This document shows, piece after piece, positions 1 to 64,000 of a DNA stretch of 64,000 nt. The position numbers and the translations under genes are program-made. The stretch is from assembly GCF_040183065.1 (NCBI RefSeq), contig NC_091125.1, positions 118,592,121 through 118,656,120 of the forward strand, in the 5' to 3' direction. Source of the stretch: Periplaneta americana (lineage: Eukaryota > Arthropoda > Insecta > Blattodea > Blattidae). Under the pieces are notes generated by a model. The model had not been told where the DNA came from, did not search any database, and saw only the letters and a program-made list of their open reading frames with translations. The number at the start of each line of letters is the position of its first letter. The first letter of the stretch is position 1.

Positions 1-390
1 CCAGGGAAAGGTCCTCTAACACCTTATTGTGAAAATCTTAACATTTTATTTAATTTTTCTGTTATTTAGTTTTTTTCTTTTTATTCTTCAATCCTGATTC
101 CTGAAGCTAAAATATGGGACATAAAATCGAGAAACTGAGGTGTCCACACAAAACCATTAAAACATGCATTTAAACTGAATGTAATGTATATTATATGCAT
201 TACTAAGCTAAAAATTACCTAAATATGCATTATGCATGTTTTTATCCCTAAAAAGTCGAAAACATGCAAATATGCACGGGAAAAGTACACATATTTGGAA
301 CCGGAAAGTAATGAAATGGATAAGTACTAAGTTTGAGCTATGTCCTATGTTCCTATAACAACATGCATTTGCATGGAATTCTCGTCTCTA
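1..390. other. AT-rich non-coding stretch
   Basis: No gene is seen. The stretch is AT-rich and unusually dense in the hexamer ATGCAT and in AACATGCA, repeated at short spacing around 163-375. This looks like old repeat DNA, but I cannot assign a family. Confidence 0.5.

Positions 391-468
<78 letters not shown>
391..468. repeat. (ATT)n microsatellite
   Basis: About 26 uninterrupted ATT units. Poly-Tyr and poly-Asn reading frames across it are artefacts of the repeat. Confidence 0.97.
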
Positions 469-960
469 GCTTATTTCTTGTCTTTGGTTTAGACCATAGG
501 CGAATCCAGGGAGGAAATAGTCGGAAAAAGAGTTACCCTCCCCCTTAGGGTATCCTGGATCTACCACTGATTTTGGCACTAGGCATTAAATATGTATGAG
601 CCGCCACTGCACAGTATGTCTGTCTACTATGTTCAAGGAACTCTATAATCAAGTTGTACGTACAGTTTCCCTAGAAAAGGATGAGACGATTGAATATTCC
701 TAAGTCTCAGATGTAAGACACTGCGCATGATCGGAGACCAGAGCACTGATACACAAGATAACGAATATTGAGTTACCGGTACTTAAATTCAGGCTATTTG
801 GTTTGTTATGAGCATCGTTCCTAAATTCACTTCAAAAACTGCAAAAAAATATGATAATATTACGTAAATAAAAGATAAATATATACATAAATCGTGTAGT
901 TAAATCGACAATGGACCTTCATGACTAGATCGACACTCCACACAGAAAGGAAAGCTTTCG
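469..960. other. Non-coding stretch with a possible hAT end
   Basis: No gene is seen. At about 599-608 the text GAGCCGCCACTG is the reverse complement of a common hAT terminal sequence (CAGTGGCGGCTC). I found no matching left end, so this is at most a one-ended remnant. Confidence 0.3.
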
Positions 961-961
961 T

Positions 962-1040
962 GTCGTTTCAATAGCTCAGACGCTAAGACTTCTGCGTCTC
1001 GTGTAGAAGAGTGCGAGTTCGATTCCTAGTCTATACAACG
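962..1040 (+). repeat. tRNA-like sequence (SINE head or tRNA pseudogene)
   Basis: An A-box-like TAGCTCAGACGCTAAGAC is followed about 35 bases later by a B-box-like GAGTTCGATTCC and then a T run. The anticodon arm does not fold as a canonical tRNA, so a tRNA-derived SINE head or pseudogene is more likely than a working gene. Confidence 0.45.
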
Positions 1041-1503
1041 ATTTTTTTTGTCTAAATAACTTTGAAATAGCTAAATAACGTTGAAATAGAGTTTTACAAA
1101 TTCCTCAGATTGTGTTAATGATCACAGACAATACAAAATTACAAGTTATAATATTGTAAACGTTAATCTAATGAATGCATTTATACATACACACATACAA
1201 TGTAAATGCATATATATTAAAAACTAACAATTAAAATGAATTATGTTAATAACCTAGAATTTAGCTGTAGCAATGTGGTGTCATAACTTGGGATTTGTTT
1301 ACTTAACGTAATTAGATTTAATTTGATTAGTTTCGCAACAATAATTGGACTTCCTGTTATATCCTGTTATTTAAATATTTAATTTAGGGTTGACTTATTA
1401 ACTCTTACTGTGCAAGATGCCCATTATTTCAATAATTATATATCACGCTAAATAGTCATTGTCTACACCAAAGTATTATCGTCATCCCTCATTTCTCATC
1501 GTA
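1041..1503. other. AT-rich non-coding stretch
   Basis: I see no gene, repeat unit or terminal repeat here. Only AT-rich sequence with short poly-A and poly-T runs is present. Confidence 0.5.
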
Positions 1504-1920
1504 ATGGCGAACCGACGTGACATGAGACAGCGAGTTATAGCTATAGTTGAGGCTGGATATGGGGCTAGATCTGCTGGCCGTTTGGTCGGTGTTCCTGGAA
1601 GTACAGCAGCGAGGGGGTTCATCGTTACAAAATTCAGGGGAGGTCGAAAATCGCCCTATTCCATGGGCGTCTGCGGATTTCTTCATTGGAAGAGGATGCT
1701 TTCTTATTCGAGACAGTTCGACTGGACCCTTTCGGACTGCTAACGAAATAAGAGCAGCATCTAACTTTCCCGGTTCTTCACAGATTGTGATCAGCAGGTT
1801 GAGGAACCGCGGTATTAGGAGCCGGAGGGCTGCGCAAATGGAAATATTGGGGGAAGCACAAGCTGTCAACCATCTTGCCTTCGCTACCAATCGAGTGGAT
1901 TTCGATTGGAGAAATGTATG
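1504..1920 (+). pseudogene. Tc1-like transposase, N-terminal fragment
   Basis: The first frame opens with an HTH region typical of Tc1-like transposases (RQRVIAIVEAGYGARSAGRL, then VGVPGST). After a frame change the second HTH/linker appears (FPGSSQIVISRLRNRGIRSR, RAAQMEILGEAQA) and reaches the FDWRNV motif, which in this family sits just before the first catalytic Asp. The catalytic core is absent and sequence after 1920 is unrelated. This is a decayed, 3'-truncated copy with at least one frameshift. Tc1/mariner membership is secure; the subfamily is not. Confidence 0.75.
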
Positions 1921-2149
1921 ATGGTATGCGGACAAGATTTTAAGTTAACGGGTCTCTTTTTGTTTTTTTATGATTTTTGTTTCAGGAAGAATACTTTTAA
2001 CTTCCAAGTAAGATTTATTTATTTTTCGACGAGGTTCAGCCCACTTGTAGACCAAAAAATTGGGCATAAATTATTCCATATTTTTCGACAAATTATACAG
2101 TCGAGGAACTCTGAACAAATTAATTACACCTCAATAAAAAAAAAGAGTT

Positions 2150-2225
2150 TCATCTGGGATCGAACACGAAACGTTTCGTTTATACAGTGGAACCGACACG
2201 CTACTATATGAGCTACAGAGACAAG
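2150..2225 (-). repeat. tRNA-like sequence
   Basis: On the minus strand TCTGTAGCTCATATAGTAGC is A-box-like. A B-box-like GTTCGATCCCAG lies about 40 bases on. It is probably a tRNA-derived SINE head; no intact cloverleaf is obvious. Confidence 0.4.
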
Positions 2226-2514
2226 ACATTGACAGCAGCAGTCCAGAATGTAGATCCGATAGCAGGCATTTGCCATTCGGTACAGAGAAGCAATGATATT
2301 TTGTTACCCGAGCTATGTTGTGAAATCGTGGCTTTAAATGGCTGGCTTCTTCGTGATCCTTATTCTGATCCCTGTCCTTGTTGTGGTCCTTGTAACAATT
2401 CTTGTTCTATTTGTCATGTTACTTATCGTTATACGTCGATATCGAGTGAACCGCGCTGTAGAACTTTAACTTCCGACAACCAAGAATCGTCTCATTCTTT
2501 TTAAGGGTAACTGT

Positions 2515-2937
2515 ACATTGGTTGCTAGTGTGCCCCGGATCCTAAGCCTGGTGATGGCACTATTCCAAAGCAGTAGAGATGTTTCCAAAGGCAGTCATGT
2601 CCGTGCTGAGGCGGAATGTTGATACTACTGTTTTCCTCGGCCTATCTGGAATGTTATTGAGGGCGGTTTTCCAGTGTTTCTATTTAATTCTGTCCTATCC
2701 TGATTTGTAGTATGTCTGATTGTGTGTTTGACTAGCCATTTTTCGGATTGATATGGTAAAGCTTTTGTAGAAGTAGGCTAAATAGAGAGGCACCTTTCTT
2801 GGCTAGTTGGTCTGCCCTTTCATTTCCAATGTTCTGACAATGACCTGGAATCCATTGCAGTGCTAGGGATTTTCCATGCGATGTTAGGTGCTGAATACTG
2901 GATAGTCTGTTGGCAGAGGTGATAGCCTATTGATAAC
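2515..2937 (-). pseudogene. LINE ORF2 fragment: RNase H and C-terminal region
   Basis: Reading the minus strand gives LALQWIPGHCQNIGNERADQ followed by LAKKGA. This is the fourth conserved block of the RNase H domain found in I/Jockey/LOA-type non-LTR retrotransposons. Further on, after frame changes, comes HGHDCLWKHLYCFGIVPSP, matching the GHDCL...HL..IGI..SP motif that follows RNase H in these elements. Several stops and frameshifts make it non-functional. The fragment ends abruptly next to the fold-back element at 2944. Confidence 0.75.
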
Positions 2938-2943
2938 AATAAA

Positions 2944-3176
2944 TGAGCCGTTCAGAGCAGAAGTGGTGTAAGTCAAGAATGGATAATGAGGGTTAAAGTA
3001 AACATTCTGTAAAATACAGCGCAAAGTAGCAATTAATATTCAATTTATTTAAACTATTAGTAGCCAGTGGATAGCACGAAGGACTTTGCGCTATATTTTA
3101 CAGAATTTTTACTTTAAACCTCATTACCCAATTTTGACTTACACCACTTTTGCTCTGAACGGCTCAAATACTCGTA
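2944..3176. mobile_element. Fold-back MITE, family 1, copy A
   Basis: The ends are long inverted repeats. The left end starts TGAGCCGTTCAGAGCAGAAG and the right end, reverse-complemented, starts TGAGCCGTTCAGAGCAAAAG. Similarity runs about 85 bases inward to the GCGCAAAG motif. There is no coding capacity. Related copies lie at 43670-43900 and 49411-49485. Confidence 0.85.
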
Positions 3177-3433
3177 GTTCTCGGAGATGTAACGGACAAA
3201 GAACAATGGATTTTGAAGAGTGACAAAGTTCTTAAGGAGGGAAATAAAGCTGTGGGTTCCCTTGTTTTAATTTTACGTACATGATGAAAACTTAGCCGAA
3301 TAAGATACTACGCCTACTGCTAATAATAACGATAATGATAAACAAAAATGTGGTTTATTTCACTGCAGTGCATAAGGAAAGTGGAGACGTAGTGAGTTGG
3401 CTATTTGATTTTAATTACTAAATGACAAAACAC

Positions 3434-3439
3434 TTTATT
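3434..3439 (-). promoter_or_regulatory. Polyadenylation signal of the astacin gene
   Basis: AATAAA on the minus strand about 100 bases after the astacin stop codon, at a distance expected for a short 3' UTR. Confidence 0.6.
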
Positions 3440-3538
3440 ATCAATTAAAACCATTACATAATTCGTACATATTCTGTTTTGTCAAAACCATGAAGAGATA
3501 TTTACTGGTGGCGCATTCTCTTGAACTTCGTGTTCCAG

Positions 3539-3619
3539 CTAACAGTCGTACATCTTGGCCAGCTTCTCGAGGTCCCGAGCGCTGAATCCATCTATCTGCC
3601 CGATTTGTGCATTTTCATC
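3539..3619 (-). CDS. Astacin gene exon 6: C-terminus
   Basis: 81 nt after a TTTTTAAG acceptor. It encodes IGQIDGFSARDLEKLAKMYD, then C and TAG. The terminal Cys is the partner of the conserved Cys in exon 3. No further domain follows. Confidence 0.88.
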   Translation of the reverse strand, partial: DENAQIGQIDGFSARDLEKLAKMYDC

Positions 3620-6277
3620 CTTAAAAATAATAGTTTACTTTATTTATCGCTTTATACTGTACTTACTATTAGGTCTATTAAGCGATTGGGTGTAGGCCCA
3701 CTGTATAACTCTCTTAGAGAACTGTTAATACCATATTATCTATACACAAAGAATACCATTGCCTAAGTCTCTTGTTATTCATACAGTATTTACATCATGC
3801 ACTCTATTATCAGCACACTTGAAAGTTCCGACCTCCTGTCATGCATGTACACGTACTTAGCGATAGGAGTTCAGTATGAACAAACGCGCGCTTCGACACT
3901 ACTGTCTAGTCTAACGAAAATATGGTCACTGCCTAAATACTTTGATATCATGTCAGATTGAGTGAAATAAACAGTAGTCCCTACATAAGATATGTACTAT
4001 AAATAAAGAACAGTAAACAAGTTTAATGTTCTGATTTCTTTTCGTCAGCATAACAAACTTTCAGGTACCTTTTGCGTAGTGTTCACTCTGAAAGAAGCAT
4101 TTTGTATGTATTTTTCTATGAACTGCTGGAAAAAAGAGTTATCTAATTTATGAAATGGAATGTTGGACCCCACCATAACTTCGCATACGTCGAGAAGAAA
4201 CTCTGACTGCCTACTTGAATTTGAAGTGTGCAATTTCTTCCTTTGCTTGCCGCTCTAACAATATTACACGTTTACGATGCTTTTTGGTGTTAGTATTCTT
4301 CACTGAATCTTCGCTTTCACCTTCTAGTTTGTGTTTGGCACAAATAAAATAACAAAGTACATAATCCCCATTCGAAGAAAACAATCTACTGCCTAATCTT
4401 GAATAATTTCAAGGGAAAAATTGTTCCGGAGCCGGGTATCGATCCCGGGACCTTTGGCTGAGCGCGCTAACGCTCTACCGACTGAGCTACCCAGGAACTG
4501 CACCCGACACCGTCTCAATTTTTTCCTTTATATCCACACACCTCACGTGGGCTGACAAGACGCCAGAAACTCAACTTTGAGTGCACACAAACTCTGTGTG
4601 ACTTGAATTGTGGTTTTCTGTTAACATATCTACAGTGACGTATGTATTATGCAAATCTGGCTTTTAGGTATAGCTCCCTGTGAAGCAGACGTGAATAATT
4701 ATAAGGGAAAAAATTGTTCCGGGGTCGGGTATCGATCCCGGGATCTTTAGCTGAGCGCGCCAAATTACATAATAACAGAAAACCACAATTGAAGTCACAG
4801 AGTTTGTATACACTCAAAGTTAGGTTTCTGGCGCCTTGTCAGCCCACTTGAGGTGTGTGGATCTGACATTTTTGTCACCATTTTCTCTCTGATGTACGAT
4901 TCAGTATTAATGATTGCGATATTACTAGAGTCCTGCGTTTGGAGGCTTTAGGTAACCAAGTGAGCCGCAGCAGTGTAGGTATGCATGGAGTATAGATCGG
5001 TGGAATACGTACGACCCTACTACACATTCAGGTCTGCTGTTCAGTGAATGTACGAAAACAAAACAAAGCTGAACGCTTGGAAATCAATGGTCTAATAGAA
5101 TCATTTGGTAGTCAGCACTTTATTAGGAAAGAAGAAAATGTATTTTATCAGAAAGGAGAAGTGTTTCATTTGTGACACTTAAAACGTTTACAGTCATTCA
5201 TCGTAATGTGTAGAGACTCGTGAAGCACGCATTCATAATTTGTTATATTTTAAGTTTGTGTTAACATTTATGTTTTTTCATTTGTCAATTCCAACCATTA
5301 ATCAAATCTAAAATATCTTAATGCATACTACTTATTGTAAAAATCAGGGGTAAACAAATTCCTGGCAGCATGTAGCCATGGCAACTAAAAATTATTATGT
5401 GGTGCCTGAATTATTTATTGAATTCAAAATTGTTTAAGATTTCTATTGTTTTTTTGTCACTACGACTAATACATAATGTTGACAAAAGCAGTCGTAGGAA
5501 GAAATTCGAATTCTTAGGTGTAAACACACAGTACCGGAGCATGCGACGTGAGACCGTAGAGTGAAACTATTAAAAATAGTATGATCGAGGACACCTAACT
5601 TGTATTCAAAGTAACCAAACGCAGGACGATTGCCATTATGTGAACCACAACTTGAGTGTGCCGCATTTTTGTGCATTACAATTGATTCAAATAGTTTGAC
5701 ATTTTCAACTGAATTTTGAAGTGGTGTATTGTATAGTATGAATTAAGAAACTTACAAGAGGCACAATCGTTGGTTCTCCGTTCTTGGAAAAGGCATAAGC
5801 GCTGTAATGCATTATACTGCCATAATCATATTCTACTCCAAAGCTGGTGATAGTACTTGCGTCATACTTATTAAAATTGTGTTCCTTTCCTGCAAAAAAT
5901 GTAGAAACCAATTATGTCGTGTGTTATTAGCAGAGACCGGATGTGTTGATATTTTTCGCATTTAAAATATATAGGCAAGAAAGACAATTAAATCGTGAAA
6001 AAAAAAAAACATTGTACATATAGAAAAGGCACAATAGGCAGGCAAAAAAGACAATTAGAACATGAAAAAACATTGTACGGTAAATCTAGAAAAGACATAA
6101 TAGGCAGGCAAAAAAGGCAATTAAAACCTGGAAAAACATTGTAAATCTAGAAAAGGCAATTAAAGCATGAAAAAAGACACAGTAGGTAGGCAAAAACGTC
6201 AATTTAAATATGAGAAAGGAACACTGTAAATCTAGAAAAGGCACAATAGGCAGGTAAAAAAGGCAATTGAAACCTGG

Positions 6278-6308
<31 letters not shown>

Positions 6309-9300
6309 ATTGTAAATCTACAGGGACATCATTTTATTTTTACTTCAATTTTTTATTGTACCTGAGTTTTTGAATGTACTTCACTCCCACCCCTTCTACT
6401 AATGAAGTTCGAACTGTCCTCCACACATAATTAAGGCTGCATATAGTAAACAGCACTGAGTTAGTGAGCATAGTACGTTCCAGAAATATGTTCGCGTTTT
6501 CCAGTGACGATAGAGCTTTCAATATTGAATCATATTTTCGCACAGGTACTGTCCGTTTGCCTACGTCGCATCCCGATTTCCCCCCACCTGCTTCTGCTCG
6601 CCCCTCTGTAAAAGCTGGGCTGTCTTAGCTCTTTTCTGAAAACATTAATTTCTGCTAGGAATTGGACGTTTACGTAATATTATACAACTGTTTAAAATAA
6701 CTTAAATAAAAGGGTCTCGTTAAGTAATTAACTGTCACGTGATTTCCCCCCTTTTTACAATCCTGCGGCATAACCACTTGGACGGACAGTAGATAGCATG
6801 TCTGAGTAATTTTATCTGTGCGGGTCGGGCAGAAGTGGAGATTGAATTTACAATACGTAAGGTACTCTTTTATAGAGTAGGTACAGAATTATTTCAACAT
6901 GAGTTACTAGTACGAAGGACGAAACTGGCAATTGGAATTAGATGCAATAGTCTATAGTGCGATAATATGCATAAAAGAACTGAAGCCTGTATCGAAATGA
7001 ACGGCCACCATTTCCATAATATGATTATTTTTCAATTTAACTTCATTCTCTATATTATACGCTAATGTGCTGTAGGCATATAATATACACTGCATAATGA
7101 ATACGTTCGCATGGATAACTCAGTTCGTGAGTAAAAACACTTATTCTTAATACAGTACAGCATTTTGATTAAACAGAAACCTAATGAAAATTATCGAACT
7201 CAAAATCGCGATATTTCCTAGTTTACGCAAATGGATGAACTACTTTTCTTCCCTCCTATACCTAGTAAAGTGATTTGTTTGTGTTTTACGTCAGTATCAT
7301 CCAACTATAGTCGTGGAAGGGAGTAGCAAACGATGTTTCCGGTTCTCTAAAGTTATAGCCAGGTTAATATTAAAAATGTTAGTAAAAATAAAATGATGTC
7401 CCTGTACAAAAAGCACAATAGGCAGGCAAAAAAAGGCAATTAGAGCATAAAAATTTGTAAATCTAGAAAAGGCACAATAGATAGCCAAAAAAACAATTAA
7501 AACATGAAAAAAGACACTGTAAATCTAAAAAGGCACAATAGGCAGGCAAAAATGGCAATTAAAACATGAAAAAAGACACTACATCTAGAAAAGGCACAAT
7601 AGGCAGGCAAAAAAGGCAATTAAAACATGAAAAACATTGTAAATCTAGAAATGGTACAATAGACAGGAAAGAAAAGTCATAATATACAGGGTGATTATAA
7701 AGTAAGTACCCATTTGTGTGAAAACGGAATTTAATGAAACAATCACTTAAATTTTACGATATTCATGTAACACGCCTTGCCATTCGTTACACATTACCAT
7801 AAGCCACATCTTTAGTTTCTCTTATGTTAAATTCTTCCTTCTCCAAGTGGTCCGTGATTCGATTTTCGGCATGGGCAATTGAAGAGATTTGTCTTTCGTA
7901 CGTTCACGAGCTTGAGTGTTTGTCCATTGTCATGTGACGTCCTATGATGTTTCAGTGGTGACCCTGCATAGTCCTGACCACACGACCAGGGAGACCTGCA
8001 ATGTATGTCTGTCTAGTGTCCGTCAAATAATATAGCCTATATACCGAATTGGATTGTAAGTCGACAGGAAAGGGCGAGGTAAAACATGACAAAGAAAGGA
8101 AGAAGAGTAGAAGTATTAACACTGTTGTAGGTCAACATGTTTCTTAAGCAATCCTCCACTGATGAAAGGGACGTGTCTGTTTATGATTTTAGTTAAATAT
8201 GAATGATGCCTTATTGGAGTCACTTCTGACATGAGGTTCCAACCATTCTTAGGACTGCTGGCTAAAAACAACAGTACGCAAATACAACAATTTTATTTGG
8301 TTATTGTACTAATAGATTGCAAACATAAATACCTGCTTCGATGTTATCCCATATGATCTCTACGTAGTTGTCCCTATCGGTGGCGCTCTGCATGTGGTAG
8401 AAGCCCATTGTGTGGAGTAGTTCGTGCTCGATGGTACCCACTTGGAAACACCCCGCTCCAAGGGTTAAGTATTGCCTCTGCCCAAAATGCAAATTCGTTT
8501 GTCAATGTTTATTATGGACTTGCAAGCGTTATATGAGAATAGTTATTTACGATACAAGTGTTAAAAATATCTCTTGTGATCGGAGATGTGTGCGAAACGA
8601 GGGCGCAGGTCAAGTGTAGCAATGCTGCGAATAAAATAAAACGATTTTAACATTGTGTCGTACACTACACGTGCTTCTCCATTGCTGTATTCTCCCTCAT
8701 TGCAATAGTTTAACTTTATCACAGTGAAATCGGGTAAAGGTATACCTCAATGTTAGAGCACTTGGCTGCAGAACAGAGATCTCCGGGTCGAACCCGGATG
8801 CACCCTATTTTTTATAATTATATTTAATTCTTTTATTGATTTATGTAGTTATCAGTAAAGTACGAGTAGTTGTTGAAATTATAGTCTGTGCACATTTATT
8901 AACCGAAGAGAGTAATTTTTAAAGCAGACCTGGCATTGTTTGCGTCGCTTTATTGATCGATTGCGATTGCTGCTGTGTGACATCTGGTGGGAAATAATTG
9001 ACAATCGGCGAAATCAGTTGAAAGTCATTGTTATAATACTTCTCACACGCTATCATATAACAGTCAGTTTTGAACATGCTTGTCTAGCATTGAAAGATCA
9101 ACTTTTAGGAGTGGCTGTCTAAAAATAGATAATTAACGGAAAGTATTGAATAATTACCATAGTCAGTTTGGTAGATTGTTTTTCACCAGAAGTCCGAGAT
9201 TCTAGTGCGAAATATGCAGATTCTAAGAGATGTGGTGGAAAATGCAGATGTAGGTTACTATTTTTTTACGACATTGCTCGTGATGATCTATGAAAAATGA

Positions 9301-12300
9301 ATTTGCGTTACACCAAGATGATAATTATGTTGGTAATGATGCTGGTGATGAGTAATAGAGAAATAATTAATGGAGTCGAGGCAAGAGATACGCGATAACC
9401 TGCCGCAAAAACACTTTCTTTGTCCACTGCTTGGACTCCCCAGAATTAGAAATCTAGTGTCTCTATAGCGTTGAGGCACCAACTGGTACTCACCCCTCCG
9501 ATGCGGCCTACGCTTGATGAGCATCCAGAGCCGCCTCTGATGTGGACATAATCAACATCTGTGTCCGGGTTGTATTCACGTAAGCGTATGCAGGTCTGAG
9601 CGTGGTACTGATCCACGGCCTTGAGAATTTGAGCTTTCTGTTCTTCAGCTGCATTAATAAAAACGTTCCTCAATTATATTTAAGGTATATTTTATATGAA
9701 AGATGTCTAAAAAAGTCTAAGCTTCATGGGATTACAGAAGCGAAAGAATATGCCATATAATTATATTTATGCTTCTGACAATGAAGAATATCACTTCGAA
9801 ACTATACTAGACGGCATTTCGGAAGGCGGTCGTCTGCTACATGTGCCGTAGGGTTTCTGGTATGTGACGTCACAAGCTTGTATAGTAGAACCAATCGGAA
9901 TCAGTCTATAACAAGTACTTCCTGAGTTCGTTTGTTTACGTGTGAGTGTTTCAATACATTAAATAAGCAAAACTAACATTTACTGCGTGTGTGTAAGATA
10001 AATAAATGAAAGAAGAGACTGTAAAGAGACAAGTATTGCACAGGCAGGCGCGGAAAATAGTGTTTAAGGTGTATAATTATTTTAAAAACGTTGACGAGCA
10101 GAACGCTGCCGGCCATCTTGATGCTGGCTACAACGTTGCCAATGAGCAAGAAACGACTGCAGAAGCATGTGGTCTGGGATTGAGAAACGTGCAAAGAATA
10201 TTGTTAGTGAAGGAAAGAAGGCTTGTTTGGTGTCATTCTTACTGTAGTCAATGGCTAAGGTCATTATTGTCTTTTGAGAATTTAAATTCTCTCCTGTGCT
10301 ATTTGTATTGTGAAGTACGATGTGGCAATGTTGTACGCTGCCTTGCTCTCTCTATTTGTCTCTCTCGACGCAAACGCTAGCAGACTACCGCCTTCCGAAT
10401 TTCCGTCAACTCTAGTCAGTCAGGTAAAATTCTTCATATTAACACAGTAAAGAAGTTACAAAGTTAATCACTAATTATTTAATTACAATTTTATACTAGA
10501 TTTGTAACACAAAATTATGTACGCGTACTTAAGGCTGGCTCACAATAAATCGGGAACGGAAACGACAAAGAGAATGAGAACGGAAAATTGTTTAAAATAA
10601 AGTATTTAAATATGAGCGTTCACAATTAACGAGAAGCTTGCTGGAGCCCGAACGGGAACGGAGACTTGGCCAAGTTTTAACTTTATCGTTCTCGTTTCCG
10701 ATCACAACCTACTAGATTCATTCTGTTGTACACGCTTTTTGTCTTGCACAATTCTAGTCTCTCTCATTTTTCCTATAAAATTATGCACTATAGGACTGCT
10801 TTGGCATATAAAACATATTCCGCAAACCATCTTTATACTTGTCGAATAGATCTAGTGAGTACGAATATAAATACAAGTCCGCACTTCACGAGAAGATCCG
10901 AGCAAGGAATGCGAGTTTTTTCCCTTCTCTTACAACCAACTTCCCAACATGGAACCGGCCGGCCAATGACACCATCCCCATCCACCTGCTTCTTCAGAGG
11001 AGGAGAGTTACTAGTTGACCCTCTCCTCTTACCCCGCAAGGAGCATGTATTCTCTCGTGAAATTTGGACAGTAAATAGTCGCTTGTGTGCAGTGACTCCA
11101 GAAATATCCATTTAAACCATTCAGTCAGCACAAAATGAATTCTCGCTCGTATTTACTGTTAGACACAACAAGAAATATTGTTTTCTATGGAGACCGAATA
11201 AATCCATTTAACTTGTTTTTTCCAGTATTATCTTATTGATAACTCAGGAAAACTCATTCAACGTCTGCGAGAATAAATGCCTCTTAGCAGTAAGGAAATA
11301 GCCCCTAAAGCAAACACGTGTAGAATATTCTATCTAGACGAAGCAGCCACTATGTTACATAAATTGAAGCATCTTTGTAGAGTCATTGAAAGCTAACAGA
11401 AGAATAAAATTATACAAGAGACGACGTTTTTAGATTTTTAAGATGATGGCTACTCCAGGTTTCTGTGTAGAAGTGAGCCCTGAACTATGAAAAATAGAGA
11501 TGAGAGCAGAATACAGGCAACAGAAACGGGGTTTATAACGCCCGGATTGCGAGACGGGATATTAGAAGAGCAGTACAATCAGAAATAATATTAAGCAAAA
11601 CATAGTTGTTTGCAAATAAGTGAAAAACAAGAGGAATATTGACATTAGCGACTTGACTATGTAGGCCTACAACAAATGAAAAATGAAAGACTTCCAAAGA
11701 ATTGCTTTGATTTTAGAGAAGGAGAACGAAGAAATATTACTCTACAATACGTATCGTACGATTTATCAGTTTTCTCTGTTTTGCATCGACTGGCTAATAT
11801 GTGTATTTATAATTCTTAGATAGGCCTATATAATTATAACTGAATATTGGAAAACAAGTTAGTAACTTTATTCTTATGCCGTGGAATTTAGATAGGCCTA
11901 CATAAGTTTGTACAGGGTGATTCAAAAGTCTCTTGACATTTTCCTGATATCGCTAATGCAGGGATTTCTTTTATATATAATTGGAAAGAATGCTCACCAT
12001 ACAAGAAAGAATAGCAGCCGTTTCAGCTCGACTATGTGGAATGACCTAAGAATAGGTCCAGCAAGATTTCGAGAGAAGATTCAGAAAACCAGAGCCTAGC
12101 AGGCAAGCTATCAGAGATCTGGTAAACAAATTCCAACGAACTGGCAGTGTTGCGAATGAGGAGCGTTCGGGGAGACCGCTACAACACCACATAACAGTGC
12201 AAGCCATACAGAATGCCATCACACGGATTCCCACCGCTTCTACCAGGAGACTGAGGAGGGAGCTTGATGTTTCACAAAGCACTGTACGGCGTACCTTACG

Positions 12301-14577
12301 ATATACGCCATATCACATCCAGATAATGCACAAGCTTGAACCTGAGGATTTTACAGTTCTAAACGCAATGTTTTTCGACTTGTTAGATGCAGTCGAGAAT
12401 GAAAACCTGATGAACAATGTGCTGTTCAGTGATGAAGGGCCGTTTATGTTCGCTGAGCGAACAATTACAGGGAATACCTACCTTGACATGCTACAACACT
12501 TCTCGGTACCCCAGCTGGAACAGGATGGAATAACAGACACCGTTGTTTTCCAGCAAGATGGCGCACCACCCCATTTTGCCTTAATTGTAAGAGAATACCT
12601 CAATGAACACTTTCCCAACAGGTGGACAGGTCGTGGCTCACCGAGAATTTGGTCGTCCCACTCTCCAGACCTGATGTCCTTAGACTTTTTCGCCTGGGAG
12701 TTCATTAAGTCTAAGGTGTCTGGATTACGGGTCGACACCCTATAGGAATTACGACAGCGAATAACTGCAGCAGCAGACGGGATCACGCCCGCTATGCCGA
12801 ACAAAATGTTCCGGTCTACGGAAGAAACATGGAGGCGCTCCCTAGACTTAGAGGACAACCACATTGAAATGCACTAAATGTAGTTTTTGGTATAGTATGT
12901 TTCAGAAGTATAGGACTTTTGCAATTGCATGCCATTTTCCATAAACTGTCAAGAGACTTTTGAATCACCCTGTATTTGGTTACATAAATATTACGTTACG
13001 TGTGGAGTAGTGGTATAACAAAATAGAGGAAAAGTTTGGAAAAGACGAGACGCGGTCAAGTTTTTTTTTCTATTTTCGAGATTTATGCATTTAACAAACA
13101 AATAGCATATAGGATACTATTTTTGAACGATGATCGTAGTTTAAATTTAAATAAATAACCATTTATCGTGTTGTAGAATCAACTTATATGGCATGACAAC
13201 AACAACAACGATAAGTATGAAATAACACACCATCGTTGGAAATTTTTAATTAAAAATATCACTAAAAATTCGAATATCTTTATCATGAATATGCAATACT
13301 TACCTTTCTACACTGCAGAGAAAATAGTAGGTATGTAGGCTAATGTATGAAAAATTGCAGCTTTACAAAAATAAACTATTTAATACAATTCAATAATAGT
13401 TATTACTATATTTGAAGTAGACTATATTATATATTCACAAAGTCCTTTCTAGTAATACAGTAGGAGGTGAAGAAATTCGTGCTGAGATAAGTACTGTACG
13501 AATGGAGGGGGATGTTTTTTATACAACTGCAGGAAAATGTACTCGTATGAAAAGTAGAGAGACCCAATTGGAATAGCATTGGGATAATACCACAGTCACG
13601 AAGATTGGGTTGTGAGGGTGCTAGGAACAATTGACTATGCTGGTACTATTTCGCATTGTTTGTAATGAGGCGATATTAGCGATCCTAGTGGTTAGCAACT
13701 ATCTATGGATGCATATTTACTATGTATTGAGCTTCGTGACTGTATATACTAGGTTGTGCTAATACTTAAAATATAATGAAGCGGAAGACAGAAAAGAAAA
13801 GAGAGACGAAGGAAAGATTTCTACTTACTGAACACTGGATCTATGAAGTATGGCACTATTCTATTAGGCCAACGATAGTTTGTGTTGATGAGGCCGTTTC
13901 TAAGTCCAAGCTTCTGTTCTTCAGTTAGTATGATATCTCCTTCAAAATGGCCGCTCAGCTCCCATGCATTTTGTTTTTCTCTGACATCTGGAATAATGGA
14001 ACAGTTAATTTTTATTTTGAGATTTAGTGACCGTAATCAATAAAATTAAATTTGTTTTTATTTTTAAGTATACATAGGTATATTATATGACCTTAATTGG
14101 AGTGGAGGCAAAGTTCAAATACGGTACATCTTTGAATCAAAATATCACTACGTTTCAATTATTTATTAATATGTTTTTATTTCTCCTTTTCGTCAAGCAT
14201 CTCAGAAATGTCCTATATTACGTGTATTGTACAGAATTTAAGTAACTTCACTTTTGTGATTTTATTTATGGAGGTAATGATGCTTTGAAAGCTTCGAAAA
14301 TTTTTCTTGCAATTGACGTTCAACAAGATGACTTAAAAAATGTACAAACTATTTTTTTCTTGTAGCTCCGGCGCGTGAATAACCCACAAACAATTATTTC
14401 TTAACTGCTGTTTACTTATAATCATACTATCCTCTCATTTTAAGCGACATCAAATAATTTTATTGTAGAAGTATTTTTCCAGAATTAATAAAATTACTGT
14501 ATGAGCGTCACCTCACCTACGGCTCTTCCCCTACAACTTGTTACAGCTATCGCCAATATCAGCACAAAAATATACAT
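3539..14577 (-). CDS. Astacin-family zinc metalloprotease (M12A), six exons, complete
   Basis: Secreted zinc endopeptidase of the astacin family. Exons join in the order 14577-14517, 13978-13829, 9648-9494, 8477-8333, 5889-5756 and 3619-3539, giving 726 nt and 241 residues. Each junction is GT-AG with matching phase. It begins with a hydrophobic signal peptide (MYIFVLILAIAVTSC). A short propeptide follows with FEGDIIL, the FxGD aspartate-switch motif that ligates zinc in the zymogen. The catalytic domain starts near NYRWPNRIVPYFID. It carries the zinc site HELLHTMGFYH, the Met-turn SIMHYSAYAF and four cysteines at the positions of the two conserved astacin disulfides, the last ending the protein (MYDC). 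There is no EGF, CUB or ShK domain, so this is the minimal form, as in insect digestive, hatching or seminal astacins. Its tissue role cannot be told from sequence. Introns carry SINEs, MITEs and DNA transposons. Confidence 0.93.
4045..4390 (-). pseudogene. Transposon-derived zinc-finger/CGGBP1-like fragment
   Basis: In astacin intron 5. Minus-strand reading gives VLCYFICAKHK and NTKKHRKRV (remnant of a C2H2/BED-like finger), then SRQSEFLLDVCEVMVGSNIP and FHKLDNSFFQQFIEKYI. The pattern SNIP.HKL.N..F..F.EKY is common in hAT-related transposon proteins that resemble CGGBP1. One frameshift lies near 4225, and the reading ends at TAA shortly after the expected ESTLRK-like position. It is probably a dead copy. 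Confidence 0.55.
4405..4630 (-). repeat. tRNA-derived SINE
   Basis: Minus strand: CCTGGGTAGCTCAGTCGGTA (A box) and GGGATCGATACCCGG (B box region) form a tRNA-like head of about 75 bases near 4430-4500. Its unique flank (4510-4630) recurs in inverted orientation at 4765-4862. Confidence 0.75.
4695..4870. repeat. Rearranged second SINE copy
   Basis: 4700-4760 repeats the B-box half of the neighbouring SINE in the same orientation (AATTGTTCCGGGGTCGGGTA). From 4765 to 4862 the neighbour's flank returns inverted (AACAGAAAACCACAATTGAA). The copy is therefore a junction of direct and inverted pieces, with the tRNA A-box part deleted. Confidence 0.65.
4871..5755. other. Astacin intron 5, remaining part
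   Basis: Apart from the SINE pieces and the zinc-finger fragment I see no further element or exon here. Small ORFs lack recognizable motifs. Confidence 0.45.
5756..5889 (-). CDS. Astacin gene exon 5: Met-turn
   Basis: 134 nt, from a TTTTTTGCAG acceptor to a GTAAGT donor. It encodes YDYGSIMHYSAYAFSKNG, with the Met-turn and the Tyr that is the fifth zinc ligand in astacins. Confidence 0.93.
5960..6320. repeat. Minisatellite, left block (about 60-bp unit)
   Basis: Degenerate tandem units built on GAAAAGGCACAATAGGCAGG followed by CAAAAAAGGCAATTAAAACA and TGAAAAAACATTGTAAATCTA. About five to six copies, ending in a long A run. The same array continues at 7405. Confidence 0.9.
6321..7404. mobile_element. 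TA-flanked DNA transposon of unknown subfamily, non-autonomous
   Basis: Perfect 24-bp terminal inverted repeats begin CAGGGACATCATTTTATTTT, and weaker similarity continues inward. Removing the element and one TA rejoins the 60-bp minisatellite unit (AAATC-TA-GAAAAGG), so TA is the target duplication. That points to the Tc1/mariner/pogo superfamily. No transposase motif is readable in the 1084-bp body. Confidence 0.8.
7405..7684. repeat. Minisatellite, right block
   Basis: Four to five further units of the array seen at 5960-6320, interrupted by the TA-flanked element. Confidence 0.9.
7685..7712 (+). mobile_element. Single mariner-type terminus
   Basis: TACAGGGTGATTATAAAGTA has the terminal form of the CAGGGTG mariner-like elements found elsewhere in the window. 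No partner end or transposase is visible in the next kilobase, so it is a fragment. Confidence 0.4.
7713..8332. other. Astacin intron 4 remainder
   Basis: No exon, ORF with motifs or terminal repeat is recognized here. Confidence 0.4.
8333..8477 (-). CDS. Astacin gene exon 4: zinc-binding site
   Basis: 145 nt. It encodes LTLGAGCFQVGTIEHELLHT and the rest of the HExxHxxGFxH motif, then RDNYVEIIWDNIEAG. The three His residues and catalytic Glu are intact. Confidence 0.95.
8732..8804 (+). tRNA. tRNA-Cys-like pseudogene or SINE head
   Basis: The D arm, an anticodon loop reading CTGCAGA (anticodon GCA) and a T arm CCGGGTCGAACCCGG resemble insect tRNA-Cys. The acceptor stem has mismatches and the T loop lacks one T (GGTCGAA), so it is probably a degenerate copy. 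A T run follows at 8806. Confidence 0.5.
8805..9493. other. Astacin intron 3
   Basis: AT-rich intron sequence. No element boundary, RNA gene or coding motif is recognized. Confidence 0.4.
9494..9648 (-). CDS. Astacin gene exon 3
   Basis: 155 nt, from a TGCAG acceptor to a GTGAGT donor. It encodes the helix AQILKAVDQYHAQTCIRL, with the first conserved Cys, and the segment YVHIRGGSGCSSSVGR, with the second. Confidence 0.92.
9801..10416 (+). mobile_element. Short DNA transposon with transposase HTH fragment
   Basis: The ends form an imperfect inverted repeat of about 40 bases around TTTCGGAAGGCGGTCGTCTG (left) and ATTCGGAAGGCGGTAGTCTG (right, reverse-complemented). Between them 10006-10230 encodes KRQVLHRQARKIVFKVYNYF and TAEACGLGLRNVQRILLV. 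This is an N-terminal HTH seen in IS630/Tc1-type transposases (R.IVF.VY.YF ... TAEA.G.S.RTV.RI). No catalytic domain is present. It lies in astacin intron 2. Confidence 0.65.
10529..10705. mobile_element. MITE, probably Harbinger type, truncated
   Basis: It begins after TTA with AGGCTGGCTCACAATAAATC. Internal imperfect inverted similarity links GGGAACGGAAACGACAAAGA with TCGTTCTCGTTTCCG near the right. The expected right terminus (TTTATTGTGAGCCAGCCT) is missing, so the copy is cut at about 10705. Confidence 0.5.
10706..11910. other. Astacin intron 2, unannotated part
   Basis: ORFs of 129 and 92 codons overlap on opposite strands near 10726-11115. Neither has recognizable motifs. No other element is visible. 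Confidence 0.4.
11911..12974 (+). mobile_element. Mariner-like transposon, D41D type, internally deleted
   Basis: A perfect 28-bp inverted repeat including the TA borders bounds 1064 bp (left TACAGGGTGATTCAAAAGTC). The body encodes a plus-strand transposase in pieces. It has an HTH region (TASTRRLRRELDVSQSTVRR), a first catalytic Asp in VLFSDEGPF, a second in VVFQQDGAPPHF and a third in SPDLMSLDFFAW. 41 residues lie between Asp 2 and Asp 3, the spacing of the insect DD41D (rosa-like) clade. The internal part between HTH and Asp 1 is shortened and frames are broken, so it is inactive. It lies within astacin intron 2. Confidence 0.85.
12197..12745 (+). pseudogene. D41D mariner transposase, remaining ORF
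   Basis: A 182-codon open frame covers the HTH remnant and most of the DDE_3 domain. DEGPF, QQDGAPPH and SPDL...DFF are all readable. The frame stops in the C-terminal region (a TAG at 12743-12745), after which sequence such as WRRSLDLEDNHIEMH continues in another frame to 12878. Confidence 0.8.
12975..13590. other. Astacin intron 2 sequence beside exon 2
   Basis: AT-rich sequence with no recognized gene or complete element. Confidence 0.4.
13591..13759 (-). mobile_element. MITE of the CACAGTC family (P-like), copy 1
   Basis: About 169 bp, in reverse orientation to the copy at 45476-45660 and clearly homologous to it (shared CTAACCACTAGGATCGCTAA and TGTTCCTAGCACCCTCACAA). It is flanked by TAATAC repeats at 13585-13590 and 13760-13765. 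There is no coding capacity. It sits about 70 bp downstream of astacin exon 2 in transcript direction, inside intron 2. Confidence 0.75.
13829..13978 (-). CDS. Astacin gene exon 2: propeptide and mature N-terminus
   Basis: 150 nt, from an AG acceptor to a GTAAGT donor. It encodes the ELSGHFEGDIIL propeptide motif and the start of the protease domain (YRWPNRIVPYFIDPVF). Confidence 0.9.
14517..14577 (-). CDS. Astacin gene exon 1: signal peptide
   Basis: ATG at 14577-14575 opens a 20-codon signal peptide exon ending in phase 1 at a GTGAGG donor. It is the only Met followed by a signal-like core upstream of exon 2. Confidence 0.85.
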
Positions 14578-14607
14578 TTTGCTGTCTGTTAAACAGGCTT
14601 CTGTATG

Positions 14608-14649
14608 GTCTGACTGTCGAAAATTTATTAGATGTCCACTATTTAAAAG
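14608..14649 (-). promoter_or_regulatory. Likely core promoter of the astacin gene
   Basis: On the minus strand a TATA-like CTTTTAAAT (14649-14641) sits about 30 bases before an arthropod-type initiator TCAGACC (14614-14608). That predicts a 5' UTR of about 35 nt before the ATG at 14577. The spacing is right for a TATA-dependent promoter; there is no transcript evidence. Confidence 0.45.
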
Positions 14650-14806
14650 CCACGATATATAATGGATAAGATTATCGACTTAAAATGTTACACAATGCAA
14701 TGTAATGATGATTGTCATATCTCTGTATTAAAATCTAGAGTATTTGTAGAAACTTATTATTTTTTTCCGTTACGCAACTTATTTGGCAATGCTCTGATCC
14801 CGTAAT

Positions 14807-15752
14807 CAGTAGCGGCCGGTGATCGAAATCCTCGGTGAGGCCAGATGTAACTAGTTTAATTGCCTCCGATAGGAAATGTTTGTTCATGATATTAATTATT
14901 ATTGTTATATTATTAATATCATTATCACTGTATTATTATTATTATTATAATTATTATTCTATTCTTATTATTATCAATGAAAAATAATAATTTCACTCAC
15001 CAAATAAGCTGTTATGCTCTGAGTTTCAGTGATTGTTTCAGTGTGATGAAGCAACCCATATGTGTTGGAATTCCCCTTTCTTTCTTTTCTTTTTATTTTT
15101 TTTCTTTGACAGCAACAAACAAGGCCAAGAGAAGTTTATTTTGCATCACATTACCACATAACCATTTATGTTGCCCATACCAGGATGCAATAGAAACTCG
15201 CGTTTTAAGATTATGTGCGAGAAAAATGATCAGGTATCTCGGTAGTCTCTCTCTTTATTTAAAACTTCCTTTCTTTCAGTATTATTTCTTCTCAAAAAAG
15301 GACACTCTAACAATGAATTAACTGCACCAGCATTACTTCTCTCATTTGTTTCTGTTTATATTTTCCCGAAATACATAACAACATTGGCCCACATTCACTA
15401 CTGTACTACACCCTCGCCTATATGTCATAAACTGAGACATAAGGGGAGAGAATCGAGTGGGTCTCTGCCTGCCAAAGAGCTGGAATTTTGTTATTTATGG
15501 CCTAGTTAGGAAGACAAGTCACCACTGCTATTCCCACCCCACTCTACCCTTGAGGCCGGCCCATGGATGGGACGAGTGAAATCTGACCAGGCCAGACCAA
15601 GAGGAGTAGAAATTCTACTCCTCTTGGGCCAGACTAATTGTGCCTCAGCTACAACGTTTTAAGCGCAAACTCAAAGCCCGCAAAATTTGATTTCAGTTAA
15701 GCCAAGTGACTGAGGCCCGGCCTCACTTGCCTCAGTCAATCAGCCGCCACTG
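14807..15752. mobile_element. Non-autonomous hAT element
   Basis: The ends are CAGTAGCGGCCGGTGAT and, reverse-complemented, CAGTGGCGGCTGATTGA, a hAT-type terminus. It is flanked by a perfect 8-bp target duplication CCCGTAAT (14799-14806 and 15753-15760). The 946-bp body holds a 114-codon ORF with no recognizable domain and shows no transposase motif. It inserted upstream of the astacin promoter, about 160 bp from the predicted TATA element. Confidence 0.88.
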
Positions 15753-15760
15753 CCCGTAAT

Positions 15761-16934
15761 ACGGTAAAACAGAACATTATCTTCATCTTATTCGATATTG
15801 TTTGCTCAGCTAAATAGCCCGTATCGGCAGTCAAAATAATGGATAACATGTCAACTCAATGGCGCGTTAATTCCACTCATGATATTATCTGATATGGTTT
15901 ACATCGCCGTCCTTCAAGAAGTGTCCGTCAAAAATATTTGATGTTGTTATTTAGTCAACTGTCCGAAGACAATTGTTACTAACAATGCATCACTTATGAG
16001 TAGGGCTGAAAAAAAGTATTGGTTATAGGCTACGCTGCATCGTACGTAAAGCTCTGTGTTTATAAAATGTTTGTATCCACGCTCGACTGGTTACTGTAGC
16101 GGCTGCTTGTACAGTCCGCTCCGTATGAATGAACTCATAATAGAATATTTACATTTACAACATTACTTGTTTTTCAAATTAATTAACTCGGAACACATTA
16201 CATTTACAAAAAATATCATTCAAACACATTTTCCCCATGTTCTGAATTCAGACCTCCTATTATCTGTTCTTTGTTGGATTTTTGTTTCGGCATTCTGATA
16301 CAACCTCACGTCACTTAAGTAGGTCTGCTGTTGAGGAGTTTCGAATGTTCACTCTCTCTGCTCCTTACAGACAGTAGATACACCCGACAACGGGATACAT
16401 TTTGTAAACAATGTATACAGAAATTATTTACTACTCTGATACCAATACTTTTCTTCAGGCCTACTTAAGAGGCAACTAAGCCAGGAGATAATGAGGTAGG
16501 GTGGCTAGTTCCTTTCCCCCTCCATTGCATACATCGCCGACTAGCTACATATGATACTAATCAGACTTCAGTTGTATATAACATATTTGCAAATTTTTCA
16601 GGAGAGCGCTTACAGACTTGCAGAACTGACGATTTCTTCCCGTGTAAGTCTTTCTTTAATAACTTATGCTTACAATGTGGAACCAAGAGCTTTTTCTCTG
16701 TATGGTTAGGGGATCGTAAAGATCTCAACTTTAATTGCCAGATTCAAAATTAAAATACGGTATAACAATATTACTAAATTTAGACTAAACGTGTTTTTCC
16801 TCTGGACACTTCAGTTCTTCCTCTGATATCAAGTGAGGTGTACTGCCTGATAATAGATGTACTGTACGCAGGGTGCGAATTAAGATTTCAAGTGAGGGGG
16901 GATAGAATCCTAGATAGAGAATACCATATATAAA
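15761..16934. other. Intergenic, nothing recognized
   Basis: No gene or RNA is visible. At 16869 CAGGGTGCGAATTAAGATTT resembles a hAT terminus but lacks a partner. Confidence 0.4.

Positions 16935-17011
<77 letters not shown>
16935..17011. repeat. (ATT)n microsatellite
   Basis: About 25 ATT units, uninterrupted. Confidence 0.95.
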
Positions 17012-18024
17012 CATGCTCATTCGATACGGCTCAACGCTTGGTCTGAGTTGCTTGTCTTGTATCTTGATCATAATAATAATTATATCCATGAGCAGGCTTA
17101 AGATAAGACGTGTAATTCCTAAGTTATTGATTGTTGTCGGATTGTCAGTGATGATAATACATCAATATTATCTTTTTGATTACTTTATATTGTATTTTAT
17201 AAAGTATACTCGTATTATAACAATTATATTCTGTGAGGGAGGATAGAAGTCATTCCTGGCACTATAAATTTATGAGAGACGTATAACTTTCCAACAGGGG
17301 GGAAATTCCTGCTACTCCCCTTAAATACCTACTACGTCTTTTTACTCACCAAACGTAAGAATATCTATCGCACACGAAAACCGAATGACTGTCCTGAAAC
17401 CCCAGTAGTTCCATGATTTCGAAATGTCTATTGTTCAGACTCCAGGACGCCTGATTGTAAACTTTTTTTTTTTTGTAGCCAGAATACTAAATATTTGCAT
17501 GCTCAATAAAATTTATATTCAAACCTTACATTCGAAGAAAAAGCCAAAAGCAATTCTCTGTGATTACCTGGCAGCAACTCAACAACGTCAATGACGTCAT
17601 GTGTACTGTAGGTGTCGCCGAGCAACAAACGAAGAAAATATTTTACTGAAATCTAGACCGAAATAGTCAAATTTATTTTGGCTAAACTGTATGTAGAGTA
17701 TGAGAATGAACCATCATCCTCTCTATGAAAGTGGTCTAGTGTCTTTCATTCGTTACTTCAGGAATAAATATACGAAATTTGGGAGTATAGGTAGGCCAAC
17801 GTCAAGGGAATCGAACTACTGTGAGACTTTTTAAATCATTGATGTCTGTGTTTCCTCGTCGGTCCGTCGAAAGGATTTAAATATTCAGTTTCGGAGCCAC
17901 TATTCACTCTAGTGTAAAAAGATGGATGGATGCACCGATACGCGCTGCCTCTTGTTTCACTGCTCTGCAATTTCCGATAGACGTCACCGCCAACGCAGTC
18001 ACCGTCACCACTGTCATCACTGAA
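17012..18024. other. Intergenic, nothing recognized
   Basis: No element ends, RNA genes or coding motifs are recognized in this kilobase. Confidence 0.4.
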
Positions 18025-18395
18025 GGAAGATATACTGTAGGTACTGTGTACAGAATGTTTCATTACTTATTTGCAGTGCTGCCAGAAAAAATCTCGAAGC
18101 ATTGCTGTCAGAATTGATCTCGAAGCAGACAGACGCTACCACCACCACCGCCGCCACCACCAAAGGAAGATACTGTATATTGTGTACAGAACGTCTCCTA
18201 AATACCAAATTTCCTATTTGCAGTGCTGCCAGAAAAGATCTCGAAGCAGACGCCACCACCACCACCACCACCACCACCACCACCACCACCACAGCAAGAT
18301 ATAGGCCTACTGTATACAGAACGTCTCGGAAAATCCAGATTCCCTATTTACAGACTGCCAGAAACGATCTCGAAGCAGACGCCACCGCAACCATT
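18025..18395. repeat. Minisatellite with (CAC)n tract
   Basis: Three degenerate units of about 110-130 bp. Each contains TACAGAACGTCTC, TGCCAGAAAAGATCTCGAAG and a CAGACGCCACCACC-type block. In the middle unit the CCA/CAC tract has expanded at 18247-18293. The Thr-rich and His-rich reading frames come from this tract. Confidence 0.85.
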
Positions 18396-18434
18396 GCCGT
18401 AGTTGAAGCAAAAGAGAAATTGAAGGCAAGGAGC

Positions 18435-18812
18435 GGAAGGTGTCGCTGACGTGGAAGCAGAAAACTCATTATCTATAAAAAAAGGCTGTAGAGGGAAGAC
18501 TGTGTTGCAGAAGGAGACTTCAATTTCGTGGAAGGTGTCGCTGACGTGGAAGCAGAAAACTCATTATCTATAAAAAAGGCTGTAGAGGGAAGACTGTGTT
18601 GCAGAAGGAGACTTCAATTTCGTGGAAGGTGTCGCTGACGTGGAAGCAGAAAACTCATTACCTATAAAAAGGCTGTAGATGGAAGACTGTGTAGCAGAAG
18701 GAGACTTCAATTTCGTGGAAGGTGTCGCTGACGTGGAAGCAGAAAACTCATTATCTAAAAAAGACTGTAGAGGGAAGACGGTGTAGCAGAAGAAGACTTT
18801 AATTACGTGCCG
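18435..18812. repeat. Tandem repeat, 93-95 bp unit, four copies
   Basis: Copies begin GGAAGGTGTCGCTGACGTGG at about 18435, 18530, 18624 and 18717. Units 1-3 are nearly identical and differ mainly in the length of an A run. The fourth decays at its end. High identity suggests recent amplification. Confidence 0.95.
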
Positions 18813-19227
18813 AACTGTACAAGTCTTTTTGGTCTGAATAAATAATTCTAGTGTTTCAAACTATCTTTATTTATGTCCTACCTTAGCTATAATGTAAGAT
18901 ATTTTAGAAGAAATTAACTAGGCTAGTTACAAACTCATTATGGAATTCGCTTATGGTGCCTCCGCTGCCAGAGACCTGCCCTGTAACGATGTATCGCTGT
19001 TGAACAGAAGATTGATTCGTTAGTGAAAGTTCAGATTTTTTCTAATTGAAAATATTGAAGATATTTTTAAACAGTTACTAAAATTACAATTATTACAGTC
19101 AGAAATACCACAAAAATAAATATTAAATATAATAGAAACAAAGATACATTAAAGAAAAACTATTATACATACAATAAAACAAGAATAAACATGTAAATTA
19201 TTTAAGTAAAACAGATAGCTAGGCCTA
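18813..19227. other. Intergenic, nothing recognized
   Basis: AT-rich sequence without a visible gene or repeat structure. Confidence 0.4.
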
Positions 19228-19973
19228 TACAGGGTGTATCTAAATTGCTGTCAAATATTTCGGGGATGTGTTCATAATACAAAAACATTACAAAAGGTTC
19301 GTATGAACATTGGTCTCAAAATAATTTATTTCAGAGTTACAAGACAAAATTTAATGTTACAAAAATTGCTCGAAGTGGCTTCCTCCTGATTCGATGTATC
19401 CCCTAAACCTGCGTTACATGCTCTGGCGTACTCTGTTGAAAATTCATGGTGTGTTTCGTATTTCGTGAAATCCATTTGGATACGCTCTCAGAATATCAAC
19501 ATTAAGTACGGGAGTCGCATGAACCAGGGACTTTAAATGTCTCCAGACTAAGAAATCCATTGAATTCAAATCAGGCGATCGAGCAGGCCATGCAATGGAT
19601 CCCCTTCGACCAATACAACTTTGGGGAAATCGATCATTAAAAAAATTACGAACTATCAGACTGAAATGAGCTGGAGCAGCATCATGTTAAAACACATTCG
19701 TTGGATGACGTCCAGAAGCACATCTTCAATTAAATGATGCAAATCATTTCGTTCTGTTCACTCACAGAATACATTTTCTTCAGATTTCTTTGCTCTACAA
19801 AATACAAACAAACAAAAAACCATCAAACAATCAGCGGTCAATGAAGGGACAAATCCTTTAATAACTCCCTAACGAATGGTTTTCAGACCCATGTTCTTAT
19901 TAACTTTTTTAATTGTTTTGATGTTAGGAACACGTCCCCGAAATATTTGACACCAATTTAGATACATTCTGTA
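19228..19973 (-). mobile_element. Mariner-like D41D transposon, deleted copy
   Basis: The ends form an inverted repeat of about 46 bp with four mismatches (left TACAGGGTGTATCTAAATTG). The minus strand between about 19690 and 19350 reads HDAAPAHFSLIVRNFFNDRF, IAWPARSPDLNSMDFLVWRH and FRGYIESGGSHFEQFL. This is the second half of a DDE_3 transposase with 41 residues between Asp 2 and Asp 3. A stop replaces the Gln before HD, and the N-terminal half is missing. Confidence 0.8.
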
Positions 19974-20644
19974 TAAATTAAAGAATTTACTCCCGTATGA
20001 GCAAACGATCGTAAAAGGATTTGGATGTAAGGTTTCATTCATAATGCAAACTTCAATTATTTAGGCCTATTTGGTTTTCAAACACTTCTCCCTTTTTGGT
20101 TTGTAGTGACTCATGAGATACACGCAATCATAATAATGCAAATTAGAAGAGATCAGTAGGCCAGGGATGTCAAAGCGCCTGTATTAATGTTCGTAACACA
20201 AGCAATTCAAATGCAACATCGTTCTTAAGTAAATGTGCGGTTTCTTGAGAACACGCAGGCTTTATGGCATTACAAGAAGCTTGTGGGAGAGAATCCTACC
20301 ATACCGGACTATTGCAAGATGGGTGGAAGCATTTCAAGGTAGGGAGCACTGTGAACACAGACAACGCGCTCTGGTAGCCCCATCGTTGCAACAGACGATT
20401 TTCATATTAGGGCTGTAGGAGTGTAAGGGCTTTATTGGAAAAAGACAGACGCTGAACGTGTGGAGATTTCCATAGAACTTGGTATTGCAGCATCGTCTGT
20501 CCACAAAATTCTAGTAAAGAAGCTGAAAATGAGGAAAGTTTGTGCATGCTGGGTTCCGCACAGTCTAACTGAAATTGGAAAGTGGCAGCGGATGGAGATA
20601 ATAAGACTGCATCTGGAGCGATATGGACAAGAAGGTTAAGGGCC

Positions 20645-21975
20645 CAGTGGTCGTCAACTGCGTATATTGGTGCGCGAGCAGAGTTCCGGGGCAAGTGCAT
20701 TGCAGGAGCGAGTAGCAGTGCAGTGCACGTCGAGGTCTTCTGAGTGAGTGATGGTGGCGGCTCAACAGTTTCATAAACTGCAAACATGCCAGGTGCCGTG
20801 GCACGTTGCTGGATCGGTTTCTATAACTACGAGAAGAGATAGCTTTATTCATGAACAACTGAATTAACCTATTCCGGAACTGAGAATAATGTTAAATGAA
20901 CTTGTGGCTTAGCATTTCTAACACATTTAAAAGGGCATTTGAATATTTTGAACCTCAAGGTTAAGGTTAAGGTCAAATATAGTCATCCAAATGTATGGCA
21001 GAATCAAGGTCTTTAAATTTACATTATCAGTTTGAGATAAAGTTATCAGTTAAAGGATAAGAACCTCGAGCACTTTTCAAAACTGAGGACGGTTCACACA
21101 ACGACCGCAGACTTGCAAGAATATGAGCAAATACTAGAAGAACTAAATCAGGAATTGCACTCAAGATTCCAGGATTTGGAAAGTCTTGAATGTAATTTTG
21201 AAATATTCGCGACTCCATATTCCATGAAGGTTGACCTTGTTTCAACTGAATTGCAATTGGAACTCTTGGCTCTACAATGTATTCGCGAATTGAAGAAGAA
21301 ATTTGCAACCAAGAAAAACTTATAATAATCTTTCACATGTCCGACTTCCACAATTGCACAGACATGCTGTTCGAATCTTGTGCTTATTTGGATCATCATA
21401 CATTAACGAGCAGTTTTTTCTCTAATGAAAATTAACAAATCTCGACATAAAAATGAACTGCCAGATCACAATTTAAAATGTGCACTGAGACTGCACCACT
21501 CAAACAGTGTTGAGAAGTTGGTGGGTGAAAAGAAAACAAAAAAATTCCCGGAAAATCGCTCACATTGCTAAATAAACTTCTATTCGTGTTACACACATAG
21601 CAGCAATATACAATATTCTTTATATTCATGGTTTGGTTAATTTTATGTATGTAGTGACAATCAGTATTTAATTTAGAATTACATACAAGGTTTTTATTAA
21701 TTTGAATACCATATTAAGTATTTAATTGTAATTGTGCCTGTAATATGTAACAATTGTGCTGCCGCTATCTAATACTTCATTCCGTTTGCATAAGTTAAAT
21801 ATTCCAATGCAATAATAAAGTTAATGTTCATTTATTCAAATCATGTCCAATGTCTTACTCATTAAAATACAGAGACACCGTCACTGCACCTCTGCTCCGT
21901 TACCGCACACTCGGTCGTTCGGGGCAAGCGAGCGAGCTAGGGATATGCACAATGCAAATCAGTTGATGACCACTG
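20645..21975 (+). mobile_element. hAT element inserted in the mariner
   Basis: Termini are CAGTGGTCGTCAACTG and, reverse-complemented, CAGTGGTCATCAACTG, the hAT form. Flanks share GGTTAAG, consistent with an 8-bp target duplication blurred by a 2-base change. Excising it rejoins mariner codons before AFLRGI. The 1331-bp body retains only the C-terminal part of a transposase. Confidence 0.8.
21080..21475 (+). pseudogene. hAT transposase C-terminal fragment (GTF2IRD2/SCAND3-like)
   Basis: The frame at 21113-21325 reads EYEQILEELNQELHSRFQDL, FEIFATPYSM and ELQLELLALQCIRELKKKFA. That is the helical region found in Charlie/Buster-type hAT transposases and in host proteins derived from them. After frame changes SLMKINKSRHKNELPDHNLK (21417 onward) gives the C-terminal dimerization block. 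The N-terminal BED finger and the catalytic Asp residues are not present. Confidence 0.75.
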
Positions 21976-22432
21976 GGTTAAGCCTTTCTTCGTGGCATTA
22001 TCACTATCGATGAGACATGGGCACATTCGTATACACCTGAGCTCAAACGACAATCGAATGGCGACATATAGAATCACCATCCCCAAAAAGATGCCGCGCA
22101 TTGCAGGATCCTTTGAAACTAATGATAATTGTGTGTTTTGATTATGAAGATATTATTTTGGTGCATACTGTACCTCCTCGTACAAACGTCAATGTAGTTT
22201 ACTATTCTTATTACTTGGAACATCATTTGCGCCCAGCATTGCGTCGTAAACAATGTCTAGCATTTAAGCAGATACAAGCGTCGTGCATTACAGGCGCTAT
22301 GTTCAGCTCAAGCTTGTCGAATATGGCGAAGTTCGATATTCGCCGATGTTCGCTCTGCAGGAGGAGGCCTGTCGTGTTTGTTCCACCTTGTTATAAACAG
22401 TGGCTGTCCTTCACTCATATTTTAACCGCTTA

Positions 22433-22591
22433 GGGTGCTATTCATAGACATTTCGCTAGCCCGCGCTACGAGCGTGCTAAACAGGATTCATATCATATCA
22501 TATAGCTAACACTGGTTTATGAATACGAAAAACGTTAGTTCGCTGATCATCCACCGAAAGCCCGCGCTAAGAATGTCTATGAATACGGCCC
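22433..22591. mobile_element. Harbinger-type MITE
   Basis: A 159-bp element with ends GGGTGCTATTCATAGACATT and, reverse-complemented, GGGCCGTATTCATAGACATT. It is flanked by TTA on both sides, the PIF/Harbinger target duplication. It has no coding capacity. Confidence 0.85.
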
Positions 22592-22841
22592 TTAAGGATT
22601 TTAATACAGATCATGTGGTTAGTTTTCCGTATCAAATAAGATGAAGTTTTTAATATTTTGGTTGTCTCTTTCATGTTCGAACATTCCAGAGACCCATTGT
22701 TTTAAGGTGCGTACACACTTAGCGAAAGAACAACGAACGAATGATGTAGCGAAACTTCGTTGTTCGTTCGCTGTTTGGAGCAACGTACAAATCATCAGCA
22801 AATGGTGAGAAAGCATTCACGTTCGCTGATTATCCGCAATA

Positions 22842-23305
22842 ATGGCAGACGAAAATATAATTATAGCAAGTGCAGCCTTGTTATTGTAGGCAGTTTAACA
22901 AAAAGAAAATTAAAAACCAAAAGGCCATGGTGGCAGACGCCACTCTACGAAAGTCGCAATCTATAGGCCTATAGAGGCACTGACTTACTTCATGATTTAC
23001 GTCGAATGGAATCGGGACAGTTTCACAACTTATGTCGCATTTCAGACACGGACTTCGAAATATTACTGTGCAAAATAGAGCCAAAAATTTCCAAGAAAGA
23101 CACAGGCTGGCGAGAAGCAATACCTATTCAGGAAAGGCTAGCATTAACACTTCGATATCTCGCTACAGGAAATACGTATACAAGTTTAACGTATTATTGA
23201 AAGTGTCGAAACAGCTGATTACCAGGATTGTTTCAGAAGTATGTACAGCTATAATTGAAGAACTAGAAGATTTTATTAAGGTACGACTGCAAGACGGGGG
23301 AAAGT
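22842..23305 (+). pseudogene. HARBI1-like Harbinger nuclease, N-terminal remnant
   Basis: It starts MADENIIIASAALLL. After frame changes it reads KRPWWQTPLYESRNL, then ESGQFHNLCRISDTDFEILL, IQERLALTLRYLATGNTYTS and VSKQLITRIVSEVCTAIIEE. Order and motifs match the N-terminal half of HARBI1-type transposases. The DDE core downstream is not readable. Confidence 0.8.
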
Positions 23306-23689
23306 TTCAATATACGGATACCTCACTGACAATAATTATCTTAAAATATTAAAAAGAGAGATTTGTCGAATGCGCATTATGCTTACGAAAAGGCACTTTT
23401 CAGTGCCAATAATTTATTTTGTGTGCACAAGTTTGGAACTTTGTTTTTTCTGGGCGTGAATTTGTCCAAAAGGAACGACATATGTTTATACGCGAACCAA
23501 GTTCCACTTCTCACTCCCCATTCCAGATCTTTTTGTGGACTTCTGTCTTCCCCACCGAAATGATGTCAGTAGGGACTCAATTTTCGTTTTGACTTCTGCT
23601 CCCTACAATAAACAACAAATATGTATCCATTGAAAATAAATAAACAAAAATAATTTTCAAATTTTGCACGTATTTGACTCGCCTACCTT

Positions 23690-23860
23690 GCAGCTGAACG
23701 TCTTTCCAATAGCTTCCCAAACATAATGTTTTCTTACTTTATTGTGGTAAGTAGGATGCTTGGAATTCCATAAAGTTTCCTGCTCCCTATATGCATTAAT
23801 AAGATTTTATAACAGCGTCTTCCGTCCACTCCAGTTTCGACATCCTGTTGGTGAAATTGA
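23690..23860 (-). pseudogene. MADF-domain accessory protein of Harbinger, N-terminal remnant
   Basis: The minus strand reads LEWTEDAVIKSY. After one frameshift it continues AYREQETLWNSKHPTYHNKV and RKHYVWEAIGKTFSCK, a typical MADF (Myb/SANT-like) N-terminal block. In Harbingers this partner protein brings the nuclease to DNA. The rest is lost. Confidence 0.75.
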
Positions 23861-24415
23861 ACTAAGCGCTGTGTTCTGTTACGAATTACAAACAAGTGGC
23901 AAATCCCATCCACAACGAATACCAACTCCCTTTGATGTACCGACAAGCACGGATCACTTCCGGAGGCAAACCAAACGATCGGTTTGCCTTTCCTGCTACG
24001 TACACACGTTCCGATTTCAATCAGCGAATGCATTCGTTTGTCGTTCGTTGTTCGCTCGCTATATGTGTATGCACCTTGATAATGCTCGCTGTCATGTAGC
24101 TGACACAGTGCGCAGTTTGTTAAGCAGATGGAATTAGGAATTACTGCAACACCCACCAAATATACCAGGCATGAGCCCATGCGATTATGACTGTTTTCAG
24201 AGATGAAAGAACCCCTGCAGACATTCGCTTTCAATCAAAAGTTGATATCACAAGAGCTTTAGATCGATCATTGAGATATATCTCTAGAAATTTTGCTGCA
24301 GATGGAGTGCGCAATCTTCCAATAATTTGGCAACATATTGTTGACATGGCAAGTGAAAATGAAGTATGTAATGCCAAAAATAATCTAAATGAATTTATTG
24401 TGAAACAGTAACTAT

Positions 24416-24904
24416 GTTGCCATTAGGCTACTTATTGAATGCTATAGAAGATGAGATTAAACTTACATGTTTTGTTGTTGAGAAGTTGAAGATATGAATC
24501 GCTGTCCAAAAGAAGCGATGGGTTGAGATAGTGTCTATTGTCTCTAAAGATGGATTTGTATCTTGAAAAGCTCTCAATGTCGCAAAGATAAGTTAATTCA
24601 CTGGGATTAATGGAGGATTGTCCGTTTAAAATATCTCTAATTAATTATTGTTCATATCCAGAATTTTTTATATGTAAGTTTTATCCTTAAATTTTTCCTC
24701 TACACCACCAGAGACGGAATTTAGGCAGAAGATTGTTTCTTCAAACACTTTCAATGCCACATTTAAAAATATGCCTACCCTTTTCCAAGGACGTTATTGC
24801 TTTAGGCATACTACTGTGCCGTGAAATTCGTTGGGTATGCCGCAAACCTACCAGTAGTTTTCCGGTAAAACTTTTTACAATAATTTCACTCAATCAAGGG
24901 CAGG
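24416..24904. other. Intergenic, nothing recognized
   Basis: No gene or element end could be assigned. Confidence 0.35.
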
Positions 24905-25410
24905 TCTTTCACTGCAAACCCAGCATTCTCCGGTCTTCCATATTTTCTGCTTTCCTCTTAGTCTCTGCAGAGGATCCATATATCTTAATGTCGTCTATAA
25001 TTTGATATCTTCTTCTGCCCCGAACTCTTCTCCCGTTCACCATTCCTCCCAGTGCATCCTTCAAAAGACTGTTTCTTCTCAGCCAGTGTCCCAGCCAATT
25101 CCTTTTCCTCTTCCTGATCAGTTTCATTCTTACTTCACTCTTTCCAACACAGCTTCATTTCTTATTATGTCTGTTGTCCTTTTCACACGCATCATCCTTA
25201 TCCATATCCACATTTCAAATGCTTCTATTCCCTTCTCTTCACTTCGTCGTAATGGCCATATTTCTGACTCATACAATGCTACACTCCACACAAAACACTT
25301 CACTATCTCTTCCTTAGTTCTTTCTCCAGAGGTTCGCAGAAGATGCTCCTTTTTCTATTAAAAGCTTCCTTGGCCATTGCTATTTTTCTTTTGACTTCTT
25401 GACAGCATGC
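24905..25410 (-). pseudogene. LINE ORF2 C-terminal fragment
   Basis: Minus-strand pieces read EVKRKIAMAKEAFNRKRSIF, RRSEEKGIEAFEMWIWIRMM and RKRKNWLGHWLRRNSLLKDA-like sequence (actual KRKRNWLGHWLRRNSLLKDA). Then comes GRRVRGRRRYQIIDDIKIYG. This is the region after the reverse transcriptase domain in CR1/Jockey-like insect LINEs. Frames shift near 25130, so it is a dead 5'-truncated copy ending at the ATT tract. Confidence 0.75.

Positions 25411-25448
<38 letters not shown>
25411..25448. repeat. (ATT)n microsatellite
   Basis: Twelve to thirteen ATT units directly abutting the LINE fragment. Confidence 0.9.
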
Positions 25449-25449
<1 letters not shown>

Positions 25450-26090
25450 ATAGTAAGGAAAATACTATATTTGATATGCATTTGGATTAATTCACTATAG
25501 ACTATTACCTACAATGCAAGAAATGCATTTACTTAATTTTTAGAGAAAGTATTTAAGCATAACCATAATTAATTACGTATGCTATTCTACAGAACACAAA
25601 ACAATATTTACAACTCAGAAGTATCATTATACATTGATTAGGCTATCATATTACATAATAAATTACATTTACTTTATAAAACACAAAATAATTTACAATT
25701 AGGCCCAACTTTAATAAATGAATAATGCTGTTGTAACCATAATTAATAATTAATTTTTAATGAATAACAAAATAACGTACAGTTAAGGAATATGGAAACA
25801 AATTTCCATTTATACTTCACGCACCATTATTGACTGCTAACCAAAATTAATACTATTTTACAGTTCTACACAACACAAAAAAACAATTTACAATGTTATA
25901 AAACGTAATGCAACATATTCGTTACATATAACTCACAAACCATCTGGTTTTTAATCTCATTCCAAAGAAAAACCGAAAACAATGAACATCCAAGTAAACA
26001 TTTTTCTCTTTCTTTTTTGGCAACTTTACATTCTTCATCGCTTCTCCTTTTCTCCAGTTTGTGTTTCTTCAAGTTGTCCTTGTTTCCCTT
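25449..26090. other. Intergenic, AT-rich
   Basis: It has loosely repeated AACACAAAA-TTTACAA motifs (25595-25895) but no clear unit, gene or terminal repeat. Confidence 0.4.
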
Positions 26091-26306
26091 TTTTTTACTT
26101 GGTTTTAAGGACGCTATGTCAACTACTAGGTTATTTAGCGTCGATGGAATTGGTGATAGCGATATCGTGTTTGGCGCGATGAGGCCGAGGATTTGCCTTA
26201 GATTACCTAAGATTCGCCTAACGGTTGAGGGAAACCTCGGAAAAAAACCCAACCAGGTAATCAGCTCAAGCGGGAATCGAACCCACGCCCGAGCGCAACT
26301 CAGGAT
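26091..26306 (-). repeat. tRNA-derived SINE, head truncated
   Basis: The minus-oriented copy ends in a T run at 26091 (poly-A tail) followed by the shared tail block (GGTTATTTAGCGTCGATG...). The B-box region GTGGGTTCGATTCCCGCTTG lies near 26270. It has the same body as the SINE at 34814-35073. The tRNA A-box part is missing. Confidence 0.75.
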
Positions 26307-26785
26307 ATAGCCTATGTTATTTGTAAAATAAAAGCTTGTACAACTTCAGTTGGAACATGCGAATATTTATGTACAGCAATTTTTACTAACATATTTATGT
26401 TTTTTTTTTTTTTTTTCCTTCTGTTAAGGAATTTCGTTTGTGAAATCTGATGAATAATTTATATTTTAATAGCTTAATATTTAAATTCAAATTGTCTGAT
26501 GGTTCTGTCAAATCACCAAAAGATAATTAATGTGAAATCGATTAATCCATCCTCTTCAGAATCACACTGTAAAATTGTTCTGTTGGTTTTTGGTGTAGAA
26601 GATCCCATATCAGAAGAAGACCATGACAGAATAATTCACACCCAAATAAGAAACGCGTAACTCATTCATAAGATTAAATTGCAATTAAGATGCATTGAAT
26701 TCCATAATCCATACTTGTGTGTTTCAACCTTTTCTTCGGAGGTAAATTCATCCCTATCATAATCATCAGTAAAATGTTCGGAAGT

Positions 26786-27019
26786 CCACCGCTGTGGAGT
26801 AACGGTTACCACGTGACCGTGAAACTAGCGGACCCAGCTTCAAATCCTGGTTGAGGGTTTTTCCGTGGTTTTCCCTCAACCCATTAAGAGCAAATAAATG
26901 CTGGGTAGCTTTCGGCGCTGAACAATGGACTCATCTCGCTAGCGCTATCACCTTCATCTCACTCAGACACTAATAACCATAGCAGTTGATGAAGCGTCGT
27001 AAAATAACCAAAATAACTC
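26786..27019 (+). repeat. tRNA-derived SINE, plus orientation
   Basis: The head CTGTGGAGTAACGGTTACCA and a B-box-like GCTTCAAATCCTGG are followed by body GCTGGGTAGCTTTCGGCGCT and tail AGCGTCGTAAAATAACC. It forms an inverted pair with the next SINE. Confidence 0.8.
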
Positions 27020-27051
27020 TCGCCCCGTCCAAGGTCGACGCGGTCTCGCTA

Positions 27052-27306
27052 GAGTTTTTTTGGGGTTATTTTACGACGCTTTTTCAACACCTAGGTTATT
27101 TAGCGTCTGAATGAAATGAAGGTGATAATGCCGGTGAAATGAGTCCGGGGGTCCAGCACCGAAAGTTACCCAGCATTTGCTCGTATTGAGTTGAGGAAAA
27201 ACCCCGGAAAAACCTCAACCAGGTACCTTGCCCCGAACGGGATTCGAACCCGGGCCACCTGGTTTCGCGGCCAGACGCGCTGACCGTTACTCCACAGGTG
27301 TGGGCT
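27052..27306 (-). repeat. tRNA-derived SINE, minus orientation
   Basis: Same subfamily as its neighbour, inverted. B-box region GGGTTCGAATCCCGTTCGGG, head TGTGGAGTAACGGTCAGCGC. The tail faces the neighbour's tail across about 30 bp. Confidence 0.82.
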
Positions 27307-28211
27307 CTCTAGAGTTCTAGACGCACTGTACTACTGTGGTATCGTTTTATTTTATGCTGAAATATTGATAATTATTTTTACATTTGACATAGATATAAAT
27401 TTTATGTAAAGATATGTAATTACCTTAAAATGTGTAGGCCTATTGTTGTGCGAAATATGTAAAAATATGTAGTATTAAAATTATATATAGGCCTAATGGT
27501 TTTAGTAGTCTAATTCGCCAACATTTTGAGTTTCCAGACAGATACATATTAAGAAAAAAACATGTAATTTACTTAAAAATCGGGACTCTAGAAATAAGAT
27601 TTAAAATTGATATAAATACGGTATGTTGCAAATTATATTCATATCCATAAATTTCTGTCTGGTAAAAGCAGTGTACGACCAGTCGAAAGATGTTTTTTGT
27701 AAATGGAAATCGTCCTATTCATATCGCATCCTGATCATATAAAATATGGAAGGACCTAATTGAATGCGTAATGCGTAATTTTTTCCATAATAAATTCCTT
27801 TATCTAATTTTACACTATCAGAGTAACAAAATCTACATCGAAATAAGGCATAAGTTAGTCCTCTTATCCCTTCTTCAAAATAATTCTTATGCTTGGTGCT
27901 GCGACACGTTCGTATTATAACAATGCAATTTTTATTATAGACAGACCTACTACCTAGTACCGAGCTTGTAATAAAATGAATACACAATATGAAATTTAAC
28001 TTGTGAAACATTCTGAGAAGTTGTTTTGACAGTTATGCAGTGCAGATGTTAAATATTGTGCATTTTCGATTTTAAACTCATTGTAAGAGCGGTATTCACT
28101 TGTTCGTTAGAGTTCTGACTTTATTGTGAAACGTTCGTTTAACGTTTTGTTCATTTGAGAGTTAATATGTTTTATATAAATATATAATAATATTAATAAA
28201 TATACCGCAAC
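27307..28211. other. Intergenic, nothing recognized
   Basis: AT-rich. No gene or element recognized. Confidence 0.4.
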
Positions 28212-28256
<45 letters not shown>

Positions 28257-28268
28257 GTAGTAGTAGTA
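28212..28268. repeat. (AAT)n/(AGT)n microsatellite
   Basis: About fifteen AAT units then four AGT units. Confidence 0.93.
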
Positions 28269-28282
28269 ATGTACAAAATTTG

Positions 28283-28628
28283 AAGTCCCGCGCCTTGGCG
28301 TTGTGGTGTAAGGCATGCCGCCTAGGATTCGCGTTACGGAATGCGCAGTGGTTCGAATCCTCGTGGGGGAAGAAATTTTCTCATGAAATTTCGGCCACTG
28401 TATGAGACCGGTGCCCATCCAGCATCGTGATGCACTTGGAGAGCTACGATAGGTAGGTTTCGCAAACCAGCTATAACGGCTGGGAGGATCATCTTGCTAA
28501 CCACACGATACCTCCATTCTGGTTGGATGATCGTTCACCTCTGATTCGGCTTGTGGACGTGAGGCCAGCAGCCGGCTGGTCGGTCTTGGCCCTTCATGGG
28601 CTGTAGCGCCATGGATTTACTTTACAAA
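28283..28628 (+). repeat. tRNA-derived SINE, second family
   Basis: Head GCGTTGTGGTGTAAGGCATG with B-box GTGGTTCGAATCCTCG is followed by a GC-rich body of about 250 bp with no similarity to the TTATTTAACGACGC-tailed SINEs. TACAAAAT-like repeats flank it (near 28271 and 28623), fitting a target-site duplication. Confidence 0.8.
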
Positions 28629-29870
28629 ATGTAAAATACCGATAATGTAAACAATTTTAATAACGACCCCCCCCCCTCTTGACAAAATTCTGCTTACACC
28701 AGTATTTCCTTTAAAAGCGAGTCTCAATGGAAGTGCACGAGCCTTACAACGTCAACATCAAGAGAGTTTCAAGGCCTCTGCTACTGAATTGCGTCCGCGA
28801 GGTAGATTCTATTACGTTGAGGAAGCAGTCTGGCAATGATTTGCATGATTTATTATGTGAACAGTACGAAAATTTATTGTCACTTTTCATTTTATTTGTT
28901 GAGCTGTTATCTATGACAGGAAACTGATGCAAACACGACAAATAAGAATAATGTTGTTAGGACTGTAAGGTATGAACATACGTAATGTGTTTAAAACAAA
29001 ACTTTCTCCTAGCATCGCAGCGAACGTCCTGGAATGATGAATTTCCGAAGTTCTTGTATACGAGCTTTATGACAATTTCATCGGACATTTATTGTAAGTT
29101 GGTAATTTGTGCGCAACACTCCTATTCAAGTCAGCGTATTCAACAGTGTCTCGTCGTAGTAGCAGCAGGTTCATGGTACTACTCCCTACAACTTTACGCT
29201 TATGTAAGTGATTCAGTTACTTTACATTATGTTTAAATATAACTTCACGTAATTTTATTTTATATGTCCGCCACTATCACAGATAATATCAAAATTGCAG
29301 CTGAGCAGAGCATAGGTTATTATGAAACTAAGAAAAAGAAACCGTGGTTTGATGTAGATTGTTGCATTGTAGTAGGAAGAAAAAAACAGGCAAATTGAAA
29401 ATTCTTACAGAATCCAGTCCAGGCGAATAGACATAATTATTTCAATTAAAGACGGGACGCAAGTCGTAGCCTACACTTAGGAACAAAAAAAAAGAGATTA
29501 CTTGAAGGAAAAACTGAATGAGGTAGAAACAAGTAGTAAGAGAATAAAAAACTAAGAGATTTATATAAGGGCACGTGTTATTGCACTTATACACCGTACA
29601 GGAAATCGCCATTTTTCATTATTTACAAAGCACATAACTTCATATCAACTATAATAATATCTACAAAACCAAAATTCATACTATTATTACATCAGTTTAC
29701 ATTACTTTCACACTGTTCACTAAAACACCCGAGACAAAACAAAGACAAGTATGACACTATCGTGTTTAGCGCTCTGTTTCTACCAGTAACATGGCGGCGT
29801 AAACATGCGCAGACTGGTTTCAATTTTGGACAGCACGCCAGCGCTCTGTGTGAGTCTAGTATACTATATA
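28629..29870. other. Intergenic, nothing recognized
   Basis: Two short opposed ORFs near 28730-28940 have no recognizable motif. No element end was found. Confidence 0.4.
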
Positions 29871-30165
29871 ACGTCTTTGTACAAAGAACACATCACAGCC
29901 ATAACAAAATCACAAAATAATTCCACATATGCAGAACACATCACAAATTCTAACCACACCTACAGAGACATAAACACAGACATGGAAATTCTACACATCC
30001 ACCAAAAAGCCAGAAACTAAACACACTAGAACAATATGAAATATACAGACACACAAGAACACACCCTAATGAAATTCTCAACACACAACTCAATTTCAGA
30101 ACACACACACTCTTTGACTCCACATTACACTACACAAACACACCCCCACAGTTACGATAGAATTT
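29871..30165 (+). pseudogene. Penelope-like or related GIY-YIG retroelement C-terminus
   Basis: The open frame reads LYKEHITAITKSQNNSTYAE, HITNSNHTYRDINTDMEILH, then in another frame KLNTLEQYEIYRHTRTHPNE and HTLFDSTLHYTN. The pattern (R)YKEHI..I....S.YAEHI....H matches the GIY-YIG endonuclease end of Penelope-like elements. A stop at 30018-30020 and a frameshift break it. The reverse transcriptase part is absent. Confidence 0.6.
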
Positions 30166-30970
30166 AACACGAGAAAGTCATATAATACATACTCCGAAAT
30201 AAATATTGATTCATAAAAACACCGAGAAAGTTTCAGGAATTATTAATGGACTTAACACGAATATTTTTAGAAAGGGAATACATATTCCCTAATGTCTTAT
30301 TTGTTTTGAAAATCTGAAAATACATAATTTATCATCAAATTTATTTACTGGCCCTTGGATTCTATTCATAGAAACTGCTCAAATTGTGAACTACCGACTT
30401 CAGTGTAGAGATTGTAGCGCCGCTGTAATGATCGGTGAATTATTTAAAAAACGTGGAATGCCTCGAATAATATCGAAAGCATCTATAATTCTTCCTAGTA
30501 TGTACTCTGCTGTTTTCAGAGCAACCTAGTGTGCAGGTTTTTTTAACATTTTCTCTTTAAAAAATAAGAAATTGTATCTGGTGAATGTGTCATCTTAGCA
30601 ACAGGACCACTTCCACCAATTCAGTGACCAGGATAAATTTTCAGATAATCTGCAACTGACAATCATGTCCTAGAACTCCATTCAGTCAAAACGATTTCTT
30701 GGTGCTCTTTTAATGGAACGGTCTACATTCAGCGTTTCCCAGATTACGATAGGATGGAAAGGTAGGCGTTTGCAAAAATGAAGAAAAATATAATATTCTT
30801 ATTTAAAATTTTCCGTCAACGTCATAATTAGAATTTGATTTCTTTCACCACAGTCTTTGTTGCTTCGTATTCTACAGTACTGTATATCGTGATTATTGCC
30901 TCTTCCTAACTTTCAGCAGTGATAGAATACACAATGAGCTAGCTTGTGAAACTGGCTTCTCATACACAAA
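30166..30970. other. Intergenic, nothing recognized
   Basis: No gene, RNA or element end recognized. Confidence 0.4.
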
Positions 30971-31222
30971 TGAAGGGTACACGGGAATAACGATCAAGGT
31001 CCATTTTAGAAAGTTTCGAGAAAAACGAATTTTAAAGTTTAAGCACTTAATACTTTGTTATGTGTGTATTTAATAGAAATTGACGTAGTGGAATGTCAAG
31101 AACGATGATTTCTTATTACTAGCTAGACCACATGATAGTACTTCTTTTCCACTATAAGATAGCATTATTAACTCAATTTCGATTTTTGATGGACCTTGAT
31201 CGTTTTTCCCGTGTACCCTTCA
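30971..31222. mobile_element. MITE, unassigned superfamily
   Basis: The ends TGAAGGGTACACGGGAATAA and, reverse-complemented, TGAAGGGTACACGGGAAAAA match over 34 bases with one mismatch. The 252-bp body is non-coding. No convincing target duplication was found. Confidence 0.82.
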
Positions 31223-32905
31223 AATAATAGGTCCATATACAATTAGGTTTATCTTATCGCTAGCCAACAAATATGTGTGAACCTAACAAGGAAATCCTTC
31301 TAATACTTTTGAAGCGGCAGAAATAGCCTAAATTAAGAAAACATTGTGACAATTTAAAGTGTCGGCCCACTAAGTATCAAGATAGTAAACTGATAAGTTA
31401 TGAGCGATAACCTGATAAAGGATAACAAACCAAAATATATGTCATATTATGAAAATTATCTATCTAGTTTTTTTTTTTTATTACAAATAAAGCTGGTATA
31501 CTTGGCTCGGAAACATGACGGCCTCTCTTCTTGGAATTGGTAATCCCTCATAAACCCCCATCCTCTACTCAACCCCTAGCCGCGTGGCAGAAATACAATA
31601 GATCCCAGCATTGCCAAATCTAGTAGTCATTGCCTCTACCTGTTGGGTTTCACCCATTCTCAGTGTCTTTGTCGACGTGTTGTTTTATACCGTTGTGCGC
31701 TTCAATATGTCTAATTTATTCCGGCCATGATTAATGAGTGTAGGAGCAGATGATCCGCAGCCAGGCCTCCTGATACACCTGAAGATCCAGAACCATCACG
31801 ACAAGAACAACAAATAACACCGTAGAAAACAGAATATCTTATTTGCAGAGGAGCGTAGCTAAGAAAACAAAGTGTTAAAATTGTGTCTAACGTTAGAAAT
31901 TCTATCCATAAAGTAATCGAAAGTTCAGGCAGTTTAATAAGTATAAATCTTAACCACTTAACATCGGACGCAACTGGCGGAGTTGGATATATGGGCATAG
32001 AAATTAAGAACTGCGGTTCACCAACTAAAGAGAAAATAAACAAATTAAAACAGAATTCGGTAAGATAGACGATTTTATACGTGATTTACTTCGCCGAACA
32101 GTATGTGAACAGTACGCGAAAGAGATATCGCCAACGCCCAACAGCAACACCGTCCTTAAAAACGTAAATAATGACATTACTCACAGCAATGCTTAAAAGT
32201 TTTCTAACTTACAGCAGTGAATTAAATGTTTTTAAATCACTCTACATGACAACCAACATATTAGCAATAGTAAAATGAATATATATGAACTTCTTCGCCA
32301 ACAACACAGTACAAAGAAAAGCCCTACAATTTAAAATTAAATTTACATACCAGTAATGAATAAAATATTGTATAGCACACTAGAGTAAACAGATTTTATG
32401 CGTTCGTGGAAATTATCACCCAAGGCGAAGTTGATAAAAGCTAACTTTACCCTTTTGTACTATAAATTCTATAACTATTCAATGATCACAGTTTCAGAAA
32501 ATTTTTACCGGGGCAACATTCTTAATTAAGTATAAAATTCTGGAACTTCAATAACATGAGAATTTAACATTTATTATAGAAGTCTGCATTTTTTTGTTTA
32601 TTTAGGCAAAACATGTTAGTGAAAATATAAATATAAAGTGTTTTTAAAATAAGTTTGTTCATTTTTACACCAATTTAGTTTTAGTAATTACAAATTAAGG
32701 TATATTTACAAAGATAATATAGTCTCGCTGAAAATCGCGGTTTCACGGAACACAGTTTGAAAAACGTTCGCAAATCACAATGACTTCAAGAATTGGCAAC
32801 TCGGCTAAGGGTTTATCCCTTGCGCGTGCCTGCAGTTAACTGGTGAAGGGGATGAGGGAAGGTCGTCATGTTTTCGTGCGAAGTATACTGATGCACAGTA
32901 CGTTA
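31223..32905. other. Intergenic, nothing recognized
   Basis: AT-rich. An overlapping pair of short ORFs at 31711-32068 shows no domain. No RNA gene is seen. Confidence 0.4.
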
Positions 32906-33608
32906 TATAGAATGTTTAAAAAATACGGGGCATAATTTCAGGTATGTATTTCCCACATGTAGATAATCAAAATAGTTCATTACAACACGTGTCCGGAAAT
33001 GCTTCATTTCCGAGTTATGGCCTTCACAACATTGAAATTCACCGGAACGTTTTTCTTTCCGCAAGTCGTTGTCATTACAGAAGATGTTCAAAATGTCCAC
33101 CTTCTGCTTGAATACAGACCTCACATTGATGTCTCATTGACCTGCGAACACGATCCCAAACTCCAGGAGTATTGCGTATGTCCTCAGAACATGCCACAAT
33201 TCGATTCCGAAGGGATTCCAAATCAGGCACCGGAGACGAATAAACCAATGATTTTAAATGGCCCCACAAGTAGAAATCGAGAGGGTTCAGATCAGGTGAG
33301 CGTGGAGGCCAAGCAATTGGGCCACCTCTACCTATCCATCGATCAGGGAACCTTCGATCCAAGTACGCCTACACAACACTGAATGTAACCTTCGCCTCGG
33401 AATGAACTGTCAGATTGCCCTCTTAATGTCTCCTTTGACGGCAACGACCTGCGGAAAGAAAAACGTTCCGGTGAATTTCAATGTTGTGAAGGCCATAACT
33501 CGGAAATAAAGCATTTCCGGACACATGTTGTAATGAACTATTTTGATTGTCTACATGTGGGAAATACATACCTGAAATTATGCCCCGTATTTTTTGAAAC
33601 ACCCTGTA
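32906..33608 (-). mobile_element. D41D mariner-like transposon with about 170-bp inverted repeats
   Basis: The two ends match for about 170 bases (outer right end, reverse-complemented, TACAGGGTGTTTCAAAAAAT; left TATAGAATGTTTAAAAAATA). Together they make up nearly half of the 703-bp element. The middle encodes the C-terminal part of a transposase on the minus strand. Such long repeats are unusual for this group, whose other copies here have 28-46 bp. Confidence 0.85.
33075..33362 (-). pseudogene. D41D transposase C-terminal fragment
   Basis: 95-codon open frame: DRRFPDRWIGRGGPIAWPPR, SPDLNPLDFYLWGHLKSLVY and CSEDIRNTPGVWDRVRRSMR, ending HFEHLL. It carries the third catalytic Asp. Asp 1 and Asp 2 are deleted. 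The stop codon falls inside the inverted repeat. Confidence 0.85.
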
Positions 33609-33613
33609 TGAAG

Positions 33614-34580
33614 CGGTGCATCCGAATTGGCTCCCATTTTCCGGATTGGCTCCTAAGATTATAAAATTCTAAAATTCTAATTGGCTCCCGGTTACATCCG
33701 AATTTACTCCTAAGAGACTAAAGTGCATCAGCATTTTCCTTCCCAGTTAACAGACTTAGGACTGTCTTCATTACGTACAGTACAATTATTTAGTCCTGAC
33801 AGTCTCCGATAATGTGCGCCTGGGTCAGGCGAGTCCATTAATTTACGCCGAGGGATATTCAGGTTAGTCTGTCGCCTGAAGTCAGAGCGATCGGATGTCA
33901 CGTATGCGGTATAGCGTTGTTTTTCCAGTACAGTTAAGCTGTATAGCATTCCTTTACCGACCGCTCGCCCTTATCTCTACTCCGGAACTCTCCCCACTAC
34001 TCCTATTACTTCCCCTCTTTCGCGTCGCTGAGCTGTCAGGACCAAATAATCGGTCTGTAAATCTGGTTAAATATGTTGTTACAGTAAATCAGTACTTAAA
34101 CCAATAGCTTCGTTTGTTTTAAATTTGTGGTAGAAACTTATAGCTCACTTTTTTAAAAGCTGCATTCGTGTAATATATCGTCTGCATTCTTTCGTAATAG
34201 TTTTAAGAACGTTTTCTTTCTCAAGTTGTGATTTACTTCTATATTTCTTCTTGCTGTTCAGTTTGATATATATGTTATTTTTAATACTAATTAAAACACC
34301 AATAAAATTAAAAATATTGGAATAGAACAGAACTTTGAATTCAACTTTGAATGGAAAGACTCACAGCAGTTAGTCGTACGGAAAATAGAATCTGAAAATT
34401 CAGCCCAAATTTTAGGCTGGAAACTCGAGGACGGAGAAGTCTCTAACACATAATCATAAAGATCATCAACTTGTGCCAGCCTATTCGGACGCGAATTGCT
34501 TATCTTTGCAGGTAATATCCGAAAATATTTGGGAGCCAATTCGGATGACATTTTAATTGGGAGCCAATTCGGAAACACCG
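33614..34580. mobile_element. MULE-like transposon, decayed
   Basis: The termini CGGTGCATCCGAATTGGCTC and, reverse-complemented, CGGTGTTTCCGAATTGGCTC are flanked by the perfect 8-bp repeat GTATGAAG (33606-33613 and 34581-34588). The CCGAATTGGCTCCC motif recurs subterminally at both ends. The minus strand near the right end carries a MULE/FLYWCH-like transposase segment. Confidence 0.75.
34291..34510 (-). pseudogene. MULE-like transposase C-terminal fragment
   Basis: Minus strand: NRLAQVDDLYDYVLE, KIWAEFSDSIFRTTNCCESF, HSKLNSKFCSIPIFLILL. The W..F......RT.N.CESFH...N motif followed by IP.IF matches the region after the catalytic core in animal MULE proteins with FLYWCH fingers. The upstream part of the same ORF (to 34578) is terminal-repeat DNA and not coding. 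Confidence 0.6.
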
Positions 34581-34813
34581 GTATGAAGAACCCTGTATGA
34601 AGAACATTTTATGGGACATATCCGATTTTAAGACTGAGATTTTTAAGTAGGCCTACATACTACACGTCAATTACTCACAAACCTCGCATCGGGGTCATTC
34701 CTTGTGAAACCGAATAGCAAAAAACTTTACAACTGTATAATTCATAAAAAAGTAACTAAGCATGCACCAAATTTTATATTAATATTTAACAGGGGATAAG
34801 TATATTATATAGA

Positions 34814-35073
34814 TTTTTTTAGTTGGTTATTTAACGACGCTGTATCAACTACTAGGTTATTTAGCGTCGATGAGATTGGTGATAGCGAGATGATATTTGG
34901 CGAGATAAGGCCGAGGATTCGCCATAGATTACCTTGCATTCACATTACGTTTGGGGAAAACCTCGGAAAAAGTCCAACCAGGTAATCAGCCCAAGTGGGG
35001 ATCGAACCCGCGCCCGAACGCAACTTCAGACCGGCAGGTAAGCGGCTTAACCGACTGAGCCACGCCGGTGGCT
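34814..35073 (-). repeat. tRNA-derived SINE, full-length copy
   Basis: On the minus strand the tRNA-like head reads CGTGGCTCAGTCGGTTAAGC (A box) and GCGGGTTCGATCCCC (B box). The body includes CCGAGGTTTTCCCC and the tail ATCGACGCTAAATAACC...CAGCGTCGTTAAATAACC, then poly-A (T run at 34814-34820). Confidence 0.85.
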
Positions 35074-35326
35074 ATTATGTCGATATTTGGTAGACTTTCC
35101 CACGGAAAACAAACAAATAAAAATAGCAACTGATTCTTCCCCCTCTCTCTGAAGAAATTGTATCAATTTGAATTTCGGTGTAGCATAAAGAAGCGCTACT
35201 GTAAAAGAATAATTTCGTTAAATTACATTAGCTACGCCCAAGGCCCGAATCGGGTGACGGTGCGCGCTCGCTTGGCTTCTTTGGACAATGAACCATAAGA
35301 CTTCGAAACTAGTCAAGCAAGGTAAA

Positions 35327-35992
35327 TCTATACTAATAATAAATCTGTAGCCGAAATTTTTCTGGTAATTTTCGATTTTCCAAAAATAATTGGTCCTAAC
35401 ATATATAATTAACCACCCTGAAACCGAAAATCGCTTTTTTGAAATTTTTGTTTGTATGTCTGTCTGTCTGTCTATATGTTTGTTACCTTTTTACGCGATA
35501 ATGGCTGAACGGATTTCGATGAAAATTGTAATATAAATTAAGTTCGTTGTAACTTAGATTATAGGCTATATGGCATTCAAAATACATTATTTTAAAGGGG
35601 GGGGGTTATAAGGGGCCTGAATGAGATAAATCGAAATATCTCGCTTATTATTGATTTTTGTGAAAAATGTTACATAACAAAAGTTTCTTTAAAAATAATT
35701 TGCGATAAGTTTTATTCCTTGAATAATTTTGATAGGACTGATATTTAATGAGATAAATGTGTTTTAAAATTAAAATAACTGCCATCTAAGGCCGTATAAT
35801 GAAATAAAAAACAAATGACTTCGTATATAAGGGGCCTTGGACAGCAACAATCGAAAGCTATAAAAGATAGCCTATAGAGAATGTTTCTGTGTTTGTATGA
35901 AGTAATATTGGAAGCTAAATTAACCGATTTGTATAATTAATTAATGCTATAATGTTATTACAGTAACTTCTGATATAATATAATATACTGTA
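35327..35992 (+). mobile_element. Helitron-type element, 3'-truncated copy
   Basis: It begins after A with TCTATACTAATAATAAATCT, the usual 5' start of non-autonomous insect Helitrons. The internal ACGCGATAATGGCTGAAC motif is also typical of them. It ends in the (TAATA)n tract. It is about 90 percent alike, by eye, to the next copy. Confidence 0.75.
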
Positions 35993-36090
35993 ATGTAATA
36001 TAATATAATATAATATAATATAATATAATATAATATAATATAATATAATATAATATAATATAATATATAATATAATATAATATAATATGT
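35975..36090. repeat. (TAATA)n/(ATAAT)n tandem repeat
   Basis: About twenty pentamer units separating the two Helitron copies. Confidence 0.93.
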
Positions 36091-36094
36091 AATA

Positions 36095-36957
36095 TCTATA
36101 TTAATAATAAATCTGTAGCCGAAATTTTTCTGGTAATTTTCGATTTTCCAAAAATAATTGGTCCTAACATATATAATTAACCACCCTGGAACCGAAAATC
36201 GCTTTTTTGAAATTTTTGTTTGTATGTCTGTCTGTCTGTTTGTCTGGATGTTTGTTACCTTTTCACGCGATAATGGCTGAACCGATTTATATGAAAATTG
36301 GAATATAAATTAAGTCCGCTGTAACTTAGATTTTAGGCTATATGACATTCAAAATACGTTATTTAAAAGGGGGAGGGTTATAAGGGGGCCTGAATTAAAT
36401 AAATCGAAATAGCTCGCTTATTATTGATTTTTGTGAAATATGTTGCATAACAAAAGTTTATTTAAAAATTATTTTCGATAAGTTTTATTCTTTGAAAAAT
36501 TTTGATAGGACTGATATTTAATGCGATAAATGAGTTTTAAATTAAAATACAATGAAATGAAATGAAAAAAAAATGACTACGTCTATAAGGGGCCTTGGAC
36601 AACAATAATCGAAAGCTGTGAAACATAACCCACAGAGAATGTTTCTGTGTTTGTATAAAGTAATATTGAAAGCTAAATTAACCGATTTGTATAATTAATT
36701 ATTATTTCACCATTGGAAAGTGTAGTTTCTCTAGATGGACATAATGCTATAATGTTATTGCAGTAACTTCTGAGTGGTTCTGGACCAAAATGATCGCATT
36801 TTAATTATTTAAATACAATTTAAATTAAGTAACATATTAAACGATTTATCCTTCTATCAAACACGAATGTTCCCTGGATCAAACGTCCTATTTTAATTAT
36901 GTAATTACTTTATATTTATTTCTAACAGGAGCAGCGGAGCGCACGGGTACGGCTAGT
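36095..36957 (+). mobile_element. Helitron-type element, full-length copy
   Basis: 5' end TCTATATTAATAATAAATCT preceded by A. The 3' end GCGCACGGGTACGGCTAGT carries the CTAGT terminus of Helitrons. There are no terminal inverted repeats and no coding capacity. Confidence 0.8.
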
Positions 36958-37198
36958 CATAAATATTAATACAGTAAAGAAATTGGCAATTAATCAACAA
37001 TATTATTGCAAAGTCTTCGCACAACTGCACTGTAATGGTAACTAAGTAACAATAAGTGTACTCTTATGAGTCTTTTCAATATAGTTTTATATTGCGAAGA
37101 ATGGCTTCCCTACCAACAAATTTCTGTGTGGAAATTCTAACTTTCAAGGCCTAACAGCAATAGCTGTGAATACAACAAAAACACGATCGTGCAAAAAT

Positions 37199-37520
37199 GG
37201 ATATTACACAATTTTATTCATTAAGAAAACACTCAAAAGGATACAAGATGGTCTAGTGTCTTGTTTTTTTTTTCTGAAGATGAGCAGGAAATTAAAAAAA
37301 TGTAGATATTGCGCTGGTCACCAGTCGTCTTCTATCGTAGTTATTCACTATATATTTATCGTCGAAGTGTCGTGAACACAAAAAGCTATGCTCAGTGTGA
37401 TACCATTGGTCTGGTTTCATATTTATTACCTACTGTTTCATCAGTTCCGTATTAAAAAAAAAACCTGTAGGTACATACTGTAGGGTATGTTGGGCTTTCT
37501 TACAAATTTACGCTGGCAAC
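37199..37520. repeat. Diverged direct repeat, copy 1
   Basis: About 320 bp resembling 38087-38443 in order and spacing: TTACACAATTTT, GAAGATGAGCAGGAAATT, GTCTTCTATCGTA, GAACACAA-AAGCTATGCTCA, TACTGTAGGGTATG. It is not tandem with the second copy (offset near 900 bp). The family is unknown. Confidence 0.8.
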
Positions 37521-38086
37521 ACACTTTTAGTTTTTTCTTTCTCTTCTTTTAGTGAAATAGTGTATAATGGAAGACCTCCCCGGAATGAGATTGTAACCAA
37601 CAAAACTGTAACTCATGTTCCAGGAGAAAGGAAAATAATTTCAGGGGATATTTCATTAGGCCTATATTTACTATTACAACCATTTGGCTTAAAAATAAGG
37701 ATTCAAGTTTATTTCACCATAGAACGAAATAATTTGTTATAAATAAATGCTTTAAAATTACTTTTTTCACCTACATAACATATTTCAATAATCTGATGCT
37801 ACACACTTTTTCCGGGGAAGTCTTCAATTACGCTCTTTTCTGTCCTTCTAGTCAAAATACTGTCAACAACAATATGGTCTATCCGAGAGTTTTGCAAAAG
37901 TTTGGATGCCAATGTTGAAATAATATTTTAATATCGTATTATCAAATGGAATTATAGTGGTTTTATCCGTATTTAATTTAAGTCCATTATTTGTGAACCA
38001 TTTATTTTGTTTATCGTTTGTGTTCGAAATAGGCATATTTTTTAAGCTCTAGCTCACTGTCTTCTTCTCTAATCAGCAGAAATAAA

Positions 38087-38443
38087 GGACATTACACAAT
38101 TTTTTTATTAATAAAGCCCTGAAAAGCATAAGGCAAAGGTCTAATCAAGTGTATCGTTTTCAATGAAGATGAGCAGGAAATTGAAAGTTGTAGGTAATGC
38201 TTTGGGCAGCAGCGTCTTCTATCGTAATTGTTCAGTAATATACTTATTTTCGAAGTGTTGTGAACACAAGAAGCTATGCTCAGTGGGATATCATTTGTCT
38301 GGTTTTATATTTATTACCTACTATTTCATCAGTTCCTTATTTTTCAAAGTGAACCTGCAAAAAAAAAAAATAAATAAATAAATAAAAATAACTGTACATA
38401 CTGTAGGGTATGCTGGGCTTTCTTAAAAATTTATGCATGCAAC
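38087..38443. repeat. Diverged direct repeat, copy 2
   Basis: Second copy of the 37199-37520 repeat, with an A-rich insertion near 38358-38390. No terminal inverted repeat or coding motif recognized. Confidence 0.8.
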
Positions 38444-38563
38444 AAAATGCTGCCATTTATCAAAACTATACCTTAACTTCATAAAAATTTAGCTGAAATG
38501 TGATACATCCATCCTTTGTCTTTTTTCTTCTGCTACTGCAGTTATATGCAGCACACACAGGAA

Positions 38564-38565
<2 letters not shown>

Positions 38566-38611
<46 letters not shown>
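38566..38611. repeat. (TA)n microsatellite
   Basis: About 23 TA units. Confidence 0.95.
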
Positions 38612-38616
<5 letters not shown>

Positions 38617-40224
38617 TCCTTTTTCTGACTGTCATCTCCTCCAATAGCGGCTCGCCGTCAAGAAAATAGGTGAAGTGCTGTTCGCATACACAAATGCAGG
38701 AACAGTTTTACCAATATAATGAGTAGGCCTACTATTCGTAAACTGCATGCAATTTTAATAGTTCTAGAACACATGCAAACAGGAAAACTAATTTATTTCA
38801 GGACTCATTCAATTTCTTGCATACAAAGTCAATCCTATCTTTTAAAGCAGCAAACCTGTCGATGATGTCTTCATAAAATGTCTGAGTTTAACTGAGGGTT
38901 AACGATGAAAGTCCCTCCTGTGATGTAGCATTCCGAGTGAAATTTTCAATATTTTCAAACAGAAAAGCTTCTTCCATCGGAAGAATTTTTAAAGTTATTT
39001 TATACAACTTTTCTATTCTCTTAGCACTTTTTAAAACAAAGAACAAATGGAACTGTAGATCGTCAAAAATTTAAAACATATTTTTATCCTCATATTTAAG
39101 TCTACGAAACGACATTTCTAATAAATTACAAACTGTGTCATTTTCGGGATAAATATTTCATAGTCATTTATCAACATTTTCTGTGTACTGGTACCTAAGT
39201 ACTCGTATTTGTATAATAGCTATAGTGATTAAACATATAATATATACTTACATGTAGGATTAATACACAATATTCATTTATCACTAATATACTCTAAATA
39301 CATTAAATAAGTTAATATATACGTACACAGTATTAAACTACATGTGTACATTTACGCGCGCGTTAAACTTTCAAATACAAGAGCTTGAACAAAACTGGCG
39401 AGCTCATGAGAAGAAATCATACACGCCGCGGAAAACGACTTTTAAACTTTGCTAATTTATGTGTGGTGTATTCCTGATAAAATAACATAGAGCAGCTAAG
39501 TTATCACTGCAGGGGTGGCTGCTAAGACACAGAGAATGAGAATACTATTCTCGAGTCAGGTAGTACATACTGTAAAATTTCACAGTCCTTGAACAATAGC
39601 CCCCGGCCTTGGAGACCATCTTCAACCCTTCTCTATTATTAGAACCGTTAGATCTGCAAACTGGTCACTCCACCTACAAGTCTGACAGTTCTCCGTAACT
39701 GAAAGACTCAGAAATGCACTTCACTCATACAATCTTTCTTTAGTGCGTGACGTCACGTTACCATGGAAACCAAGTGCTGTTTGAGAATGGGAGCCCAAAT
39801 AATTTCACCTCTACAGTATTGTAAGTTCTAATAGACACTGCTCGGCGCTTGTAACAGTTGACATTATTCTATTCAGCGGACGGTTACAGGTACTATTTAT
39901 ACAACTAAACACTGTTCAGAACGACTGAAAAAACTTATTTTATTTTAGAAATACAGTACCGGTAATAACTAGAATTAATAATTAATACGAGATAAAATTA
40001 CGTTTTACAGAAATAGGTGAAGTAGTACTTCACCTACTTCACCTGAATAACCGCCCCTGATCTCCTCATAAAACACATGGAAAACAGTCGAAATTATACA
40101 ACGAAGGGCGCTTTTAGAGTGGCTGTTGTATTTCGTCGAGGCACCACCCAGAGCGCTGTACTAGCCAACCTGTCCAATCTACAAACTCTTTTTTTTTTTT
40201 TTTTTTTTTTTTTAGTTCGTTGGT
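38612..40224. other. Intergenic, nothing firmly recognized
   Basis: The minus strand near 38830-38900 shows a short coding-like stretch (TFYEDIIDRFAALKDRIDF) in a frame otherwise full of stops. It may be an old transposon remnant. A T run lies at 40190-40213. Confidence 0.35.
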
Positions 40225-40812
40225 TGGTACTGCATAGTATATGTGCATTTACACTATTCAACTTTTCTTTCAACTTTAAGCATTCAAGCAATGCATGCAA
40301 CAATGAGCGAAACGAACGCATTCAATTGTGCATGCTTTTTTCCACCAAAAATGAGAGCGCATGCGGCAATTGAAAACTACCCATCACCGGTGGGTATCTT
40401 GTGCGCATTTCGTTCAACAGTAGCATGTAGAGAGCAACTGATTGTTATAAGCAGCAGTGAATACACTGAAAATTCTTTTGTTTGGTGATGGTGGACCTTT
40501 TCAGCTGAAAAATAGCGATAAGTACGATTCACTTTATTGATGATTATCGCAAATACGAATGCCTAAACCACAATTTTGTGAATCAAGTACGCCAAAGTAT
40601 TGGATTGATATTTAATATGTATTAATATATTATACATATATTGCGAAGATGACGTTCAACACTGCGCACCGTGTAGACACAAAATCTGTATGCATCTAAA
40701 ATGAATGTTCGTTTTCAACTTGATTCTTTCAATGTTCTCTCCAGAATGCATGCGTAAACGCATGGAAAATTGAACCGTGTATTTTGTTGTTTGTGGTGTA
40801 TGCACCTTATGT
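40225..40812. mobile_element. Possible Harbinger-type element
   Basis: The right end, reverse-complemented, reads AAGGTGCATACACCACAAAC, like the terminus of the Harbinger at 22705. The left end (ATATGTGCATTTACACTATT) matches only loosely. Both halves are rich in GCATGC/GCATTC motifs. This is a weak call. Confidence 0.35.
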
Positions 40813-42866
40813 CTATTACATCATTTTCGCTAATTACTCTAATATTCTTGTTTCGTCTTGCAGTTTAGGGTAATTAATATTTAATAATATTAATATCTGC
40901 CCCCAACTAAACTTTTATTTTATGTATCTTTCTGTAACTTTCAGTAAAAGAAGGTATTTCATAATATATATAGTACTAGTGGCTTGTGCAGCAATTGCTG
41001 CAAACTAAGTCCATAAAAAGTTGAAATAAAAATTGTTCAGATTTATTTTCAATGAAGAATACCAGACATTTTGATAGTTATTTGCCTCCATAATAATGAA
41101 ACGTGTTCCCTCTGAATGTTTTTTTGTTGTTTTTTTTTTTGCCAAATAAGTTACTTTTCCTTGAACCTATCCGTCTTCAGTTCTTGAGTTTCAATGCGAA
41201 ATCGCTAGTAACAATGTCAGGATGATCAGTGGGTTTTCATGTGGGAGTAATGCAGTAGCTATTTCGAGTCATTGCGGATTGTATGTGAAAGTTAAGAAAA
41301 TGTAAGGTTTGTCATGCTTTGAACAAAAGACTTAGCATCTTGGTATAGCTGCTGCATGTTTCGTGAGCTACCCTGAAATGTAGAGGGCAGAATCACTTTT
41401 TCCCACTAGGAGATCTTTCTGAGGTGATCAAGAGACTACAAAATCTTGTAGGCCTCTTATTTTATCAATACGTAATACCTTTTAGTCTTTTCTTATGAGT
41501 TGTAATTTTTTGTGCTTCTTCCAGACAATACTGATCTATCAAATACTGCTGGATTAATTTGTGTAACAATGAATGTTATTTCATATATTTTCTGTGATAT
41601 ATGTAGGCTGTTGTGAGGAATTTATTGCTGAGATGTGGAAAATGAGGCGAATGATATGTCAGTGTTGTAGAATCTTATATGCGCCCTAAATAAAATTGTC
41701 CATCGTAAATCGTTAGCAGTTTCAGTGTTTCATTTGTTGCTGGTTGCGGGAAATAAATTTACTCATCACGGTAGCAAGAAGTGAAATGGTCTGCTATTTT
41801 CCCTACAACAAATATGCTTGGCAGCGATCACAAATCTAATCGATTAAACCAAAGAAATATGAAATTAATTTTGATGTAGTTTAAAGACGCAGCTAAAATA
41901 GGAAGCATGACTCAATTACTACCAAGGAAAGTTAGAGAATCAGACAAATAAATATCTATATCACACTGCCATTACATATATGACAAGGACCCACACCACT
42001 TGATTAATAATTGTAAAAGTATTTCATTTTTAATAACAATAATGTTACCTTACGTAAGTTTTATAATTTTCAGTAACGTAAGTTTATATAGGCCTATAGC
42101 CGTTACTCAGTAAATTATAGAAATGAAGATCTAAAATAAAATATTCTTTCTCTGCGTCTACTTACATAAAGCCCCAAAAGGTTTCGCTTTCATATATCAT
42201 TATGTGTTGCATTAACTATAATAATATTCAATTTTTAATGGTAATAATGTCATCAAACATTCTTAAGTTTTGTAGTTCTTAATATCCAATACATAGCTGT
42301 ACTCGGAAAACTACAGACCAGAGAATCAGACCTGTAATAGTAATTTGCGTTACAAGAGCGGTATGTTGAAGTTTTCATGTCCGAGGAAAAGTTTGAAAAA
42401 GCGAAACGTATATCGTACATTATTTTGTGCGAAGATCGTTTATTACATACCTGAAAGAGGAATTTCTAATTAGTTGCAATGGAATCTCCATCTTGGTTTC
42501 TGTTCAATGACGGCAAATTTGCAAAACAAAAGTATCTATCTTCAACATTGTTGCTTTAAAATGTTTTCTGTGTTTACTATACTCCAGCAGGCCGTGATAT
42601 ACGTCTGTCTTTTCTTCCCCCCAGTCTATGATGAGTCTGGAATCTTGTTGATTTTTTGACGGCTTCCTTAATGTTACTTGCATCACGAATGCAGTAACTT
42701 TAGTGGAGTTGTAGAGTTTACTTAATTTGTGCAAATATTTTAAAACAATAATTAACAGTGCAATTTAGGTGAAATTGCAGTGGTTTCTAATTTATAATTA
42801 TTAATATATTGAACGTCTCTAAAAATAATATGTTAAAAGCCTAAAGCAGTAAAATCAATATGTCAC
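40813..42866. other. Intergenic, nothing firmly recognized
   Basis: At 40976 ACTAGTGGCTTGTGCAGCAA follows an AT run and looks like a repeat terminus. No gene was recognized; short ORFs near 42474-42734 have no motifs. Confidence 0.35.
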
Positions 42867-43020
42867 CACAGTCTAATATATACAGTCGCGCAACTTCAAC
42901 ACTTTTTTTGCCAACATTCGCGACACTAGCGCCCAAGCGGCAGGCAAGGCACTGGTCATAGGGTTGATACAGCCAGCACGTGCTTTAAAGGGATGCGAGA
43001 TTTATAATAACGTTTTAATC

Positions 43021-43140
43021 ATGCGTCGGAATAAAGGCAATATGTGCAATGACGAAAATTGCAGTAACAACAAGTTTAAATCTCCGAATTTGGCGTTCAT
43101 ATTCCCTAAAGACCAAGAGAAAATCATAACTCAGTCATAA
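43021..43140 (+). pseudogene. THAP zinc-finger N-terminal fragment
   Basis: 39-codon frame reading MRRNKGNMCNDENCSNNKF, then NLAFIFPKDQEK. A CxxxxC pair followed by F..FPKD fits the first half of a THAP C2CH finger. The distal Cys and His are missing, lost or on another exon. Confidence 0.5.
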
Positions 43141-43669
43141 CCAATAATCCACGTTGTAGGTAGCCTACGTATTGTGTTCTGTACAACATTTATTACTTAT
43201 CAGTTACCTATTTGTATGTCAGGAAGGACAGTTTAAATAAAAACAAAGTAAATACCTGTTACAGTATATTATTTTTTTGCAGAGATCATATGTGTAAATG
43301 TGTAACCATTCCGATTTTGGATAATATATCTACAGTTTTTAATGCAAGTAATTCCATAATTTTTGTATTCGCGTTTTTTTCTTTATATTTTTCAAAAGTT
43401 GAATGTTATATATCATTCAAGTAGGTATCATGGTGTTAATTTTGCAAGAATTCATGGAGTATAGTAATCCTTTTGCAAAATATTCACTTCTTGAATAAAT
43501 CCAGACTGTGTCGATAAATTTCTGATGTGTTGGTGTAGATTCAAGCGGCAGACGTATTAAGTTCTCAAGAAATAAAAGAGCCTTTTTAAATTTAATATAA
43601 AAAGCAATCTTTTCTGTAATAATTTGGATGACTGTTATTGGTGTTGATTTTATATTCCCAGTGATTATT

Positions 43670-43900
43670 TGAGCCGTTCAGTGCAGAAGTGATGTAAGTC
43701 AAAATCAGGTAATGAGGTTTAAAGTAAAAATTATGTAAAATACAGCGCAAATTAGCAATTAATATATCCTTCATGCTATTCACTGACTATTAATAGTTTA
43801 AATACATTCAATATTAACTGTCACTTTGCGCTGTATTTTAGAGAATGTTTACTTTAACCCCTCATTACCCATTTTTGACTTACACCACATCTGCTCTGAA
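43670..43900. mobile_element. Fold-back MITE, family 1, copy B
   Basis: Begins TGAGCCGTTCAGTGCAGAAG. The right arm ends TTACACCACATCTGCTCTGA, missing the last bases of the terminus. Homologous to 2944-3176. Confidence 0.85.
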
Positions 43901-45129
43901 AATAAAATTAGGCCCTACATTTTCTGAGTTAATTGAAGTTAACAATTTTTTCAACAAAATTGTGTGTTCATTTATTTGTTCTTCCCTACGTCATATTAAC
44001 AGTAAGTGCATGCAAATTACGTATTATACAGGTAGGATAAGTTAAAATTAGGCATTATGTATAAAAATTGGAAATGTAATGTAAAATGCGGCAAACTTGC
44101 CATAAAAATTTAAACCACAACATCAGTACTATTTGTGACTCAAAATAATAAAGGAAATACCGGTTCTTAAGAAATGGAAAAATAATGAACTTCATATTAA
44201 TGTTTAAATCCTCCCCTTTTCTTTATTTTGAAGTTTACCTCAGCGGCCGAGTTTACCCCGATTTGTGGTATGCAAAATCGTTAATTTCTCAGGAAATAGG
44301 CCAATAGGGAGAGGAGTTCACCGCGCGATGTATCCTACGAGATATGCCCTACAATTTTGAAGCTACTAATTTTTACTCTTCTCACAGGAAATACAAAGTT
44401 CCAATGATTCATAAATATATTTAGAAATGAATTGAATTAACCGACCACGCACGAACAATTATATTATTTCAAACCATGATACGTGATCAGGGCCATGATT
44501 CAGTTGTAAGGAGCAGAAAGAATTACGTTTATTCCCAGCTTCTGAAACTTGTAGATTAACTGCGTGTGAAATTCTTCCAGGATTCTAAAGTAGAATTAAT
44601 AAGAGCCATATACACTTATTGTATAGCATAAAAATATAAAATAAATTACGCAAAACCCGTTTTCTGATGTGTTATCATATGTCGTGTGCACACTTTTAAC
44701 TTGCCTGCCGCTAGAGTGCTACTGTCGCGCCAGCTGTCAAATGTTGGCATATTTTATACGTATGAGTTGCGTGACTGTATCTATTAGACTGTGATGTCAC
44801 TTAAGCGGTAAGAAGAGGGAAATTGTTGTGTGTGTTAGGTTGGGAATACTGAATGTGGAATTTTAGACTTTCCGCGCAACGAGATAGAAACTAACTCGTT
44901 GTTTCCGCGGATTGGTTTCGTGCGGAATCTAACCAAATACGCACGATCTCGCACAAATTATTTTTTATATGTTATCAAAAAATTGCACAAATGAAGATCG
45001 ACATATTGGCATTATGATGGGAAAGAAACTGAGCCGTCTGAACTCTGTCAGCAATCCTGTAGGTCATGGCCTTCGTGTAATAGCCATTTGTTTATTGTAG
45101 TGTGTTTTTTGTTTTATTCTGAAATGCAA

Positions 45130-45184
45130 CACGGCCGACTTGATGCTCGCTTCGCTTAAGGAAGCGTATATCAAGTCGGCCGTG
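45130..45184. repeat. Perfect 15-bp inverted repeat (hairpin)
   Basis: CACGGCCGACTTGAT and ATCAAGTCGGCCGTG are separated by 25 bases that contain a smaller GCTTC/GAAGC stem. It is GC-rich in an AT-rich setting. It may be a structured end of a repeat; function unknown. Confidence 0.75.
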
Positions 45185-45393
45185 AATGCAATTAATTAGT
45201 TCTCAAAACTGACGAAAGATGGATTTTGGAAAAAAGGAAAATGATGTAGGAAAATTGACATTTCACTGGAAACTACTATTTTTCTGAAAAACTTTGGGTT
45301 CCAAGCTTGAAAATGAGGGGTCATTTATTAAAAACCGTTCAGCCGTTTTCCCGTAATTTCCATTACCAGTTCAAATTATATATATATATATAT
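45185..45393. repeat. Possible retroelement 3' end with (AT)n tail
   Basis: TTCAGCCGTTTTCCCGTAAT followed by ACCAGTTCAAATT and an AT run resembles 3' ends of insect RTE-type or related repeats. The call rests on pattern only. Confidence 0.35.
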
Positions 45394-45475
45394 GGATTTT
45401 AGGTTGCTAGTAGCGCCATCTTTTTACTGAAACTTGTACTTGTATTCCTGAATACGAAATCGTTCTGCGGCTCAG

Positions 45476-45660
45476 CCACAGTCTAGTATATACAGTCACG
45501 AAGTTCAATACGTAGTGAATATGCATCCTTAGATAGTCGCTAACCACTAGGATCGCTAATATCGCCTCATTACAGACAATGCGAAATTGTACCGGCACAG
45601 TCTATTGTTCCTAGCACCCTCACAACTGAAGCTTCGTGACTATATATGCATGACTGTGGT
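45476..45660 (+). mobile_element. MITE of the CACAGTC family (P-like), copy 2
   Basis: About 185 bp with ends CCACAGTCTAGTATATACAG and, reverse-complemented, ACCACAGTCATGCATATATA. It is flanked by 7-bp repeats GGCTCAG (45469-45475 and 45661-45667). Its first 20 bases match the P-like element at 42867. The interior matches the MITE at 13591. Confidence 0.8.
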
Positions 45661-45667
45661 GGCTCAG

Positions 45668-48369
45668 CGTTGGGAACAGCTGATATGGAAGTGTGGATTA
45701 TGAGGTTGCAGCGATGTAAGTTTAATTTGTGGCGTAAGAAAGGGTACAAAGTACGTGAGGAACAAGTTTATTAAGTTCTCCATAATCTAATTTACCGATG
45801 TGTTAATGCATTATTTGTGGACTGTTTAAAGACGAGGTAGGCCTATATAGATGTGGTATTTGTGGTAATGAAAAGTGGTAAATTGTCACATTACCGCATC
45901 TGCTAGAAGTGAAATACTGTAATAAAATAAATAGTCTAGCTTTATTTTGTTGGCCTACTGGTATAATATGCAATTTAATCAGTATTTTACCAATTTTATG
46001 AATGCTCATTTATATGATCACATTTGTAAGATTCATGGTAGGTAGTATGTGTAGTATATTCTACTAAGAGTACTAGTAAAAAAATTATATTTTTGTAGCC
46101 CAAACAATACAAATCATTCAGCGGGTTCAGCAATGAGTAGAATAAAGTAAAATAAAAATATTAGGTATTATACAATGCAAATAATTCAAATTCATAAAAT
46201 ATTTTGAAGTTCTATTCAATTCAAATCATCACCAATTTCTGTTGTCACTGACTGAAAAACTTCATACCTTGCCCTGATAACTTGTACTCATTCAGTGAGA
46301 GTTGTCTGCACTGGCAACACTTACAAAATAAAATACCGGTAATTTTATCCAGTCTCGCAACATGTTTCAAGAACTTTGCTGTAAAAGCGTTGTTCACGAG
46401 TTTGATGTTGAATTCTGGAATATTAAGTAACTTAAGATGTTTAATGTTGTCTTTAATTCTATAGTAATTGAAAGTTTTAAACGTATTGTTTTTATTTCTT
46501 CAGTTTGTAGATGAAATCTGCTCAAGTTTAAAAAAAAAAAAAAACATACAAGCTGCAGAAGAAAGCTTAAATGCTCAACTAACTAAAGCCAGAGACCTTC
46601 AATGTACTTAGCGTATTTGAGATTTTAATATTTGAATGTAAGCAGCTGGGAATTACATTCTGCGGTAAGTTAAACTCTTTGTGCTTACGTATGAAATACT
46701 GTTGAGAAATTTGTAGTAAAAGCAATCCAGCCCTTTTTATATTTGTTATATTGTATTGTATTTATTAACATTCCATGGTATGCATACATTGCTTCACAGC
46801 TAGAATATGGAACAAGTCAAAAAACTTAATAATACTATAAAGTCTTAATTTATAGTCATAGTCTAGTTGAAATATATACAGAAGAGGTTTACAATGTAGT
46901 CTACTAGTACAACACAAAGTTTTAGTAGGCCTATGTTAAGTTTAGTTGTATCATTGGTTATAGGTCTATAATATTTTACAGTCGAAGGCAAAACTTTAAA
47001 ATATCTTTCAATAATTTTATTCGCCTATGAATACAGTGAAATTAATTTACTTATTTCCTATTCGTCAGAAAGTCATAAATCTTTCTTTCATGGGAACATA
47101 ATTCTGCAGAGCCTTTGTAGAATAAAATTAACAAGTAAACTTAAAAAACTTAACTGGAATATGACAATATTCGTGATCAAATAGTAATTAGCCTATGTAG
47201 TATGTTGCGATTAAACGAGAATTATCTTTAGGCTAGCACCATGATAATCTAGAAAAAAAAAAATACATTGTAGGATAAAATGGCATTTCTCCTATGTGGC
47301 ACTTGCTTTCATCTCCAGGCACATCTTCAAGGAGTCGTGCTTTTCTTGGATTCTGACATCAATAAAGGAAATTCGGGAAAACTGTCTAATATTTTGCAGA
47401 TCATTTTTGTTTATCTCAGTTTCTAACTATTTAAAGTGTGCCGATTATAACAGTAGTACAGTTTTTGTTTCAAGTTTACTCATAATCCATGATCACATAT
47501 ACCTATATGAGATTGGTCTTTCCCATGTTATAAAATGGCAACATATAAAAGAGAACAACCTCTAGGATCTCCACTGTCGAAAATGAATTTTTTCGTAACA
47601 ACCACTACTTGGAAGTACTGCTGTAAGCTATTACTCCATGTAATTCCATGAGGGTTATATTGTGACTTCTTTTGAGATCGCTAGATGACAGCAGGCAGCA
47701 TAGTGAAATTGATAAAGGTTGTCTTGAAAGTGGATTAGACTGATCAATCTGTTACATATGATTAGGGCTATAATGTTTCTCACTCACTCACCCTTTCTCT
47801 CCCCCTTCCCCTCCCTCTCCCCCTCTCTCTCCTCTCTCTTTTTGTTTATTAGTAAGCATGCGAAAAAAAAAAGACATTTGTACGTCATTTGTAGTACTGA
47901 CAAATTCCTTGCCTCATAATAAAATAAATGAACATTAACTACACATCACACCCCTCTTTTTGATTGTGCAATAGAATTTCGTGCCGAGCATTGTTTTTTT
48001 TTTTTTGCGCAACCCAAGATGAACACCCCTGCTTAAATGAAATTATGCTTCATCTGTTAGGAAATTGAGTGACTGACAATCCATTCTGGACAGAATGAAG
48101 CCTTGTTACAATCAGGAGTTCACAAATCCCAAACATGTTGCATATTTATCATGATGAAGGTAATTGGTAACATTTGCAAAAGATTCTTTTGTAAATGAAC
48201 TCCAGGCAACAGCAGTGTAAAACGCATTTTGATCTGAACTCCACTGTGCAGCTTGCACTTAATTTTTATGTTCTATAGTGTAATTTTCACTAAAGTTGAC
48301 TTGAATCAGGTCACATTTTCAGGAATATTTTCTCGTTGAGTATTGAAATAATTCGTCTGTCCTTAAGGT
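45668..48369. other. Intergenic, nothing recognized
   Basis: AT-rich with a C/T-rich run at 47790-47842 and short A runs. Small ORFs carry no recognizable domain. Confidence 0.4.
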
Positions 48370-49390
48370 AGAGGTGTAGCAACAAATTTTCTATATTGCT
48401 TTTATTTCATCAGACAGCATACTAACTGTTCCAATTGATTGAACCTTCTGAACTTTTCCACTTTCCAGCTTTTCCTGAAACCAGTTTCTTCAGATAATTT
48501 TTGTTGATTCAAAATCGAGACTAGTGCATTACATTTATCAGTACATTCTGAACATATTTGAAGAATGTAATTCTTATTTGATAAACTGCACATAATCTTT
48601 GAACAAAACACTCTGACTTCTTTGGTACATCTGTACAGTGCTGAAACACTGCTTGTAGCAAAAACTCAAAGTTTGCATGCTTTTGGCATATACAGTTAGC
48701 AGGAATTTGACTTGCAGGTAGAATAGCTATGTACTGATTGTAGTGCGCAAAACTTGCTATGGGCCTATTTCCACGTTGTTGTTTTCTTTCAAGAACATAT
48801 TGTGCACTTCTTGCAGAGACATTTGAATGAATCTTTTACTTACTTTAGTTTTTAGAGTGCCATAATAAACAGGGACAAAATCTTTCATATTGGGTAACTG
48901 ACGAGATAAATAATCTCTTTGATAGAAACTGCATACCAAATTTTGATGTCATTTCCAATTCTTTCTGCAAATATTACTTTTTTTTTAAGTTATGTATATC
49001 TCTGCTAAATTTTGAATCACAGTAGTTTTTTTTGTGTAGACTCTTTGGAAGTTTTTCTTTTACATGATTTACAATTTTAGACAGTTTTGGCGAGATTTAT
49101 AAGGAACACTGCCATCTTGATTTACAGTTTCAAGAATCTTTTGTGAGACTTGTAGTTTCTTTCCTAACCTTCTGTGTCTCATTCGATTTCAATTTTGTAT
49201 TTTTTTTTATCTGTTTTTTTTTTTTTTTTTCTAGATTTTGGAAGATTTTTTCGAGCTGCTTTCTGTCTTTATTTGTCTAATATTCGGGCTTGTTCTTTCT
49301 TTTCCTCACTCATTCTGCTTCGATACAATTGGTTCTCTCTGCTGATGAGTTTGGCATACTATAAGGCAGTAATGAATTTGTTTTAGTATT
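48370..49390 (-). pseudogene. Decayed ORF of an unnamed repeat-associated protein family
   Basis: Several minus-strand frames join in order. A basic, Lys/Arg-rich segment (49390-49000) precedes a segment with YQRDYLSRQLPNMKDFVPV and MSLQEVHNMFLKENNNVEIG (48939-48757). Then comes a Cys-containing segment with YILQICSECTDKCNALVSIL and GFRKSWKVEKFRRF (48611-48402). The pattern Y.RD..SR.LP..KDFV ... K.F..LRP ... C..C matches a multicopy insect/cnidarian protein I remember seeing but cannot name. Frameshifts and stops between segments show it is not functional. Confidence 0.5.
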
Positions 49391-49410
49391 TGTGTGACAC
49401 TAACAATATA

Positions 49411-49485
49411 TGAGCCGTTCAGAGCAGAAGTGGTGTAAGTCAAAATTGGGTAATGAGGTTTAAAGTAAAAATTCTGTAAAATACA
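49411..49485 (+). mobile_element. Fold-back MITE, family 1, one arm only
   Basis: TGAGCCGTTCAGAGCAGAAG through GTAAAATACA matches the left arm of the element at 2944. The rest is absent. Confidence 0.8.
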
Positions 49486-49947
49486 TTTCCATACATAGTT
49501 TTACAGCTCTGACCAACTTTGTTATTTTTAGTAAGTTCAGAGTCTCCTAGACATATTTCGATATTGTTTGATCTTCAATTCTGTAATATTTTTTTTCATT
49601 GATTTGGTTGGCATTTCCATGAAATTTTCTACCAGTAGGCTATATAAGTCCGCAAAAAGGACAGAGTAAAATTACAGTGACAATTGAATTCAATTGTATT
49701 GAAAAGTGAATAAAGATTAGTAGAAATGGTGATGGTGATATATATCATATAGAATGGAGTATTAGTGCTGAATATTTTTATGTTTAAAAGAAATATCTTA
49801 TTGTAATATATACAGCATACTTTAAGTTGTGAGTTATAAGGGAATACAATTTGTACTTGTAATTATTTTCACATTAATTGCCATTCAGTATCTTTATCAG
49901 TGCCTGAAATTTTGTCATGTAGATATTAATGCTAATTTTCTTTGCAG
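49486..49947. other. Sequence upstream of the transporter gene
   Basis: No gene recognized. A splice acceptor (TTTTCTTTGCAG) ends at 49947, so this is probably an intron following a non-coding first exon outside the recognizable part. Confidence 0.4.
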
Positions 49948-50095
49948 GTTCTAGTCCAGTTTTAATATGAATTGCAGCTTAAAGTAATTTTTAAGACTGA
50001 TTACTACATAGTTACATATATTTCAAAAATGGTGAACATGGAAGTTAACAGAGACCTTCTTCCAGTAAAGGGCCAATATTTCTTATGGAATGCAG
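49948..50095 (+). CDS. Mfsd6: MFSD6-like exon with 5' UTR and start codon
   Basis: Acceptor TTTGCAG at 49941-49947. ATG at 50029 (or 50038, three codons later) opens MVNMEVNRDLLPVKGQYF. The phase-1 donor GTAAGT follows 50095. Upstream in-frame stops exclude a longer start in this exon. Confidence 0.8.
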
Positions 50096-53000
50096 GTAAG
50101 TATTGTAACCTGAACTACTCCAAATACACACTATACTGCGTGTTCAGTTCAAAATGTCTCATGGCTCGCTGTATGACGTCATGTGGCTAGCCGATGAGCC
50201 TAGACAATTCAATCTTCCTACACTTCTGCAGAGGCGTATTACCTATGTGCCAGAGAAGTTGCCTAGCAAGTATGGCATTCATTCTGAAGAGTACTTACCG
50301 ATACGTACGGTAACTCCAGTAGTGGCAGGAATGTGAACTGTTTGGAAACACATACTGGGGTGAGTTTTTTTTCTTACTGTCAGGATATGGGGAGAGGGTT
50401 AAGACGATTACTTACGTACAGTATTTGTTGACATTAACTTCGACTGTCAACACGGACACGGAACATTTTATTTGTGTTGTGGAATGTTGCTGTACGCAAC
50501 CGATGATAAGAAATACTCTGCGTACGACTTGCCCAAGCAAAACACAATTCGAAAGAGGTTATGGTAGCACACAGACTGTACAGACCACCATCTGTTGCTA
50601 CGACGTTCAAGTCATACCATACACGTTCTCAAGTTCAGATTGAACGCCTTGATTAATAGGCAACTTCTCTGACATAAAAGCTGAAACTTGCTTCAAATCG
50701 CTGACCCACAACAGTGACGTCATGACACACTTTGAAATGAACACCCAGTATATGCAGTATCCACAGACATTAATCACCCATTGAAGGCCCTAATGTCACC
50801 TTTGATTTGTGTTACATTAGTGGACAAAATTTTTGCAGGAAATTAGTCGATTTTATTACACTCGCCTCTTTTTCTGTTGCAGGCACGGCACCAGTTGTAC
50901 CATTCCTGCCTATTTATGCCCGCCAGCTGGGGTTTTCCAGTGTAGTTGTAGGCACAATCTACACAGTACTGCCAATCACAGGGATGCTTGCAAAACCAAT
51001 ATTTGGAGCAGTTGCTGATCACTTCCAGCTCCAGAAGACACTGTTCTTGGCTTTTCAGATCTTGACAGCCATCACCTTCTTTGGCATTCAGTTTATACCA
51101 GAAATTCAAATGGAGAACCTCAACCAAGTGACTTTGGACTGTGATGGCACTGTCTTCTTCAAGACGTGTAGTGATGATATGGATAAGTGTGCAGAAGCAC
51201 GAGTGATAGCTGAATCATCAGGCAATGACACTGTATTGTGCGAGGTCAGTAAGTGATCATCCTCTAACTAGTTTTTTTCTTTTTAATTACTTTACATAAA
51301 AATTTCTTTCATCATTCGTGGTTCTTGGGAGAATGTGTTGCTCACTCTTTGTTCATATATCTTAGGCTGGTATTCATAGTCGACACTTTCGATTAAAGTG
51401 TCCTTTGGAAGACGCAAAGTATCACTTTTCCGTTGCACAGTCGACACTTTGGTGCAAAGGAACACTTTGGATGAAAGTGTAGTTCCGACCACACTTTGAG
51501 CCGAAAGTGACACTTTGTAGAAAAATGGCGGACATCTTGGAAGTTGTCGAATTATTAGAACGTGCGGAAGAGATGGCACAATTAGTGGACAATGTACAAA
51601 TTAGAGATAGGCCTAAAGACAATCCCATGGAATTTTATAATGATATAGAACTTAAAAAAACGGTTCCGATTTGATAAAGAAACTTATTGAGATTGCTTAT
51701 ATTTTCGATGACTGGTTGACAAAAACGAATAATAGACGTTTGCCAGTGCCTCCAATAATACAGTTATTGACTGCATTAAAATTCTATGCTACAGATATGT
51801 ATGTACCATACATTAATATGTATAATATTATAGTTCAGGTATTTCTGTAGTATATTTATAACCTCAATTCGATAAAGTGATATGTAGGTAGATATGCCTA
51901 TATAACCTATTTTTTATTACTGAAAATAATTTTTTAACTTAAATAATATTAAACTAACTTCAATTTAATGTAGGCATAACTATCTTAAATTAGCAATGGG
52001 AGACCTCACGTGCCTGCCTTCTAAGCAGATTCCGTAATTATATTGGGTTTAAAATGATTTTGATTTTTGTTGACTACCTGTATTTTGAGATAAGATTTAT
52101 CTTGATGTTGATATAATCATTACTGTTTTGATACGAGTAATATATATTTTCACGCCGGTAAGCAATACATTTACTGTCTCTAGTTCATGTGCAGTCATAA
52201 CCTCACCATGAAAAGAGATCTTATACTATTAGGCCTAGTTTGTTTTGCATTGTAGAAACATTTGGCATTCAAAATATTCCTGAAGAGCAGGCAATAATGG
52301 AAACGAGAGAGAGAAAATAGTAGTAGTAATAATAATAATAATAATAGCAGTAGTAATATGTTTATTTAATTCTTTTTTACTTCTATTCACTATTCATGAA
52401 AAAGACAAAAATGAAAATAACGGAAATAACACGATACAGTGGAACCTCGATTTATTGTTCCTGGATGTATCATTTTCCCGGATCCATCATTCAAATTCGT
52501 TGGTCCCTGAACATATTCTATTTAAACTATGACTATAAAGCCCGCATCTATCGTTCCTCGATTTATCGTTTTCCCGCATCTATTGGCCAGATTTTTTAGC
52601 CCTGAAGTGTGTAAATCCAGGATTGATCAGTTTTAAGAAATAGCAACAAGCTTACAAATGTTTGTAGCAGTTGATGTCTTCAGAATGTTGTGCTGCAAGC
52701 TCCAATTGTGAAGTTTTATGGTTATTGGCCTGCTTACCCACCGACCTTCCTCACAGCTTGCCTGACAAGACAATGTAGAAGGGTTCATGTGTCCTATCGA
52801 TCGTTTTCTATTGTAAAACATCCCAGTCCACGCTTCCACCAAGTTGTGTACGCAGTCTATCACACGTGTTCGATTCTCGACAGTTCGTATTTTTAACTTG
52901 GCAGTTTCTAATCTGATTTTCTCAGATATGGCATTTCCGTGTAAAAAAGTTCGGACTTCAGAAGAACGACTTCATATCATAGAAGAGGTGGAGAAAAATC

Positions 53001-56000
53001 CAACAGAGAAGAGGATTGACATTGCTAAGCATCTTGGCCTGCCACCTTCAACTCTAAATTGCATAATGGCAAAGAAAATAGAAATCAGACAGCAGGCTGA
53101 TAAGTGTGGAACAGCAGCCAAAAAGAGGAAGACAGGCAAAGAGCCAACTTACAGCGAGCTCGAAAATGTCCTCTTTTCCTGGTATCAACAGGCACGAGCA
53201 TCAGGCATTCCCATTGATGGGACCATCTTGAAGGAGAAATCTCTGAAAATAGCTGAAACAATCTGCATTGAATGGCTGGATCTCTTGTTTCAAACAATGC
53301 CATGGCTTGGTGTTTAAGAAACTGGCTGGGGAAAGTGCTGCTGTGGATACCAGCGCCACGGATCTCTGGTTCCAAAGACTCCCGGAGCTGCTGGAAGAGT
53401 ACGAGCCTCGGGACATCTATAATGCAGATGAAACAGGCCTCTTCTTCAACTGTCTTCCAGACCGTACGCTGGCACTTAAAGGAGAATCCTGTCACGGAGG
53501 CAAAAGTGCGAAGGAGCGACTGACTGTACTGCTGTGCACAAACACCGATGGCTCAGACAAACAAGTTCCCATTGTTACTGGCAAGTCTGCAAAACCACGG
53601 TGTTTCAAAAACGTGAAGAAACTACCTGTGAAATACTATGCTAATTCCAAAGCATGGATGACATCGGAGATTTTCAGAGACATTCTTCACGCTCTTGATA
53701 AATTCTTTGGTGCAAAAGGCAGGAAAATCCTCCTTTTTATTGATAATTGTGCTGCACATTCTCCAGACACATCCTCTTTGAAGAATGTGAAGGTGATGTT
53801 TTATCCCCCAAAATGCACCAGTGTTGTACAGCCACTTGATTTAGGAGTTATAAAGAACTTCAAGCAGGCGTATAGGAAGCAGCTAGTGCAGAGGGCTTTA
53901 TGTTTGATGGATGAAAGGAAAGAAGTAAAAATGAAGATAGACATACTACAGGCCATTCACTTTATTGTTTCGGCATGGCAACAAGTGACTCGGTTCACAA
54001 TTCAGAACTGTTTCGTAAAATGTGGTTACGGGGACAGAAATGAAGAGTCAGACATGTCGGAAGTCAACAGAAATGATGAAGACGAAGACTGGACTTAGCT
54101 GGAGACAGGAACCGCTGGCGTTGATTTCGACGCTTATGTGTCTGTGGACCAAGAACTCGCGACATGTGATGTGCTGTCTGTGGAAGAAATGTGTGAGGAA
54201 GTGGCGAGTGGAAATTCCATGGAGGAGGGACAATTCGACAGTGATGATAATGATGAAGTTGATCTCAAACCAGTGCCGAGTTTTCAAGAAGCACTAAGTG
54301 CGTTCGAGACCATGAGAGCGTTCATACATGCTCACGAGATCGCCGCCAGAGACCAAGTGAACATTATTAATATTGAGAAGCTACTGTTTAGCTTAGAAAG
54401 TAAAGATGCAAGTAAGCAAATGAAAATTAGTGACTTTTTTAACAAGAAATGAAGTGAGTTAATAAAAAAATCATTCATGTACCACACATTCTTTAGTATA
54501 TGAACACACGTGTGTACTATAAGTAAATTTGACTGCTTATATTCATTTTAGACAGGTTCCCGTATCAATTGTTTTCTCGTTTCCACCGTTTTTTTTTTTT
54601 CAGAAGTCCAGAACAAAACGATGAATTGAGGTTTCACTGTATATCAATGAAGCAGATACATATAAAACCTAACCTAACGATATAAATTTAATGATTACAT
54701 ACACAAAACTTAACCTACTCAGTCCAACTTAACCTAACTATATAAACTAATAGAAGATATGTAGGCTACAAAATCTAACCAAACTATATAAATCAGTGGA
54801 ACGGATACATACAAAATCTAACTTAGCGACATAAATCAATGAAAAAGATATGTACAGAACCTAATCTAACTATATAAATTAATGGATAATTATAGACGAG
54901 ATGTCGCTGAGCCAATGATTCAATTGAATTAGTTCTTTTGAATTGAATTTGAAAAAATTTTAAGGCTTTTTCCTGCATGTCTCCCTTTCTTCTGTTTTCT
55001 CTTAAACTTCTCTCTCCTAGATGTCCCTACCTCTTATTGTACCACTTCACTCCTGTCATGTCTCTATTTTTATTTTACTACTACATGTATTTTGTCACGG
55101 TCATGTAATTCTACATATCTCAAACTATACTACTATATCATACAAATCCAATTTTACTTACCTTGTCGGTTTGGATGGGATTCGTTCCTGGGACCTCTGG
55201 CACCATAATACCTCGCCTTAACACGCTCGGCTAAACAGCTACGTTGTGAAATAAAGTTTAAAATAGGTCTCTTATGTTTAGGGTAGGATTAAAGAAAATA
55301 AATAAAACAGATAAAGCAGGGTAGGATTAAAGAAAACAAATAAAACAGATAAAGCAAATTTACGTAATCTAAATTATTCTTGACGTTTAAAAAACAATAA
55401 TTTACTTGTTTATAGCAAAGATAAACAAGGAAAAATATGCATAAAGAGGACAATATTGACGAACATTATCTATGACGTCACATTTCCAAAGCAACCTGAT
55501 AAACAATAATTGTTAGTTGAAGCGCCATTTTTAAGATGGGTACTATGACGTAACGACAGTAATAATAATTTATTGCATGAGCCATGGAAAGTAAAAATAA
55601 TTATAATTTGAGAAAACTTTTCAGTAATTTGAGCAGTGAAGAAGAAGAGATTGATTTCGCCATGTCGTATAAACTAATACCCGACAAAAGTGCAAAGAAA
55701 TGTGTGAGTTGCAAATCAAGTGATAATGTGAATTGGCAGAGAAGGGTAAAATATTCAAACTATTAATTCTGTTTGAAGTGTAAAAAGTGTAAACAGGAAA
55801 CGTCTATAACCCACAACACGTGGTTCGAAAACACAAAAATAACTATACGTCAAAGCTTAGTTCTTATTTATATGTGGTTGCTTCAAACAACTCTTCAGAT
55901 AGCTGCATTAGAGGCAGAAGTTCACTTCAGTACTGCACTAGATTATTTCTGTTTCTGCAGAGAAATATGTTATGTTATAATTATACAAAATACCAAACCC

Positions 56001-59000
56001 ATAGGAGGAGGACACATCGTGGAATTAGATGAAACACATGTCTACACCAGAAAATATAAAAGGGGCAGACTTCTCAAAATCGAGAAAAATAGCGTATGGG
56101 TTTTTGGAGGTATCGATAGAGAGACGAAAGAATCGTTTGTATTGAAAGTGGAAAAAAGAGATAAAAATACCTTGATACCCATAATTAAGTCATTCATCAA
56201 ACCACATACTAAAATTATGACGGATGGTTGGAAGTCTTTCAGTGATTTGAAAGATGAAGGATATATCCATGAAATTGTGAATCACTCGATAGAATTTGTA
56301 CGTGAAGATGATCGTTCTGTGCACACCCAAAAAGTGGAACGAATGTGGAAAACGTTGAAATCGGTTTTAAAAAGAGAAGGCAGGGAAATTGAAAATGATC
56401 ATTTATACGTATTTGAGTTCCTATATCGTGAACAACAGAAACTGAAAGGAATGACTACACCCAGTGAAATGTTTCCGCAGTTTCTACAGCATATCCACGA
56501 CACATAGCCAGGGTACGGAATAGAAGGATTAAAACCTAAAGACTACATTCCTCAGCAATGAGTGATAGTGTCATACGAACAATGCTTTTTTTTAGGAAGT
56601 GTTCAATTATTGAAAGAAAAACTTGGCGAACTATACAGTGTTACGTATTATAATACGAACAATAATTGTAGGAAGTCTTCAGTTAACAGTGAATGGTATA
56701 CCTAGTGAACTATACAGCGATCACCAAGGAATCGTTCATTTATATGAACTATTGAATATTTTAATTCTGAGCGAGTTACCTACCTACATATTAAAATGAG
56801 AACAATGATTGTGAGAAGTGTTCAGTTATTAAAAGAAAAACTTAGCTAACTATAGTGATAGTGTTACATATTATAATACGAACAATAATTGTAGGAAGTC
56901 TTCAGTTAACAGTGAATGGTATACCTAGTGAACTATACAGCGATCACTAACGAATCACTCATTTATATGAAATGGTATTATTAGCAAGTAAGTTACGTAC
57001 ACTGCGTTTGTCAAATGCGCATCACCATGCTTTCGCAAAGGCACGTTTCAGTGCCCGACACCCCGCTTTTTTCATCATGTGCTACACGTCGGATCATCAT
57101 CAGGGGATACCCCGCTTTTTCCATCATGTGCTACACATCGGATCATCATCGGGGCTTGCAGCCCCGATACCCCGCTTTTTACATCATGTGTATGTAATAA
57201 ACAATAAGCAAACCATCTTCGATTACAACAGTCACCAAAGAATCGTTCACTAAAGTGAACTATTTAATTCTGAGCGTCACCAAGCAACAGGAATCGTTGT
57301 TTTAAGTGAACTATGTGAACTATTTAATTCTGAGCGAGTTACCTAGCAACAGGAGTCGTTCATTCAATTGAATCATTGACTCAGCGACATCTCGTCTATA
57401 ATTATCAATTAATGGATCAGTTATGTACTGTACAAAACCTAACCTAATTTCACCAGCAGTATCACTAACTATTCATTAAAATGTTATATATCTGAACTGA
57501 CTGAAATAATCTAAACTATCAGCAACAAAAACTAGAAACTGAAATAAAACTATTTAAATATATATTTTCTTTCTCGCGCAATCAATTGGGCTCCCAATTC
57601 GAATCACAAGCATTGTAATTTGTAGGTTATACGTAATTAATTTGTTATTGTTTGTTCACTTGTTTTGAAAGGCATTGTGGGACTTCTGTTACCAACCAAA
57701 TTGAAACTCTACACTTTGCTGGTGTAAAGTGACACTTTGTGAAGTGCACTTCTTCAATCGCCTATGAATACCGCTAATATGAAAGAGCCACTTTCGTCAA
57801 AAGTGTCACTTTGCAAAGTGGTGATATAAAGTGTCGACTATGAATACCAGCCTTAATAGACTTCTTGGAAAATGGTCTGTAAAATAGAGTAAATTGACCA
57901 GAAAATTAAAATGTTTAGACCACTATATTAATGACATGAACTGTGGTTTCAATTTTTTTTTAATTACCGTGTATTGTGATGTATAAGACACACCTCATTT
58001 TTAGGAAAAACTTAATCACTGAATATTATAACGAGTTTACAGTATTTCAAATATAAAATAATACATAGCTCTACTTTCATCAAATACCTACTATAACTAG
58101 GAAAAAATACCTTTTAATCTTCATCAAAATTCAGAAATTCATTTACAGAGCTAAAAGAAGAGTCTCTTGAAACTTCTAAATCAGAATCTGTGCTCATACA
58201 AGAAGTTGTCCTCTGTATCAAGTGCATTACTAATGCCACACTTAAATGATTTACCGTAACCATTGTCTCAGTTTTTACAGCTTCCCATTTACAAACTCGG
58301 TATTAGCATATAAGATGCACACTGTTTTCTTAGACCTATTTCCCAAGGAAAAAAGTGCGTCTTAAACTCTGGAAAAACAGTAGCTTCAGAGAGTTTTCAG
58401 TTTGCTCTACAATAGAAATACTACTAAATACTTGCAACATAATAAAAGAGCCTTGTTTGAGTTATGAATGAAGGAAATAATTTTACTTTTTTATTTTTTC
58501 TTTATACAAAGAAAAAAATACTGTGGCTCTGCAAGAAATGTACTATCACATTTTCAAGAAAGTACACTTTTCATCATTTTTGATACTCGGAAAGTGATTT
58601 ATGGCTTACTTAGGTCAGCATATACAATTACCTGTTGGTCCACAGGTGGTATTTCTTTTCCCTCTTACCATCCATTTCCCAATCAGCCACCTGGGAACGC
58701 ACCCTCTAGGGGTTACAGGCTCTCCCTACATGGGGATAAAAATATGTATTTTTTTATTTGTAACAGTATTTCAAAATTGTCAAGATTATCTCATTTTGCA
58801 ATGGCACATATGTAAAAGTGTGTTATGTGTATTTGTGTTTAATGGTCAGGACTAAACAACAAAGTTATTATCCTTCTTGCTTTCCAATATTTAATAACAA
58901 TATCTGGATGTATCTACAAGGCTTGACAAGATCTGTTATGGTCCATGTTCATATTTTCCTCTTCAGAATATACAAACATCGTGGAGATGGTAATAGTAAA

Positions 59001-62000
59001 CCATGTTTATGAAGGTGAGACTAGCCAGACAGTTCCAAAAGTATGAACAGGCAATTTTCGTGGTAACTGAAATAATTTTAGAGTTGTTCATAAATTTTCA
59101 TTTTGAATTTCTGTTCTCGTTCATTATTTTTGTAGAATAATTGATATTGACATCTCTAAATATAATATTCTTCTTAATTGACTTTTAAGAGAGTGTTATG
59201 TTTTATTTAACGATGCTCGCAACTGCCGAGGTTATATCAGCATTGCCGGTGTGCCGGATTTTTGTCCCGCAGGAGTTCTTTTACATGCCTGTAAATCTAC
59301 TGGCATGAGCCTGTCACATTTAAGCACACTTAAATGCCATCGTCCTGACCCGGGATCGACATAGAATGTTACCTCAGGCATAGAAGGCCAGCGCTATACC
59401 AACTGAGCCCACCAGGCCAACTCTCTTAAGAGAGCTTCTGTGTAGTTTTTTTTTTACATAATTTGGCACAAAGTGATAAGTGTTCAAGTTTATCTCGTTT
59501 TGTGTAGTGCATGCACGAATTTCGTCTGTTGTGTTACAGTTGTCATGTGTAGCAGATCCATGGCTGACAAAGGAGGTGTGTGAATTGTGGAAAGCTGATG
59601 TTTATTGCAACTTAACTGGAAGTAATTATTTGACTTTTGGCGCAACTGTACCCTTGAAATCTACATTGAGGGTAATCGTAACTTTCACTTTTTCAAATTT
59701 TTATTTTCATATTATGTGATATTAGGAAAGGACATATTTTTTAATTCTTAATGTCATTCACTTACGAACTTTACAAGAAGATAATTATTATAAAAGTCTA
59801 TATCTACATCAAAGATACATTTGTCATGTGTGTATGCTTATTTACTAGATTTGATTGCATTAGATAAGATAAATTAAAAAGTAGTAGGTTGTCTTAATAT
59901 AAATTAAAAAGTAGTAGACTGTCTTAATATAAATGAAAAAAGTAGTAGTAGGCTGTCTTAATATAAATTAAAAAGTAGTAGGCTGACTTCATATAAATTG
60001 CTGTACAGAGCACTTGCAAAATTAGTGATGTAGAGTGCATTGGTAAATATACTTTATGCAAACTGTTATAGTGTTGATGAAAGTTTGGCACCATGGTAAC
60101 CTTAACCAATGCATTTCAGGTAATGGTTGCATAAGTGAGGTTTTCTTTCCATTCACTTAAAGTTGAAGGAGGAGTTATGGACACGTGCATGCTTGTAGTA
60201 CATATTGTAAAACTGTTAAGACACATTCTTTGGTTGATGATTATTATCTGACATTTTTGTTACTTCTGTGAATCAGGTTTCGCAGTTTTTTTTTGTACAA
60301 AATATTTCTTTGGAAATTTATGTATTCCGAAACGTTATATTTGATATGAGTTATTCAAATTCGTGGATGATGCTAGAGTTTGTTTTTTCTACTTTTTGTA
60401 TGGAACGTGTAGATTATATATTCTTTGAAGATACTCATACAGGTGTTCTTTTGTAAAGTGCGTGTTCTGTAATCAGTCCTGTGCAGCCATCACTTATGTC
60501 GAAAATTACATGGTAATCAATCATCTTGTGTAAGAATGAATTTAAAGTACATTTTGCTGTTTTCTTTTTGATAAAAAACAAATGACGAAACTCTGCAAAT
60601 GTACTGTAACATTCTGGAAAAATGATGCAGCCTGCAGCATATTTCACTTTGTAGGCCTATAATTATTTATCTAAATATAAAATATTTTCGAATGAGTGAT
60701 AACTAAGGTAGGTAGGTATAACCTTAAAAATTATTATTTACAGATATATTGATTACTTGATTGCAGTTTGATCCCTGTCTACACTTCAGGATTAAAGAAG
60801 TATTTGTGGATCACTCAGAGCACATACCTTACTGCAAGAACCTGACTACTTCTCAATGCAGCATTCAATGTAATGATCATGCTATTACTGAGGTAACCAA
60901 CATTTTTGAGAATAAATATATTGTATATGTTACGAATTATTTTGAGTAATATAGATTTTAACATAATTGTTTCATGTAGTTATTCATATGTGACTTCACA
61001 AGCACAAGAAAAGAAAGTAGCATAATAAGTTAGAGATGAATTTGAGTACTTAGGAATGTTTGGTAAATACAGAGGATTTGTTACGAATTCTGTATCCTTT
61101 CCTTCGATACTTGCCAACGAAAGACATCCTTTCGTGAGTTTTTATTTCCCACTAACTGTTGCCATTGTTATTTCTCATATGGCAGCTACAAAGATGAAAT
61201 CATTTATCAAAACTTGCTGTTGTGGGCATATGCCCTACAACCCACATAATCCATAGCCTGTATACTGGTTTTCAGTTTTTGAACTGATAAAACAGGGACT
61301 ATTTTTAAGTGAATGCAGACTAGAGTACAAAGTACAGCATTGACACAGAGGAAGAATTGAGCATGTTACTGCGTCCTATTACTAATAAAACCGATTAAGT
61401 CCACTTTTTGTGTAAAATAAGTTACCGTAAGTACAGTCCCCAACTTGTCTTTCCATGCTCTGTATCCTAGTAAAATCGAATAAGTCGGAAATGTTATATT
61501 TTTCGAACAGTTCCTGTATGCCGTTTCATCTAAGTCCATTTTAATAATTTTGTTATCAGGGAGAAACAGCTAAGATGTTTTCACAAGTTTAACTTAGATA
61601 GCTCGAGATTATGGAAATAAAAAAGATACGTATATTAAAAAGTCCGTCACAGTGGCTCAGTGCTAGGAAGCTGGACTTATAAGTCAGGGGGTCCAGGTTC
61701 AAATCTCGCTCCACTCTATATTTATAATTTGTGTTGGCCAGAGAACAGGGGCGATTTCTCAGGACATGCTATGCTTGCTGTGCAAGCCCAATATTTTCGT
61801 AGAATGTGTATTTCTCAAAATGGGATTACGTACATTAAAATTTATTTTGATTTTTGGAATATTGTATAGGCGTAATACCATTCACAGGTTGCACACCACA
61901 AGTATCGCGATGCTTGCTCGTTTCCCAGAACTACAGGAAAGACATAGAAACAGCGAGAATATGATGCACACGCAAGTGCCTTCCTCCTTAGTCCATCCTA

Positions 62001-63887
62001 GGAGCACATGCTTCTGTTATGTGTTGTTTGAAGCTCTGGTCCGAGAGCTACACCAATGACTATTTAACGTTACACAGACCAGTATTGACAGCGGGAATGT
62101 GCTGTGATTTGAGAGTGCAATGTAATTGTATGAGCGGAATGCATGTGTTAGCTGCTGCATGTATTATTAATTCTTAAACTTTAATTTGAAGTATTGCAAT
62201 GAGTTCGGAATTGTGTGTTATTGAAACCTTATTATTAAATCCATTTTCCCAAAGAACTATTCAAGAGAAGACAGACATTATAGAGAATATGTGCGCTCGT
62301 TCAGTGCAGCTCAATACAACAATATGCATTGGTTGGCAGGGTCGAAAAAACTAAATAAACTGTTTTGTTGGCCATGTTTGTTATATTATATCGAACTTCT
62401 ACATCTGATAAGCGAATATGATTCATGACTCATAATAATTTCATAATTATAAAATAAATTATTTATGTGGGTCTGATTATTTTTATTAATTATGAATTAT
62501 TATATCCTTCCATTTCCCCTATGAATAAAAGAGCAAGCCTAACTTTCGTGACTAGCATTCGCCCCTGCCAGACAACACAGGGGATTTCTCCGGGCACTCC
62601 AATTTCCCTGTGACATGTTAACAATTCTCCATCATTATCATCATTGTTTTCTTTTAATACATTCTCTGTGCATTAATTGATTTTGCATTTTATTGTTAAT
62701 GTTATGTACAGGTACTTAGGAAGCCTTCTGTGACAGATTCTAATGTGGCAGATTTCTACCAGTTTTGGCTTTTCTTTCTTCTTATGGTCCTCAGCTGGAT
62801 TAGCATGGCTGTTGTAGTCAGCATAGGTGATGCTATCTGTTTCGAAATGTTGGGTAAGTGTACATTTAAGTTACTAATATTTAAAAAGTGAATAGTCTGT
62901 AAACAATTTAATTCCAAAGCCAGTATCAAAAAACGTATAGAAAATATGTATTGATGATGAAAGATAGGTGTAAATAATAAACCAAGGTATTTTTATTGAA
63001 TTATATTTGAACTATATGAGTATAGAATATAAATAATCTTTAACATGTTACCTTTAAAGCTTGGTATTGTATAATCATCTAAGTTGTTATTTTGCCACAT
63101 GTAATGTACATAAATTTATCCAGTTTTACAATACTATAGCATCCAGCCGCCACAGTGATCTTGCGGCTAGAGTGCTGGACTTATAATCCTGTGAACCTGG
63201 GTTCGATCCCCAGTGTACCCCCAATCTATAACTTGTGTTGGGCAGGCCCGTGGTTCAGGTAACACGGATTTTCTCCGGGAAGCTCCAGTTCCCTTGTGAC
63301 ATCCCAACAGATCGTGGGTGTAGTGTAGACCAGCCACGAAGTCGCAAATACTCTCAAAGACACCTATAGTAGATGTTTGTGAAACAAATATTGTCGTGAA
63401 CAGTGTGGTGTACATTTTATGTTATTTTACCAATAGCGTACACTCTTCATTATCGGATATTTAATTCCTGGGAGATGTCCACAATTTAGAAGTTTCACTG
63501 TATTTTGATTGCTCTCCAATTACCACATAGGCCTACTTTGTTTGTAGACTGTACTTGTCTTCTTTGAGTAAACAGATATAATAAGTGAGTACTGAAGTAT
63601 GATGTAGTGTCACTTTGGTGTGATAAAGAAATACATTCTTTATTTCACAGGTAAACGAAAATATTTAAAGTATATTCTCATCTATCATTTTTCTTCCAGG
63701 AGACCAGCCTTCCCGTTATGGTCATCAACGACTTTGGGGTGCTGTAGGGTGGGGAATATTTGCTGTAATAGCAGGAGTTCTTGTAGATGAAATGAGCAAA
63801 GGAAAGTCTCAAGAGGACTACACTATAGTCTTTTATATGATGCTGGTCATGCTGTTACTTGATGTTTTCGTGTCTTCTAAGATAAAG
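50029..63887 (+). CDS. Mfsd6: MFSD6-like major facilitator transporter, 3'-partial, six exons in window
   Basis: A multi-pass membrane protein of the MFS_1-like/MFSD6 group; substrate unknown. Exons are 50029-50095, 50883-51244, 59540-59671, 60767-60892, 62712-62853 and 63700-63887 (1017 nt, 339 codons), all GT-AG with compatible phases. It begins NRDLLPVKGQYFLWNAGTAP, the family's cytosolic start and first helix. Then VVPFLPIYARQLGFSSVVVG and AKPIFGAVADHFQLQKTLFL follow, the latter holding the MFS GxxADxxxxxK loop. Exons 2-4 give a long Cys-rich luminal loop with N-glycosylation sites. Exons 5-6 return to helices (LFFLLMVLSWISMAVVVSIG) and the hallmark RYGHQRLWGAVGWG. About 330-450 residues and the remaining helices should lie beyond 64000. 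The 5' UTR probably begins at 49948. Intron 2 (8.3 kb) contains nested transposons. Confidence 0.87.
50883..51244 (+). CDS. Mfsd6: MFSD6-like exon 2: first helices and luminal loop
   Basis: Acceptor TTCTGTTGCAG. 362 nt coding three hydrophobic helices and a Cys-containing loop (CDGTVFFKTCSDDMDKC). The donor GAG|GTCAGT keeps phase 0. A stronger-looking GTAAGT 4 bases on would break the next exon's frame. Confidence 0.88.
51525..51810 (+). pseudogene. Harbinger nuclease N-terminal remnant
   Basis: MADILEVVELLERAEEMAQL, then QIRDRPKDNPMEFYNDIELK. After frameshifts NNRRLPVPPIIQLLTALKFY follows. The RDRxNPMEFY...E and LPVP.ILQLLTALRFYATG motifs are typical of animal Harbinger transposases of the non-HARBI1 branch. 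The catalytic part is gone. Confidence 0.8.
52435..54641 (+). mobile_element. pogo/Tigger transposon
   Basis: TA-flanked ends CAGTGGAACCTCGATTTATT and, reverse-complemented, CAGTGAAACCTCAATTCATC are of the Tigger type. The 2.2-kb element carries an almost complete transposase gene. It is inserted within the Harbinger element. Confidence 0.88.
52928..54452 (+). pseudogene. Tigger (Jerky/CENP-B-like) transposase, one frameshift and one stop
   Basis: It starts MAFPCKKVRTSEERLHIIEE. It has a CENP-B-type HTH (RIDIAKHLGLPPSTLNCIMA) and a second HTH with SWYQQARASGIPIDG. A +1 frame break at about 53270 is followed by NGWISCF and the DDE_1 domain. The catalytic Asps are in IYNADETGLFF, LLFIDNCAAHS and VVQPLDLGVIKNFK, with about 31 residues between the last two. 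A TAG at 54096 interrupts the acidic C-terminal tail, which continues in frame to 54452 (ISDFFNKK). About 500 residues in all, the normal length. Only two lesions suggest fairly recent activity. Confidence 0.9.
54642..54884. repeat. Minisatellite (about 43-bp unit), left block
   Basis: Five degenerate units of the form CTAACTATATAAATCAATG followed by GATACATACAAAAC. Some units carry CCTAACCTAA. The array runs from the Tigger end and continues at 57407 after the Merlin insertion. Confidence 0.85.
55140..55250 (-). repeat. tRNA-like fragment inside Merlin
   Basis: The minus strand has AGGTCCCAGGAACGAATCCC (B-box-like) and an upstream GCTGTTTAGCCGAGCGTGTT (A-box-like). Probably a SINE head or a tRNA-like spacer in the element's left part. 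Confidence 0.35.
55584..56507 (+). pseudogene. Merlin (IS1016/ISXO2-like) transposase with one in-frame stop
   Basis: 308 codons from ATG to TAG with a single TAA at 55764-55766. It has an N-terminal acidic segment, then a zinc ribbon (CVSCKSSDNVNWQ ... CLKCKKCKQ) and a catalytic DDE domain. The first Asp is in GGGHIVELDETHVYTRKYKR, the second in IMTDGWKSF, and the Glu in VHTQKVERMWKTLK, 37 residues after Asp 2. Length and order match animal Merlin transposases. The lone stop falls inside the zinc ribbon. It could be a recent mutation or a sequencing error, in which case the protein would be complete. Confidence 0.9.
56560..56960. repeat. Internal tandem duplication in Merlin
   Basis: A unit containing ATACGAACAATAATTGTAGG and GAATGGTATACCTAGTGAAC recurs at an offset of 223 bp (56648 and 56871). 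The two copies are nearly identical. Confidence 0.85.
57040..57195. repeat. Short GC-rich tandem repeat in Merlin
   Basis: Three copies of CCCCGCTTTTT.CATCATGTG followed by CTACACATCGGATCATCATC, spaced 49 and 60 bp apart. A short palindrome GGGGCTTGCAGCCCC separates the last two. Confidence 0.85.
57407..57460. repeat. Minisatellite, right block
   Basis: Continuation of the 43-bp unit array (TACAAAACCTAACCTAATTT) after the Merlin element. Confidence 0.75.
57853..59199. other. MFSD6-like intron 2, right part
   Basis: No exon or element recognized. Open frames at 58468-58855 lack motifs and transporter-like helices. Confidence 0.4.
59200..59420 (-). repeat. tRNA-derived SINE with a different head
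   Basis: Minus orientation: the tail matches the TTATTTAACGA(C/T)GCT block of the other SINEs. The tRNA-like head (TGGGCTCAGTTGGTATAGCG, CGATCCCGGG) is distinct. Both flanks carry TTAAGAGAG-like sequence (59187 and 59425), fitting a target duplication. Confidence 0.7.
59540..59671 (+). CDS. Mfsd6: MFSD6-like exon 3: luminal loop
   Basis: 132 nt, phase 0 at both ends. Encodes LSCVADPWLTKEVCELWKAD and VYCNLTGSNYLTFG with four Cys and an NLT glycosylation site. Confidence 0.82.
59868..59999. repeat. Tandem repeat, about 31-bp unit, four copies
   Basis: Units AAAAAGTAGTAGGCTGTCTT followed by AATATAAATT, inside transporter intron 3. Confidence 0.85.
60767..60892 (+). CDS. Mfsd6: MFSD6-like exon 4: luminal loop
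   Basis: 126 nt, phase 0 at both ends. FDPCLHFRIKEVFVDHSEHI and YCKNLTTSQCSIQCNDH, with four Cys and an NLT glycosylation site. Confidence 0.83.
61643..61772 (+). repeat. tRNA-derived SINE, third family, 5' part
   Basis: Head CAGTGGCTCAGTGCTAGGAA with B-box GGTTCAAATCTCG, then ATATTTATAATTTGTGTTGG. The same order is seen at 63144-63362. Its 3' part is missing here. Confidence 0.65.
62560..62650 (+). repeat. SINE third family, 3' part
   Basis: GGATTTCTCCGGGCACTCCA and TTCCCTGTGACATG match the body of the SINE at 63144. It ends in an ATC/ATT-rich tail. Confidence 0.6.
62712..62853 (+). CDS. Mfsd6: MFSD6-like exon 5: transmembrane helix
   Basis: 142 nt, ending in phase 1 at GTAAGT. Encodes DFYQFWLFFLLMVLSWISMA and VVVSIGDAICFEMLG, matching the helix before the RYG.QR.WG block in MFSD6. 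Confidence 0.87.
63144..63362 (+). repeat. tRNA-derived SINE, third family, full copy
   Basis: Head CACAGTGATCTTGCGGCTAG with B-box GGGTTCGATCCCCAG, linker ATCTATAACTTGTGTTGGGC and body GATTTTCTCCGGGAAGCTCC. It lies in transporter intron 5. Confidence 0.8.
63700..63887 (+). CDS. Mfsd6: MFSD6-like exon 6: RYG..R.WG block
   Basis: 188 nt. GDQPSRYGHQRLWGAVGWGI is the most diagnostic MFSD6 segment in the window. It is followed by DYTIVFYMMLVMLLLDVFVS. The donor is GTCAGT. The gene continues past the window. Confidence 0.9.
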
Positions 63888-64000
63888 GTCAGTAAATGAC
63901 TCACTCTCTTCTCCTGTGTCCCCCAAATGTTTCAGAAATTCCTGTCTTGTTATAGATGAATGTTGGTTAGTATGGTGTTTAATGTTCACCTATGTGGAAA

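Follow-up and report, generated by a model that had tools for sequence, protein, structure and literature searches.

Nests of cut-and-paste transposons are commonplace, and they are ordinary in a repeat-rich genome of 3.2 Gb. Autonomous PIF/Harbinger elements carry a second, Myb-like gene. The target duplication given for this superfamily is TWA (PMC4482050). Merlin elements are described as having GG-tipped terminal inverted repeats (TIRs), 24-462 bp long, and target-site duplications (TSDs) of 8 or 9 bp, and internal tandem repeats are already known in some copies (PMC8101967). Harbinger and Tigger are listed among the transposons widespread in arthropods (PMC6327564), and repeats broken up by younger insertions are dealt with by REANNOTATE (PMC2672092). 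A limited literature search, which does not establish absence from print, found no published account of the locus considered here or of its three families.

Structure of the nest and its host intron

We analysed a stretch of 64,000 nucleotides from Periplaneta americana, below called the window; positions are those of the window. As read from the sequence, one intron holds an outer Harbinger element (51365-57852), which in turn holds a Tigger (52437-54639) and a Merlin (54885-57406). The features are as follows.

50883-51244, plus strand: host transporter gene, exon 2; start at an AG acceptor, end set by the frame, splice sites predicted
51362-51364, no strand: TTA, left TSD of Harbinger; from the sequence
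51365-57852, plus strand: non-autonomous Harbinger element; from TIRs, TSD and genomic family
51525-51830, plus strand: broken HARBI1-like transposase remnant, N-terminal part; frame changes within about 51645-51672
52435-52436, no strand: TA, left TSD of Tigger; from the sequence, with a single TA in Harbinger paralogs
52437-54639, plus strand: Tigger of the pogo group, Tc1/mariner superfamily, 2203 bp; from TA flanks and Pfam domains
52928-54452, plus strand: broken Tigger transposase; one frame change and one stop
54640-54641, no strand: TA, right TSD of Tigger; from the sequence
54661-54884, no strand: imperfect 43-bp minisatellite (54767-54884 by TRF); from a tandem-repeat reading
54877-54884, no strand: AATTAATG, left TSD of Merlin; from the sequence, with the site intact in 26 of the 29 Harbinger paralogs
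54885-57406, plus strand: Merlin element, 2522 bp; from TIRs, TSD and domain
55584-56507, plus strand: Merlin transposase frame; one internal stop at 55764-55766
57054-57190, no strand: short tandem array inside Merlin; length differs among the Merlin copies compared
57407-57414, no strand: AATTAATG, right TSD of Merlin; from the sequence
57853-57855, no strand: TTA, right TSD of Harbinger; from the sequence
59540-59671, plus strand: exon 3 of the host gene; placed by AG acceptor and frame, splice sites predicted, right end approximate

All boundaries and duplications proposed in the preliminary description were recovered, with TTA, TA and AATTAATG flanking the respective elements. The intron (51245-59539) is 8295 bp long with splice sites chosen by the reading frame, and on that choice the 6488-bp Harbinger occupies 78% of it, in agreement with the original estimate of about 6.5 kb in an intron of 8.3 kb. 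The region 50885-51256, at host exon 2, matches the Pfam domain MFS_1_like (E=4.1e-14), and the name MFSD6-like transporter is consistent with this match. We infer no effect of the stack on the host gene.

The stack is nothing out of the ordinary for nested cut-and-paste transposons and involves no new mechanism. As in nested elements generally, the order is read by setting the inner elements aside; the difference is that three separate cut-and-paste superfamilies are present here, the principle being the same. Relative dating by nesting is illustrated cleanly and checkably at this locus, which also serves well to test reading from sequence alone, and boundaries are now given for three element families in the P. 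americana genome.

Assignment of the three elements

The window Harbinger has a 3-bp duplication of the TWA type (TTA) and TIRs that match at 25 of 25 bases. When the Tigger, the Merlin and a single copy of the TSD of each are subtracted, it is 1753 bp long, and it belongs to a high-copy, non-autonomous family with members of about 1.75-1.87 kb. In a search of the genome (3.23 Gb) with its left end, the best 40 of 799 first-look candidates were scored; the 39 scored matches besides the window copy are 95-96% identical to it. Twenty-nine loci taken from these 39 form the sample of paralogs used below. An identical 3-bp TSD is present in 21 of the 29 (TTA/TAA in 20, CTA in one). Two paralogs (L010, L026) have both ends with unequal flanks, and in six (L013, L017, L018, L020, L035, L037) one end is altered or could not be located.

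The catalytic part of the transposase is missing from the window copy, which retains a frameshifted N-terminal remnant; in some paralogs this region can be read without interruption for about 115-132 codons. Pfam and solved structures gave no usable name for this remnant; a genomic relative identified the element. Of 1305 candidates in a genome search with the remnant, the best 150 were scored. One of the more distant matches, L069, was compared over the left end, the adjoining 1.03 kb and the region downstream. It has window positions 51361-52395 (about 1.03 kb, including the left end and the region of the remnant) in common with the window copy at 82% and, beyond this segment, encodes a DDE_Tnp_4 transposase domain (E=1.2e-25) that is absent from the window copy. 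This relative settles the identity of the element, and the Harbinger label stands. The window copy resembles PIF/Harbinger (PHIS) elements in its TWA-type duplication and in a left end common to a DDE_Tnp_4-coding relative, and differs from them in lacking the catalytic part and in containing a 43-bp minisatellite.

This minisatellite had been listed among the contents of the Harbinger alongside the two inserts. Its presence was confirmed, and its status has been refined: it is found, at varying length, in ten of the eleven plus-strand Harbinger paralogs, being partial in L038 and absent from L035. Since it occurs in the paralogs too, by sequence comparison it is part of the Harbinger family. 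Its right edge is the point where Merlin landed.

The Tigger is flanked by TA, and its broken transposase contains CENP-B_N (1.8e-07) and HTH_Tnp_Tc5 (6.1e-07) within 52928-53314, DDE_1 (E=1.1e-45) within 53253-54095, and CENP-B_dimeris within 54099-54449. The catalytic triad is D-D-D, with 31 residues from the second to the third D. A genome search yielded 43 matches from the best 40 of 67 candidates, and 29 other copies were compared. TA is present on both sides in 24 of them; in the remaining five the left end or the flank is changed. The duplication, the CENP-B-type DNA-binding domains, DDE_1 and the D-D spacing are those of Tigger/pogo elements, and apart from the broken frame the window copy shows nothing of note.

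The Merlin has TIRs matching at 27 of 27 bases and an 8-bp duplication. Its transposase frame contains DDE_Tnp_IS1595 (E=8e-19), with D-D-E codons at 56028, 56223 and 56337 (spacing D-64-D-37-E). In these respects it resembles Merlin elements, which are related to IS1016/IS1595. Among ten other complete Merlin end pairs, the 8-bp duplication is exact in six, matches at 7/8 in one and at 6/8 in one, and shows no match in two. An eleventh pair (L002) has an exact duplication, and copies L003-L006 have none, some of their ends being damaged (one of five exact, counting L002). Several other Merlin copies have open transposase frames. The claim that all three superfamilies can be assigned therefore stands, on the Pfam domains, the duplications in other copies, the TIRs and the DDE_Tnp_4-coding Harbinger relative.

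Several minor features of Merlin copies were observed. Window positions 55280-55355, within Merlin, are a 38-bp tandem duplication that is single in the seven Merlin copies compared. Near L006 (G000:C15:39871459-39874347), two Merlin transposase frames lie less than 3 kb apart on opposite strands; one is 57% and the other 96% identical to the window copy, and they represent different families. The copies at G000:C15:171030912-171033092 and G000:C28:523993-526171 both have exact duplications; the flanks of one are the reverse complement of those of the other, and the pair may be a single copy that the assembly contains twice.

Empty sites and the order of insertion

The Harbinger paralogs provide the empty sites for both inner elements. 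All 29 are continuous through the Tigger point, 27 of them with at least 39 of the 40 surrounding columns aligned; in the other two (L027, L036) 11 nt are deleted at this point. Continuity through the Merlin point is seen in 26 of the 29; the exceptions, L017, L035 and L038, are altered or truncated there. The usual state is a single TA and a single AATTAATG where the window copy has each of them twice. The preliminary description had expected this state at empty alleles of the locus; it was seen in paralogs instead. Continuity through both points shows that the nest is real and exceeds chance.

As paralogs without the inserts exist, the Harbinger family exists in an insert-free form, and both inserts landed in the window copy or in its direct ancestor. 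Harbinger is thus older in place than Tigger and Merlin, as had been proposed.

Repeat-rich genomes can be misassembled, and the two Merlin copies on C15 and C28 may be a case of one copy doubled, so the composite could be thought of as repeat fragments misjoined during assembly. A misjoin would not be expected to produce three exact duplications where the junctions were predicted, together with clean empty sites in the paralogs, and we consider such an error extremely improbable. Another possibility is that the stack was filled elsewhere and then moved into the intron as a single 6.5-kb Harbinger. The intact ends and TSD of the outer element mean that it could in principle carry cargo. However, Tigger is present in none of the 29 Harbinger paralogs, and Merlin is missing from its insertion point in all 26 paralogs where that point can be read; the Harbinger flank (14 bases on each side) occurs at none of the 29 other Tigger copies; and GA-tipped Merlin ends, at up to one mismatch, are found at the window copy only. 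No second filled stack was seen among the sampled Harbinger paralogs, Tigger copies and Merlin ends. Transfer as one unit is very unlikely, if slightly less so than an assembly error.

Sequential insertion, with Harbinger first and Tigger and Merlin following in either order, almost certainly explains the stack. The source Harbinger would have derived by internal deletion from a HARBI1-coding element and would have borne the 43-bp minisatellite. A non-autonomous copy would have inserted at TTA in the host intron, and later, in either order, Tigger would have entered a TA and Merlin AATTAATG, both within Harbinger. Each arrival would represent ordinary cut-and-paste by a transposase of the element's own superfamily. 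The transposase genes of all three copies are now broken or lost, and the elements are presumably inert.

Divergence, Merlin tips and other repeats

One observation goes against sequential insertion: the inner Merlin has more private changes than its container, and an inner element should not be the older one. Differences from the family majority number 39/1743 in Harbinger, 51/2199 in Tigger and 43/1501 in Merlin. Private changes number 16/1735 in Harbinger (24 comparators), 13/2200 in Tigger (29 comparators) and 35/1505 in Merlin (seven comparators), or 32/1505 in Merlin with eight. In the Harbinger alignment, L017, L018, L020, L035 and L037 were left out as an end was not found, and L013 was kept despite its altered right end; the Merlin set consists of eight copies out of a longer list.

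The Merlin value with seven comparators, 2.33%, lies above the range of 1.03-2.14% (mean 1.39%) obtained for Harbinger in 200 samples of seven comparators. In a rough test, 32/1505 in Merlin against 24/1740, the Harbinger count implied by this mean, gives p=0.11. Private changes of Merlin are less frequent in the coding part (13/921) than in the remainder (19/584; p=0.026), and the coding changes, three synonymous and ten non-synonymous, give no sign of selection. The lower frequency in the coding part suggests that some of the private changes were acquired before insertion; probably they come from a divergent source lineage. Ordering Tigger and Merlin by divergence was tried and rejected. As the private-change counts of Harbinger and Tigger do not differ significantly (p=0.26) and the Merlin count is apparently inflated by pre-insertion changes, no order of these two is claimed.

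The tips of the window Merlin (54885-54911 and 57380-57406) are GA at both ends, with a private G-to-A change at position 2, whereas its relatives are tipped with GG. A genome-wide search with the 27-base GA-type end, allowing at most one mismatch, gave 43 sites: two with GA, both of the window copy, and 41 with GG. The control with the reversed sequence gave none. We read the window Merlin as a changed member of a GG-tipped family. It is possible, at somewhat less than even confidence, that the twin change is not due to chance and reflects either a lone GA-ended sub-lineage that transposed or copying between the terminal repeats after insertion. If true, this would be informative about the strictness of the Merlin requirement for terminal GG, or about how the likeness of terminal repeats is kept up.

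Other repeats were observed elsewhere in the window. An inverted repeat at 32915-33598 has 170-nt arms, 94% complementary and 344 nt apart, and has the appearance of a MITE-type or foldback element. At 18435-18809 a 94-bp unit is present in four tandem copies, with 94% matches. Dispersed repeats with inverted copies, 89-94% complementary, are found at 13594-13758 and 45477-45641, and at 2944-3178, 43663-43860 and 49399-49483.
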